DNA of 46,916 bases, taken from Armatimonadota bacterium. Its GTDB lineage: Bacteria > Armatimonadota > Hebobacteria > GCA-020354555 > CP070648. The translations under genes were made by a program, and so were the position numbers. The stretch is taken from positions 1 to 46,916 of the forward strand of contig DATLAK010000179.1 in NCBI GenBank assembly GCA_035527535.1. Direction: 5' to 3'. The notes below the pieces were generated by a model that was not told the origin of the DNA, did not search any database, and saw only the letters and a program-made list of their open reading frames with translations. Of the stretch, positions 1 through 46,916 are shown one piece after another. Within the stretch, counting starts at the first letter, position 1. Each line of letters starts with the position of its first letter.

Positions 1-345
1 ACCGTCATTCAGCCACAGCCGACCCCGCTTAGGCTGCTTCTGTGGCACTTTCAGGCCCTCCAGGCGCCACAGGCGCTCCACCCGCTTGTGGTTGACCCGG
101 AAGCCTTCCTGCCCCAGCAAGGCGGTGATGCGGCGATATCCGTACCGCCCGTAGTCGCTCGCCAGCTCCACCATCCGCCTCACCAGTCGGGGTTCGTCGC
201 TGGGCACGCAGCGCTCCCACCGCTGCGTACACCGCGCTTGACCCAACACCCGACACGCACGTCGCTCTGACACTCGCGCCCGACCCAGGGCGTCACGCAC
301 ATGCTCCACCGCCGCCCGGCGTTTGGCCGGGCTCAGAAGTTTCCC
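1..345 (-). CDS. IS3-family transposase OrfB, N-terminal part
   Basis: Partial frame running off the left edge, translated in the -1 frame relative to orfA. It reads LSPAKRRAAVEHVRDALGR, then DYGRYGYRRITALLG and NHKRVERLWRLEGL, the HTH_21 region that precedes the DDE integrase core in IS3 OrfB. The catalytic DDE part is beyond the window. It has no start codon of its own near the junction, so it is expected to be made as an OrfAB fusion by -1 frameshifting. The last visible residues (RGRLWLNDG) are where OrfB proteins normally pass into the rve core. Confidence 0.85.
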
Positions 346-611
346 GAGGCCGCTTCCTTCAAGATCGCGATATCCAGCGCTTGATCCGCCACCATGCGCT
401 TCAGCCGTGCGTTCTCCGCCTCCAGCCCCTTCAACCGCTTCGCCTGGTCTAGCCGCAGGCCACCGTATTCGGCCCGCCAGCGATAAAACGTCTGTTCCGT
501 CACCCCGATCTTCTTGCACGCTTGCCCAACGGTTCCCCCCTTGCTGATCTCCACCTCTGCTTCCCGCAACTTATGGATGATCTGCTCCGGCGTGTAACGC
601 TTCTGACTCAT
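333..611 (-). CDS. IS3-family transposase OrfA
   Basis: A 92-residue HTH_Tnp_1 protein that binds the element ends and regulates transposition. It starts MSQKRYTPEQIIHKLREAE, carries the HTH (GGTVGQACKKIGVTEQTFYRW), then a leucine-zipper-like stretch (LEAENARLKRMVADQALDI), and ends ILKEAASGNF, the usual OrfA ending in this family. Its stop lies inside the orfB frame. Full length with no damage visible. Confidence 0.93.
   Translation of the reverse strand: MSQKRYTPEQIIHKLREAEVEISKGGTVGQACKKIGVTEQTFYRWRAEYGGLRLDQAKRLKGLEAENARLKRMVADQALDIAILKEAASGNF
339..345 (-). promoter_or_regulatory. Candidate -1 frameshift heptamer between orfA and orfB
   Basis: On the minus strand the last orfA codons read TCG GGA AAC TTC TGA. 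The seven bases G GGA AAC fit the X XXY YYZ slippery pattern in the orfA frame, and slipping back one base enters the orfB frame just before the orfA stop. Programmed frameshifting is standard for IS3 elements, although A-rich heptamers are more usual. The assignment is by pattern only. Confidence 0.45.
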
Positions 612-723
612 CTCCCTTGCTCCTCCTTGACGGTCCAGCCCCCAAATACTAACATTTCACCTGGACTCGTTCTAGGGGGCAAGGTCAGGGCACCGCCCTC
701 CTCGTTTGCACAATATCCGGTGG

Positions 724-743
724 CGCCCCGACATGTCGGGGCG
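724..743. repeat. Short palindrome, family 'CCCCGAC' (copy 1)
   Basis: A 20-base perfect palindrome, CGCCCCGACA followed by its reverse complement. Closely related palindromes with a different centre occur at 2569-2588, 22189-22208 and 26405-26424, all between genes. Function unknown; could form an RNA hairpin or a REP-like unit. Confidence 0.7.
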
Positions 744-754
744 AGAATGCCGGC

Positions 755-807
755 AGGCCCCTAAGCCCGACAGGGCCGGGGTGGCGGTCGCCAACGGCGA
801 CCTAGCC
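755..807. repeat. Double-hairpin dispersed repeat (copy A)
   Basis: Starts aggcccctaagccc and ends with a perfect hairpin GGTCGCC-aac-GGCGACC followed by ctagcc. It closely matches the segment at 18289-18338 inside mfd; the two differ mainly in the hairpin loops, where the stem is preserved by paired changes (here GGTCGCC/GGCGACC, there GGTCGC/GCGACC). Related copies lie at 22024, 22089, 27749 and 29677. Confidence 0.7.
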
Positions 808-1068
808 ACGAGACGCCTGCCCTACTGATATTGGCAAGACAAGAGCGGCCCGCACCCCAATAAGGAATACGAGCCGCACCATATCGCCCAGGCGGATTGA
901 GCGCCCGACGATTCAGATTATCGGTTTCCCGGCAGGGCCTGCTCACGCTCGTGGACCCCTTCCATCGCGTGAACGCTCGAAATCGTAGAGCCAGACCCCG
1001 GTCGGAGCTCAAGCGTCCAGATTATACCCCCCCGCGCGTTTGTCAAGAGCCTGAGGCGGCCCTCGCGG
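808..1068. other. Intergenic stretch without a recognisable gene
   Basis: Between the repeat and the promoter of the next gene I see no gene, RNA or further repeat that I can name. Reading frames open here but lack ribosome binding sites and resemble nothing known. Confidence 0.5.
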
Positions 1069-1098
1069 TTGCCTTGAACCGGCCCGATAGTATATACT
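1069..1098 (+). promoter_or_regulatory. Candidate sigma70-type promoter of the Re-citrate synthase gene
   Basis: TTGCCT (4 of 6 bases of -35), an 18-base spacer, then TATACT (5 of 6 of -10), ending 26 bases before the chosen ATG, which has its own GGGAGGT ribosome site. Pattern match only. Confidence 0.4.
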
Positions 1099-1124
1099 CG
1101 GGGCATCCCACGGGAGGTCGCTTG

Positions 1125-2540
1125 ATGAATCATCGGCGCGAAGTGCGGGAGGTGGAGCAGCCCAACCTGCTGGAGGACATCTTCCCCTACCACCAGGTAC
1201 CGTTGATAACCTTCGACGGCGTCATCCGCGAGGAGATCGCCGGCCAGGTCGTCGAGTTCGATCCCCGCGCGGCGGTCAAGCGCGATATCTTCATCACCGA
1301 CACCACCTTCCGCGACGGCCAGCAGGCGCGGCCGCCCTATTCGCCGGAGCAGATCCGCGACATCTACGACCTGCTCGCGCGCCTCAGCGGCCCCAACGGC
1401 GTCATCCGCCTGACCGAGTTCTTCCTCTACACCGCCAAGGACCGGCGCGCGGTCGAGCTGTGCCGCGAGCTGGGGCACCCCTACCCGCGCATCTCCGGCT
1501 GGATCCGCGCCGACGAGGGCGATTTTCAGTTGGTCAAGGACCTGGGCCTGACCGAGACCGGCATGTTGACCTCGGCCAGCGACTACCACATCTTCCACAA
1601 GCAAAAGATGACGCGGCGCGAGGCCTTCGACCAGTACCTGCGCGTGGTGGAGCAGGCGCTGGCGACGGGGGTGCGGCCGCGCTGCCACCTGGAGGACGTG
1701 ACGCGCGCGGACCTCGAGGGCTTCGTGCTGCCGTTCGTGCAGAAGCTGGCGGAGCTGGGCGAGCAAGTGGGCGACGACCTCAAGCCCAAGGTGCGGCTGT
1801 GCGACACCCTCGGCTACGGGGTCACCTACCCCGGGGCGGCGCTGCCGCGCAGCATCCCCAAGCTCATCTACCTGGTGACGCACGAGGGCGGCATCCCGCC
1901 GGAGCGGCTGGAGTGGCACGGGCACAACGACTTCCACAAGGCGCACATCAACGCCGTCACCTGCTGGCTCTACGGCTGTGACGCTGTCAACACCACTCTC
2001 TTCAGCTTCGGCGAGCGCACGGGCAATCCACCGCTGGAGGGGGCGCTGGTCGAGTACGCGGGCCTCAAGGGCACGCTCAACGGCGCCGACCTGCGGGTGC
2101 TGACCGACCTCGCCCGCTACTTCGAGACCGAGGTCGGGGCGCTGATTCCGCCGGGCCAGCCCTTCGTCGGCGCCAACTTCAACCGCACCATGGCCGGCAT
2201 CCACGCCCACGGCCTGCGCCGCGACGAGCGCATCTACAATATCTTCGACACCTGCGCCCTGCTGGGGCGGCCGCCGCGGGTCGCCATCACCGACAAGAGC
2301 GGGGTGGATGGCGTCACCCGCTGGGTATGCGACTTCCTGGGGCTGGAGGGCGATCACCAGGTGCGCCGGCGCGACGTGCTCAAGATCGCGCGCTGGGTCG
2401 CCGACCAGTACGAGGTGCACGAGCGCCTCACCGGCATCTCCGACCAGGAGCTGGCGGAGCAGGTGCGCCTGCACCTGCCGGAGCTCTACCGCAGCTGCAT
2501 GGAGCGGCGGCCCGGCGGCGACGACTCCCGGGCGGACTAG
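1125..2540 (+). CDS. Re-citrate synthase-family enzyme (DRE-TIM metallolyase)
   Basis: Predicted cytosolic Claisen-type synthase joining acetyl-CoA to a 2-oxoacid; in the closest recognised family (Clostridium kluyveri Re-citrate synthase and relatives) the product is citrate from oxaloacetate. A single TIM-barrel protein of 471 residues. It shows the DRE-TIM signature ITDTTFRDGQQ near residues 57-67 and the metal-binding WHGHNDFHK near 263-271, plus family phrases such as LTEFFLYTAKDRRAVE and SASDYHIFHK. It lacks the C-terminal regulatory domain of 2-isopropylmalate synthases, which argues against LeuA. The ATG at 1125 is chosen for its GGGAGGT at 6-7 bases and the upstream promoter. Homocitrate synthase or an unassigned relative cannot be excluded. 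Confidence 0.8.
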   Translation: MNHRREVREVEQPNLLEDIFPYHQVPLITFDGVIREEIAGQVVEFDPRAAVKRDIFITDTTFRDGQQARPPYSPEQIRDIYDLLARLSGPNGVIRLTEFFLYTAKDRRAVELCRELGHPYPRISGWIRADEGDFQLVKDLGLTETGMLTSASDYHIFHKQKMTRREAFDQYLRVVEQALATGVRPRCHLEDVTRADLEGFVLPFVQKLAELGEQVGDDLKPKVRLCDTLGYGVTYPGAALPRSIPKLIYLVTHEGGIPPERLEWHGHNDFHKAHINAVTCWLYGCDAVNTTLFSFGERTGNPPLEGALVEYAGLKGTLNGADLRVLTDLARYFETEVGALIPPGQPFVGANFNRTMAGIHAHGLRRDERIYNIFDTCALLGRPPRVAITDKSGVDGVTRWVCDFLGLEGDHQVRRRDVLKIARWVADQYEVHERLTGISDQELAEQVRLHLPELYRSCMERRPGGDDSRAD

Positions 2541-2568
2541 CCGGGGGCGTCCCCGGCGTCATCGCGGC

Positions 2569-2588
2569 GCCCCGACGAGTCGGGGGCG
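2569..2588. repeat. Short palindrome, family 'CCCCGAC' (copy 2)
   Basis: CCCCGAC-ga-GTCGGGG with a few flanking bases, in the 110-base gap after the Re-citrate synthase gene. Near copy of 724-743. It may serve as the hairpin of a terminator, but no T-run follows. Confidence 0.6.
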
Positions 2589-2650
2589 AAGGCGCTCATG
2601 GCTCGGGGAGCGGTCCGGGGCGGCCGCGAGGCGAGCCCGGCTCGAAGTGA

Positions 2651-3910
2651 ATGCGGGCTGGGATGACCCCGATGTGGACGCGTAACGCGAAAAGGCTGGC
2701 CGCCGTTTCGGTCGCGTTTTACGTGGTCGCCCTGCTCAACGACGCCTACGCCGCATACCTGCTGTGGTGGGCAACCGTCAGCTTGCTGGTGGGCGCCTAC
2801 ATCTCCGCGCGGCGCTCGCTGCGCGGCCTGTCGCTGACGCGGCGCCTGGCAGGAAACCGCATCTTCCAGCACCAGCCGCTGGCGATGACCCTGACCCTGC
2901 ATCACCCGCCGGGTTCGGCGCCGACCGTCCTCATCAAGGACCCGGTGCGCTGCCTCACGCGCGATGAGACCGAGGAGTCGCAGTACCTCATTCAGGCCGA
3001 GCCCGACGCCGGGGCGGATGAACTCCGCCACGAGCTTGCCTTCCCCCTGCGCGGCCACTACCGGCTGGGGCCGCTGACCATGCAGGGAGCGGATGCGGTC
3101 GGGATCTTCGTGCGCTCGCAGGCGCTGGGCCCGCCCGCCGAGCTGATCGTGTACCCGCGGCCCCTGCCGCTCCCGCACCTGACCATGCGGGGGCTGTCAG
3201 CATACCGCCTGCGCGAGCTGCGAACGGCGCCCGCGGCCGGCGCCGCCCAGGAGTTCTACGGCATTCGCCCCTATCAGCACGGCGACGACTTGCGGCGCAT
3301 CCACTGGAGGTCCACCGCCCGCACCGGCCGGCTTGCGGTCCGCGAGTACGAGCAGCGCCTGTCCGCGGCGGCCACCATCGTGCTCGACCTGCACCGCGAC
3401 GCGCACCGGGGCGCGGGCGCTCACTCCACCCTGGAGTATGCGGTGACCATCGCCGCCTCCCTGGCCCAGCACGTGATTGACGCCGGCAACGCCCTGAGCC
3501 TGATCACCACCGGCGCCGACGGTTTCCTCCTGCCCATGGATCGCGGCGAGCATCAGCTCCACCAGGCGCTCGAGCATCTCGCCGTCGCCCGCGCCGACGG
3601 CGACGCCGGTTTCGCCTCGGCGCTCGCCAGCCGCCTGGCCCAGCTCCCCGCCGCCTCCACGGTGCTGCTCGTCACGCCGTCGGCCGATCCCCATGCGGCG
3701 CATCCCATGCTCATGCTCCGCAGCGCCGGCACCCACGTCACCGCGGTTCTCATCGCCCCCCACAGCTTCGCCGCCGCGCCCGATCCCCGCCTCGAGGCAG
3801 CGTACGGCGAGCTGCTGGCGGCCGCCTTCGGCGCGGCTAACGCAGTCTGCCCCGTGCGCCGGGGGGAGGACCTCGCTTCCGCCCTGGGAGCCGCCCGCTT
3901 ATGGCTGTAA
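2651..3910 (+). CDS. DUF58 (VWA-like) membrane-associated protein
   Basis: Two N-terminal hydrophobic segments (about residues 14-55, around LAAVSVAFYVVALL and LLWWATVSLLVGAY) are followed by a cytoplasmic region carrying the DUF58 hallmark GIRPYQHGDDLRRIHWRSTA near residues 201-220. DUF58 proteins usually work with a MoxR AAA+ ATPase and a transglutaminase-like protein; here the transglutaminase overlaps its 3' end by 10 bases, but no MoxR gene is in the window. Its substrate is unknown. The start is uncertain: ATGs at 2651, 2663 and 2672 are all weakly supported by ribosome sites. 419 residues from the first. Confidence 0.85.
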   Translation: MRAGMTPMWTRNAKRLAAVSVAFYVVALLNDAYAAYLLWWATVSLLVGAYISARRSLRGLSLTRRLAGNRIFQHQPLAMTLTLHHPPGSAPTVLIKDPVRCLTRDETEESQYLIQAEPDAGADELRHELAFPLRGHYRLGPLTMQGADAVGIFVRSQALGPPAELIVYPRPLPLPHLTMRGLSAYRLRELRTAPAAGAAQEFYGIRPYQHGDDLRRIHWRSTARTGRLAVREYEQRLSAAATIVLDLHRDAHRGAGAHSTLEYAVTIAASLAQHVIDAGNALSLITTGADGFLLPMDRGEHQLHQALEHLAVARADGDAGFASALASRLAQLPAASTVLLVTPSADPHAAHPMLMLRSAGTHVTAVLIAPHSFAAAPDPRLEAAYGELLAAAFGAANAVCPVRRGEDLASALGAARLWL

Positions 3911-6165
3911 CGCAAGTCCCCGAGCAACCATGGTGGGCCCGCCAGGCCCTGCCCTACGGCGCCGCGGCGCTGGTGACGATCGCGGCCATCATCTCGGCGT
4001 GGCCGATCTACCTGATGCCGGCATTCCCATACCTGGCGCTGGGGCTGGTGCTGCTGGGGACGCCGGCGAGCATGTATCTGCGGTCCACGGGCGCCGACCG
4101 GCGGTTGCTGAACCTGGGCATGGTCGGCGTCGCCCTGCTTTTCTTCTTCGCCATAGCGCTGCGCCTGCCGCTGCCGCAAGCGGGGGGAGACCTGTGGAGC
4201 GTCTTTGTGACCTTCGACGATCGGGACGCCATCGCCCTCGTGATCCAGGCATTCCTGACGGTCGCGATGTTGCGCTCCTTCACCCTGCTCACCGACCGCG
4301 ACCTCGTCCTATCCGTCATCCCCGCGCTCAGCACCATCCTGCTGTCGGCGATCGCGGTGCGCAACGCGTCGGTCATCGTCGGGCTGCTGCTGTTCTTCCT
4401 GGGCGCGCTCTATCTGCTTGCCTTCAACCACGGCGAGCGGTGGGCGGTGGGGGTGCGGGCGCGGCGCCGGCTGCGCTCGCGGCGTCGCCTCCTGGTGCTG
4501 GCCAATGCCGTCGCCGCAACGTGGCTCAAGCTGGTGCCGATCACCTTGGCGGTCAGCGTCGCTTTCGGGTGGATCAACCTTCCCCGCTTGCTGATGAAGC
4601 GCTACGGGTCGCAGGCAGACCTGCTGATCGCACTCAAGGTCTATCAGCTTGTCGCCCCCGGCTGGGTCGTGCCCGACAACTCGATCAACTTGGGCAGCGG
4701 GCGGTCGCTGCGCAAGACCGTGCTCTTCCGCGTGGACTCGCCGGCAGACGCGCTGTGGCGCGCGAGCACGCTCGACACCTACACCGGCAGCGGGTGGAGC
4801 AACTCGCCGCCGCGGGTGGCGGCAGGCGATGCGCGCTCCCGGCGCGCACCCCGTACGCGACCACGCTCGCAATCCCTCGACTCGCGAGACGGCGAATGGA
4901 GGGTGGGGTCCCACGATCCGGGGCTGCTCGCGGGGGTGCCGAGTTCGGAGCTGAAGCAGGTCTTTCACCTGGCGGCGCCCATGCAGGGCGTGCTCGTCGC
5001 CGCCTATGAGGCGCAGTCCCTGCGCGGGCGCCTGTGGCACGCCAAAGTGAGCGACTCCTCGGTCCTCGGCCAGTCCGCGCCGATGCGGCCGGGCGCGTCC
5101 TACGGTGTCATCTCTCGACGCAAGGCGCCGCCCGGCGTCGCCGTCTATCGTCCGCGCGCGACGCTTCCGGCGACCGAGCGGGAGCGCCTTCTGTCGCTGC
5201 CGCGCCTGCCGCAGCGCACGCGCCGCCTGGCCCGGCGCATCACCGCCGGCGAGCGCTCCGACCTCCACCGCGCGCTTGCTCTCAACGCCTATCTTCAGCG
5301 CGAGTTCGTGTATCGCGATCGCGTCACCCCGCCGCCCGCGGGCGTGGATCACGTGGATTACTTCCTGCATCACATGGACGGCGCCTACTGCGACTACTTC
5401 GCCAGCGCGCTGGCGGTGCTGGCGCGCCTCAACGGCCTCCCCGCGCGCGTGGTCACCGGCTTCCGCAGCGACGAAGTGGAGACGGAGACCGGGTGGTGGG
5501 TGGTGCGCGAGAAGCACGCCCACAGTTGGGTTGAGGTCTTCCTTGACGGCTACGGCTGGCTGGAGCTGGACCCCAGCCCGCCGGTGGAGGCTGCTCCCCC
5601 AGTGCTGGAGCGGGCGACAAAGACCTTCGGCCGCGCGGTTGATGCCATCAGGCGCGCGGCCGGGGCACCGTTTCGCGCCCTGGCGGCGATACCGGGGTGG
5701 CGGTGGAAAGCGCCCGCGGGGCTGGCAGCGTTGGCGCTGCTGCTGCTAGGCGTTCGCCGCGCGCGCCGCGAGCGGCCGCCTTCCCTGCCGCGCGCCGGCG
5801 ATACCGAGCAGCTCCAGCGATACGCGCATTGCTGCTACGAGCGCATGTGCCGGTGGCTGCGAACCTGGGGCCTGCCCAAGGCGCCGGACGCCACCGCCAG
5901 CGAATACGCGCGCTGGCTGGGGCGCACCCTGGGCCCGCAGGCGGCGCCCATGCGCGACATTGTGAGCGCCTACCTCGCCGCCGAATACGGCGGGCGCCGG
6001 CTCGAACCCGCCGAGGCGGGCGATCTCGCCCAGCGGATGGTGACGGTACTGGGGCGGCGCAAGTTCCTGCTGCGGCGCACCCGCCGTCCTGCGCCCAGGG
6101 ACGGTCCCCTTCCGGGCGGGTACAGTCCACGTAGGGACAGTCCCCGCCCGCCCCAGTCCACGTAG
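3901..6165 (+). CDS. Transglutaminase-like membrane protein (TgpA/DUF3488 type)
   Basis: About seven N-terminal membrane helices within residues 1-230, a periplasmic loop, then a transglutaminase core around residues 460-570: Cys in GAYCDYFASALAVLARL, His in EKHAHSWVEVF and Asp in WLELDPSP supply the papain-like triad. One more helix (LAALALLLLGVRRA) precedes a cytoplasmic C-terminal region resembling DUF4129. Translationally coupled to the DUF58 gene (ATG inside its last codons). 754 residues, normal for the family. The last ~25 residues (APRDGPLPGGYSPRRDSPRP) are encoded by a dispersed GGGAC-type repeat block, so the native end was probably earlier. Role presumed in envelope protein processing; substrate unknown. 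Confidence 0.87.
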   Translation: MAVTQVPEQPWWARQALPYGAAALVTIAAIISAWPIYLMPAFPYLALGLVLLGTPASMYLRSTGADRRLLNLGMVGVALLFFFAIALRLPLPQAGGDLWSVFVTFDDRDAIALVIQAFLTVAMLRSFTLLTDRDLVLSVIPALSTILLSAIAVRNASVIVGLLLFFLGALYLLAFNHGERWAVGVRARRRLRSRRRLLVLANAVAATWLKLVPITLAVSVAFGWINLPRLLMKRYGSQADLLIALKVYQLVAPGWVVPDNSINLGSGRSLRKTVLFRVDSPADALWRASTLDTYTGSGWSNSPPRVAAGDARSRRAPRTRPRSQSLDSRDGEWRVGSHDPGLLAGVPSSELKQVFHLAAPMQGVLVAAYEAQSLRGRLWHAKVSDSSVLGQSAPMRPGASYGVISRRKAPPGVAVYRPRATLPATERERLLSLPRLPQRTRRLARRITAGERSDLHRALALNAYLQREFVYRDRVTPPPAGVDHVDYFLHHMDGAYCDYFASALAVLARLNGLPARVVTGFRSDEVETETGWWVVREKHAHSWVEVFLDGYGWLELDPSPPVEAAPPVLERATKTFGRAVDAIRRAAGAPFRALAAIPGWRWKAPAGLAALALLLLGVRRARRERPPSLPRAGDTEQLQRYAHCCYERMCRWLRTWGLPKAPDATASEYARWLGRTLGPQAAPMRDIVSAYLAAEYGGRRLEPAEAGDLAQRMVTVLGRRKFLLRRTRRPAPRDGPLPGGYSPRRDSPRPPQST

Positions 6166-6186
6166 GGACAGTCCCCGCCCGCCCTA
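6091..6186. repeat. GGGAC/GTCCC repeat block 1, overlapping two gene ends
   Basis: Tandem array of short units such as agggacggtcccct, tccgggcgggtacagtcc and cacgtagggacagtcccc, the last unit present twice. It encodes the tail of the transglutaminase gene on the plus strand and ends in gcccta, which supplies the TAG stop of phoU on the minus strand. A second block lies at 6862-6972, on the other side of phoU. Confidence 0.75.
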
Positions 6187-6846
6187 CTCGTGCAGCTCCT
6201 TGAGCTCGCCCGTCTCCATGTACCAGATGCGCTCGCCGACGTTGGTGATGTGGTCGGCGATGCGCTCCAGGTAGGTGCCGATCATAATCAGGCGCACCGC
6301 CTGGAAGGCGACCTGGGGGTCGCGCTCCAGGTACTCCACGATCTCGGTGTGCAGCAGCCGGTAGAGGCGATCCACCTCGTGGTCGCGCTCGATGGTCGCC
6401 ACCGCCGCTTCGATGTCGCGCGCGACGAACGCCGCCAGCACCTGCCGCAGCATCTCCTGGGCGATGTCGGCCATCTGCGGCAGGTCAATCAGCGGCTTGA
6501 ACAGCGGCCGCGCCGACAGCTCCACCGCCTGGTGGGCGAGATCTACGCTGTAGTCGCCGATGCGCTCGAGGTCGCTGATGATCTTGAGCACGGCGGCCAG
6601 GGTGCGCAGGTCGCGCGCCATCGGCTGCTGCGTCGCCAGGAGCTGCACCCCGCGGCGCTCGATGTCGAGGTTGAGGGCGTCCACCTGGTTCTCGTAATCG
6701 AAGACCTCGCGCTCCAGCGCGGGCGCGCGCTCGACCAAGATGCGCATGGCGACGCCCAGCGCCTGGCCCGCCAGCGAACCCATGCGCACCACCTCCTGCT
6801 GGAGCTCCTGAAGCTGCTCATCGAAGCCTTTGCGCAAGTGCTCCAT
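6184..6846 (-). CDS. phoU: Phosphate transport regulator PhoU
   Basis: A 220-residue, all-helical protein of two PhoU repeats. The first (residues about 10-100) contains LLATQQPMARDLRTLAAVLK and ISDLERIGDYSVDLA; the second (about 115-210) contains IGTYLERIADHITNVGERI, the metal-binding E/DXXXD-type pattern of the family. PhoU acts in the cytoplasm between the Pst transporter and the PhoR/PhoB two-component system to damp the phosphate response. It is the last gene of the pst operon, 121 bases after pstB, a gap filled by GGGAC repeats. Both length and order match the classical pstSCAB-phoU arrangement. No phoB or phoR gene is present here. Confidence 0.95.
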   Translation of the reverse strand: MEHLRKGFDEQLQELQQEVVRMGSLAGQALGVAMRILVERAPALEREVFDYENQVDALNLDIERRGVQLLATQQPMARDLRTLAAVLKIISDLERIGDYSVDLAHQAVELSARPLFKPLIDLPQMADIAQEMLRQVLAAFVARDIEAAVATIERDHEVDRLYRLLHTEIVEYLERDPQVAFQAVRLIMIGTYLERIADHITNVGERIWYMETGELKELHE

Positions 6847-6861
6847 CGGCTCTCCTTTCGG

Positions 6862-6972
6862 CGCCCGCGCCAGGGACGGTCCCCGAATAGGGACGGTCCC
6901 CGAATGGGGACTGTCCCCTTACGAATGGGCACGGTCCCCTTCCGGGCGGGTACAGTCAGTCCCCGCCCTACC
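6862..6972. repeat. GGGAC/GTCCC repeat block 2 between pstB and phoU
   Basis: Units agggacggtccccgaat, agggacggtccccgaat, ggggactgtccccttacgaat and gggcacggtccccttcc follow one another, then cgggcgggtacagtcagtcc. It ends ccccgcccta, whose last bases give the pstB stop codon. The same units build block 1 at 6091-6186. Transcribed with the operon, they would form serial hairpins between pstB and phoU. Confidence 0.78.
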
Positions 6973-7771
6973 CGAAGCGGCCCGTCACGTAGTCCTCGGT
7001 GCGCTTGTCCGCGGGGCGCGTGAAGACCTTCTCGCTGACATCGAACTCGATCAGCTCGCCGCTCAAGAAGAAGCCGGTGCGGTCGGATACGCGCGCCGCC
7101 TGCTGCATATTGTGGGTGACGATGACGATGGTGTAGTCCTGCTTGAGCTCGACCATCAGCTCCTCGATGCGCAGCGTCGAGATGGGATCCAGTGCCGAGC
7201 ACGGCTCGTCCATGAGCACGACCTCGGGGTCCACCGCCAGCAGGCGGGCGATGCACAGGCGCTGCTGCTGTCCGCCGGAGAGCGAGAACGCGGACTGGCG
7301 CAGCTGGTCCTTGACCTCGTCCCACAGCGCCGCCCGGCGCAGGCTGCGCTCCACCAGCGCCTCCAGGCCGGCGCCGCGGGCGAGGCGGTGAATGCGCGGC
7401 CCGAAGGCGATGTTATCGAAGACCGACATGGGAAAGGGGTTGGGCCGCTGAAAGACCATGCCCACCCGCTTGCGCAGCGCCACCACGTCCACTTCCGGGC
7501 GGTAGATGTCTTCGCCGTCGAGCAGCACGCGCCCGCGCGTGCGGGCGCCCTCGATGATGTCGTTCATGCGGTTGATGGCGCGCAGGAAGGTGGACTTGCC
7601 GCAGCCGGAGGGCCCGATGAAGGCGGTGATTTCGCGCTCGCGGATCACCAGGTCGAGCCCGCGCAGGGCGTGGAAATGACCGTAGTAGAAGTGTAGCCCC
7701 TGCACCTCAACCTTGGCGGCGCCGGCGGCGGGCGTCGCGGGGGACATGTCTCGTCTGATGGTGTCGGACAT
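6968..7771 (-). CDS. pstB: Phosphate ABC transporter ATP-binding protein PstB
   Basis: ATPase of the high-affinity phosphate importer, acting as a dimer on the inner face of the membrane with PstA and PstC. Walker A is [11 protein letters not shown] (residues about 50-60), the signature is [18 protein letters not shown], Walker [14 protein letters not shown] and the H-loop VTHNMQQA. The PstB-specific [10 protein letters not shown] and [10 protein letters not shown] are present. 267 residues, usual length. GAGGTACA precedes the ATG, and only 6 bases separate it from pstA. Start and assignment are firm. Confidence 0.96.
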
Positions 7772-7777
7772 TGTACC

Positions 7778-8653
7778 TCAGCGAATGGCGCGCAGGCGCC
7801 CGCGGGTGGCATAGCGCGCGGCCGCGCTCAGAATCAGGATGATGAGCACCAGCACCAGCGCCCCCGCCCACGCCTGGGCGTGCCAGTCGTCATAGGGGGC
7901 GATCGCATAGTAGTAGATCTGCACCGGCAGGCTGGCGATGGGTTGGTCGAGGCGCGCGCTCCAGAAGCGATTGCCGAACGCGGTGAACAGCAGCGGCGCG
8001 GTCTCGCCGGCGATGCGGGCGACCGCCAGCAGCACGCCGGTGATGACGCCGCCCCGCGCCGCCACCAGCACGACCTTGAAGACGGTGCGCCAGTGAGTAG
8101 CGCCCAGGGACAACGCCGCCTCGCGCTGGGACACCGGCACCAGGCGCACCAGCTCCTCGGTGGTGCGGATGACGGTGGGGATCATCATGATACCCAGCGC
8201 TAGCCCCCCCGCCAGCGCGGAGAAGCCTTGCATGGGGACGACGACGATCACCCACACCAGGATGCCGACGACGATCGAGGGCACGCCGGCGAGAACGTCG
8301 GCGGCGAAGCGCACCCCCGCGCCGAAGCGGTGGTTGCCGAACTCGGCGAGGTAGATGCCGCCCAGGATGCCGACGGGCAGCCCCACCGCGCTCGCCAGCC
8401 CGATGAGGATGAGGGTGCCGACGATGGCGTTGGCCATGCCTCCGCCGGGCTCTCCCACGGGCCGGGCCAGATGAGTGAAAAAGGCCAGGTTGAGGGCCGG
8501 CAGCCCCTGGATGACGATGTAGTAGAGCACCATCCCCAGCGGCACCAGGGCGGCGATGGTCGCCAACGCCGCGAATGCCCACATCAGGCCGTTAGCGGCC
8601 GCCCGCCGGGCCTCGCGGGCGCGGCTGCGGGATAGCGACTGGCGGCGGCTCAT
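7778..8653 (-). CDS. pstA: Phosphate ABC transporter permease PstA
   Basis: A 291-residue inner-membrane permease with about six helices. Helix 1 is near residues 24-48 (WAFAALATIAALVPLGMVLYY), and the BPD_transp_1 EAA-like loop reads VSQREAALSLGATHWRTVFK. It pairs with PstC to form the channel. The start is the ATG that overlaps the pstC stop (ATGA at 8650-8653); the frame remains open further upstream but that part is only the shadow of pstC. Confidence 0.95.
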   Translation of the reverse strand: MSRRQSLSRSRAREARRAAANGLMWAFAALATIAALVPLGMVLYYIVIQGLPALNLAFFTHLARPVGEPGGGMANAIVGTLILIGLASAVGLPVGILGGIYLAEFGNHRFGAGVRFAADVLAGVPSIVVGILVWVIVVVPMQGFSALAGGLALGIMMIPTVIRTTEELVRLVPVSQREAALSLGATHWRTVFKVVLVAARGGVITGVLLAVARIAGETAPLLFTAFGNRFWSARLDQPIASLPVQIYYYAIAPYDDWHAQAWAGALVLVLIILILSAAARYATRGRLRAIR

Positions 8654-9621
8654 TCGCGCACTCCGCGCGCCATCCCTTGCGCCGTGCTCCACAGCAGCAG
8701 GCGCGCGAGCGCGTTGATGATGATGGTGATGGCGAACAGGATGAGGGCCAGCTCCAGCAGCGCCGCGGTGTGGAGCGTTTGCGTCGCCTCCAGGAATTCG
8801 TTGGCGAGCGCGCTGGCAAGGGTGTAGCCGGGGCTGAAGAGCGAGGCGGAGATCTCCGGTCGGTTGCCGATGACCATGGTCACGGCCATGGTTTCGCCGG
8901 CGGCGCGACCGAAGCCGAGGATGATCGCACCCAAGATGCCGGCGCGGGCGTAGCGCCACACCGGGCCGCGGATCGCCTCCCAGCGCGTGGAGCCCAGCGC
9001 GTAGGCGGCCTCGCGCTGGGAGACCGGCACCGCCTGCAGCACCTCGCGCGAGACGGCGGTGATAATGGGGGTGATCATGATCGCCAGAATCAAGCCGCCA
9101 GCCAACATGCCGATGCCATAAGGCGGCCCCTGGAACAACGGCAGAAACCCCAGGTGTTGCCCCAACCAGGCCTGGGCGGGGCGCAGCAGCGGCACCAGCA
9201 CGAAGATGCCCCACAGTCCGTACACCACGCTCGGCACCGCCGCCAGCAATTCGACCAGGAAGGACACCGGGCCGCGCAGCCAACGGGGCACCAGCTCGGC
9301 CAGGAACAATGCCGCCCCCAGGCTCACCGGCACCGCCAGCAGCAGCGCCAGAAAAGATGACACGAGCGTCCCGTAGATGAATGGCAGCGCGCCGAAGACG
9401 CGATGCACCGGATCCCAGGTCGAGGTAGTGAGGAACCGCCAGCCGAACTGACGCATCGCGGGCAGCGAGGCGGTCGTCAACTCGTAGGCCAGCACCCCGA
9501 TGAGCGCCAGCACGCTGCTCGCAACCAGCAGCGTCCCCCAGCGGAAGGCGCGATCCCCCGCGTTAGCGCCGAACAGCCCGCGGCGCCGCACGGAGGTCTG
9601 GGGCGCGGAGGGGGCGGCCAT
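8650..9621 (-). CDS. pstC: Phosphate ABC transporter permease PstC
   Basis: A 323-residue permease with six predicted helices, the first near residues 27-50 (WGTLLVASSVLALIGVLAYEL). The coupling loop VSQREAAYALGSTRWEAIRG, which contacts PstB, is followed by GFGRAAGETMAVTMVIGN, a conserved PstC segment. It starts 3 bases after pstS ends and overlaps pstA by 4 bases, indicating translational coupling. Confidence 0.96.
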   Translation of the reverse strand: MAAPSAPQTSVRRRGLFGANAGDRAFRWGTLLVASSVLALIGVLAYELTTASLPAMRQFGWRFLTTSTWDPVHRVFGALPFIYGTLVSSFLALLLAVPVSLGAALFLAELVPRWLRGPVSFLVELLAAVPSVVYGLWGIFVLVPLLRPAQAWLGQHLGFLPLFQGPPYGIGMLAGGLILAIMITPIITAVSREVLQAVPVSQREAAYALGSTRWEAIRGPVWRYARAGILGAIILGFGRAAGETMAVTMVIGNRPEISASLFSPGYTLASALANEFLEATQTLHTAALLELALILFAITIIINALARLLLWSTAQGMARGVRE

Positions 9622-9624
9622 CTC

Positions 9625-10701
9625 TCATTTCTCCGCGAGCAGCGGCTTGCCCCGGAAGGTCAAAGTGCGCAGGGCAGCCCGGGTGAGCTCGACCGCGGCG
9701 GCCGGCAGGGGCGCGTAGAGCAGCGGTTCGGCGAAGGCCTGGCCGTCGTCAAGCGCCCAGTCCAGGAACTTCGCCAGCGCCTCGCCCTTGGCCCGGTCGC
9801 GCTGGTCGCGATAGACCAGCAGGTAGGTGAAGCCGGCGATGGGGTAGGCGTTGGGGGCGGGCGAATTGACGATGCTCACACGCAGGTCCTGCTTCATGGC
9901 CGCGGCGGCGCCGGCCGCGGCGGCGGCGGTGGCCTCGATGGTGGGCGCGACGAAGCTGCCGGCGGCGTTGCGCACGCGGGCGTAGGGCAGTCGGTTGTGT
10001 TCCGCGTATGCCAGCTCGACGTAGCCGATGCTGGCGGGGGTCTGCTTGACCACGCCGGCGACGCCCTCATTGCCCTTGCCGCCGATGCCGACCGGCCAGT
10101 TGACCGACTTGCCGGCGCCGACGCGGCCGGCCCAAGGCCGGCTGACGGCGGCCAGGTAGTGGGTGAAGATGGAGGTGGTGCCGCTGCCGTCGGAGCGATA
10201 GACGACCGCAATCGGCGCGTCGGGGAAGCGCACGCCGGGATTGAGCTCGGCGATGCGCGAGTCGTTCCAGCGCCTGATTTCGCCGAGGTAGATGTCGGCG
10301 ATGGTCTCGCCGCTCAGGCGCAACTCCGTCACCTTGGGCAGATTGTGCGCGATGACCACCGCCCCCGCGACGGTGGGGATGTGCACCACCGGGCCGGGCA
10401 TGGCGGCGGCCTCCTGGTCCGACAGCGGGGTGTCGCTGCCGCCGAAGTCCACGGTGCCGGCCTTGAGCTGCTGAATGCCGCCGCCGCTGCCGATGGATTG
10501 GTAGTTGATGCGCACCCCGGCCGCGAACTCATACTCATCGAACCACTTCGAATACAGCGGGTAGGGGAACGTCGCCCCCGCCCCGGTCAGGGTGACCTGA
10601 CCGCTCCCGCCGGGGCCGCGTGACGGCCCCTTGGCGCAGCCCGCCGCCAGCAGCACGGCCGCACCTGCAAGCGCCCCTACCCGTAACCATCCTGGCTTCA
10701 C
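9625..10701 (-). CDS. pstS: Phosphate-binding lipoprotein PstS
   Basis: Periplasmic or membrane-anchored receptor of the Pst importer. Starting at the GTG at 10701 (AGAGGATG just upstream) gives a 358-residue preprotein with a lipoprotein signal peptide ending in the lipobox LAAGC (Cys about residue 23). Phosphate-binding stretches are visible: GAGATFPYPLYSKW, SIGSGGGI, GGSDTPLS and YRSDGSGTTSIFTHYL. First gene of pstSCAB-phoU. No convincing Pho box was seen in the 67 bases upstream, though the consensus may differ in this lineage. Confidence 0.95.
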   Translation of the reverse strand: MKPGWLRVGALAGAAVLLAAGCAKGPSRGPGGSGQVTLTGAGATFPYPLYSKWFDEYEFAAGVRINYQSIGSGGGIQQLKAGTVDFGGSDTPLSDQEAAAMPGPVVHIPTVAGAVVIAHNLPKVTELRLSGETIADIYLGEIRRWNDSRIAELNPGVRFPDAPIAVVYRSDGSGTTSIFTHYLAAVSRPWAGRVGAGKSVNWPVGIGGKGNEGVAGVVKQTPASIGYVELAYAEHNRLPYARVRNAAGSFVAPTIEATAAAAAGAAAAMKQDLRVSIVNSPAPNAYPIAGFTYLLVYRDQRDRAKGEALAKFLDWALDDGQAFAEPLLYAPLPAAAVELTRAALRTLTFRGKPLLAEK

Positions 10702-10768
10702 CGGACATCCTCTCGCTGCAGGTTGGGTCCTGCCCGTCCGCCCCAACCGCGGCACGCGCTCCCCGCTG

Positions 10769-11527
10769 CTAGCTCGAGGGCGCGCCCTCCCAGAACCACG
10801 GCACCCACATCGCGTCCACCGACCACGCCAGCTCGCGCGCGAATACCCGGTAGCCGAGCGACTCCGCCAGGCGGCGCGAGGCCTCGTTGGTGTCCTCGCA
10901 GTGATAGAGCGCGAGCCGGCCGTGGTCGAGGATGAACTCGGTGGCGCGCGAAACCACGCTCGCCCCCAGCCCGCGGCGGCGATGGCGCTCGGCGGTGGCG
11001 ACCGCAACCTCCCAAGCGACGTCGCTCTCGGTCTTGATGCTCGAGCGCGAGATCAGCTCGCGTCCCCGAAACACGCCGAAAACTTCGCCCCGGTGGCGCT
11101 CGCGCAGGGCGCGTCCCTCCGGGTGATCCGGCGGCACCGGCAGCACCTTCGCGGCTGCGCGCGGCGCGAACATCTCCCGCGTGCAGTAGAGCCACAGCGC
11201 GCGCCGAAACCACTCCCGCGGACCCGACTCGACGATGACTCGCTCCAGCGTCGCTTTCGTGCCCTCGGTCAGCAGGTCCGCCAGCGTCGCCGCCTGCAGC
11301 AATTCCTCGACCGACCGCGCCAGCTCGGGCGCGCTCGACACCACGGCCGCCCGGTCGAAGACCATAAGCCACAGCGGGATCACGTAGCGCCATACCCGCA
11401 GCCGCCGCTCGCGCGCGACCACGAAATGCACCCCCGGTTCCGTCAGCGCCTCGGGGGCGCACTGCAGTCGCTGTGTCACGTAGGTCGTCAGCGGCGGCGG
11501 CCAGACCGCAGGACTTTCCATTGCCAC
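10769..11527 (-). CDS. GNAT-family N-acetyltransferase
   Basis: A 252-residue protein whose C-terminal half fits the GNAT fold. The acetyl-CoA pyrophosphate loop appears as TAERHRRRGLGASVVSRA (residues about 175-192), followed by the usual NEASRRLAESLGYRVFA (about 215-231). The N-terminal half is not recognised and may be a specificity domain, as in the large-GNAT PF12746-like proteins. Substrate unknown. It lies 67 bases upstream of pstS on the same strand, so co-transcription with pst is possible but nothing else links them. Confidence 0.75.
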   Translation of the reverse strand: MAMESPAVWPPPLTTYVTQRLQCAPEALTEPGVHFVVARERRLRVWRYVIPLWLMVFDRAAVVSSAPELARSVEELLQAATLADLLTEGTKATLERVIVESGPREWFRRALWLYCTREMFAPRAAAKVLPVPPDHPEGRALRERHRGEVFGVFRGRELISRSSIKTESDVAWEVAVATAERHRRRGLGASVVSRATEFILDHGRLALYHCEDTNEASRRLAESLGYRVFARELAWSVDAMWVPWFWEGAPSS

Positions 11528-11636
11528 GCCCCGGATGTCCTCCGCGGTTTCTGTTCGCCGTGGGGGATGGCCGCCCCTGCGACGGGCCCCCGCAGGAAAC
11601 GATGCGCCCGCCGCCGAAAACCACAGCCGATGGCGC

Positions 11637-11690
11637 CGGCGGACCTGTCAGCGGGTCCGCCGCAGCGTCTACTTGTCCGCCTGCGGCGGA
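11637..11690 (+). promoter_or_regulatory. Two hairpins in the nadB leader
   Basis: CGGCGGACC/GGTCCGCCG (loop of 8) at 11637-11662 is followed by TCCGCC-tgc-GGCGGA at 11676-11690, which ends directly against the GAGAGGAG ribosome site. They could affect nadB translation. I recognise no known riboswitch here, and such hairpins also arise by chance in GC-rich DNA. Confidence 0.35.
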
Positions 11691-11701
11691 GAGGAGCGGT
11701 T

Positions 11702-13267
11702 GTGTCAGAGGACTTCGCAGCGGATTTGCTGGTCATCGGTGCCGGCGCGGGGGGCTGCGCGGCGGCGCTCGCCGCCGCCGACGCGGGCCTCAAGGTCATC
11801 GTCATCAGCGGCGCCGCGGACTTCTTCGACTCCGGCACCGCCCAGGCCCAGGGCGGCATCATCGGCCACGGCCTCGACGATTCTCCCGAGCTGCTGGCGC
11901 GCGACATCCTCGCCACCGGCGACGGCCTGTGCGAGCCAGCGGCGGTGGCGGTGCTCGCGCGGGAGGGGCCGCCGCTGGTGGAGGAGCTGTTGGTGCAGCG
12001 CCTGGGCGTCGAGTTCTCGCGCAACGAACGCGGCGACCTCGACCTGACCCAGGAGGCCGCGCATTCCACCCGCCGCATCTTGCACGCCGACGACGCCACC
12101 GGCCGCGCCATCGCCGGGCCGCTGATCGCCGCGGTGCGCGCGCACCCGGGGGTGAGCCTGCTCGCCGCGCGCACCGCGGTGGACCTCATCACCATCCCCC
12201 ACCATTCCCTGGAGCCCCTTGATCGCTACGGCCCCAATCGCTGCCTGGGCGCTTACGTGCTTGACGGGGCGCGCGGCGTCATCGGCCGCATCTTCGCCGC
12301 CGCCACCGTGCTTGCCACCGGCGGCTTCGGCCAGATCTACCTGCACACCACCAACCCCCGCGTCGTGCGCGGCGACGGCATCGCCATGGCCGCGCGCGCG
12401 GGGGCGCAGGTGCTCAACCTCGAATACGTCCAGTTCCACCCCACCGCCCTCTACCACCGCGACGCCGAGGGCTTCCTCATCTCCGAGTCCCTGCGCGGCG
12501 AGGGGGCGGTGCTGCGCACCCGGCGCGGCGAGCTGTTCATGCGCCAGTACCACCCGCTGGCCGACCTCGCCCCGCGCGACGTCGTCGCGCGCGCCATCCA
12601 CCAGGAGATGCTGAAGCGCGGCGACGCCTATGTCCTGCTCGACCTGAGCGACGTGCACGTGGACCCGCGCGAGCGCTTCCCGACCATCTACGAGACCTGC
12701 GCGCGCTTCGGCGTTGACATCACCCGCCAGGCGATCCCGGTGGTGCCGGCCGCCCATTACGGGTGCGGGGGGGTGAAGGTTGACCTGTCGGGGCGCACCG
12801 ACATCGAGCGCCTCTACGCGGTGGGGGAAGTGAGCTGCACCGGCCTGCACGGCGCCAACCGCCTGGCCAGCACCAGCCTGCTGGAGGCGCTGGTGTGGGG
12901 GCGGCGCGCGGGGCAAGACGTCGCCCGCCGCGAGCTCGCCGCCGATCAGCCGCCCTACGACCACGTCGCCGGGTGGCATGACGTCGGCCTCACCGACGAG
13001 CTCGACCCGGCGCTGGTCATCCAGGACTGGTCCTCCATCAAGACCACGATGTGGAACTACGCCGGCATCGTGCGCTCGCGCCGGCGCCTCGATCGCGCGC
13101 AGGCCGACCTCAGCTACCTCGCCCACCGCATCGAGCAATTCTACCGCGAGACCAAGCTCTCCGACGCCATCGTCGGCCTGCGCAACGCCATCCAGGTCGC
13201 GCTCATGGTGACCGAGGCCGCCCGCCGCAACCCCGAAAGCCGCGGCTGCCATTACCGGCTGGACTGA
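11702..13267 (+). CDS. nadB: L-aspartate oxidase NadB
   Basis: First enzyme of de novo NAD synthesis: FAD-dependent oxidation of L-aspartate to iminoaspartate, passed to quinolinate synthase NadA. The FAD-binding Rossmann motif VIGAGAGGCAAALAAA is at residues about 11-26, then GTAQAQGGI; the substrate region holds HSTRRILHADDATGRAI, EYVQFHPTALYH and HYGCGGVKVD; the flavin-binding end is TGLHGANRLASTSLLEALVWG. 521 residues, usual length. GTG start with GAGAGGAG about 6-8 bases upstream; no earlier start has a ribosome site. SdhA/FrdA is the main paralogue, but the GLHGANRLAS ending and lack of a covalent-FAD context favour NadB. nadA and nadC are not in the window. Confidence 0.93.
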   Translation: MSEDFAADLLVIGAGAGGCAAALAAADAGLKVIVISGAADFFDSGTAQAQGGIIGHGLDDSPELLARDILATGDGLCEPAAVAVLAREGPPLVEELLVQRLGVEFSRNERGDLDLTQEAAHSTRRILHADDATGRAIAGPLIAAVRAHPGVSLLAARTAVDLITIPHHSLEPLDRYGPNRCLGAYVLDGARGVIGRIFAAATVLATGGFGQIYLHTTNPRVVRGDGIAMAARAGAQVLNLEYVQFHPTALYHRDAEGFLISESLRGEGAVLRTRRGELFMRQYHPLADLAPRDVVARAIHQEMLKRGDAYVLLDLSDVHVDPRERFPTIYETCARFGVDITRQAIPVVPAAHYGCGGVKVDLSGRTDIERLYAVGEVSCTGLHGANRLASTSLLEALVWGRRAGQDVARRELAADQPPYDHVAGWHDVGLTDELDPALVIQDWSSIKTTMWNYAGIVRSRRRLDRAQADLSYLAHRIEQFYRETKLSDAIVGLRNAIQVALMVTEAARRNPESRGCHYRLD

Positions 13268-13289
13268 GGCAAGTGGTTGGCCGTCGCCA

Positions 13290-13658
13290 CTACCCCGCGT
13301 TGGCGTCGGTTTCCCAGAGGCCGACGGGGTTGTGATCGGGGTCGAGGCCGACGGCGAAGTAGCCCATCCCCGGCACCGCGGTCTTGGGCACTACCATCAT
13401 TCCCCCCAGCTTCTGAAGCTTGTCGGCGAAATCGGCGACGGAGGCCACCATCACGTAGTTGATGATGGTCTGCTCGGGCACGCGCTTCTTCATGATCGCG
13501 CCGTTGATGCCCGCGCCGTCGGTCATGGTCGTAACCATCGCGAAATCATCCATGCCGGGCGCGGCCTCCATCTTCCACCCGAACAGGTCGGTGTAGAACC
13601 GCATGAGCCGCTCCATGTCGTCCGCCGGAATCTCGAAGTGCACTACCGGGTTGGGCAT
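13290..13658 (-). CDS. VOC-family (glyoxalase/bleomycin resistance fold) protein
   Basis: A 122-residue single VOC domain: begins NPVVHFEIPADDMERLMRFY with DLFGWKME, then INGAIMKK, and ends GMGYFAVGLDPDHNPVGLWE, the pattern of small 'VOC family' proteins. The metal-type residues His7 and the terminal Glu are present. Substrate unknown. AGGAGGA six bases before the ATG fixes the start. It lies downstream of ricT on the same strand but is separated by 160 bases containing a long palindrome. Confidence 0.85.
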   Translation of the reverse strand: MPNPVVHFEIPADDMERLMRFYTDLFGWKMEAAPGMDDFAMVTTMTDGAGINGAIMKKRVPEQTIINYVMVASVADFADKLQKLGGMMVVPKTAVPGMGYFAVGLDPDHNPVGLWETDANAG

Positions 13659-13794
13659 AATCGTCCTCCTGCGCGAGTGATTGACCATCGGGCGCGGGAT
13701 AGTTTCGGCACGCGGGGGTCTTTCCTTTGGCGGCGATGGTGCCGCGGGCACACAAGCCGCGCCCGGCACGGGGAATCCCGTGGGGGTGTCCTCG

Positions 13795-13822
13795 GTAGGG
13801 GCAAGGCATGCCTTGCCCCTAC
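13795..13822. repeat. 28-base perfect palindrome, CAAGGCATGCCTTG family (copy 1)
   Basis: GTAGGGGCAAGGCA followed by its exact reverse complement. It contains the TAG stop codon of ricT (minus strand), so the gene ends inside the repeat. The same palindrome occurs at 26372-26399 and at the right edge, 46890-46916. As RNA it would make a 14-bp hairpin and could end transcription or protect 3' ends. Confidence 0.85.
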
Positions 13823-14817
13823 CCCTGCTGCGGCGCGTCCGGCTTGGGCTTGCGCGAGCCGCCGCGGCGCGAGCGCCGCCGGCGGGGGCGCGGGGGCGCC
13901 TGCTGGTCCGAGGCCGTCGGGCGCGGCGGCGCGGCGGGGTCGCCACCGGCTACGGGCGCCACCTCGCCGCCGCCGATTTCGCCCTCGGCCGGCGGCGCCG
14001 GGGGCGCGCACGGGCGCTCCGCTCCACACGCGCACTGGTGAGCCGCGACCTCGACGCGAGTGCCGTCTTCGAGGGCGACGCTGAGCGTGCCCTTGATGAT
14101 GTTGACCTCCGTCACCTTGCCCGCGCCCTGCGGCAGCGTGATCCGGGAGCCCACGCGCGGGAGCTCGGCCTTGGCGCGGCGGTAGCCCTCGTACTCGTAG
14201 CTCAGGCAACACATGAGGCGGCCGCACACGCCCGAGATCTTCAAGGGGTTGAGGGCGAGGTTCTGCTCTTTGGCCATCTTGATGGCGACCGGCTGCAGGC
14301 GCGAGAGGAAGGTCGCGCAGCACAGCGGGCGCCCGCAGGGGCCGAAGCCGCCGATGAGCTTGGCCTCGTCGCGCACCCCGACCTGATGGAGCTCCACCCG
14401 CGCGCGCAACTCCCGGGCGAGATCGCGCACCAGGCAGCGAAAATCCACCCGCCCCTCGGCGCTGAAGTAGAAGATGGCGCGGCTGCGGTCGAAGGTGTAG
14501 TGCGCCTCGATCAACTTCATCGGCAGGCCGTGCTGCTGGATGCGCTCGGCGCAGGTGTCGAAGGCGCGCCGCTCGCGCTCGCGATTCTCCTGCTCGCGGC
14601 GCAGGTCATCGGCGGTGGCCTTGCGCGTGACGGGGCGCAGAGGCTGGTCGGGATGGTCGGCCTCGAGCTCGCGCGGCTCGGTCATGACCTGACCGATTTC
14701 GATGCCGTGCGGGGTGGGGGCGATCACCGCGTCGCCCTCCTTCAGCTCCAGCTCCCCGGGATCGTAGTAGTGCACCTGCCCGGCGGAGCGAAACGTCACA
14801 CCGACTGCGGTTGGCAT
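13819..14817 (-). CDS. ricT: PSP1-domain protein, RicT/YaaT type
   Basis: A 332-residue cytosolic protein with a PSP1 C-terminal domain: YYDPGELELKEGDAVIAP near the start, IGGFGPCGRPLCCATFL and ISGVCGRLMCCLSYEYEGY in the middle. The four paired cysteines match those used by Bacillus RicT (YaaT) to bind Fe-S clusters in the RicAFT (Y-complex), which promotes RNase Y-dependent mRNA maturation. The last ~90 residues are Pro/Arg-rich (RPRRRRSRRGG) and poorly conserved. ricA and ricF are not seen here. Next gene after mfd on the same strand (117-base gap). Confidence 0.88.
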   Translation of the reverse strand: MPTAVGVTFRSAGQVHYYDPGELELKEGDAVIAPTPHGIEIGQVMTEPRELEADHPDQPLRPVTRKATADDLRREQENRERERRAFDTCAERIQQHGLPMKLIEAHYTFDRSRAIFYFSAEGRVDFRCLVRDLARELRARVELHQVGVRDEAKLIGGFGPCGRPLCCATFLSRLQPVAIKMAKEQNLALNPLKISGVCGRLMCCLSYEYEGYRRAKAELPRVGSRITLPQGAGKVTEVNIIKGTLSVALEDGTRVEVAAHQCACGAERPCAPPAPPAEGEIGGGEVAPVAGGDPAAPPRPTASDQQAPPRPRRRRSRRGGSRKPKPDAPQQG

Positions 14818-14934
14818 GAATCTATCCTCAGCGCATTATGAATCATCACAGCCGAGGGCGGCTGTGCCACGTGCTGCTCCATGCCTACTGTGTTCGACGC
14901 GGACATCGCTTGGCCTCCGTGCCGATCCTGCGAC

Positions 14935-18594
<3,660 letters not shown>

Positions 18595-18600
18595 GGGTCC

Positions 18601-18629
18601 AGTATATCACCGCGCCGCGGGCAAGTCGA
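18601..18629 (-). promoter_or_regulatory. Candidate mfd promoter giving a leaderless mRNA
   Basis: On the minus strand TCGACT (4 of 6 of -35), a 17-base spacer, then TATACT (5 of 6 of -10), with only GGACCC between the -10 box and the mfd ATG. Transcription would start at or next to the A of ATG, and no ribosome site precedes it. Confidence 0.45.
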
Positions 18630-18681
18630 GGCAACCGTAGGATTGGGTATGTTCGCGGAGCGTGGGGACTGGGAAAAAACT

Positions 18682-18702
18682 CCTCCCCCTTCCAGGGGGA
18701 GG
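18682..18702. repeat. Perfect hairpin CCTCCCCC-ttcca-GGGGGAGG
   Basis: Eight-base stem with a 5-base loop in the gap upstream of mfd. A related block (aagggggagggg) is at 20622-20633. No T-run follows on either strand that would make it a clear terminator. Confidence 0.5.
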
Positions 18703-18754
18703 ATGAAGGTGACGGTAAGTATGGTAGCGCAGCCGTCTCGACGGTAGGAATCCC

Positions 18755-18976
18755 GTGATGTTCTTCTTCTATGAGGTCGCCGTGGCAGAACACCATCGTA
18801 GGCACGGCATCGGGCGCGCTCTCGTCGAAGAGCTCAAGCGTCTCGCCAGGGCCGATGCGTGCGGGAAGGTTTTCGTGCCCACGAGCAGGTCAAATGAAGC
18901 GGCGATGGCTTTGTACCGGTCTTGTGGCGGTGAAGAGGGCGCTGCGGACGCGACGGCGTTCTGGTGGAACTCGTAG
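18755..18976 (+). pseudogene. GNAT acetyltransferase remnant (C-terminal half)
   Basis: A 73-codon frame matching only the second half of a GNAT acetyltransferase: FFYEVAVAEHHRRHGIGRAL is the acetyl-CoA loop and SNEAAMALYRSCGGEEG the following helix and strand, as in AAC(3)-I-like proteins of about 150 residues. The N-terminal half is missing; the DNA before it encodes nothing similar in any frame. No ribosome site precedes the first codons. Best read as a truncated, non-functional gene. Confidence 0.6.
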
Positions 18977-19502
18977 GAGTGCCTCACGATGCTCGGCTGC
19001 GAACGACATCTGGAAATGGGGGACTGCCCCCAGTTGCCCCGGTTTCACTATAGCGGGAAACTGGTCACGTGTTCACTGACTTCCTGGCATTAGCGGAGGG
19101 CTGCAAATCGCCTGTTTTTCCCGTGTTTCGACTGATTCCCAGCCCTCCTCTAATATCAATACATCAGTAGGGGCGGAAGACGCGGGGCATCTCGCGGACG
19201 ACACTTGTGAGGTACTCACTGTCCCACGGCACGGTGCCGCTTGCTTGCACCTGGGCACGTTGGGAGAGGAGGTGCCCGTATACTTTGTCAGCTATGTGCT
19301 CATGATCTCCAGAACGGCATTGCCGGGGGATCAAATGCTGGTGGACCTCAGGCAGTGCCGGGTGCTGCCATGGCATGGCCAAGAGACTTGTCACCGACAA
19401 GCATAGTATCCTCTCTACCAGACGGCGGTTGATAGCTTGCATCTCCTCGCGAGGGGCACCACGTTAACCGATCTGAAGCATGTGGTATGCCAAACGCTTC
19501 GG
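18977..19502. other. Sparse region, no confident gene
   Basis: Lower in G+C than its neighbours. A 92-codon frame on the minus strand (19164-19442, ending DSEYLTSVVREMPRVFRPY) lacks a good ribosome site and resembles no family I know; overlapping plus-strand frames are no better. It looks like decayed or foreign DNA. A small gggggactgccccc inverted repeat lies near 19018-19033. Confidence 0.4.
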
Positions 19503-20315
19503 CTATTGCCTGGCCGACTTTCCGCCTGCCTTGACTTGCCAGGGATCCCACTGGGGCGGAAGATTATTGTTGCTCTTGAAGCAGCTCTCTGGGGCCCGGA
19601 TTATCAGCCACGCAACTGGAGCATTACCCGAAGGCTTTGCCCGAGGCGTATAGAGGCCAAGGGTGCGGTCGCCATGGGCATCTTGAGTTGGGTCCTCCGC
19701 AACGAACGAGATCTCATACAGATACTCTCCGCGATCCCCCGGCTGGGCAGCTTCTAGCCCATACGCGACATAACCCACACGGGAGTCGCCAACGACAAGC
19801 GTCCGGTTAATCCCAAAATCAGATGCGTACTGCTCGTGTTTCCACTCCTGGTCGCCTCCTACTGGGCTATATCGTGGAGGGAATCGGAAGCGCCAGATAG
19901 ATCTTTCCTGACTTGCATCATACTTCAGCCGTGGAAAGTACGCCGGAAGAACGGATAACGGAACCGGTCGATCCAATAAGATCCTGATGCAATTGGCCCT
20001 AAGGGTACGAACGGGGTCAAGCCTCGACTGGCTGGTATCCACGAGCTCAAGATACGAAACGTGCACCTCGATCTTGAGGCCATTCACCTCCGTTCGATAG
20101 CGATCCGAGAAAAGGCCCGCGCCGTAGGTCGCGGCGATGACCGCTGGCGTCTGCCAGAACGGAAACGGCGGTGGAACCGGTCCTCCTGCGGAGGCTGCCG
20201 GAAGAGGGACAGCCTGCTCCGGACTAGCTGCGGCCCAGGCCATTGGTGCCGGGGCGGTCACCATAGCGGCAACATACAGGATGACGAACGTAACCGATGC
20301 GGCTGCAGCGCGCAT
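19503..20315 (-). CDS. Secreted protein of unknown function
   Basis: A 270-residue protein with an N-terminal signal peptide (VTFVILYVAAMVTAPAPMAWA, cleavage probably after AWA near residue 28). The mature part has aromatic-rich segments such as PPPFPFWQTPAVIAATYG, LKIEVHVSYLELVDTSQ and LGLYTPRAKPSGNAPVAWLI. I do not recognise a family; the alternation of polar and hydrophobic residues suggests a beta-rich fold. The ATG at 20315 is preceded by AAGGGGGAA. It stands alone on the minus strand in a gene-poor stretch, with lower G+C than its neighbours, consistent with recent acquisition. Confidence 0.6.
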   Translation of the reverse strand: MRAAAASVTFVILYVAAMVTAPAPMAWAAASPEQAVPLPAASAGGPVPPPFPFWQTPAVIAATYGAGLFSDRYRTEVNGLKIEVHVSYLELVDTSQSRLDPVRTLRANCIRILLDRPVPLSVLPAYFPRLKYDASQERSIWRFRFPPRYSPVGGDQEWKHEQYASDFGINRTLVVGDSRVGYVAYGLEAAQPGDRGEYLYEISFVAEDPTQDAHGDRTLGLYTPRAKPSGNAPVAWLIIRAPESCFKSNNNLPPQWDPWQVKAGGKSARQ

Positions 20316-20887
20316 AGGAGTTCCCCCTTGGCCCAGACAATGCCTCTTGACTCGTATATTCGCCATTACCCTCCTTCTTCCTGCGCTGATAACGCGCCGG
20401 GGTGTGGCGTGGCGTCGCGCTGAGGTGGGCGGCCCGGCGCACGTGGGTAGAAAACGAGTCGGATGACGAAGGTGAGGTGTTGGGCGTACCAGATTGCGTC
20501 CATGCCGTCTCGGCTGCGAGACGATTGGCAGGCGAGACGCCTGCCCTACCAATGCACCCCGCCTACGGCGGACAAGCCTCACCCAACCTCCCCCATTCGA
20601 CAGTAGGGCAGGCTCTTGAAGGGGGAGGGGTTGCCGGGCGAACCGCGGCAAATCACTGCGTTTCGAGGAAAGCTCGGTAAAGACGGATCCCCTGTTCGCA
20701 GAGTAGAACTGACGCTTACCCACTTTGCTCGTCGCGAAGGCGAGATTCTTCGCTGACGCTCTGGATGATACGTCGCGGCTCCGGTCATGCAGAACGAAGC
20801 GTGCTTGCGCGACCGCGTCGGCACGCGCAGTGAAGCATCTCGGTGTCACCTCGCCGGAAACTGGGTAACGGTCAAAGAGTAGAAGGC
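20316..20887. other. Intergenic region upstream of hrcA
   Basis: No gene recognised. Holds repeat-like scraps: gacgcctgccctac near 20537 (also at 812-825), ccgcctacggcgg at 20566, and a GGGGGAGGGG run. No 9-9-9 CIRCE element (TTAGCACTC...GAGTGCTAA) is present, although the HrcA repressor gene follows. Confidence 0.5.
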
Positions 20888-20934
20888 TTGACAAACCGGC
20901 GCGCCGATGGTAGTTCTTGCATGAGAGGTGCAAC
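20888..20934 (+). promoter_or_regulatory. hrcA upstream region: -35 box and TTGCA-N7-TGCAA inverted repeat
   Basis: A perfect TTGACA at 20888-20893 stands 17 bases before TAGTTC, a poor -10. Immediately downstream, TTGCA (20917-20921) and TGCAA (20929-20933) form an inverted repeat over the GAGAGG ribosome site of hrcA. That position would suit an operator, but the sequence is not CIRCE and the function is unproven. Confidence 0.35.
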
Positions 20935-20935
20935 G

Positions 20936-21964
20936 GTGGCGCGGACGCTGGACGAGCGCAAGCGCGCGATTCTCGGAGTGGTGGTCGAGCGCTACATCGC
21001 CACCGGAGAACCGGTGGGGTCGGCGTGGGTCGTGGGTTGCGGGGACCTCGCGGTATGCTCGGCGACGGTGCGCAATGAGATGTCCGAGCTCGAACGGGCG
21101 GGCTACCTGGGTCACCCCCATACCTCGGCCGGGCGGGTGCCGACCGATCGCGGCTATCGCGTTTACGCCGAGAGCGTGGTGTCCCGAGCGCAACCCGGCG
21201 CCGACCCGGGTCCGTTTGCGGATCTGGAGTGCAGCCAAGAAGCGGAGACGGCGCTGGAGGCAACCTGTCGCGCGCTGGCGCGCCTGACGCGTTTCCTGTC
21301 GCTGGCGCAGCCGCCGAGTTGGCGCCATGAGAAGCTGCGCTACCTGCAGCTTTCGCGGCTCAACCCGCGCCGCGTGCTGGTGGTGGTGGTGACCGAGACC
21401 GGGCGCGTGCACCATGCCCTGCTCGAGTTCAACCGCCTGCCCAGCACCGGGCAATTGCGGGCGCTGGGGGCGGTCATCAGCGATCGCTTGCGCGGGGTCG
21501 CGCTGGTCGAGCTCGATCGCGATCGGCTGCTGCGCGCGGTGCGCGAGCTGTGGTCGCGCACGCCCTTTGCCGACCAAGCGGTCGAGTTGCTGTCCGCCAG
21601 CCTGCCGGTGACCGCGGGCAGCCCCCTGGTGATTGAGGGCGGCAGCCGCCTGCTGGAGACACAGGAGTTCCAGCAAGCGGAAGTCGCGCGCGAGGTGTTC
21701 GGCGTGATCGAAGAGCGTTCCTATCTGAGTGAGCTGCTGGCGCGCCAGCGCCCCGGCGTGTCGGTGATGATCGGCGACGACACCGGCCATCCCGCCTTGC
21801 GTCACTGCGCGCTGGTGTCGGCCACCTACCAGGCGCCGGGAGGCGCCTGCGGCTGCCTCGGGGTGCTGGGCCCCAAGCGCATGCCGTACGGATCGGTGAT
21901 GTCGGCGCTGCTGCTGGCCGCGCGCGCCTTGGGGGCGGCGTTCGCGAGCAAGGCCCGCAAGTAG
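20936..21964 (+). CDS. hrcA: Heat-inducible transcription repressor HrcA
   Basis: A 342-residue repressor of heat-shock operons, normally stabilised by GroEL. The N-terminal winged helix is clear: LDERKRAILGVVVERYIATG, then SATVRNEMSELERAGYLGHP and HTSAGRVPTDRGYRVYAE, the HrcA hallmark. The C-terminal GAF-like part contains VVVTETGRVHHALLEFNR and ends LLLAARALGAAF. GTG at 20936 is preferred because GAGAGG lies 6-7 bases before it; an ATG 15 bases earlier has no ribosome site. First gene of the chaperone cluster. It may respond to the neighbouring chaperonin, since no groEL is here. Confidence 0.93.
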   Translation: MARTLDERKRAILGVVVERYIATGEPVGSAWVVGCGDLAVCSATVRNEMSELERAGYLGHPHTSAGRVPTDRGYRVYAESVVSRAQPGADPGPFADLECSQEAETALEATCRALARLTRFLSLAQPPSWRHEKLRYLQLSRLNPRRVLVVVVTETGRVHHALLEFNRLPSTGQLRALGAVISDRLRGVALVELDRDRLLRAVRELWSRTPFADQAVELLSASLPVTAGSPLVIEGGSRLLETQEFQQAEVAREVFGVIEERSYLSELLARQRPGVSVMIGDDTGHPALRHCALVSATYQAPGGACGCLGVLGPKRMPYGSVMSALLLAARALGAAFASKARK

Positions 21965-22023
21965 CACGGCCGCCGGCTGAGCCCGGGCGCGACTTCGCTG
22001 AAGTCCCTGTTCCGAGCGAAGTG

Positions 22024-22060
22024 GGCTAGGGCCGACGAGCCGGCCCGCCACGTCCCTAGG
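22024..22060. repeat. Double-hairpin dispersed repeat (copy D)
   Basis: Begins ggctagggcc, with GCCGaCGAgCCGGC-type pairing, and runs through cccgccacgtccctagg. Related to the copy at 22089 only 30 bases on; both fill the gap between hrcA and the chaperonin gene. Confidence 0.55.
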
Positions 22061-22088
22061 TCAGTGACCGGGATGGCGGCCTTTAGGT

Positions 22089-22149
22089 GGCTAGGGCCGA
22101 CGCATCGGCCCGCCACGGCGGTCTGCAGAGCAGACCTAGCCGCCTAGCC
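22089..22149. repeat. Double-hairpin dispersed repeat (copy E)
   Basis: Contains GGGCCGAcgcaTCGGCCC and then gcggtctgcagagcagacctagccgc, where GGTCTGC-aga-GCAGACC is a perfect hairpin. The second half is identical to that at 27749-27797. Confidence 0.7.
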
Positions 22150-22188
22150 AGCGGCCCATCGGGTTAGCCGCCCAAGGGGGGGTCATCT

Positions 22189-22208
22189 CGCCCCGATCGG
22201 TCGGGGCG
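22189..22208. repeat. Short palindrome, family 'CCCCGAC' (copy 3)
   Basis: CGCCCCGATC-GG-TCGGGGCG, a near-perfect inverted repeat 45 bases before the chaperonin start. Same family as 724-743. Confidence 0.65.
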
Positions 22209-22252
22209 CCGGTTGCCGTCGGTTCCCTATTCTGAGGCAGGCGAGGCTAGCC

Positions 22253-23806
22253 ATGCCCGAGGTCGAGGGCGAGAACAAGCAAGGCGCCGCTGACGAGCGC
22301 CTGTCCGCGCTCGTCAGCAACGCCAGCGCCATCCGCACCGTGGCGGCGGCGGTCGAAGGCACGCTCGGGCCCAAGGGGCTCGACTGCATGCTGGTGGACC
22401 GCTTCGGCGGTGTCACCATCACCAACGACGGATTCGCCATTCTCGACCAGATAGACGTTGCCCACCCCGCCGCCCGCATGCTGATCAACACCGCCCAGGC
22501 GCAGGATCGCCAGGTCGGCGACGGCACCACCACCGCCACGATCCTGGCGAGCACGTTGGTGACAGAGGCGGTCAACCGCGCGGCCAGGGGGGTGCCGGTG
22601 ACCCGGCTCATCGAAGGCATGCGCGCGGCGCTGGCGCGCGCCGTCGAGGTGATCGAAGGACATCGCCGGGAGATCGAGGGATTCGACGATCCCCTGCTGG
22701 CGCGGGCGGCCCTCATCGCCGGCCGCGGGGACGCGCAGGTCGCCGATCTCGTCGTCGAGGCGGCGCGGCTGATCGGGCGCGCGGCTCTGGCTGAGCCGGG
22801 GTTCCGGCTGAGCGAATGGATCATCGCGCGGGAGGGAGCGGACAACGAGGTCGTGGCCGGCCTCATCATTGACAAGGAGCGGATGAACCGCCGCATGCCG
22901 CGGCAGGTGCGGCGCGCGCGGGTGCTGCTGCTCGATGACGCGCTGGAGCCGGAGCAGCTGGGGGAGCAGGCGCTGGCGACGGAGGCGGGGTTCGCCCGCT
23001 ACCTGGAGCTCAAGCGCCGCTTCGCCGAGGCGCTGGAGCGGGTGGCGGGACTCGGCGTCAACGTGGTGGTGGCGGAGCGCGGGGTCAGCGACGATGCCGA
23101 GGAGGCGCTGACGGCGGCGGGCGCGATGGTGCTGCGGCGGGTGTCAGCGCGCGACCTCGCGCGCATCGCCGAACACACCGGCGCGCGCCCGGTCAAGCGC
23201 ACCGGCCTGGCGCGGGCGGCGGATGACCTCGCGCGCTGCCTGGGCCGCGCCCGCCTGGTGGCGCAAGACGAGCGGCTGGGCCACGTTCGCTTTGAGGGCG
23301 GCGGCGGGCGACGCGCGGCGACGATCCTGGTGGGGGCGGCCACGGCTGAGGTCCGCGACGAGCGCCGGCGCATCGCCCAGGACGCCGCGAGCGGCGCCCA
23401 GCAAGCGCTCCTGAGCGGGGTGGTCCCCGGCGGCGGCGCGGCCGAGGCGGCGGCCGCGGTCGAGGTGCAGCGGCTGCGCGCCTCGATGCGCGGCATGGCG
23501 GCCTACGGCGCCGAGTGCGTGGTCGAGGCGCTGCGGCGCCCGCTGGCGCAGATCATCGCCAACGCCGGCTTCAACCCGCTGGAGAAGATGGGCAACCTGA
23601 TGGCGGAAACCGCCAGCGCCGGGAGCGACGCGCTGGCGATAGACTGTGACACCGGCGAGGTCGCGGACATGCTAAGCTTGGGGGTGGTGGATCCGACCGC
23701 GGTCAAGGTGCACGCCCTGCGCGCCGCCGGGGAGGTGGCCCAGGCCGTGCTGCGCATCAGCACCATCATCCGCCGGCGCGACGCCGACCAGCCGCCGCCG
23801 GCATGA
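22253..23806 (+). CDS. Archaeal-type chaperonin (group II/III, thermosome-like)
   Basis: A 517-residue ring-forming, ATP-driven protein-folding chaperonin of the thermosome/CCT branch, not GroEL. Equatorial ATP-site motifs: LGPKGLDCMLVDRFG (38-52), TITNDG (55-60), DVAHPAARM (68-76), GDGTTTATIL (89-98), VPGGGAAEA (391-399) and DMLSLGVVDPTAVKVHALRA (472-491). The apical domain keeps a long helical segment (about 232-268) where group II chaperonins have the built-in lid, so no GroES is needed. Its place between hrcA and grpE-dnaK matches the bacterial group III chaperonins described from Firmicutes such as Carboxydothermus. It lacks the GGM tail of GroEL. Start ATG follows AGGCGAGG. Gene 40 bases before grpE. 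Confidence 0.92.
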   Translation: MPEVEGENKQGAADERLSALVSNASAIRTVAAAVEGTLGPKGLDCMLVDRFGGVTITNDGFAILDQIDVAHPAARMLINTAQAQDRQVGDGTTTATILASTLVTEAVNRAARGVPVTRLIEGMRAALARAVEVIEGHRREIEGFDDPLLARAALIAGRGDAQVADLVVEAARLIGRAALAEPGFRLSEWIIAREGADNEVVAGLIIDKERMNRRMPRQVRRARVLLLDDALEPEQLGEQALATEAGFARYLELKRRFAEALERVAGLGVNVVVAERGVSDDAEEALTAAGAMVLRRVSARDLARIAEHTGARPVKRTGLARAADDLARCLGRARLVAQDERLGHVRFEGGGGRRAATILVGAATAEVRDERRRIAQDAASGAQQALLSGVVPGGGAAEAAAAVEVQRLRASMRGMAAYGAECVVEALRRPLAQIIANAGFNPLEKMGNLMAETASAGSDALAIDCDTGEVADMLSLGVVDPTAVKVHALRAAGEVAQAVLRISTIIRRRDADQPPPA

Positions 23807-23846
23807 GGCGTCGGCGGCGATTGCGGAATACCCAATAGGTGGTTCC

Positions 23847-24473
23847 ATGCCCAAGCGACACAAGCTCGAGATAACGCCCGCGGCCGCGGCGGCGCCCGCC
23901 GAAGGCGCGGGCCCGGAGGGCGCGCAGGAGGGCGCCCTCGTCGAGCCGGCGCCGGAGCGCGTGGCGCACCTGCAGCAGGAGTTGGCGGCGGCGCAAGCGG
24001 CGGCGCAGGAGCTGCATGACAAGTACCTGCGCGCCCTCGCCGACCTCGACAACTTCCGTCGCCGCGCGCGCCACGAGCGCGGCAATGCGGTGCGCGATGG
24101 CGAGGCCGCGATTCTGCTGGAGGTGCTGCCGGTGCTCGACAACTTCGCGCGCGCGATGGCGGCGGCGCGGGACGCCAACGACGCGCAGGCGCTGATGGAC
24201 GGCGTCAAGATGAGCTACGACCAACTGCACGCGGCGCTGGCGCGCAAGGGAGTGCGTCCAATCGCCGCCGCGGGCAAGCAGTTCGATCCCCGCTACCACG
24301 ACGCGGTAGGCCAGGTGCCGACGGCCGAGCAGCCGGAAGGTACGGTCGTGGTCGAGGTGCAAAAGGGCTACCTGCATGGCGATCGCGTGCTGCGCCCGGC
24401 GCGGGTGATCGTGGCGGCGCCGCCGGCGGCGGATGATGGTCACCCCCCGCGCCCGCGCCGCGAGGAGTCATAG
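23847..24473 (+). CDS. grpE: Hsp70 nucleotide-exchange factor GrpE
   Basis: A 208-residue dimeric co-chaperone that releases ADP from DnaK. After a variable Ala/Glu-rich head comes the coiled-coil helix (VAHLQQELAAAQAAAQELHDK, then LRALADLDNFRRRARHE), the four-helix segment (LEVLPVLDNFARAM) and the C-terminal beta domain (FDPRYHDAVGQVPTAEQPEG and VVEVQKGYLHGDRVLRPARV). Usual length. Its stop codon TAG is immediately followed by the TTG start of dnaK, with no spacing. Confidence 0.95.
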   Translation: MPKRHKLEITPAAAAAPAEGAGPEGAQEGALVEPAPERVAHLQQELAAAQAAAQELHDKYLRALADLDNFRRRARHERGNAVRDGEAAILLEVLPVLDNFARAMAAARDANDAQALMDGVKMSYDQLHAALARKGVRPIAAAGKQFDPRYHDAVGQVPTAEQPEGTVVVEVQKGYLHGDRVLRPARVIVAAPPAADDGHPPRPRREES

Positions 24474-26288
24474 TTGGCGCAGATCATCGGCATTGACCTG
24501 GGCACCACCAATTCCGCCGTCGCCGCCATGCACGGCGGGGAGCCCGTCATCATCCCCACCGCCGAGGGCGAGCGCCTGTGCCCGTCGGTGGTCGCCTTCA
24601 CCGCCGCCGGCGAGCGCCTCGTCGGCGAGATCGCCAAGCGCCAGTGCGTGACCAACGCCGCGCGCACTATCTGCTCCGCCAAGCGGCGGATGGGCACCGA
24701 CTGGAGCATCAACATTGACGGCAAGCCCTACAGCGCTCCCGAGGTGTCCGCCGCCATCCTGGAGAAGCTGCGCGCCGACGCCGAGGCCTTCCTGGGCGAG
24801 GCGGTCGCTCGCGCCGTCATCACCGTCCCCGCCTACTTCTCCGACGCCCAGCGCCAGGCGACCCGTGACGCCGGCCGTATCGCCGGCCTCGACGTCGCGC
24901 GCATCATCAATGAACCCACCGCCGCCGCCCTCGCTTACGGCCTGCAAGCGCAGGACCTCCACACCGTGCTGGTGTGGGATCTCGGCGGGGGCACCTTCGA
25001 CGTGTCGGTGCTGGAGCTGGGAGACGGCGTCTTCGAGGTCAAGGCCACCAGCGGTGATACCCACCTCGGCGGCGATGACTGGGACGAGCGCATCGTCGGC
25101 TGGCTGGCGGACGAGTTCAAGGCCGAGCACGGCCTCGACCTGCGCGCGGACGCGACCGCCATGCAGCGCCTGCGCGAGGCGGCGGAGCGCGCCAAGATCG
25201 AGCTCTCGACCCTGGTCGCCACGCGCATCAGCCTGCCCTTCATCAGCGCCTCCGGACCCGCCCCCAGGCACCTCGAGCGCGAGCTCACCCGCGCCCATTT
25301 CGAGCACCTGAGCGCCGACCTGCTCGAGCGCGTGGTGGTACCCACCCGCACTGCCATGGCCGACGCCCGCGTCACCCCGGAGGACCTCGACCGCATCATC
25401 CTGGTCGGCGGCCTCACGCGCATGCCGGCGGTGGTAGCGCTGGTGACGCAGCTCTTCGGCCAGCCGCCCCATTGCGAGATCAACCCGGATGAGGCGGTCG
25501 CGGTGGGCGCCGCCATCCAGGCGGCGGTGCTGGCGGGGGAGGTGCGCGACATCGTCCTGCTCGACGTGACCCCGCTGTCAATGGGCATCGAGACCGCGGG
25601 CGGGGTCTTCCAGCGCCTGATCATGCGCAACACCACCATGCCCGTGCGCACGACCGAGACCTTCACCACCGCCGCTGACAACCAGTCCGCGGTGGACCTC
25701 CACGTGCTGCAGGGCGAGCGCGAGATGGCCGCCGACAACATCAGCCTCGGCCGCTTCCAGCTCGGCGGCCTGCGCCCCGCGCCCAAGGGCGTGCCCCGCA
25801 TCCAGGTCACCTTCGACATTGACGTCAACGGCATCCTCCACGTCTCCGCGCGCGATGTCGCCACCGGAGGTCGCCGCGAGGTCGAGATAACCCCCGCCTC
25901 CGGCCTGAGCCCGGCGCAAGTCGAGCGCCTCATCGCCGACGCCGACGCCAACCGCGATCGCGACCGGCGCAAGCGAGAGGCCGCCCAACTACGCCTGCGC
26001 GTGGATGATCTGCTGGCGAGCGCCGATCGCGTGCTCAGCGATGCCGCCGGCAAGCTGCCGCAGGCGACGACCCAGCCGCTGGCCGATGTCGTGAGTCGGG
26101 CGCGGGAGACCGACGCGGGGACCTCCCTGGGGCGACTGCGGCAGGTGATCGCGGAACTCGAGCGCGCGAGCTACGAGGTGACGGAAGCGCTGTATCGCTA
26201 CAATGCCGCCGAGCAGGCGTCGCAGGCGGCTGGGCGCGCCGGGGAACGCGCCCCCGGCGCGCTGGAGGGCGAGGTGCGCGGCGAGTAG
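24474..26288 (+). CDS. dnaK: Hsp70 chaperone DnaK
   Basis: A 604-residue ATP-dependent chaperone. Nucleotide-binding domain: [14 protein letters not shown] (4-17), [68 protein letters not shown]. Substrate-binding domain starts after [18 protein letters not shown] and includes the C-terminal helical lid with [17 protein letters not shown]. The TTG start has GAGGAG seven bases upstream, inside the end of grpE; in-frame ATGs come only much later. DnaJ, which often follows, is missing, and ftsZ comes next. The final tail is short and Gly/Glu-rich. Confidence 0.96.
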
Positions 26289-26321
26289 GCGCGGCTGCCA
26301 CCCGGCGTCGCCTGCCCGGAG

Positions 26322-26399
26322 CGTGACCGTTTCTCGTTGGGATGGCTGGGCGCACACCCGGGCGCGACCTCGTAGGGGCAAGGCATGCCTTGCCCCTAC
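26322..26399. repeat. CAAGGCATGCCTTG repeat with 50-base flank (copy 2)
   Basis: The same 28-base palindrome as at 13795 sits at 26372-26399, here preceded by a conserved flank (gcgtgaccg, ttgggatggctgggcg, gcgcgacctc) that recurs at 46838-46889. It lies between dnaK and the ftsZ promoter and may act as the dnaK terminator hairpin. Confidence 0.8.
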
Positions 26400-26404
26400 A
26401 TCCG

Positions 26405-26424
26405 CGCTCCGACTCGTCGGGGCG
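26405..26424. repeat. Short palindrome, family 'CCCCGAC' (copy 4)
   Basis: CGCTCCGAC-tc-GTCGGGGCG, one mismatch in the stem, 30 bases before the ftsZ -35 box. Fourth member of the family found at 724, 2569 and 22189. Confidence 0.55.
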
Positions 26425-26453
26425 TGCCCAGGGGGATCCCCGTCCGGTTGTGC

Positions 26454-26482
26454 TTGACACCCTCCGGCCGGCTGCCTATAAT
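26454..26482 (+). promoter_or_regulatory. Perfect-consensus sigma70 promoter of ftsZ
   Basis: TTGACA, a 17-base spacer and TATAAT: all twelve consensus bases at the ideal spacing. Transcription should start near 26489, five or six bases before an in-frame ATG at 26495 and about 117 bases before the ATG at 26606 that has a strong ribosome site. Confidence 0.85.
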
Positions 26483-26605
26483 AACGCAGTTTCCATGGAC
26501 ATCGGCGCCGATCAGCAGCAGGCGCGGCTCGAAGCAACCCTTGAGCGACCTGACGCAGCGGACGCGGAGGCGACTCTGTTCGCCATCCAGGAGGGGACGA
26601 AACAG

Positions 26606-27655
26606 ATGGACGAGGGCGGGAGTTTTGCCAAGATTAAGGTGATCGGCATGGGCGGCGCCGGCAGCAATGCCGTGGATCGCATGATCGCCGCCGACCTGCG
26701 CGGAGTGGAGTTCATCGCCGCCAACACCGACGTCCAAGCGCTGAACCTGTGCGCGGCGGAACGCAAGCTGCAGCTGGGCAAGGAGGTCACCCGTGGTCTG
26801 GGTGCGGGGGGGGATGCCGAGCTCGGTCTGCGCGCGGCGGAGGAGAGCCGCCAGGAGCTGAAGAACGCGCTCGAAGGGGCGGACATGGTGTTCGTCGCCG
26901 CGGGCATGGGCGGCGGCACCGGCACCGGCGGCTGCCCGGTGGTGGCGGCGGTCGCGCGGGAGCTGAGCGCGCTTACCGTCGCCGTGGTCACCAAGCCCTT
27001 TGCCTTCGAGCGCGGCCGCCGCATGGCGATCGCCGAGCGCGGCATTCAATCCCTGCGCGAGCAGGTGGACACGCTGATCACCATCCCCAACGACCGTCTG
27101 CTGGGGATCGTGGACAAGCACGCGACCCTCGATGAGGCTTTCGCCCAGGCGGATGAGGTGCTGCGCCAGGGCGTGCAGGGCATCTCGGATCTGATCACCG
27201 TTCCCGGCCGCATCAACCTCGACTTCGCCGACGTGAAGACGGTCATGTCCGGCGCCGGGCCCGCGATCATGGGCATCGGCGAAGCCACCGGCGAACACCG
27301 CGCCGCCGAGGCCGCTCAGGCCGCCATCTCCAGCCCCCTGCTCGAAACCTCGGTCGAGGGCGCCAAGCGCATCCTGTTCAATATCACCGGCGGCGCCGAC
27401 CTCGCGCTGTCCGAGGTCGAGGAAGCGGCGCAGATCATCGCCAGCGCCTCCGACGCCCCCGACACCAACGTGCTTTTCGGCGTCGTCATTGACCGGGAGA
27501 TCGGCGACGCGGTGCGAGTGACGGTCATCGCCACCGGCTTCGAACCGCACGCGGAGGGCGCCCAGAGAATGGTGGAAGCCTTCGCTGAGGACCTGCCGCA
27601 GGAGCCGCAGGAACCGCAGGACCTCGACGTACCCGCATTCGTTCGCCGCAAGTAA
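26606..27655 (+). CDS. ftsZ: Cell division GTPase FtsZ
   Basis: Tubulin-like GTPase that forms the division ring. From ATG 26606 it is 349 residues: [19 protein letters not shown] (9-27), [14 protein letters not shown]-type signature [13 protein letters not shown] (about 102-114), the T7 synergy loop [15 protein letters not shown] (about 205-219) and a C-terminal conserved peptide [11 protein letters not shown] that binds FtsA/SepF-type partners. The start is chosen for AGGAGGGG nine bases upstream and normal N-terminal length; the in-frame ATG at 26495, almost at the predicted transcript end, would add 37 residues. The gene stands alone after dnaK instead of in the mur/fts cluster. Confidence 0.95.
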
Positions 27656-27701
27656 TCGTCCCCCCGCGCTAAGCCATCCGGGCAGCGAGGGAAAGGGTCA
27701 T

Positions 27702-27732
27702 CGGGGCCGGGCCGCTGCTGCGCCTGGCCCCG
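27702..27732 (+). terminator. Strong hairpin after ftsZ
   Basis: CGGGGCC-G-GGC...GCC-T-GGCCCCG with a 9-base loop, 46 bases past the ftsZ stop. No T-run follows, so at most an atypical terminator. Confidence 0.4.
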
Positions 27733-27748
27733 AACCGTTCTCCAGTGT

Positions 27749-27797
27749 GGCTAGGGCTTTGCCCGCCACGGCGGTCTGCAGAGCAGACCTAGCCGCC
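27749..27797. repeat. Double-hairpin dispersed repeat (copy F)
   Basis: ggctagggctttgcccgcc followed by acggcggtctgcagagcaga and cctagccgcc; the last ~38 bases match 22110-22147 exactly. It sits just upstream of the DUF3604 gene. Confidence 0.75.
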
Positions 27798-27824
27798 AAG
27801 CGAATCACGACCAGGAGCACGAGC

Positions 27825-29804
27825 TTGGCACATGACATGGACTTCCAGCGCCCATTGCGGATACCCGAGCATATTCAGCTCGGCGTCGCCGAGCCGGCGA
27901 CCGCGCGCGCCGGCGAGAAGGGCGCGTGGGTTCTCACCTTCACCCTGGCCAAGCCGGTGCCCCCGCGGGACCGAGCATGGCTTTACGTCCACGGCGGGCG
28001 CCACATGAAGAACCGATGGCCGGGCCTGCAGGCGGACGATGAATCGCTCCCCGGACACGTGTCCCTGGAGCTGCCATCCGGGGAGCGACTGCGACCGGCG
28101 GGCGCCGGCGCCGATGGCGGCGTGTTCGCCTTCGAGGTCCCCGCCGGCGGGCTGCAGGAAGGCGAGCAGTTGATGGCGCATCTCGGTGGCTCAGCGGGGA
28201 CGACGGCTCCCCGTCTGTCCCTGGCCAACCGGTACTTCGCGCTGCTGGCGGCGCCCCGGGAGGCGGAGCCGCGGGTACCCTCGCTGACAGGGGAGCTGCG
28301 GGAGCGGATCGTCGGCGCGTGCCTGATGCACATCGTGGGCGGGGCGGTGACGCGGCTGGTGGCCCACGCCCCCAGTCATGTTGCGCCGGGCGCCGAGTTG
28401 TCCTTGCTCGTTCGCCCCGAGGACGAGAACCGAAACGTGGCCTCGCAGGAGCCGGGACCGCTGGTGGTAACCCTTGACGGCCGCGAGCTGCGGGCCCGGC
28501 GGGTGGCGGTGGCCAATTCCGCCTGTTGCATGCTGGAGGGAATCGTCGTGCCGGATGAAGGTGTGTGTCGTCTGCGCGTCGAGGATACCGCGCGCGGCCT
28601 GAGCGCGGTCACCAATCCCATCCGGTGCTCTGCGGGGCCGGCGTCGGAGCGGGTATGGTGGGGCATGATCCACGGCCACACCGAGATCTCGGACGGCCTG
28701 GGTTCGCTCGACCACTACTTCGGCTACATGCGGGACGAGTGTCGCCTCGATTTCGCCGCCTCCGGGGATCACGACCATGTGTACGAGACGCCCGATGACA
28801 TGTGGACCCTGACCCAGGAGGAGGCGGCCAGGTACAACCAGCCGGGGCGCTTCACCACCTTCCTCGGCTACGAGTGGGCCAAGTGGCGGCAGAACGGTGA
28901 CGGCGACCGCAACGTGTACTACCTCCACGACCACCGGCCGATGTACCGTTCGGAGGACGGCATCCACCCCACGCCGCCCGATCTGTTCCGGGCGCTGCGG
29001 GACGAAACCGCCATCATCATCCCCCATCACAGCGCCGAGGTCGGCAACCACTGCGATTGGAAGGACCACGACCCGGAGAAGGAGCGCCTGGTCGAGATCT
29101 ACTCGGTGTGGGGCAATTCCGAGCGCAGCGTGCACCAGGGCAATCCCTTCCCGGTGCGCCCGGTAGCTGTGAGCGGCGACGAACCCCCCGATGCCGGCGA
29201 GGTGGCGGCGGGCTTCGTGCAGCGCGCGCTGGAGCTGGGGTGGCGCGTAGGCTTCACCGCCGGCGGCGACGATCACCTCGCCCACCCCGGCGACCAAGTG
29301 GTGGGCGACAAGCCGGGCTGGCAGTACCCGGCCGGGCTGCTGGGGGTGTGGGCGGCGGCCAACACGCGCGAGGCCATCTGGGAGGCGCTGTGGAACCGGC
29401 GCTGCTATGGAACGACGGGCGCCAGGATGGTCGTTGATTTCCGGCTCAATGACCATCCCATGGGCGCGCAGGTGTCTCTCGCCGACGACCCCGGGCTGGC
29501 CGCGGCGCGGAAGCTGGCCATCACCGTCCACGGCACGGACGACATCCGGTGCATTGAGATCGTGCGCAACAACCGGGACCTCCATCGCCGCGGGCCCGCT
29601 GGCGCCGACCTCGCCTTCGAATGGGAGGACCCGGAGCCGCTGGCGCAGGTCAACCTGCCGCCGGCGCCGTTCTCAACCCCTAGGCCTGCGGCCGGGGCGG
29701 CGGCCAGCGGCCTAGCCGCTCGCCCCTTCACCTTCTACTACCTGCGCGTCACCCAGGCCGACGGCGAGATGGCGTGGGCCAGTCCCATCTGGGTTATCTC
29801 CTGA
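27825..29804 (+). CDS. DUF3604/PHP-like predicted metal-dependent hydrolase
   Basis: A 659-residue protein of two parts. Residues 1-270 look like beta-sandwich modules (HIQLGVAEPATARAGEKGAW, then LLVRPEDENRN). The C-terminal part is PHP-like: MIHGHTEISDGLGSLDHYFG (about 283), FAASGDHDHVYE (about 312), AIIIPHHSAEVGNHCDW (about 400) and FTAGGDDHLAHPG (about 480) supply the His/Asp metal ligands seen in DUF3604. Substrate unknown. No signal peptide. The TTG at 27825 is chosen because AGGAG lies seven bases upstream; a GTG/ATG extension further up would be encoded by the repeat at 27749. Near the end, STPRPAAGAAASGLAARP is repeat-encoded. Confidence 0.78.
   Translation: MAHDMDFQRPLRIPEHIQLGVAEPATARAGEKGAWVLTFTLAKPVPPRDRAWLYVHGGRHMKNRWPGLQADDESLPGHVSLELPSGERLRPAGAGADGGVFAFEVPAGGLQEGEQLMAHLGGSAGTTAPRLSLANRYFALLAAPREAEPRVPSLTGELRERIVGACLMHIVGGAVTRLVAHAPSHVAPGAELSLLVRPEDENRNVASQEPGPLVVTLDGRELRARRVAVANSACCMLEGIVVPDEGVCRLRVEDTARGLSAVTNPIRCSAGPASERVWWGMIHGHTEISDGLGSLDHYFGYMRDECRLDFAASGDHDHVYETPDDMWTLTQEEAARYNQPGRFTTFLGYEWAKWRQNGDGDRNVYYLHDHRPMYRSEDGIHPTPPDLFRALRDETAIIIPHHSAEVGNHCDWKDHDPEKERLVEIYSVWGNSERSVHQGNPFPVRPVAVSGDEPPDAGEVAAGFVQRALELGWRVGFTAGGDDHLAHPGDQVVGDKPGWQYPAGLLGVWAAANTREAIWEALWNRRCYGTTGARMVVDFRLNDHPMGAQVSLADDPGLAAARKLAITVHGTDDIRCIEIVRNNRDLHRRGPAGADLAFEWEDPEPLAQVNLPPAPFSTPRPAAGAAASGLAARPFTFYYLRVTQADGEMAWASPIWVIS
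29677..29725. repeat. Double-hairpin dispersed repeat (copy C), translated inside the DUF3604 gene
   Basis: cccctaggcctgcggccggg, then cggcggccagcggcctagccgc. Same layout as 755-807 and 18289-18338 but more diverged. Read in frame as STPRPAAGAAASGLAARP between two otherwise ordinary beta-strand segments. Confidence 0.55.
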
Positions 29805-29866
29805 CGCCTGCTACTCTGCGAAGCGGCGCTTCCCTGCGAAGCGTGAGGAGCCCGCGCGGCAATCGC

Positions 29867-29896
29867 TTGCCGAAGGAGGTGGCTCCGTGCTATATT
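29867..29896 (+). promoter_or_regulatory. Candidate promoter of tldD-pmbA
   Basis: TTGCCG, 18 bases, TATATT (5 of 6 of -10); about 87 bases before the tldD start. Pattern match only. Confidence 0.35.
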
Positions 29897-29982
29897 ATGG
29901 TTTGCCTTGCCGCCGTGGTCGCCGGCGCGAGGCGTGAGCGCGCCTGATAGGTTGTACCGGACCGATACCCGTGGGGGGTAAT

Positions 29983-31431
29983 ATGAACGATCTGGCGAAG
30001 TTCGCCGTGGACCGCGCCATGCGTGCCGGCGCGTCCTATGCCGACTGCCGCATCACGCGGCGCCGCCGCGAGTCGGTGCACGTCAAGAACAGCGTCGTGG
30101 ACGCGCTCGAGAGCTCCGAGCAATTCGCGGCCGGCATCCGCGTCATCGCCGGCGGCGCGTGGGGCTTTGCCGCCACCGACCGCCTGCAGCGCCCCGACCT
30201 CGAGCGCGCGGCCGAACTGGCGGTGCGCGTCGCGAAGGCCTCCGCCACCGTGCCGGGCGAAGAGCCCGTCGCCCCCGAATCCCGCCCGCCGGTGCGCGGC
30301 TCCTGGGAGTCCCAGTTCCAGGTCAACCCCTTCGACGTGCCCCTGGGGGACAAGATCAGCCTCCTGCTCGACGCCGACCGCGTCATGCGCCAGCGGCCGG
30401 AGATCAAGGTCTCCAACAGCACCCTTGCCTTCCACGAGGAGGAGAAGGACTTCGTCAGTTCCGAGGGCGACGACATCCACCAGCGCATGCTCGAATCCGG
30501 CGGCATGGTCAGCGCCACCGCGGCGGACGGTGCGCGCGTGCAGGAGCGCTCCTTCCCGTCGTCGCTGGACGGCTTCCACGCCGCCGGGGGCTGGGAGATC
30601 ATCGAGGGCATGGAGCTCAAGAGCGGCGCCGAGACCATCGCCCCCGAGGCGGTCGAGCTGCTGGCGGCGCCGGCGTGCCCGCGCGAGCGCACCACCGTCA
30701 TCATTGACAGCTCGCAGATGGCGCTGCAGATCCACGAGTCGTGCGGCCATCCCGCCGAGCTCGACCGCGTCTTCGGCACCGAGGCGAGCTACGCCGGCAC
30801 CTCCTTCCTCACCCCCGACCAACTCGGCGTCCTGCGCTACGGCTCCAGCCTGGTCAATATCACCGCCGACGCCACGGTGCCGGGGGCCCTGGGCACCTTC
30901 GGCTGGGACGACGAGGCGGTGCCCGCTCAGCGCACCTTCCTGGTGCGGGACGGCGTCTTCTGCGGCTATCTCAGCTCGCGCGAGACCGCGCGCCGTCTGG
31001 GCCTCTCCAGCTCCGGCACCATGCGCGCCGACGGCGCCAACCGCCTGCCGCTTGTCCGCATGACCAACGTCAACCTCGAGCCCGGCGACTGGGACCTCGA
31101 CGAGATGATCAAGGACACCAAGCGCGGCCTCTTCTTGCAGACCACCAAGAGCTGGTCCATAGACGACAAGCGCCTCAACTTCCAGTTCGCCACCGAGATC
31201 GCGTGGGAAATCAAGGACGGGTCGCTGGGGGCGGTCCTGCGCGACGCCACCTACCACGGCATCACCCCGCAGTTCTGGGGTTCGTGCAATGCCATCGGCA
31301 ACCGCGATTCGTGGCGCATGTGGGGCCTCACCAACTGCGCCAAGGGCGAGCCGGTGCAGCTCATGCACGTCGGCCACGGTTCCGCTCCCGCCCGCTTCGC
31401 CGGCGTCCAAGTCGGCGTGCTGGAGAAATGA
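29983..31431 (+). CDS. tldD: TldD metalloprotease subunit
   Basis: Catalytic half of the TldD/TldE (PmbA) heterodimer, a cytosolic zinc protease that trims unfolded or modified peptides (microcin B17 leader, CcdA). The zinc motif HExxxH is present as IHESCGHPAELD (about residues 250-260), and the fold-specific phrases EASYAGTSFLTP, VRDGVFCGYLSSRETARRLG and RMTNVNLEPGDWDLDEMI follow. 482 residues, usual length. ATG at 29983 has GGGGGGT three bases upstream. Followed 71 bases later by its partner. No RiPP precursor or toxin substrate is encoded nearby. Confidence 0.93.
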   Translation: MNDLAKFAVDRAMRAGASYADCRITRRRRESVHVKNSVVDALESSEQFAAGIRVIAGGAWGFAATDRLQRPDLERAAELAVRVAKASATVPGEEPVAPESRPPVRGSWESQFQVNPFDVPLGDKISLLLDADRVMRQRPEIKVSNSTLAFHEEEKDFVSSEGDDIHQRMLESGGMVSATAADGARVQERSFPSSLDGFHAAGGWEIIEGMELKSGAETIAPEAVELLAAPACPRERTTVIIDSSQMALQIHESCGHPAELDRVFGTEASYAGTSFLTPDQLGVLRYGSSLVNITADATVPGALGTFGWDDEAVPAQRTFLVRDGVFCGYLSSRETARRLGLSSSGTMRADGANRLPLVRMTNVNLEPGDWDLDEMIKDTKRGLFLQTTKSWSIDDKRLNFQFATEIAWEIKDGSLGAVLRDATYHGITPQFWGSCNAIGNRDSWRMWGLTNCAKGEPVQLMHVGHGSAPARFAGVQVGVLEK

Positions 31432-31502
31432 CCGCGCACCAGCTTGCCGTGGCTGATCCTACCCAACCCGCGGCGCTCGACGGCTGAACTCAGGGAGCAG
31501 AC

Positions 31503-32816
31503 ATGCTCGGAAAAGATCGCGCATCGCAGTTGCTGGAGGAGACCCTCGCCCACGCCAAGGCGGATCAGGCCGAGGTCGTCATCATGGTCGAGGACGGCGC
31601 CGTTACTCGCTTCGCCAACTCGATGATCCACCAGAACCTGGCCGAGAGCGCGGCCCGCGTGTCGGTGCGCTCGGTGGTCGGCCGGCGCGTCGGCTCGGCG
31701 ACGACCAACCGCCTCGAATCAGAGCAACTGCGCGCCACCGCCGAGCGCTCCGCCGAGCTGGCGCGCATGCAGGCCGAGAATCGGGATTTCGTGTCATTGC
31801 CTGCGCCCGCGCCCATCACCCCGGTGCGCGCCTTCAGCGTCACCACCGACGCCTCCACCCCCGAATCCCGCGCCGCGCTGGTGGCCGACCTCGTCGCCAT
31901 GGCCCGGCAGGAGAACTGCCTGGCCTCCGGCGCCCTGACCATCGAGACCAGCGAGCTCATCGTCGGCAGCACCCTCGGCATCCGCGCTTACCATCCCGCC
32001 ACCCACGCCCACCTCAACGTCATCGTCTCCGACGATACCTCCAGCGGCTACGGGCAGTGGATGGGACATGACATCTCGCGCCTCGATCACCGGGCCGTCG
32101 CCTGGACCGCCATCGAGAAGTGCATCCTCGGCCGCCGCCCGGCCGCCGCCGATCCCCGCGATTACGAGGTTATCCTCGAGCCCCCGGCGGTGGCGGACCT
32201 GCTGATGTTCCTGGCATGGCTGGGCTTCGGCGCCAACGCCGTCGAGGAGGGGCGCTCCTTCATGTGCGACCGCTTCGGCCAACGCATCACCGGCAGCCAG
32301 ATCTCGATCTGGGACGATGGCCTCGACCCCCGCGGCGTGCCGCTGCCGTTCGATTTCGAGGGGGTACCCAGGCAGCGCGTGGACCTCATCAAGGACGGCG
32401 TCGCCAACGCGGTGGTCTATGACTCCTACTACGCCCACAAGCAGGGCAAGCAATCCACCGGCCATGCCCTGCCCGCCCCCAACACCTACGGCCCCCTGCC
32501 CATGAACATGCTCCTGGGCGCCGGCACGGCGTCGCGAGATGACATGCTGCGAGCGACCAAGCGGGGGCTGCTGGTGACCCGCTTCCACTACACCAACATC
32601 GTCCAGCCCAAGGAAACCGTCATCACCGGCATGACCCGCGACGGCACCTTCCTGATCGAGAACGGCAAGCTCGGCGAGCCGGTGCGCAACCTGCGCTTCA
32701 CCCAGAGCATCCTGGGGGCGCTGGACACGGTCGAGCTCATCGGCAGCGAGCCGGTGCTGTGCGACCGCAGCGTCGTGCCCGCGCTTAAGCTCGGCCGCTT
32801 CGCGTTTACGTCGTGA
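31503..32816 (+). CDS. pmbA: PmbA/TldE, partner subunit of TldD
   Basis: A 437-residue paralogue of TldD lacking the HExxxH zinc site, as expected for the TldE half. Recognisable segments: MVEDGAVTRFANSMIHQNL near the N-terminus, SVRSVVGRRVGSATTNRL, and a C-terminal part with LIKDGVANAVVYDSYYAHKQ, LVTRFHYTNIVQPKETVITG and MTRDGTFLIENGKL. It completes the active site cleft around TldD. Same operon, same codon usage. ATG at 31503 is preceded by CAGGGAGCAGAC. Confidence 0.92.
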   Translation: MLGKDRASQLLEETLAHAKADQAEVVIMVEDGAVTRFANSMIHQNLAESAARVSVRSVVGRRVGSATTNRLESEQLRATAERSAELARMQAENRDFVSLPAPAPITPVRAFSVTTDASTPESRAALVADLVAMARQENCLASGALTIETSELIVGSTLGIRAYHPATHAHLNVIVSDDTSSGYGQWMGHDISRLDHRAVAWTAIEKCILGRRPAAADPRDYEVILEPPAVADLLMFLAWLGFGANAVEEGRSFMCDRFGQRITGSQISIWDDGLDPRGVPLPFDFEGVPRQRVDLIKDGVANAVVYDSYYAHKQGKQSTGHALPAPNTYGPLPMNMLLGAGTASRDDMLRATKRGLLVTRFHYTNIVQPKETVITGMTRDGTFLIENGKLGEPVRNLRFTQSILGALDTVELIGSEPVLCDRSVVPALKLGRFAFTS

Positions 32817-32927
32817 CACAGACCGGTGAGGCGGCGAGGTCCGCAGTCCACCTGCTCGACTGCGCACCAGCACCTGGCCCTGCAAGCGGTGCCACCTCGA
32901 CGCAACGGTAGCTGGAGCGAATCTCAG

Positions 32928-33860
32928 ATGCCTGACGTCAAGATTCCCGACAACGTCAGTCACCCGCTGGCCGACGTGATCCGCGAGCGGCTGGGCTGCG
33001 CCCAATCTGCGAGCCTCGCTGTAGCCTTCCTGCGCCGCTCAGGCTTGCGCATGGTCGGGAAGCCTCTGGCGAGGTTTCTCGAGCGCGGAACGCACGCGGA
33101 GTGCATATTCGGTTTCGACTACATGTTCACGGAGCCTGAGGCTCTCACCGATCTTATGGACCTCTCGCGCTCGCATCCGGGGCTGCGCTTCTTTGGGTTC
33201 CTGGGCCAAGCGGGCGAGGAAGGCATCTATCATCCCAAGCTCTACATCTTCCGCGAAGATGTCCTCACGCACGTGATTGTGGGCTCGTCAAACCTTACTC
33301 GCGGGGGGCTCCGCCAGAACCTGGAGGCGAACGTTCTTCTATCAGGCGCACCAAGGGACCCGCCGATAGTGGAGGCGGAACATCTTTATCGCGATGTGCG
33401 GAACGACGACTCGCTGTTCACGCCCGACGCGGAATACGTCGTTCGGTATGGCGAGCTATACAAGGCGTCTCGATCTGCACGGGGGACAGGGGCCAGTCGC
33501 GCCGCGATCGTCCGGCTGCGCCGCGAACTGGAGCGCCGCCAAGAGGCGTTGCCAGGGACCGTCCCGACGCAGAGACAATTGATTGCCGAGGCAATTCGCA
33601 CGTTGAGAAGAGATGCGCAGGAGTTCGTCCATCTCAGAGACATCGCGGCGTGGGTGGAAGACGAGGCCCGACGTCGACGTCTGCAGTTCAAGTGGGACAC
33701 TTTGCGCAATAGCGTTCGCGGGCGGCTAAATGAACACACTGTCGGGAAAAGCGGGGACGACCTCTTCGAACGGCAGGGCGGGGTAGGTGGCCGCTATGGA
33801 CGCTATCGCTTGACCGAGAAAGGTGATCTGCTAAGGATGCGACCAACACCGGTCGAGTAG
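32928..33860 (+). CDS. PLD-type nuclease with C-terminal HARE-HTH-like winged helix
   Basis: A 310-residue protein. Residues about 15-165 form one phospholipase-D-like (HKD) domain: ASLAVAFLRRSGLRMVGKPL, IFGFDYMFTEPEAL, and the catalytic EGIYHPKLYIF (His about 102) with VIVGSSNLTRGGLRQN. A single HKD per chain implies a dimer, as in BfiI/NgoFVII-type nucleases. Residues about 205-305 (IAEAIRTLRRDAQEFVHLRD to GRYGRYRLTEKG) fit a winged helix of the HARE-HTH type found in restriction and DNA-modification systems. No methyltransferase or helicase is adjacent. The G+C content is lower than in pmbA, suggesting acquisition. Role may be DNA defence; unproven. ATG 32928 has GGAG about 10 bases upstream. 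Confidence 0.65.
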   Translation: MPDVKIPDNVSHPLADVIRERLGCAQSASLAVAFLRRSGLRMVGKPLARFLERGTHAECIFGFDYMFTEPEALTDLMDLSRSHPGLRFFGFLGQAGEEGIYHPKLYIFREDVLTHVIVGSSNLTRGGLRQNLEANVLLSGAPRDPPIVEAEHLYRDVRNDDSLFTPDAEYVVRYGELYKASRSARGTGASRAAIVRLRRELERRQEALPGTVPTQRQLIAEAIRTLRRDAQEFVHLRDIAAWVEDEARRRRLQFKWDTLRNSVRGRLNEHTVGKSGDDLFERQGGVGGRYGRYRLTEKGDLLRMRPTPVE

Positions 33861-33935
33861 GCGAGTATTCCTTCGCCGCCAAGGAAGTCGGTGGGCCGCT
33901 GCGGACCATGATAGCAGACAACAGGAGGCTGAAGA

Positions 33936-34160
33936 ATGCAACGATGTGCGGTCTATGCTGTCATAGAGACGGAGGTCAGCGAGTCGCCACCGCGGGCCAC
34001 CATGTTCGCCGCCGAGGCAGCAGCGGAGGCGTACGCCATACGCCTCGTTCGGCGTCACCTTAAGACGACCGAGGCGGATCCGGAGACGCTATGCGAGAAA
34101 CTGCGCGACACGCGGTCCGGGTACGCGGTGCACGTGGTGCCCGCTCCGTTCCTCTATTAA
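33936..34160 (+). CDS. Small protein of unknown function
   Basis: A 74-residue frame with an excellent ribosome site (CAGGAGG seven bases before ATG). Sequence begins MQRCAVYAVIETEVSESPP, with a central helix FAAEAAAEAYAIRLVRRHL and a basic/acidic tail. No family recognised. It follows the PLD-nuclease gene by 75 bases on the same strand and shares its lower G+C, so it may belong to the same acquired unit. Confidence 0.55.
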   Translation: MQRCAVYAVIETEVSESPPRATMFAAEAAAEAYAIRLVRRHLKTTEADPETLCEKLRDTRSGYAVHVVPAPFLY

Positions 34161-34232
34161 CCGCCCTCGTGCCGACGACAGTATCTGAGGCGCACTTGTA
34201 GTCCTCGGGGAAACCGGGGGAACCGGGAAACC

Positions 34233-34245
34233 GGGGACAGTCCCC
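34233..34245. repeat. GGGGACAGTCCCC palindrome downstream of nth
   Basis: Single GGGAC-type unit related to the blocks around phoU, set in a longer imperfect inverted repeat (aaacc...ctgttt). It is followed by tctgtgttctctgtgccctt, a kind of sequence often seen between genes of uncultured bacteria. It could be the bidirectional terminator for nth and the small gene. Confidence 0.6.
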
Positions 34246-34297
34246 TGTTTCTCCTGCCTCTGTGTTCTCTGTGCCCTTGTGGTTCAACCCTGTTGTC

Positions 34298-34960
34298 CTA
34301 CTGCGGGTTGCTGACCTCGAATTGCGGGCACAGGTCGAGGATGGGGCAGCGGCTGCACAGCGGCTTGCGCGCGATGCACAGGTAACGTCCGTGCAGCGTG
34401 TAGTGCATGCCGAAGGCGATCCAGTCCCGCTTCGGCGGCAGCTCCATCAGGTCGGCCTCGATCTTCTCCGGCGCGGTCTGCGCGGACAGCGCGGTGCGCC
34501 GCGCCACGCGCTGGACGTGGGTATCCACCACAATCCCGGCGGCAATGCCCAGGGCGCTGCCCAGCACGACGTTGGCGGTCTTGCGCCCCACCCCCGGCAG
34601 CGCCACCAGCTCCTCCAGGGTCTGCGGCACCTTCCCGCCGTGCTTCGTCCCCAGCTCCCCGCCGATGCCGATCAGCGCCTTCGCCTTCTGGCGAAAGAAG
34701 CCCGTGGCCTCGATCTCCCGCTCCAGGGTATGCGGATCCGCCTGCGCGTAGTCCTGCGCGCTGCGGTAGCGCGTGAAAAGCGAGCGCGTGACCTCATTCA
34801 CTCGCTGGTCGGTGCACTGCGCCGCCAGCACCGTTGCTACCAGCAGTTCCAGGGGGGTGCTGAAGTTCAGTTCGATGCGCGCATCGGGCCGGTGCCGCTT
34901 GAGCTTCCTCAGGATCGCCCGCGCCCGCTGCGCCTGTTCCTCGTGGGTCTCTGCAATCAT
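34298..34960 (-). CDS. nth: Endonuclease III (DNA glycosylase/AP lyase)
   Basis: Base-excision repair enzyme for oxidised pyrimidines. Helix-hairpin-helix LEELVALPGVGRKTANVVLG with the catalytic Lys in GVGRKT; catalytic Asp in IVVDTHVQRVA; a C-terminal [4Fe-4S] cluster C-X6-C-X2-C-X5-C in CIARKPLCSRCPILDLC. About 220 residues from the ATG at 34960, which agrees with the family; an ATG 42 bases earlier has no ribosome site. Stands alone on the minus strand between two unrelated gene groups. Confidence 0.94.
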   Translation of the reverse strand: MIAETHEEQAQRARAILRKLKRHRPDARIELNFSTPLELLVATVLAAQCTDQRVNEVTRSLFTRYRSAQDYAQADPHTLEREIEATGFFRQKAKALIGIGGELGTKHGGKVPQTLEELVALPGVGRKTANVVLGSALGIAAGIVVDTHVQRVARRTALSAQTAPEKIEADLMELPPKRDWIAFGMHYTLHGRYLCIARKPLCSRCPILDLCPQFEVSNPQ

Positions 34961-35092
34961 CCCCTGCTTCCCTGCCGACCTCTCCCTATCCGGCGCGAGC
35001 ATGTACGCGATGAATCGGACACCAATCGGCGTCTGAACCGCGCAGGCGGTTCCAGGTGCGACCTCCTACGAATTCTCGGCCTTGACGATCCG

Positions 35093-35506
35093 TCACGCGT
35101 TCTTCGGTTCTTCCCTCACAAGATCGCCCTTTCGGACCTTTGTCCGCTCGCTAGCCAGAGGCTCCACAGCATCATCGTCTACGGGCAGCTGATCTCTGCG
35201 TCGCACGCTGACCTCTCGCGGCGAAGTAAGCAGTGAAAGCGCCGCGAAGGGAGGCGCCTGTGTCCGCGTGTACGTTCGGACGACGGTGAGCGCAAACGTC
35301 AGGCTTTCCTGCACTTCCTCGGCCACCACTCTACCCTTGACTATCTCGAGCCTCTCGATATCGTTGTTGGTAATGGGATCGTTGATCATGTCGCCTTCCT
35401 CGTAGATGATGAAGGCCATCCCTCGCGTTACGCCCTGCTGGCGGCCGATGTTCAGCACAACCTGCGTTGGGCTCACTATCCGCGCTATCCTACCTGTAAG
35501 AGGCAT
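35093..35506 (-). CDS. Small protein with a FlgT-C-like beta domain
   Basis: A 137-residue protein. It reads LTGRIARIVSPTQVVLNIGR, then GVTRGMAFIIYEEGDMINDP, and later EIVKGRVVAEEVQESLTFAL: the small beta-barrel pattern 'no signal-G..V..G..F.VY..G' that I associate with the FlgT C-terminal family. No signal peptide or membrane helix. Its ATG at 35506 (AAGGAG about 10 bases before) overlaps the end of the membrane-protein gene by 17 bases. Function unknown. The same motif appears in that membrane protein. Confidence 0.6.
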   Translation of the reverse strand: MPLTGRIARIVSPTQVVLNIGRQQGVTRGMAFIIYEEGDMINDPITNNDIERLEIVKGRVVAEEVQESLTFALTVVRTYTRTQAPPFAALSLLTSPREVSVRRRDQLPVDDDAVEPLASERTKVRKGDLVREEPKNA

Positions 35507-36440
35507 CGTCGATTGGCTCCTTCTGATCCAACTCGGATTCACCCACAAGTCGTTGCCCAAGCTGCGAGGCTACCCTTACGAGTGCGGCAAGCGCGTCAAG
35601 AGACAAGCCCTCCAGCGGCTCTGGCACCAGAGCCCTCGCTATGCGGTGAGATAGGCGGCGCAGCTGCAGAGCGCCGGGAGCCGCAATCGGGGCACGCCTC
35701 GCAGCATCCATTTCCGCCGCGGACGTAGCTTCCGGGTCGAAAACCGCGTGTGATATCTTGTGCTGCACGTGCACCACAACGGCTCGGCCGACCTCCGTCT
35801 CAGCGGGTTCCGGCAGGCCGGCGACGCTGTGACGCTGATATACGCGGAACAGAGATCCAGGACTCACATTATGCTGCTCGCCCGCGTGAAGTATTGCACA
35901 AAGTGAGCCATCCTCGCGGAAATAATAGTTGAGCACGTCGCATTCGGCGCATGCCTGACGCACCATCACCCCTTTGAGCGCCGTGTCAGCGTGAGCCCCC
36001 AAGGAGTCCGCGAACTGCCGGAGCGCCTCGCGCACGGCGAGCCGTTCAACCTCGAGCACCGATTCCCGAGCGCTTGCTGTTGTCTCCTGGTGCTCCCTCC
36101 GTGCGACATGAAGAGTGTCAGATAGACCACGCGCTTTGTCCGAGGAGCGAAGTCCCCACACGACCAACAGGGCCGCGACGAGTAGCAGGGCGATCACAGC
36201 CATAGCGAAATAGGATGCCGCGTAACGCAGGATAGCGTTCTCCTGCGTGGGGGCCCGCGACAATACCGTGCAGCGGATGGCCCATACAAAATACGAAAGT
36301 CCGCATGCAGCCGCAAACACGAGGAGGGACCTGTACTTTCGCGCAACGTGCCAGAGGTACACGGCCCCCGATACGACGGTCACCGCGGCCGCGACCGCCC
36401 CGCCTGTCGTCTTCAAAGCGTCCAACAGGATGCTCAACAT
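35490..36440 (-). CDS. Membrane protein of unknown function with FlgT-C-like region
   Basis: A 316-residue protein with three N-terminal helices (about 12-35 AVAAAVTVVSGAVYLWHVA; 38-57 SLLVFAAACGLSYFVWAI; 75-100 AMAVIALLLVAALLVVWGL), a helical, probably coiled stretch (HVARREHQETTASARESVLE), and a soluble C-terminal domain with CAECDVLNYYFREDGSL and NVSPGSLFRVYQRHSVAGLP. The last resembles the domain of the next gene. It starts 4 bases after the MCE gene with GGAGCGG upstream, so it is probably co-expressed with it. G+C is lower than in the MCE gene. No family recognised. Confidence 0.65.
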   Translation of the reverse strand: MLSILLDALKTTGGAVAAAVTVVSGAVYLWHVARKYRSLLVFAAACGLSYFVWAIRCTVLSRAPTQENAILRYAASYFAMAVIALLLVAALLVVWGLRSSDKARGLSDTLHVARREHQETTASARESVLEVERLAVREALRQFADSLGAHADTALKGVMVRQACAECDVLNYYFREDGSLCAILHAGEQHNVSPGSLFRVYQRHSVAGLPEPAETEVGRAVVVHVQHKISHAVFDPEATSAAEMDAARRAPIAAPGALQLRRLSHRIARALVPEPLEGLSLDALAALVRVASQLGQRLVGESELDQKEPIDDASYR

Positions 36441-36444
36441 GTTG

Positions 36445-37884
36445 CTACCGCTCCGCGCGGATGCCGATGGCGGGGCTGCCGTCGCCCCCCACCTTGCGAT
36501 AGCCGGTGATCGCGCTCCAGCCGTCGAGGCTCCCTCCCAGGCCCCACCGCCCGAAGACGTTGGCCCGCAGGTCATTGGGATCGAAGACCTCGGCGCTCAG
36601 GGTCAGCCACGGAGTCACAGGCCAATCATAGCCCAGGCCGATCTCGGACTCGACGAGGCCGTAGCGCAGCCGCCCCGGCCCCAGGCCCTGTCCCATCTGG
36701 AAGTTGAGGCGGTTGGTCTCCCCCAGATCGGCCGCTCCCAGGCGCACCAGGCGATCGCGGCTGGACAGGTCAACATTGGCATCCACCCACCAGCGGCCAT
36801 CGCGGGTCAGGTACTGGGCGCCAGCGTTGAGATCGGCCCGGACGGGGGGGAGCTCGCCGATCGCCTTGGCCGCCTCGGCGGCGCGGCCGGTCACCTGGGA
36901 CAAGCCGGTGCGCGCCTCGTGCGTGATCTCCTTGATCTCGGCCGAGGCGTCGCGGATGTTCTCGGAGGCCGCGCGAGCATTGGACATGATGTCGGGCACC
37001 TGGCGCGCTCCCTCCGCGATGACGGTGGCCGCCTCGCGGATGCGGTCCGAACTGTCGCGCAGACTGCGCGCGGCGTCCTTGGCGAAGTCCTTCATCTCCG
37101 GGTCCGCCGCCAGCTCCTGGAACTGGGCGGCGATGTCATCCACGCGCTCGACGACGCTGCGCAGCCGCCGCGCCGTTTCCTCCAACTCCGCGGGCACCTC
37201 GCTCTCGGTCGCGGCGCGTGCCACCGCCTGCGAGGTTTCGCGCAAGTCCCGTGTCACCCCCTCGACGTTGGCCAGCGTCGCCTGCACCCGCGGGCGGGTC
37301 TCCTGCGCCATGCCGCCCAGGGTGCGCGCGAGATCCCCCATGTCGCGCGCCGCCCGCCCCAGGCTCGCCAGCGACTGCTCCACCAACAGCCGCATCTCCC
37401 GGTTCTGCACCAGCGCGGTCACTGACTCCACCGCCTCCGTCAGCCGTCCCACCAGCCTCTGCGCATCCGCCAGCAAGTCCTCGACCCGCAGCGAGGACTC
37501 ACCCTTCACCTGCGCCCCCGGCTCCAGCGGCGCGCCCGCCCGCTCGTCGGACACCGGCGTGATCTCCACCGACTTCTCCCCCAGCAGCACCCCCGGCGCG
37601 ACGCGGATGTCGTAGCCCCAGCGCACCACCACCCCGTCGCGGATGCGCAGCCGCACCAATGCCCGATTGCCCGGCGTCAGACCGACCGACTCCACCTGGC
37701 CCACCGTCACCCCCGCCATCGTCACGCCGTCGCCCGCCCGCACCTCCGCGCGCTCGAACAAGACGTCCAGGGGGTAGCCCGCGCGCGCCGCGTAGAGGCC
37801 GATGAAGTAGTACAGGATCAGCGCCAGCACCACCAGCGCCGCCACCACCACCAGGCCCACTTTCACCTCCGCGCCGGATTTCAT
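36445..37884 (-). CDS. MlaD-type MCE protein with long helical and C-terminal beta region
   Basis: A 479-residue envelope protein for phospholipid movement between the membranes. One N-terminal anchor helix (VGLVVVAALVVLALILYYFIG, residues 9-29), one MCE/MlaD domain (about 38-112: GYPLDVLFERAEVRAGDGVT, VTVGQVESVGLTPGNRALVR, GVLLGEKSVEITP), a long helical region (about 135-355) that could build a hexameric needle, and a C-terminal ~110 residues of amphipathic beta-strands (RLRYGLVESEIGLGYDW, WLTLSAEVFDPNDLRANVFG) suggestive of an outer-membrane or barrel-like domain. It is separated from mlaF by 150 bases with a hairpin. Confidence 0.85.
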   Translation of the reverse strand: MKSGAEVKVGLVVVAALVVLALILYYFIGLYAARAGYPLDVLFERAEVRAGDGVTMAGVTVGQVESVGLTPGNRALVRLRIRDGVVVRWGYDIRVAPGVLLGEKSVEITPVSDERAGAPLEPGAQVKGESSLRVEDLLADAQRLVGRLTEAVESVTALVQNREMRLLVEQSLASLGRAARDMGDLARTLGGMAQETRPRVQATLANVEGVTRDLRETSQAVARAATESEVPAELEETARRLRSVVERVDDIAAQFQELAADPEMKDFAKDAARSLRDSSDRIREAATVIAEGARQVPDIMSNARAASENIRDASAEIKEITHEARTGLSQVTGRAAEAAKAIGELPPVRADLNAGAQYLTRDGRWWVDANVDLSSRDRLVRLGAADLGETNRLNFQMGQGLGPGRLRYGLVESEIGLGYDWPVTPWLTLSAEVFDPNDLRANVFGRWGLGGSLDGWSAITGYRKVGGDGSPAIGIRAER

Positions 37885-37930
37885 CGTTCCCTCCGCCAGC
37901 CCGGATTAGGGCTGGAGCAGGCGAGAGTAG

Positions 37931-37980
37931 AAAGGTGATAGGTGAAAAGCACTGCTGCCGACGAGCCTGCCATCACCTTT
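37931..37980. repeat. Inverted repeat AAAGGTGAT...ATCACCTTT
   Basis: Nine-base arms separated by 32 bases, in the gap between mlaF and the MCE gene. The surrounding sequence (gaaaggtgataggtgaaaag) is repeat-like. Function unknown. Confidence 0.45.
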
Positions 37981-38000
37981 CCACTTTCTCCTTTCAGATC

Positions 38001-38034
38001 CACCCCGCGCGCGATGTGAGCGCGTCGCGGGGTG
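38001..38034 (-). terminator. Strong hairpin abutting the mlaF stop codon
   Basis: CACCCCGCG/CGCGGGGTG with an inner CGCG/CGCG extension and a 7-base loop, beginning the base after the mlaF stop. Without a U-run it may be an attenuator or mRNA stabiliser that tunes MCE gene expression relative to mlaEF. Confidence 0.45.
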
Positions 38035-38799
38035 TCATACCACGTGGATCGGCCCCTCCACCGACCCCGTCACGAATTGCCGCACCATCTCATCCGCGCT
38101 CGACCGCAGGTCCGCCGGCCGCCCGGTCGCCGCGATCCGCCCCTCGTACAGCAGCGCCGCCCGGTCCACAAAGTGGAACAGCCCCTCGACGTCGTGCGAC
38201 ACCACCAGGCAGCTCATCCCCAACTGCGACCGCAGCCGCGCAATCAGGTTCTCGATCACCCGCGAGGTGATCGGATCCAGCCCCGCCGTCGGCTCGTCAA
38301 ACAGCATCACCGCCGGCTCCATCGCCAGCGCCCGCGCGATCGCCACCCGCTTGCGCATGCCCCCCGACAGCTCCGACGGCATCTGCTCCTCGATCCCTCG
38401 CAGCCCTACCAGCTCCAGCTTCTCCCCCACCAGCCGCTCCAACTCCTGCCGCGACAGCCGCCGGTGATGGCGGGGCCCGAACGCCACGTTCTCGAATACG
38501 TTCAACGAGTCGAACAGCGCCGCTCCCTGGAACACGAACCCGGTGCGGCAGCGCATCTGGTCCAACCGCGCCTCCCCCAGCTGCGTGATCTCCACTCCCT
38601 CCAGGTAAACCGCCCCCGCCGTCGGCCGCACCAGCCCTATCACGCTGCGCAGGAGCGTCGTCTTGCCCGAGCCGGAGAGGCCGATCACCGCCTTGATTTC
38701 CCCGCGCTCCACCCGCAAGCTCACGCGGTCGAGGATGCGCCGACCCCCGATCTCGTACACCACTTGCTCCAGGCGTATGGCTGCATCCTGCTCGGTCAT
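38035..38799 (-). CDS. mlaF: Lipid-transport ABC ATPase MlaF
   Basis: A 254-residue ATPase powering the Mla-type transporter. Walker A VIGLSGSGKTTLLR (about 36-49), signature SELSGGMRKRVAIARALA, Walker B VMLFDEPTAGLDPITS and H-loop VVSHDV; the MlaF-family phrases MRCRTGFVFQGAALFDSLNV are present. It follows mlaE with one base between them. Works at the inner membrane with MlaE and the downstream MCE protein. Confidence 0.93.
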   Translation of the reverse strand: MTEQDAAIRLEQVVYEIGGRRILDRVSLRVERGEIKAVIGLSGSGKTTLLRSVIGLVRPTAGAVYLEGVEITQLGEARLDQMRCRTGFVFQGAALFDSLNVFENVAFGPRHHRRLSRQELERLVGEKLELVGLRGIEEQMPSELSGGMRKRVAIARALAMEPAVMLFDEPTAGLDPITSRVIENLIARLRSQLGMSCLVVSHDVEGLFHFVDRAALLYEGRIAATGRPADLRSSADEMVRQFVTGSVEGPIHVV

Positions 38800-38800
38800 G

Positions 38801-39583
38801 TCAATGCCCGATCAGCGACAGCATGATCCAGGTCATGGGGTAGTCGCTCACATAGATCAGCACGATGCTGATGACGACCGCGGAGGTGGTCGCTCGCCCC
38901 ACCCCCTCGGCGCCGCCGCGCGCGCGCAGACCGACGTGACATGCCACCAGGCCGATGATGCACCCGAAGACCGCGGACTTGGCGAGACCGCCGAGGAGAT
39001 CGGAGGCGGTGAGGAAGCGCTGCACGCTGTAGAGGAACTCCTCGGGGGTGATCCCCTGCGTCATCCCCACCAGGTAGGCCCCCAGCCCGCCGCTCGCATC
39101 CGCCAGCACCACCAGCACCGGCAGCATCACCACCGCCGCCACCAGCCGCGGCACCACCAGGTACTCCACCGGGCTTACCGCCAGCGCCCGCAGCGCGTCC
39201 ACCTGCTCGGTGACCTTCATCGAGCCCAGCTCCGCCGCGATCGCCGACCCCACGCGCGCCGCCACCACCACCGCCGCCAGCACCGGCCCCGCCTCCCGCG
39301 CGACCGTGATCGCCACCGCGCCCCCCGCAAACTGCGAAAGCCCGATGCCGGCCATCTGCCGGGCGGTGTTGAGCGAGACCACCATGCCCACCGCCAGCAT
39401 GGTGATGACGACGATGGGCAGCGAGTCAAACCCCAACACCGCCATCTGTTCCGTCGTCTCCGCGCGGCGCACGCGCCCCCGCGCGATGTTGCCCAACGCC
39501 GCCAGCAGCAGGAGCTGCGCCTCCCCTAGCCAGCGCAGCCCCTCGATTACCGCCCGCCCCAATGATGTGATCGCGGTCGTCAA
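38801..39583 (-). CDS. mlaE: Lipid-transport ABC permease MlaE
   Basis: A 260-residue MlaE/YrbE-type permease with five or six helices. The family signature is clear: FDSLPIVVITMLAVGMVVSL, FAGGAVAITVAREAGPVLAA, VVAARVGSAIAAELGSMKVT and EQVDALRALAVSPVEYLVVP. First gene of mlaE-mlaF-MCE on the minus strand. MlaB and MlaC are not encoded next to it, as in many non-proteobacterial systems. Confidence 0.94.
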   Translation of the reverse strand: MTTAITSLGRAVIEGLRWLGEAQLLLLAALGNIARGRVRRAETTEQMAVLGFDSLPIVVITMLAVGMVVSLNTARQMAGIGLSQFAGGAVAITVAREAGPVLAAVVVAARVGSAIAAELGSMKVTEQVDALRALAVSPVEYLVVPRLVAAVVMLPVLVVLADASGGLGAYLVGMTQGITPEEFLYSVQRFLTASDLLGGLAKSAVFGCIIGLVACHVGLRARGGAEGVGRATTSAVVISIVLIYVSDYPMTWIMLSLIGH

Positions 39584-39775
39584 TTACTCACCACTGCTCT
39601 CTGACTCAGCGCTCAGTTAACGTAAAGTTGCAGCAATCGCCAAGCAACCTTCCCGGCGCCAGGAGAACTTCACGGAACATGGCCGCCCCGGCCGTGTGGC
39701 CGCCCGCACAGGCGAGGGCGCCTATGCTCCATGTCTTCAAGGAATGTCTCACATCCATCGCGTTCTCTCGCAACA
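39584..39775. other. Intergenic region upstream of mlaE
   Basis: No gene recognised. It should hold the mlaE promoter and the 3' end of the AlbA_2 gene; I see no clear consensus boxes. Confidence 0.4.
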
Positions 39776-41029
39776 CTACGAGTCGGGCGGCGGCTGGCCG
39801 TCCTCGTTGAGCAACGGGCAACAGTCGTAGTGAAACGCCATCCAGAGCCTATCGGACAAGGTCTTCGCGGCCGCGCCCACTTGCAGCGGATAAGGGAACT
39901 GCATCGGCGGAATCTCAAGATGCTGTTCGTGCTCCCACGCAGTGAAGCGACGGCGATGCGGCGGCGTCATCCTTCGGCCGCTGTCTGGGCGTCCGTTCTG
40001 CAGCCGTAGGCCCCGCGCATTGAATATGCTCAGTCCGACGACGATGGGCTCCGTTAACCCCGCATGGTCGGCGAGCGCCCCAACGAAGCGCAAGAAGCTG
40101 GCCGGATATCGGACGAGTGGCCAGCGGTTGATGGTTGTGTACTCTCGCTCGTCCTCTCCAGTCATCTTGTCCAGGAAGCGGGTCTCACGGGAGATGCGGG
40201 CGCGGAACTCTGCATGACCGTTGCGGAACACGTCCAGCCTATGCCAGCCTTCGCACTCAGCCACCAACCCATATAGGGAAGGCAGCACGTGTTGCGCCTC
40301 GAACCATATCGTCCAATCATCTCCAAGAGGGTCCAGCGGTCCCGGTCCGGTCATCAAGTTCCTCACCGCCGGGTAGGCGGTGTCTATGATTTCGTCCTTG
40401 ACAATCAGCGGCGTTGCCGTCACTACGAGGTGTGGCTGATCTCCGATCTGCGCCATGATCTTGCCGCGCCGCTCCGCCAGGAAGTCCTCAAGGCTGCGGC
40501 GGATGTTCTCTGTGCGGGTGCATGCCTCCCGTATCTCATCGATGCTCATCTTATGCTTCTGGCGGCCCTGTCTCCTCCAGCATTGGTACAGGCCCTTGAA
40601 GGTAATCATGTGTGGCGCGCGGGTGCTCCTGGGGACAAACCAGACAATCACCTGCTTGCCTTCAGTCGCGGGGACCACCGCGAAATTGAGTCCGAGGATT
40701 CGCTCTCCAATGCTGGCCAGGCAGCAGGACATCATGCGAGCCGCTTCTTCCTCGGCGTTAGCGATGCCCACGATCCGCGCGGCCTTGTCCTCGCCGTCCT
40801 CCTCAATCCCGATGAGCAAGTGCCCACCTACGGCGTTTGCTAACGCCGTGATGTCCCGGAGCATCTCGCGGGTCTCTTCGTCGTCGTGCCGATAGGCCTT
40901 GCCCTTGAAGTCGAGCCGATCCGATTCCTCGACCTCTATCAGACCATTCAGGTCTTCAAGCGTTATCTCTGCGAGTGGCTTGGAGAAAACCGAAGACACC
41001 TGAGCATGTCCCCCGCAAGCCCTTCTCAT
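39776..41029 (-). CDS. AlbA_2 (Schlafen-type) domain protein
   Basis: A 417-residue protein with an AlbA_2 domain at residues about 25-155: EESDRLDFKGKAYRHDDEE, then MLRDITALANAVGGHLLIGI and MSIDEIREACTRTE. This domain binds nucleic acid and occurs in many predicted regulators and phage-defence proteins. The C-terminal 250 residues (from VVTATPLIVKDEIIDT) are not recognised; no winged helix or ATPase is evident. Codon use and G+C are lower than in the neighbouring pdx and mla genes, suggesting transfer. The start is not certain; the first ATG lacks a clear ribosome site. Confidence 0.7.
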   Translation of the reverse strand: MRRACGGHAQVSSVFSKPLAEITLEDLNGLIEVEESDRLDFKGKAYRHDDEETREMLRDITALANAVGGHLLIGIEEDGEDKAARIVGIANAEEEAARMMSCCLASIGERILGLNFAVVPATEGKQVIVWFVPRSTRAPHMITFKGLYQCWRRQGRQKHKMSIDEIREACTRTENIRRSLEDFLAERRGKIMAQIGDQPHLVVTATPLIVKDEIIDTAYPAVRNLMTGPGPLDPLGDDWTIWFEAQHVLPSLYGLVAECEGWHRLDVFRNGHAEFRARISRETRFLDKMTGEDEREYTTINRWPLVRYPASFLRFVGALADHAGLTEPIVVGLSIFNARGLRLQNGRPDSGRRMTPPHRRRFTAWEHEQHLEIPPMQFPYPLQVGAAAKTLSDRLWMAFHYDCCPLLNEDGQPPPDS

Positions 41030-41044
41030 GACGCGGCAAGAGCG

Positions 41045-41275
41045 CTAGCCCGCGCCCACGCCCATCTTGCCGCCCGCCACCTCGACGACTACGCGCCCCG
41101 CGTCCTCGCCTAGTACGGCGCTCGCGTCCAGAATCTCCAACCCCACGATCTTCCCGTCGAGGCCGTAGTCAGCGGTGACATCCTCGGAAACGCGCCGGTT
41201 CTCCACCGTGCCGGGCGCCGCCGGGCGGAACTGGATATACAGAGCATCTACCTCGGAATCGTATTCAATCCGCAT
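41045..41275 (-). CDS. DUF2283 family protein
   Basis: A 76-residue protein matching DUF2283: MRIEYDSEVDALYIQF at the start, then VTADYGLDGKIVGLEILDAS. GGAGG five to six bases upstream fixes the ATG. DUF2283 proteins are small and uncharacterised; they often sit beside DUF4258 in putative two-gene modules, but no DUF4258 is here. It lies just upstream of the AlbA_2 gene and 100 bases downstream of pdxT. Confidence 0.85.
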   Translation of the reverse strand: MRIEYDSEVDALYIQFRPAAPGTVENRRVSEDVTADYGLDGKIVGLEILDASAVLGEDAGRVVVEVAGGKMGVGAG

Positions 41276-41376
41276 CTCGCTCCTCCGCCGGCCTCCCCGC
41301 GAAGCAACGCGCGCTTGCGCGACCGTCCAATCGGGCCGCATTCCTCCCATCGGCGTCCATCGGCGTGAATCGGCGG

Positions 41377-41952
41377 TTAGCTGCTCCGTTCCGCCATCTC
41401 CACCAACAGCCGGTGCACCCGCAGGTCGTCGGTCAGCTCGGGATGGAAGGCGGCCGCCAGCAGCTTGCCCTGGCGCACCAGCACCGGATGATTCTCGACC
41501 CGGGCCATGACCGCCACCTCCTCGCCCACCGCGCACACGTAGGGCGCGCGGATGAACACCCCGCGGAACTTCTCGCCGTTCAGCCCCGCCACCTCGAGAT
41601 CGTGCTCGAAGCTGTCCACCTGGCGGCCGAAGGCGTTGCGCCGCACCACGATGTTCATTAGCCCCAGCAGCGGCTGCTCATCGCCGTCGAGCTCGCGCGC
41701 CATCAGGATCATCCCCGCGCAGGTGCCCAGCATCGGCGCCTCCGCCGTCGCGAACTCGCGCAGCGCCGCGTCCAGCCCGATGCGCGCCATCAGCTTGCCC
41801 AGGGTCGTGCTCTCGCCCCCCGGCAGGATGATGCCCGCGCACCCCTCGAGCTCGCTGGGCGTCCGCACCTCCCGCGGCTCGACGCCGAGGCGCCGCAGGC
41901 ACTCGACGTGCGCCCCCACCGCCCCCTGCAGGGCCAAGACGCCGATTCTCAA
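41377..41952 (-). CDS. pdxT: Pyridoxal 5'-phosphate synthase glutaminase subunit PdxT
   Basis: Class I-type glutaminase that supplies ammonia to PdxS. 191 residues. Nucleophile Cys78 in MLGTCAGMI, catalytic His170-Pro-Glu172 in FHPELT, and GIILPGGESTT near 40-50. One base follows the pdxS stop, so the two are coupled. Together they form the DXP-independent PLP pathway. Confidence 0.95.
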   Translation of the reverse strand: MRIGVLALQGAVGAHVECLRRLGVEPREVRTPSELEGCAGIILPGGESTTLGKLMARIGLDAALREFATAEAPMLGTCAGMILMARELDGDEQPLLGLMNIVVRRNAFGRQVDSFEHDLEVAGLNGEKFRGVFIRAPYVCAVGEEVAVMARVENHPVLVRQGKLLAAAFHPELTDDLRVHRLLVEMAERSS

Positions 41953-41953
41953 C

Positions 41954-42835
41954 CTACCAGCCCCTTGTCTGGAGCAGGTCGCCCTCGGCGAGCTTGCTCA
42001 TCTCCAGCCCCGGCATCGCCTCGCCCAGACCGGCGCAGGCGTCCGCGATCAGCTTGGGGTCGTCGTAGTGCGCGGTGGCGTCCACGATGGCGCGCGCGCG
42101 GGACTTGGGGTCCTTGGACTTGAAGATGCCGGAGCCGACGAACACCGCCTCCGCGCCCAGATGCATCATCAGGGCGGCGTCGGCGGGGGTGGCGATGCCG
42201 CCGGCGGCGAAATTGGGCACGGGGAGCTTGCCGGTGCCGGCGATTTCGGCCACCAGGTCGTAGGGTGCGCCCAGGTTTTTCGCCTCGGTCATCAGCTCCT
42301 CGGGGCGCAGAGTCGTCAGGCGTCGGACCCCGGTCATCACCAGGCGCATGTGGCGCACCGCCTCGACGACATTGCCGCTGCCGGCCTCGCCCTTGGTGCG
42401 GATCATGGCCGCGCCCTCGCCGATGCGGCGCAGCGCCTCGCCGAGGTCGCGGCAGCCGCACACGAAGGGCACGCGGAACTGGTGCTTCTCGACGTGGAAC
42501 TGCTCGTCGGCGGGGGTGAGCACCTCGCTCTCGTCAACGAAGTCCACCCCCAGCGCCTCCAGCACCCGCGCCTCCGTGAAGTGCCCGATGCGGCACTTGG
42601 CCATGACCGGGATGGTGACCGTTGCCATGATGTCCTTGATCTTCTCGGGGTCGGCCATGCGCGCGACCCCGCCCTGAGCGCGGATGTCCGCCGGGACGCG
42701 TTCCAGGGCCATGACCGCGACCGCGCCCGCCTCCTCGGCGATTTTGGCCTGCTCGGCATTGGTGACGTCCATGATGACGCCGCCCTTGAGCATTTCCGCC
42801 AGGCCGACTTTGGTTCTCCAGGTTGACTTATCCAA
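41954..42835 (-). CDS. pdxS: Pyridoxal 5'-phosphate synthase lyase subunit PdxS
   Basis: Makes PLP from ribose 5-phosphate, glyceraldehyde 3-phosphate and ammonia. 293 residues, TIM barrel. [29 protein letters not shown] (catalytic Lys) and [16 protein letters not shown] (second Lys) are present, as are [20 protein letters not shown] and VFVGSGIF. The TTG at 42835 is chosen: AGGAGG lies nine bases upstream and the resulting [14 protein letters not shown] matches the family start. The GTG 18 bases earlier would put the ribosome site inside the gene. Confidence 0.95.
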
Positions 42836-42985
42836 TCCTATTCGCCTCCTCACATGCCCCGAGCCGATGGGGATAACGACCCCTCAGTGGAAACATCTCT
42901 TCTATGTCACCGATGTGCTTAAGACCCACTACGGCTGTAGCCATGGCTATACATCGATGTGCTATCAGCGACCCGCCATGTAACG

Positions 42986-43873
42986 CTATGACGACAGTTC
43001 GTCCGGTTGGCATACCTCTTCGCCCAGAACTTGAGCGGCGATGCGGTCGAGGTCCTCGTCCGAGTAGTACTCGATCTCGATGGATCCGCCATCGCCACGA
43101 GGTTTGAGCGTGACCTTGGTCTCCAGGGCGTGGCGCAGACGGTCCTGTAGCAAACGGAGGTTTGCGTCAAGTGCCTGCTCTCTGTGATTCGTTTCACGTG
43201 AAACAACGGGCGCCGCCTTTGCGCGCTGCGCGAGGCTCTCCACCTGGCGGACTGACATCCCATCGCGCTCGATGCGGCGGCAGACAACGACCATCGTCTC
43301 CTCGTCACCAAACGCGAGTAGCGCCCGACCATGACCCTCAGTGATTCGCCCCCCACCCAGGCTATCCAGCACCTCCTCCGGGAGCCCCAACAGCCGCAGC
43401 GTGTTCGCCACCGCTGACCGGCTCTTTCCCACGCGCTCAGCCACCTGCTCCTGTGTCAACCCAAAATCATCCATCAACCGCTGGAACGCTCTCCCCGCCT
43501 CCACGCAGTTGATGTCCTCGCGCTGGAGGTTCTCCACCAGCGCCAACTCCAGCATCTGCCGGTCGCCGCACTCCCGCACCACCACCGGCACCTGCACCAA
43601 ACCAGCCTGCCGCGCCGCCTGCAGCCGCCGCTCCCCCGCTATGAGCTCATATCCAGTCGCGCACCTGCGCGCCACCAGCGGCTGAATCACTCCATGCTCC
43701 CGCACCGATTCCGCCAGCTCCGCCATCTTCTCCGGATCGTACTGCTGACGCGGCTGGTACGGGTTTGGCGCGATGTCGTCCACCCGGGCCTGCTGCACTC
43801 CCTCCGCCGCCTCCGGCCACGCTTCGTCAATCTGCGGGATCAGCGACCCCAGTCCCCTGTGTTTCGTCTCCAA
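42986..43873 (-). CDS. parB: Chromosome-partitioning protein ParB
   Basis: A 295-residue CTP-dependent parS-binding clamp. N-terminal ParB/Sulfiredoxin-like domain with IAPNPYQPRQQYDPEKM, REHGVIQPLVAR and YELIAGERRLQAAR (CTP site); HTH around LTQEQVAERVGKSRSAVANT; C-terminal dimerisation part ending EIEYYSDEDLDRIAAQVLG. Overlaps parA by 47 bases. A parS site lies inside the coding sequence. Confidence 0.96.
   Translation of the reverse strand: METKHRGLGSLIPQIDEAWPEAAEGVQQARVDDIAPNPYQPRQQYDPEKMAELAESVREHGVIQPLVARRCATGYELIAGERRLQAARQAGLVQVPVVVRECGDRQMLELALVENLQREDINCVEAGRAFQRLMDDFGLTQEQVAERVGKSRSAVANTLRLLGLPEEVLDSLGGGRITEGHGRALLAFGDEETMVVVCRRIERDGMSVRQVESLAQRAKAAPVVSRETNHREQALDANLRLLQDRLRHALETKVTLKPRGDGGSIEIEYYSDEDLDRIAAQVLGEEVCQPDELSS
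43190..43205. promoter_or_regulatory. parS centromere site inside parB
   Basis: CGTTTCACGTGAAACA matches the conserved bacterial parS (TGTTTCACGTGAAACA) at 15 of 16 bases. ParB loads here to form the partition complex. Such sites cluster near oriC and often lie in or next to parAB. Confidence 0.93.
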
Positions 43874-44630
43874 TCCTCATCACTTCCTTCGCAAGTTCTG
43901 TGTAAGCCTCGGCACCCTTCGATCTCGGATCGTACACGATGATCGGCTGTCCGTAGCTGGGCGACTCGGACAGCCGCACCGACCGCGGAATCACCGCCTC
44001 GAACACCCGCGCCCCAAACCGCTCTCGCACCCGCTCTGCCACCTCCCGCGAAAGCTTCGTGCGCCCGTCGAACATCGTCAGCACCACCCCCATCAGCCGC
44101 AGCCCGGGGTTCAGGTGCTTTTCCACCAGCCCCACCGTCCGCCCCAATTGCGCCAGCCCCTCCAGCGCGTAGTATTCACACTGGATGGGTATCAGCACCC
44201 ACCGCGCCCCTGTCAGGCAGTTAACCGTCAGCAGCCCAAGTGACGGCGGCGTGTCCAGCAGGATGTAGTCGAAGCGGTCGCTCACCCCCCGCAATGCCTC
44301 GCGCAAGCGCGATTCCCTCGCGATCGCCGTCACCAGTTCGACCTCGGCCCCGGCCAGGTCTATAGTTGACGGCACCGCCGCCAGGCCCTCCACCCGGGTC
44401 GGCCGCACCGCCTCCGCCATGTCCACTCCGTCAACCAGCACGTCATAAATCGTCTTGCCGTCAGCGCTCCCCATCCCCAGGCCGCTCGTGCAGTTGGCCT
44501 GGGGATCCATATCCACCACCAGCACTCGCCTGCCGGCGGCTGCCAGACAGGCGCCGAGGTTGATGGCGGTAGTGGTCTTGCCTACGCCCCCCTTCTGGTT
44601 GAGGATAGCCGTTACCTGAGCCGTCGCCAT
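43827..44630 (-). CDS. parA: Chromosome-partitioning ATPase ParA (Soj)
   Basis: A 267-residue deviant-Walker ATPase that moves ParB-bound origins. ILNQKGGVGKTTTAINLG (about 8-25) is the deviant Walker A with its signature lysine; VLVVDMDPQANCTSGLG follows, then ILLDTPPSLGLLTVN and LIPIQCEYYALEGLAQL. The ATG at 44630 with GGAG ten bases upstream gives the usual Soj start (MATAQVTAILNQKGG). Confidence 0.96.
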   Translation of the reverse strand: MATAQVTAILNQKGGVGKTTTAINLGACLAAAGRRVLVVDMDPQANCTSGLGMGSADGKTIYDVLVDGVDMAEAVRPTRVEGLAAVPSTIDLAGAEVELVTAIARESRLREALRGVSDRFDYILLDTPPSLGLLTVNCLTGARWVLIPIQCEYYALEGLAQLGRTVGLVEKHLNPGLRLMGVVLTMFDGRTKLSREVAERVRERFGARVFEAVIPRSVRLSESPSYGQPIIVYDPRSKGAEAYTELAKEVMRIGDETQGTGVADPAD

Positions 44631-44747
44631 CCGCTGCAGACTCCAAGTGCCGATCCCGCGCGGCGCGGGGCCAAGCGCCGGCACACTGCACAATGACGCT
44701 CAACCGTCAAGACAACGGACCGCCCCGCGCGGGAACCTGCGGGTATT

Positions 44748-45512
44748 CTATCCTTCGCGTCTGCGCGTGTCAATGCCCAGAGGGCGTTTCCCCGGCCTGC
44801 CCGGCGCGCGGGGGTAAGCATCCGGCGTCGGCCGGTTCTTGCGCACAACAATGATCGTCCGCGAGAGCGCCTCCCCGGGAGCATTGATGGTGAACCTCCG
44901 CGCCGCCTCCACCTCGCCACCCAGGATCGAAATGGCCGCTCCCGCCCGGTCAATCTCCTCCGCCGCGTGCGGCCCCTTCATGAGCATCACCGCCCCGCCA
45001 ACCTTCGCCAGCGGGAGGCACAGTTCAGCCGCCACCGCCGCCTCCGCCAGCGCCCGCGCGACGACGACGTCATATGATTCCCGGTGCTCGGGGTCATGTC
45101 CGACGGCCTCCGCCCGCGCGCACGCGACCCCGGCCTTGCCGAGACCGAGGATGCCAACAACGCGCTCGAGGAAGCGGCACTTCTTTCCCGTGGACTCGAT
45201 CAGCGTCACGCGGAGATCGGGCCTGGCGATGGCAAGCGGAATGCCGGGCAGGCCGGCTCCGGAGCCGACGTCCGCGACGGCTGCGGCGTGCGGAAAGGGA
45301 GCCGCGAGCAGGCAGGTGAGAGAATCGAGGAAGTGCGTGGTCGCAACCTGCTGCGGGTCGGTGATAGAGGTCAGGTTGACGCGACGGTTCGATTCCAATA
45401 GGGCTCGAAGGTATGCATCGAAGGCCCTTAGCTGGCCGTCGGTGATTCGGATGCCGAGACGGCGGCCTTCCATCTGGAGCGGGCGCGCCCAGGCCGTCAA
45501 TGCAGCAACCAT
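44748..45512 (-). CDS. rsmG: 16S rRNA m7G527 methyltransferase RsmG (GidB)
   Basis: SAM-dependent methyltransferase for G527 of 16S rRNA. FDAYLRALLESNRRVNLTSI and THFLDSL lead to the SAM motif AVADVGSGAGLPGIPLAIA (about 78-96), then LIESTGKKCRFLERV and VVARALAEAAVAAELC. 254 residues from the first ATG; an ATG 39 bases later is also possible, neither has a strong ribosome site. The order rsmG-parA-parB is a common origin-proximal arrangement. gidA/mnmG is not in the window. Confidence 0.94.
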   Translation of the reverse strand: MVAALTAWARPLQMEGRRLGIRITDGQLRAFDAYLRALLESNRRVNLTSITDPQQVATTHFLDSLTCLLAAPFPHAAAVADVGSGAGLPGIPLAIARPDLRVTLIESTGKKCRFLERVVGILGLGKAGVACARAEAVGHDPEHRESYDVVVARALAEAAVAAELCLPLAKVGGAVMLMKGPHAAEEIDRAGAAISILGGEVEAARRFTINAPGEALSRTIIVVRKNRPTPDAYPRAPGRPGKRPLGIDTRRREG

Positions 45513-45552
45513 ATGTTTGCAACAGAGCGTCTCACGACGATCGCCATTCGCG

Positions 45553-46716
45553 CTACGTCCCGGAGCCGGCGGCGCGCGACTGGTCGTCCCGCCGGTAGCC
45601 TGCCGCGATGCGGCTGCCGACGAACATGGTGATCGCCCCGAAGCCGAGGAGAGTCACTGCCATCCGCAAGATGAACCCGAAATACGGCGCCAGCATGAGC
45701 GCCCACAGAATCACGACCCCGACCAGTCCGGCGATAACCGGCCGAACCACCTCGCGCCCCGCGAACCCCCTGAACAGCCACGAGCCCAGGAACACGCCGA
45801 ACACTGCCTTTGCCGTGTACAGAAACGCAACCCAGATTCCGGCCACGATCAGCGCCGCAGGCAGCACCGGGCCCAGCAGCACCAAGACCACGAGCGGCCC
45901 GATGACTATCGCCAGGAAGCCGACGAGCAGACTCCACAGCGGGGAACTCCGGATGCGATCGGCGGCGTGGTGCATATGACGCGGCAGGAGGGCGGTCAAC
46001 CCCAGGGTGAAGAGCACCAGCCATACGAGCGTGATAGATCGCCAGATCCACGGTGACGCCGGCTGGCGCGGGGTCCGCAGGCGCGGTCGCGGCAAGCGAT
46101 GAACGACGTCTCCCATGACCTTGGCGCCAGTGGCCACGATTGCGGGCCGCGCGCTCTCGTAGACCAGGTTCCCCATGATCTTGGCGCCCTCAGCCAGGCG
46201 CAATCGTTCGACCCACAGGTATGCGTTGTCACCGACGCCCCCAGCCACGGTGGCGGTCCCCCCCGCGGCCTTGAGGTTGCCGCCGATCACCCCTGAAGTC
46301 GCCAGGGACTTGCACGCCGCCAGCGCGTCGCGGCGCACCACTGCGTTATCGCCCAGGACGACCCGCTGCCCGGCGGCTATGAAGTTGTGGCGTACCGAGG
46401 AATCGAGGGTGACCATCTGCCCCGCGCCCTGGAAACTCCCGCCAACCGGGCCCGAGCAGGACACCTTCTGCCCGATCGCAACCACACTGCCGCCCACCTC
46501 GCCAGGGATCGAGAGCGTCTGCGCTGCCACCACCAGGTTGCCGTTGACCGTGCCCTCAATCCTTACATCTTGGCCCGCCACCACCAGGTCATCGTCAATC
46601 GTCACGCCCTTCTCGACGACGATGGTATCCCCGGAACGTAGTTGCAGGGCATGCGCCCCGCCTGTGAGGGCCAACATCAGAACTACACTGAACCCGGCGC
46701 ACAAGCATCCGCGCAT
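45553..46716 (-). CDS. Secreted/membrane polymer-forming (bactofilin-like) protein
   Basis: A 387-residue protein with a signal peptide (VVLMLALTGGAHA), then about 150 residues of short beta-helix repeats of the polymer-forming cytoskeletal type (DDLVVAGQDVRIEGTVNGN, EVGGSVVAIGQKVSCSG, VIGGNLKAAGGTATVAGG), and a C-terminal half with about five membrane helices (LVWLVLFTLGLTALL; LLVGFLAIVIGPLVVLVLLG; AALIVAGIWVAFLYTA; and two more). Unlike cytosolic bactofilins the beta-helix should face the periplasm. Role unknown, perhaps an envelope scaffold. ATG 46716 has GGAGG about nine bases upstream. 40 bases before rsmG. Confidence 0.78.
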   Translation of the reverse strand: MRGCLCAGFSVVLMLALTGGAHALQLRSGDTIVVEKGVTIDDDLVVAGQDVRIEGTVNGNLVVAAQTLSIPGEVGGSVVAIGQKVSCSGPVGGSFQGAGQMVTLDSSVRHNFIAAGQRVVLGDNAVVRRDALAACKSLATSGVIGGNLKAAGGTATVAGGVGDNAYLWVERLRLAEGAKIMGNLVYESARPAIVATGAKVMGDVVHRLPRPRLRTPRQPASPWIWRSITLVWLVLFTLGLTALLPRHMHHAADRIRSSPLWSLLVGFLAIVIGPLVVLVLLGPVLPAALIVAGIWVAFLYTAKAVFGVFLGSWLFRGFAGREVVRPVIAGLVGVVILWALMLAPYFGFILRMAVTLLGFGAITMFVGSRIAAGYRRDDQSRAAGSGT

Positions 46717-46837
46717 CGCACGTTTCCTCCCCCGCCGTGCTGGCGTATGTGATTGCGGTCCGGCTTGTCGTTCGGCAACATCCGCCAGAAGTCCTGTTCG
46801 ATGTTCATCCCGCCGTGGGCCACTCGCAGCCGCGCCG

Positions 46838-46916
46838 GATGTGACCGATTCCAGTGGGGATGGTTGGGCGACGCGCCGGGCACGACCTCGTAGGGGCAAG
46901 GCATGCCTTGCCCCTA
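46838..46916. repeat. CAAGGCATGCCTTG repeat with flank (copy 3), cut by window edge
   Basis: Same flank (gtgaccgatt, gggatggttgggcg, cacgacctc) and palindrome as at 26322-26399, missing only its last base at the window end. It lies upstream of the bactofilin-like gene. The 120 bases between show no other feature. Confidence 0.78.

Follow-up and report, generated by a model that had tools for sequence, protein, structure and literature searches.

Group III chaperonins have so far been described from Firmicutes, and their gene has been reported inside the dnaK operon, with one exception. The Firmicute hrcA-grpE-dnaK-dnaJ operon with an embedded archaeal-like chaperonin is attributed to Techtmann and Robb (2010) by PMC5635000 and PMC5904260. 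According to An et al. 2017 (PMC5635000), the marks of the group are a missing nucleotide-sensing loop, a shortened lid and Arg155, together with the lid-tip residues Leu237, Phe243, Tyr246 and Phe253 (numbering of Ch-CPN, the chaperonin of Carboxydothermus hydrogenoformans). The origin of the group is disputed, since it can be regarded either as a relic of the ancestral chaperonin or as the outcome of a transfer from an archaeon to a Firmicute (PMC5635000, PMC12696368).

The window, that is the whole stretch of 46,916 nucleotides analysed here, belongs to an Armatimonadota bacterium (assembly GCA_035527535.1, contig DATLAK010000179.1). No 16S rRNA gene was found in its genome (G000), and 16S probes excluded just some groups; prepilins of a type known in Armatimonadota pointed to this phylum. 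A reading made from the sequence only had proposed an archaeal-type chaperonin within an hrcA-grpE-dnaK operon; indeed, all four genes were found on the + strand in the order hrcA, chaperonin, grpE, dnaK, followed by ftsZ, and each is recognized by Pfam or NCBIfam profiles (Table 1). dnaJ is absent from this chaperone cluster. A gap of 288 bp separates hrcA from the chaperonin gene, and strict co-transcription of the two is putative. The consensus promoter located before ftsZ likely marks the end of the chaperone unit; ftsZ was considered as a member and dropped, because it is preceded by this promoter of its own. The hrcA-chaperonin gap also contains two direct repeats, GGCTAGGGCCGACG and CGGCCCGCCACG, 65 bp apart and 5' of the chaperonin gene, which are possibly copies of a dispersed repeat; an Rfam search of the window gave no match.

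Table 1. Features of the chaperone cluster and its flanks, in positions of the window
Feature	Position	Strand	Description
Promoter-like element before hrcA	20888-20917	+	TTGACA, 18 nt, AGTTCT (weak -10)
hrcA	20936-21964	+	Heat-inducible transcriptional repressor; GTG start at 20936; TIGR00331 1-335/338, 246 bits (cut-off 197)
Two 29-nt direct repeats	22024-22052, 22089-22117	+	90% alike, each an imperfect palindrome; inside the 288-bp hrcA-chaperonin gap
Group III chaperonin	22253-23806	+	517 aa, ATP-driven, built-in lid; Pfam Cpn60_TCP1 1-488/490, E 2e-108
Arg158	22724-22726	+	Equivalent of Ch-CPN Arg155 (gamma-phosphate contact), in a loop shortened by six residues
Built-in lid	22931-23053	+	Residues 227-267 (Ch-CPN 223-263); 41 residues, four fewer than archaeal Group II (45)
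grpE	23847-24473	+	Nucleotide exchange factor of DnaK; PF01025 E 3e-48
dnaK	24474-26288	+	PF00012 E 2e-214; TTG start directly 3' of the grpE stop
Sigma-70 promoter before ftsZ	26454-26482	+	TTGACA-17-TATAAT, consensus 12/12
ftsZ (flanking)	26495-27655	+	TIGR00065, 410 bits

The chaperonin is of the thermosome/CCT type, as had been supposed: thermosome models give 283-291 bits, about twice the 131-156 bits of the main GroEL models; the NDG and GDGTTT motifs and the lid segment are present, and the tail has no GGM. The protein is not a GroEL: it carries the lid insert, has no groES neighbour and groups apart from GroEL. The nearest PDB entries by sequence are 9rwq, the resurrected ACIII (597 bits; this entry is labelled ACII in the sequence file and ACIII/Group III in the Foldseek structure listing), and Ch-CPN 5x9u (437 bits), while ACII and the archaeal thermosomes reach 268 and about 220 bits, respectively. 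The Group III marks were scored in an alignment of 84 chaperonins, including 40 from Armatimonadota, 36 from Bacillota and 5 from archaea, and every mark tested is present in the protein of the window. Arginine occupies the Ch-CPN 155 position in 40/40 Armatimonadota and 36/36 Bacillota sequences, where all five archaeal ones have threonine; the catalytic Asp373 of Ch-CPN corresponds to D377. The segment of the nucleotide-sensing loop measures 19 residues in 39 of the 40 Armatimonadota (12 in the remaining one) and in 36/36 Bacillota, compared to 25 in 5/5 archaea; thus, the loop is absent. Likewise, the lid is four residues shorter in all 40 Armatimonadota and all 36 Bacillota sequences and in none of the five archaeal ones, and its hydrophobic residues L241, F247, Y250 and F257 match Leu237, Phe243, Tyr246 and Phe253 of Ch-CPN. 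Values of dN/dS between related copies are 0.03-0.18 where they could be estimated, and the gene is therefore under strong purifying selection.

An AlphaFold2 model built from four sequences has a mean pLDDT of 55, and for this reason details of the lid are claimed for the apical domain only: the apical region (about 220-340) is modelled with confidence, with block means mostly of 73-87, and the rest poorly. The best Foldseek matches of the model are the Group III crystal structures 5x9v and 5x9u, and structural alignments give 42-44% identity with Ch-CPN.

Close homologues (E below 1e-60) are found in 40 of 291 Armatimonadota genomes searched, distributed over 16 of 45 families, and in 102 of 300 sampled Bacillota genomes; the named Firmicute genomes are not part of the set of 291, and the comparison phylum contains a Carboxydothermus protein that does not differ from 5x9u at any residue compared. 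The best matches of a plasmid search included haloarchaeal thermosomes at about 23-31% identity and no Group III chaperonin. In the phylogeny, Armatimonadota and Bacillota chaperonins, Ch-CPN among them, fall together (81/97), apart from archaeal Group II (n=5; 100/99) and GroEL (n=2; 100/100), so that the protein of the window belongs with Group III, outside GroEL. The 40 Armatimonadota sequences lie on one side of a branch (support 81/98; 84% of bootstrap trees), and a single Bacillota clade is compatible with the data (p-AU 0.61). The simplest reading of these sequence comparisons is that the two phyla would represent sister branches. The proposed extension of the range beyond Firmicutes is hence borne out: the gene is of Group III, its host is an Armatimonadota, and the contig is not that of an ordinary Firmicute.

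Since the Armatimonadota sequences form one clade beside Bacillota, the gene of the window is, as far as its sequence tells, an old lineage of this phylum with no recent transfer; an ancient transfer between the phyla may have occurred. The gene groups with that of a genome of the same family and another genus (G192; 74-75% identity, 100/100), and the pair groups with a further member of the class (G201) at 97/81. A recent acquisition from a Firmicute, together with its hrcA-cpn-grpE-dnaK-dnaJ block, is very unlikely: the order hrcA-cpn-grpE is common to Bacillota, and the AU test gives no formal rejection of a placement of the pair inside Bacillota (p-AU 0.143); however, this tree is 25 log units worse, the operon of the window has neither CIRCE nor dnaJ, and its HrcA shares 63% identity with the G192 protein against about 30% with Firmicute HrcA. 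The context is also native, since many Armatimonadota devoid of the chaperonin have hrcA next to grpE, the chaperonin thus occupying a gap of their own gene order: nearly all of 30 hrcA loci compared come from such genomes, and grpE lies close downstream of hrcA in about half of them, with dnaJ following grpE in two. The suggestion that the locus might mark a transfer into this genome was therefore not upheld, the gene being part of an Armatimonadota-wide clade with conserved neighbours. Finally, the assembly is a draft (3.24 Mb in 192 contigs, 95.75% complete, 1.56% contaminated), and one might suspect a chimera, or a mixed bin into which a contig of an archaeon or a Firmicute had strayed; this is hardly credible, as the single-contig genome G192 repeats the order hrcA-cpn-grpE-dnaK-ftsZ, with hrcA, chaperonin, grpE and dnaK 58-75% identical to those of the window.

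Gene neighbours were counted at the 40 Armatimonadota and at 23 Bacillota loci; a few loci are truncated by the end of a contig. The Bacillota block hrcA-cpn-grpE-dnaK-dnaJ is found in nearly all 23 loci, dnaK and dnaJ being kept in 22. In Armatimonadota the chaperonin gene is adjoined by hrcA in 23/40 loci, by grpE in 32/40, by dnaK in 2/40 and by dnaJ in none. The two loci with dnaK beside grpE are those of the window and G192, from one family (f1); thus, the reported location inside a dnaK operon applies to this pair and not to the other 38 loci. Another family (f45) has the order hrcA-cpn-grpE-ftsZ, and the position of dnaK in f1, with grpE on one side and ftsZ on the other, seems to have arisen within that family. 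In the Armatimonadota genomes compared that separate dnaK from the chaperonin, it is found on other contigs; in the genome of the window, dnaK occurs twice, and the copy outside the operon lies on a different contig (G000:C112:5003-6541). Members of family f25 carry the chaperonin gene without hrcA or grpE, downstream of murI-like and rph-like genes, and in one of them (G205) searches for both HrcA and CIRCE found neither. As a separate observation, the 16S rRNA matches of G192:C1 are split, near 3736807 and at 206259-207039 (model positions 9-873 and 755-1520), which may be due to an assembly error, to masking or to an rRNA gene in pieces.

The control of the operon appears to differ between the two phyla. 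Each of the 23 Bacillota Group III operons carries a perfect CIRCE ahead of hrcA, while none with up to 2 mismatches was found at the 40 Armatimonadota chaperonin loci. In the window no CIRCE occurs within 3 mismatches; the best candidate in the 300 bp upstream of hrcA has 8, which is the level expected by chance, and searches with relaxed mismatches or a spacer of 8-10 gave nothing at this operon. The best matches in the same 300 bp of the other Armatimonadota have 7-9 mismatches, like random stretches, except for a sister pair of family f31, where sites with 3-4 mismatches may be remnants of CIRCE or mere promoter letters. Elsewhere in the genome, CIRCE with up to 2 mismatches is found in 26 of 31 Armatimonadota genomes (the reversed pattern, used as control, matches in one); of 26 sites examined, 22 stand immediately before groESL. 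The genome of the window yielded a single CIRCE, with one mismatch (G000:C149:51565-51591), which lies before one groESL pair; the second pair (C24) has none. Firmicute Group III genes have been reported to be regulated by HrcA (PMC5904260), and the absence of CIRCE thus indicates a difference in wiring between the phyla. Because CIRCE is missing at the chaperonin loci and mostly stands before groESL, HrcA probably controls groESL and not the Group III operon, although it could bind at a site unlike CIRCE. A perfect CIRCE was also observed in another genome (G257:C145, L165 position 1501), directly 5' of a gene for a zinc-ribbon, coiled-coil-like protein (1562-2266) and not of groESL, which looks like an unexpected target of HrcA.

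A sigma-A-type promoter stands upstream of hrcA at about 20 of 23 Armatimonadota loci, in the form TTGACA-17/18-TATnnT and mostly with an extended -10. In G192 the equivalent element, TTGACA-18-AGTTAT, has the same place and form as in the window; the two genomes share this weaker version, and the -10 box of the window falls below the scan threshold.

It had also been suggested that HrcA, normally sensed through GroEL, might here be tuned by the Group III chaperonin. The genome-wide search revealed two groEL/groES pairs besides this chaperonin. The idea may draw on the proximity of hrcA in the 23 Armatimonadota loci mentioned above and on the HrcA regulation of the Firmicute genes; we regard it as improbable, as both groEL/groES pairs are kept, the sole CIRCE stands before one of them and none at the operon, and HrcA needs no Group III chaperonin, being found also in Armatimonadota that do not have it. 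A search for prefoldin in the same genome found none. The genome contains a full Omp85/BamA-type match, which agrees with the diderm cell type assumed from the sequence.

Taken as a whole, we consider it highly probable that the window encodes an old Armatimonadota Group III lid chaperonin, which probably receives clients from DnaK-GrpE and would be supplied constantly from a sigma-A promoter, while HrcA would act on groESL. On the model of Ch-CPN, whose mechanism is taken from An et al. 2017 (PMC5635000), it would form back-to-back eight-membered rings (a hexadecamer), and its own lid would close over the client upon ATP binding without GroES or prefoldin and with little cooperativity. Clients are probably handed over from the DnaK-GrpE cycle, because the chaperonin gene adjoins grpE and, in the window, also lies near dnaK; this link is drawn from the gene neighbourhood, where most Armatimonadota have grpE but no dnaK. 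Although hrcA opens the cluster, the target that its product represses is most likely groESL, by way of CIRCE, and not the Group III operon; the chaperonin is thus probably made from the sigma-A promoter, and could offer a standing folding capacity next to the heat-inducible GroESL.

The family itself is known. In the literature searched, no paper links Armatimonadota with Group III chaperonins; the 195-sequence set of An et al. (PMC5635000) may include some, and the range itself may thus be already listed there. The spread in Armatimonadota, the order hrcA-cpn-grpE without dnaK and the missing CIRCE were not found described. There is, in our opinion, an even chance that the following holds in its entirety: Group III is not a Firmicute speciality derived from one archaeal acquisition, and a second phylum, with diderm cells, has a deep sister branch of its own, likewise placed between hrcA and grpE but free of CIRCE control and mostly separated from dnaK; the gene together with its neighbours would then be older than both phyla, or would have moved from the ancestor of one to that of the other, and the Armatimonadota chaperonin would fold proteins constitutively. 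A whole clade of diderm bacteria that has the gene at the equivalent position, apparently under different control, would provide a second deep branch for rooting Group III and for ancestral reconstructions; moreover, as the chaperonin is separated here from dnaK and from HrcA/CIRCE, its proposed partnership with DnaK can be tested by comparison.

Among known systems, GroEL/GroES (Group I) belongs to the same chaperonin superfamily and is present twice in this genome, but the protein of the window differs from GroEL by its lid segment, by the absence of a GGM-like tail and of a GroES partner gene alongside. With the archaeal Group II thermosome (for instance Thermococcus KS-1, 1q3r) it shares the built-in lid, the overall fold, NDG and GDGTTT; conversely, its nucleotide-sensing loop (six residues) is missing and its lid is four residues shorter, archaeal proteins match it at half the bit score and form a separate clade, and its genome has no prefoldin. 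The Firmicute hrcA-grpE-dnaK-dnaJ operon has hrcA, chaperonin and grpE in the same order, while the two phyla differ in CIRCE (23/23 Bacillota operons; 0/40 in Armatimonadota at up to 2 mismatches) and in dnaK and dnaJ (both in 22/23; 2/40 and 0/40, respectively). Ch-CPN (PDB 5x9u/5x9v; PMC5635000) is homologous over the whole length and shares the missing nucleotide-sensing loop, the short lid, the equivalents of Arg155 and Asp373, the lid hydrophobics and a gene placed between hrcA and grpE; unlike it, the chaperonin of the window belongs to the Armatimonadota branch, in an operon without CIRCE or dnaJ, and has dnaK adjacent in its own family only.

Follow-up and report, generated by a model that had tools for sequence, protein, structure and literature searches.

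Two genes of no obvious assignment lie directly behind an mce gene in an Armatimonadota genome, and their position raises the question of whether they serve the lipid transporter of that operon or form a separate module that came to rest there. In the window, by which we mean the whole 46,916-nucleotide stretch of DNA analysed here, the genes that bear on this question are the following:

39583-38801, minus strand: mlaE
38799-38035, minus strand: ABC ATPase
36445..37884, minus strand: MCE/MlaD gene (MlaD, E 2.2e-9), a neighbour outside the module
35490..36440, minus strand: P0001, the membrane partner, 316 amino acids
35093..35506, minus strand: P0002, a small soluble FlgT_C-like protein of 137 amino acids from the phrog_27728 family
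35002-34298, minus strand: nth, endonuclease III, downstream of P0002

The coordinates bear out the tight packing described in an earlier note on this DNA: four bases (CAAC) separate the MCE stop codon (36447-36445) from the ATG of P0001 on a common strand, and the P0001 and P0002 genes overlap by 17 bases. P0002 itself starts with an ATG, with an AAGGAG site 10 nt upstream.

The four-base spacing behind mce, on the same strand, speaks for the earlier note's proposal that the pair is a new accessory module of the MCE lipid transporter. We regard this as very improbable and reject it on the evidence of class relatives and of other loci that carry the pair. First, the pdxST-mlaE-ABC-mce block is old in the class. 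In a genome of the same family (G001), pdxS-pdxT-mlaE-ABC-mce is contiguous and pair-free, followed by an aldo/keto reductase gene (label assigned by eye), and mce relatives occur in 11 of 14 class genomes. By tblastn, neither P0001 nor P0002 was found in any of the seven class MCE regions fetched, two of which extend only about 650 bases (L129) and 780 bases (L130) past mce. Second, across the 607 kb of the 51 other pair loci, tblastn gave zero matches for the window's MCE and MlaE proteins; its ABC ATPase matched three of these loci, as expected of so common a family. In these regions and loci, the pair shows no conserved co-occurrence with MCE genes. Third, the composition of the pair is foreign. 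Its GC3 values are 0.685 and 0.681, against 0.906-0.953 for nth, mce, ABC, mlaE, pdxT, pdxS, tldD and tldE, which confirms the lower G+C already remarked upon. Because the pair lies so far below its neighbours in GC3, a chance insertion, which the earlier note had kept as its own alternative, is the better reading. As to traces of integration, the window contains no tRNA and no convincing repeats flank the pair. We are highly confident that the pair is independent of MCE, and the case cautions that operon-like spacing behind mce should not be taken for function.

Two other genes of the window may be recorded in their own right. An SLFN_AlbA_2 gene (39776-41029, minus strand; E 1.9e-12; GC3 0.751) lies between pdxT and mlaE, has a weak PADLOC match to PDC-S50 (E 1.3e-4) and is missing at the corresponding place in G001. 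A gene for a PLD-family protein (32826-33860, plus strand) weakly resembles DrmC and type IV restriction models (E about 1e-6) and, with a GC3 of 0.710, is another low-GC3 gene close to the pair.

What, then, do the two genes encode? P0002 is a single domain. Its residues 4-131 match positions 6-139 of the 143 in the phrog_27728 profile (E 5.6e-6), an already known PHROG without assigned function that all 32 aligned small proteins match; the partner gene and the exchange of effector parts described below are what we add to it. An HMM of the family built without P0002 recovers it at E 2.4e-20. Against Pfam FlgT_C (PF16538), P0002 scores 20.5 bits (E 6.5e-4), below the gathering cut-off of 27 bits, and its relative at L094 scores 27.9 bits; 22 of the 32 small proteins match FlgT_C at E<=0.1. 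The AlphaFold2 model of P0002 (core pLDDT >90) has strands at residues 4-12, 15-18, 31-42, 49-65, 70-74 and 129-132, and its top PDB match is the C-terminal domain of FlgT (FlgT residues 268-356; Foldseek E 2e-4). Against FlgT structures it reaches Z 10.1-10.8 over 88-89 residues at an rmsd of 3.0-3.4 Å, followed by the crown barrels of F1-ATPase (Z about 9). Solved FlgT chains have 352-356 residues, so P0002 is not a full FlgT. Its only PADLOC match is to a homing endonuclease (E 0.014), and viral scans with P0002 alone or P0001 alone returned no matches.

This fold raises the prospect that the pair is an accessory of an envelope machine, like FlgT, TsaP or the CsgG-type lipoproteins. The FlgT match favours such a role, as do profile matches to TsaP/LysM proteins (E 5.8e-9 and 3e-7) and the CsgG-type fusions that turned up in the same search. 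We nevertheless consider it quite improbable, because no signal peptide is evident by eye in the printed small proteins, no TM helix was predicted in the set checked, and the genes occur in prophage, plasmid and restriction contexts.

These contexts emerged from searches with the small protein. A tblastn search of plasmids with P0002 led to a Haladaptatus megaplasmid and a Megaera plasmid, one of which led on to a Psychrobacter plasmid; on all three, the small gene stands behind the gene for a 2-TM protein, with an overlap or a distance of at most 12 bases. A search with four aligned small proteins yielded 60 loci on genome contigs and 15 on viral ones. The matches split into CsgG-type proteins of about 300 amino acids with the domain at their C terminus and stand-alone proteins of about 120-170 amino acids. 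The CsgG-type proteins (L021, L024 and most of L028-L065), from Verrucomicrobia, Brocadiaceae and others, are a separate setting of the FlgT_C-like domain. From 126 loci, 59 were stand-alone, and removal of cut, fragmentary and duplicate cases left 51 distinct ones (dropped were L031 and L073, with the 5' end cut; L015 and L108, fragments; and L155, L156, L143 and L079, duplicates or near-duplicates).

A partner gene lies directly upstream of 41 of these 51 small genes, with TM helices in 37 cases and a TIR domain in 4; TM calls follow a simple hydropathy threshold, and L086, in which the overlap exceeds the script's limit, and the four TIR loci were entered by hand. The two genes overlap at 25 of the 40 junctions measured. 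As a loose control, a TM-containing ORF of at least 60 amino acids is directly upstream of 18 of 67 longer, mostly CsgG-type, copies. Ten of the 51 have no clear TM or TIR partner (L017, L018, L022, L025, L080, L135, L138, L149, L151 and L152), among them L018, where a TIR-type partner close to the contig start is represented by its C-terminal half alone, and L080, with a coiled coil and no TM helix found.

The pair is a horizontally moving two-gene module of patchy distribution. Stand-alone copies span bacteria, archaea, plasmids and prophages. Within the window's phylum, phrog_27728 has matches in 35 of 291 genomes, for the most part in long frames; in other phyla, it has them in 6 of 398 genomes of the phylum of the Rhodoferax locus (G294), in 4 of 398 of that of Sporosarcina (G291) and in 4 of 294 of that of Methanophagales (G297). 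The pair nearest to that of the window is at L094, from the same phylum (P0002 E 1.1e-18), and the next nearest proteins to P0002 are archaeal and from Cloacimonadota. In the reverse direction, searches with partners matched 5 of 229 and 1 of 229 genomes, five of these six already being known through the small gene. The small gene lies downstream in all six and also in a new viral locus (L173), which hints that the partner is not retained without the small protein; the converse occurs. Close relatives were sought by tblastn in phage records, with four found for the L078 protein and none for P0005 or the L070 protein.

P0001 is predicted to comprise N-terminal TM helices, a long helix and an FlgT_C-like beta domain at about residues 160-273. 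Its AlphaFold2 model has a mean pLDDT of 67, and about 75-87 in the beta region, with strands at residues 160-174, 180-185, 197-204, 213-226, 229-234 and 266-273 in the same order as those of P0002. For the barrel, the matches are to F1 crowns at Z 8.2 and to FlgT at Z 7.9, values in the range in which a match may reflect a mere common arrangement. Cap15 and other barrel families are not among the fold matches listed for P0001, which proves nothing either way. The earlier note had suggested that both proteins carry one FlgT_C-like domain, and the structural comparison that it called for agrees: the predicted strand order is identical, and FlgT and the F1-ATPase crown barrel are among the matches of either model.

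Profile searches in both directions point the same way. BLASTP aligns residues 183-233 of P0001 with residues 17-73 of P0002 at E 6e-4. Among 6,573 ORFs of the window and the loci, an HMM of 31 small proteins, built without P0002, ranks P0001 151st (E 0.18), below small or CsgG-type matches and one 60-amino-acid fragment and directly ahead of the L094 partner (E 3.4). Conversely, an HMM of 22 partner beta regions, built without P0001, finds at E<1, after the partners, only small proteins from the same operons (seven distinct). Aligned by hhalign, the partner and small-protein profiles give E 3.5e-4, with a probability of only 37% and an unchanged register. The sequence evidence is thus weak for P0001 and P0002 alone and reciprocal at the level of the families, and we reject a chance similarity of the two domains on the reciprocal HMM results and predicted folds.

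Whether P0001 belongs with the other partners is a related question. Neither the beta-region nor the full-length HMM of 22 other partners retrieved it (E<=1). It lies directly upstream of a small gene and has predicted TM helices and a predicted C-terminal barrel, and BLASTP aligns it with the L094 partner at E 7e-5. We treat it as a divergent partner, chiefly on account of its architecture, its position and its predicted fold, with weak alignments in addition. A match of P0001 to an asrA-like ferredoxin protein in G008 (L004) was judged to be chance. In PADLOC, P0001 has no match, and the 22 other partners reach at best E 0.0072 against effector models, with no strong match across families. 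The partner has no meaningful score in Pfam, NCBIfam or PADLOC, and its profile matches solved structures only in the TM region (best E 0.005).

The typical partner is a 2-TM protein that ends in the barrel fold of the small protein, and its N-terminal part is exchanged between lineages. In archaeal and Cloacimonadota loci (L016, L019, L027 and L157/L171), a TIR domain replaces the TM part. Four partners carry an N-terminal PF10137 CAP12/Pycsar TIR (E 1.1e-3 to 6.9e-6), with L019 (26.5 bits) and L027 (26.4 bits) above the cut-off of 24.7 and L171 (21.0 bits) and L016 (19.3 bits) below it. These TIR partners share the C-terminal beta region of the 2-TM partners at E 4e-18 to 6e-21, by an HMM that included three TIR-partner sequences and left out L157. 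Partners in Bacillota prophages combine 2-TM and coiled-coil parts with no recognised barrel, and the beta domain is not recognisable in the partner types of L087 and of the prophage loci L076-L082. A third partner type, with one TM helix and a helical part and again no recognised barrel, occurs in the window's phylum:

L087: 1022-1501 and 1501-1926
L086: 1059-1511 and 1438-1935

Abi-family genes follow three partnerless prophage small genes (Javan374, phi575 and L149), the gene in phi575 being annotated as Abi. The three are mutually similar (E 1e-18 or better) and share an invariant R-N-x-x-A-H motif, which can be read as HEPN-like; their profile matches an 'Abi family protein' in the PDB (8vz6) at E 2.7e-18. 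In Gram-positive prophages, one or two Abi-family genes come after a small FlgT_C-like gene at these positions:

L149: 6989-10271
L138: 3986-5429
L135: 3989-5465

The combination of a TM or TIR part with a barrel parallels both OptE/Cap15 and PycTM/PycTIR. Between them, three published sources describe OptE/2TM-beta and Cap15 as 2-TM barrel effectors that oligomerise and break the inner membrane under the control of a barrel ligand, and Pycsar effectors as either TM or TIR proteins (PMC12657218, PMC12657230, PMC11224242). By this parallel, the pair could be a second-messenger effector system, with a synthase encoded elsewhere in the genome making a nucleotide to which the FlgT_C-like barrels bind. 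We consider that unlikely, as no nucleotide synthase or cyclase adjoins the pair in the loci read by eye or among the best 25 of 222 and best 25 of 155 families, and no PADLOC effector model matches the partners below E 0.007.

The genomic surroundings bear on what the module might do. Nine prophage loci have the small gene within the lysogeny module, flanked on the same strand by a repressor gene on one side and an integrase gene on the other; this order was found by BLASTP in 7 of 27 loci (L076, L080, L081, L082, L136, L149 and L150) and by annotation in Javan374 and phi575. Pfam assignments for 132 neighbours of 34 pair loci include six phage integrases and several phage regulators. Such a position would suit non-lethal superinfection exclusion, in which a membrane protein of the envelope, helped by the small protein, blocks genome entry by other phages without cell death, and small membrane proteins of comparable sort are known exclusion factors. 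The TIR versions and Abi neighbours, however, fit an intracellular effector better than a block to entry, and archaeal and chromosomal copies are not obviously prophages. Exclusion is in our judgement an unlikely account, and the most credible of the rivals weighed here.

Restriction genes adjoin other pairs. Two Type IIG restriction-methylase genes (PADLOC; best E 9e-277) adjoin TIR pairs, those at L016 and L171; of the two genomes, one is a Cloacimonadota MAG and the other archaeal. The restriction-methylase genes lie just upstream on the same strand:

L016: 3184-5994, Type IIG restriction-methylase-like gene, overlapping the TIR gene by 29 bases
L171: 11917-14967, Type IIG restriction-methylase-like gene

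The L086/L159 pair adjoins a type I restriction-like gene (label assigned by eye), and next to the Haladaptatus pair are a helicase-nuclease gene and a restriction endonuclease. At E 1e-8, pair neighbours (n=132) match 222 PADLOC families and CsgG-type neighbours (n=116) match 8, the larger tally being mostly the product of a few restriction genes that each match many models.

Our preferred reading, which we hold to be probable with some reserve, is that the pair is a conflict module that landed behind the mla/mce operon and is probably directed against phages, with a membrane effector and a small regulator. It resembles a membrane-attacking or cofactor-depleting switch against viruses. We assign the effector role to P0001 and that of protein regulator to P0002 because of the analogy to published 2-TM barrel effectors and Pycsar. 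P0001, with its TM helices, helical stalk and cytosolic FlgT_C-like barrel, would be the membrane effector, and P0002 would be a small soluble protein built on the same barrel. The small protein may dock on the effector's barrel and keep the effector silent, acting as a brake rather than an activator; where the partner has no barrel of its own, it might supply one in trans. A phage cue would then alter the small protein or its contact with the effector, and the released, presumably toxic, effector would oligomerise and break the membrane, leaving an infected cell that no longer supports the phage. In other lineages, a TIR domain would act on the same chassis in place of the TM helices. That the small gene is sometimes alone, that partners seemingly never are, and that some partners have no barrel together favour a role for the small protein as brake or sensor, supplying the barrel contact.

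Several observations count against this reading. The partner HMM missed P0001, the TM pairs of L161, L162, L165, L166 and L170 lie by eye among apparently ordinary chromosomal genes, and the defence tally is driven by few restriction genes. The partner types that show no recognisable beta domain and the ten small genes with no clear TM or TIR partner weigh on the same side.

We see about an even chance that the pair represents an undescribed family of conflict systems whose members are scattered over bacteria, archaea, plasmids and prophages. Two FlgT_C-like barrels would together make up the switch of such a system, the effector part would vary between membrane, TIR and Abi types, and P0002-type proteins would brake or sense where other systems use nucleotide signals. 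The open-access literature, exclusive of preprints and most subscription papers, yielded no description of the pair, which is not proof of novelty; papers on FlgT_C, PF16538 or phrog_27728 were by title unrelated or flagellar, with nothing on FlgT and anti-phage activity and nothing useful on TsaP/FlgT. FlgT_C is currently classified under flagellar assembly. Should the pairs prove to be defence modules, immunity would have taken over a structural domain for use as a switch, and phrog_27728, so far without a function, would acquire a role open to testing. Exchanging membrane, TIR and perhaps Abi parts around one barrel would also offer a handle on how a protein, rather than a nucleotide, might silence effectors.

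Among known systems, the S-2TM-beta effectors (CBASS Cap15 and Panoptes OptE) resemble P0001 in joining N-terminal TM helices to a C-terminal beta barrel, which in P0001 is predicted, and Panoptes resembles the pair in being a two-gene operon with a controlling partner. Unlike them, the pair has a small barrel protein as partner rather than a nucleotide synthase, its proteins have no sequence match to PADLOC models, and its barrel resembles FlgT_C and the F1 crown. Pycsar (PycTM/PycTIR) likewise swaps TM for TIR effector parts while keeping its regulatory chassis, and it shares the PF10137 TIR; our pairs differ in that no cyclase was seen adjoining and in having the TIR at the N terminus and the barrel at the C terminus. 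The C-terminal domain of FlgT, TsaP and the CsgG-type FlgT_C lipoproteins have the barrel fold and DPDTGE-type loop of the small proteins, which differ from them in being stand-alone and short, with no evident signal peptide, in an operon with an effector-like gene. Finally, members of the Abi family (PDB 8vz6; the phi575 Abi) follow three of the prophage small genes, an arrangement unlike that of the window, which has no Abi gene, and one in which the small gene comes first and the Abi gene second.
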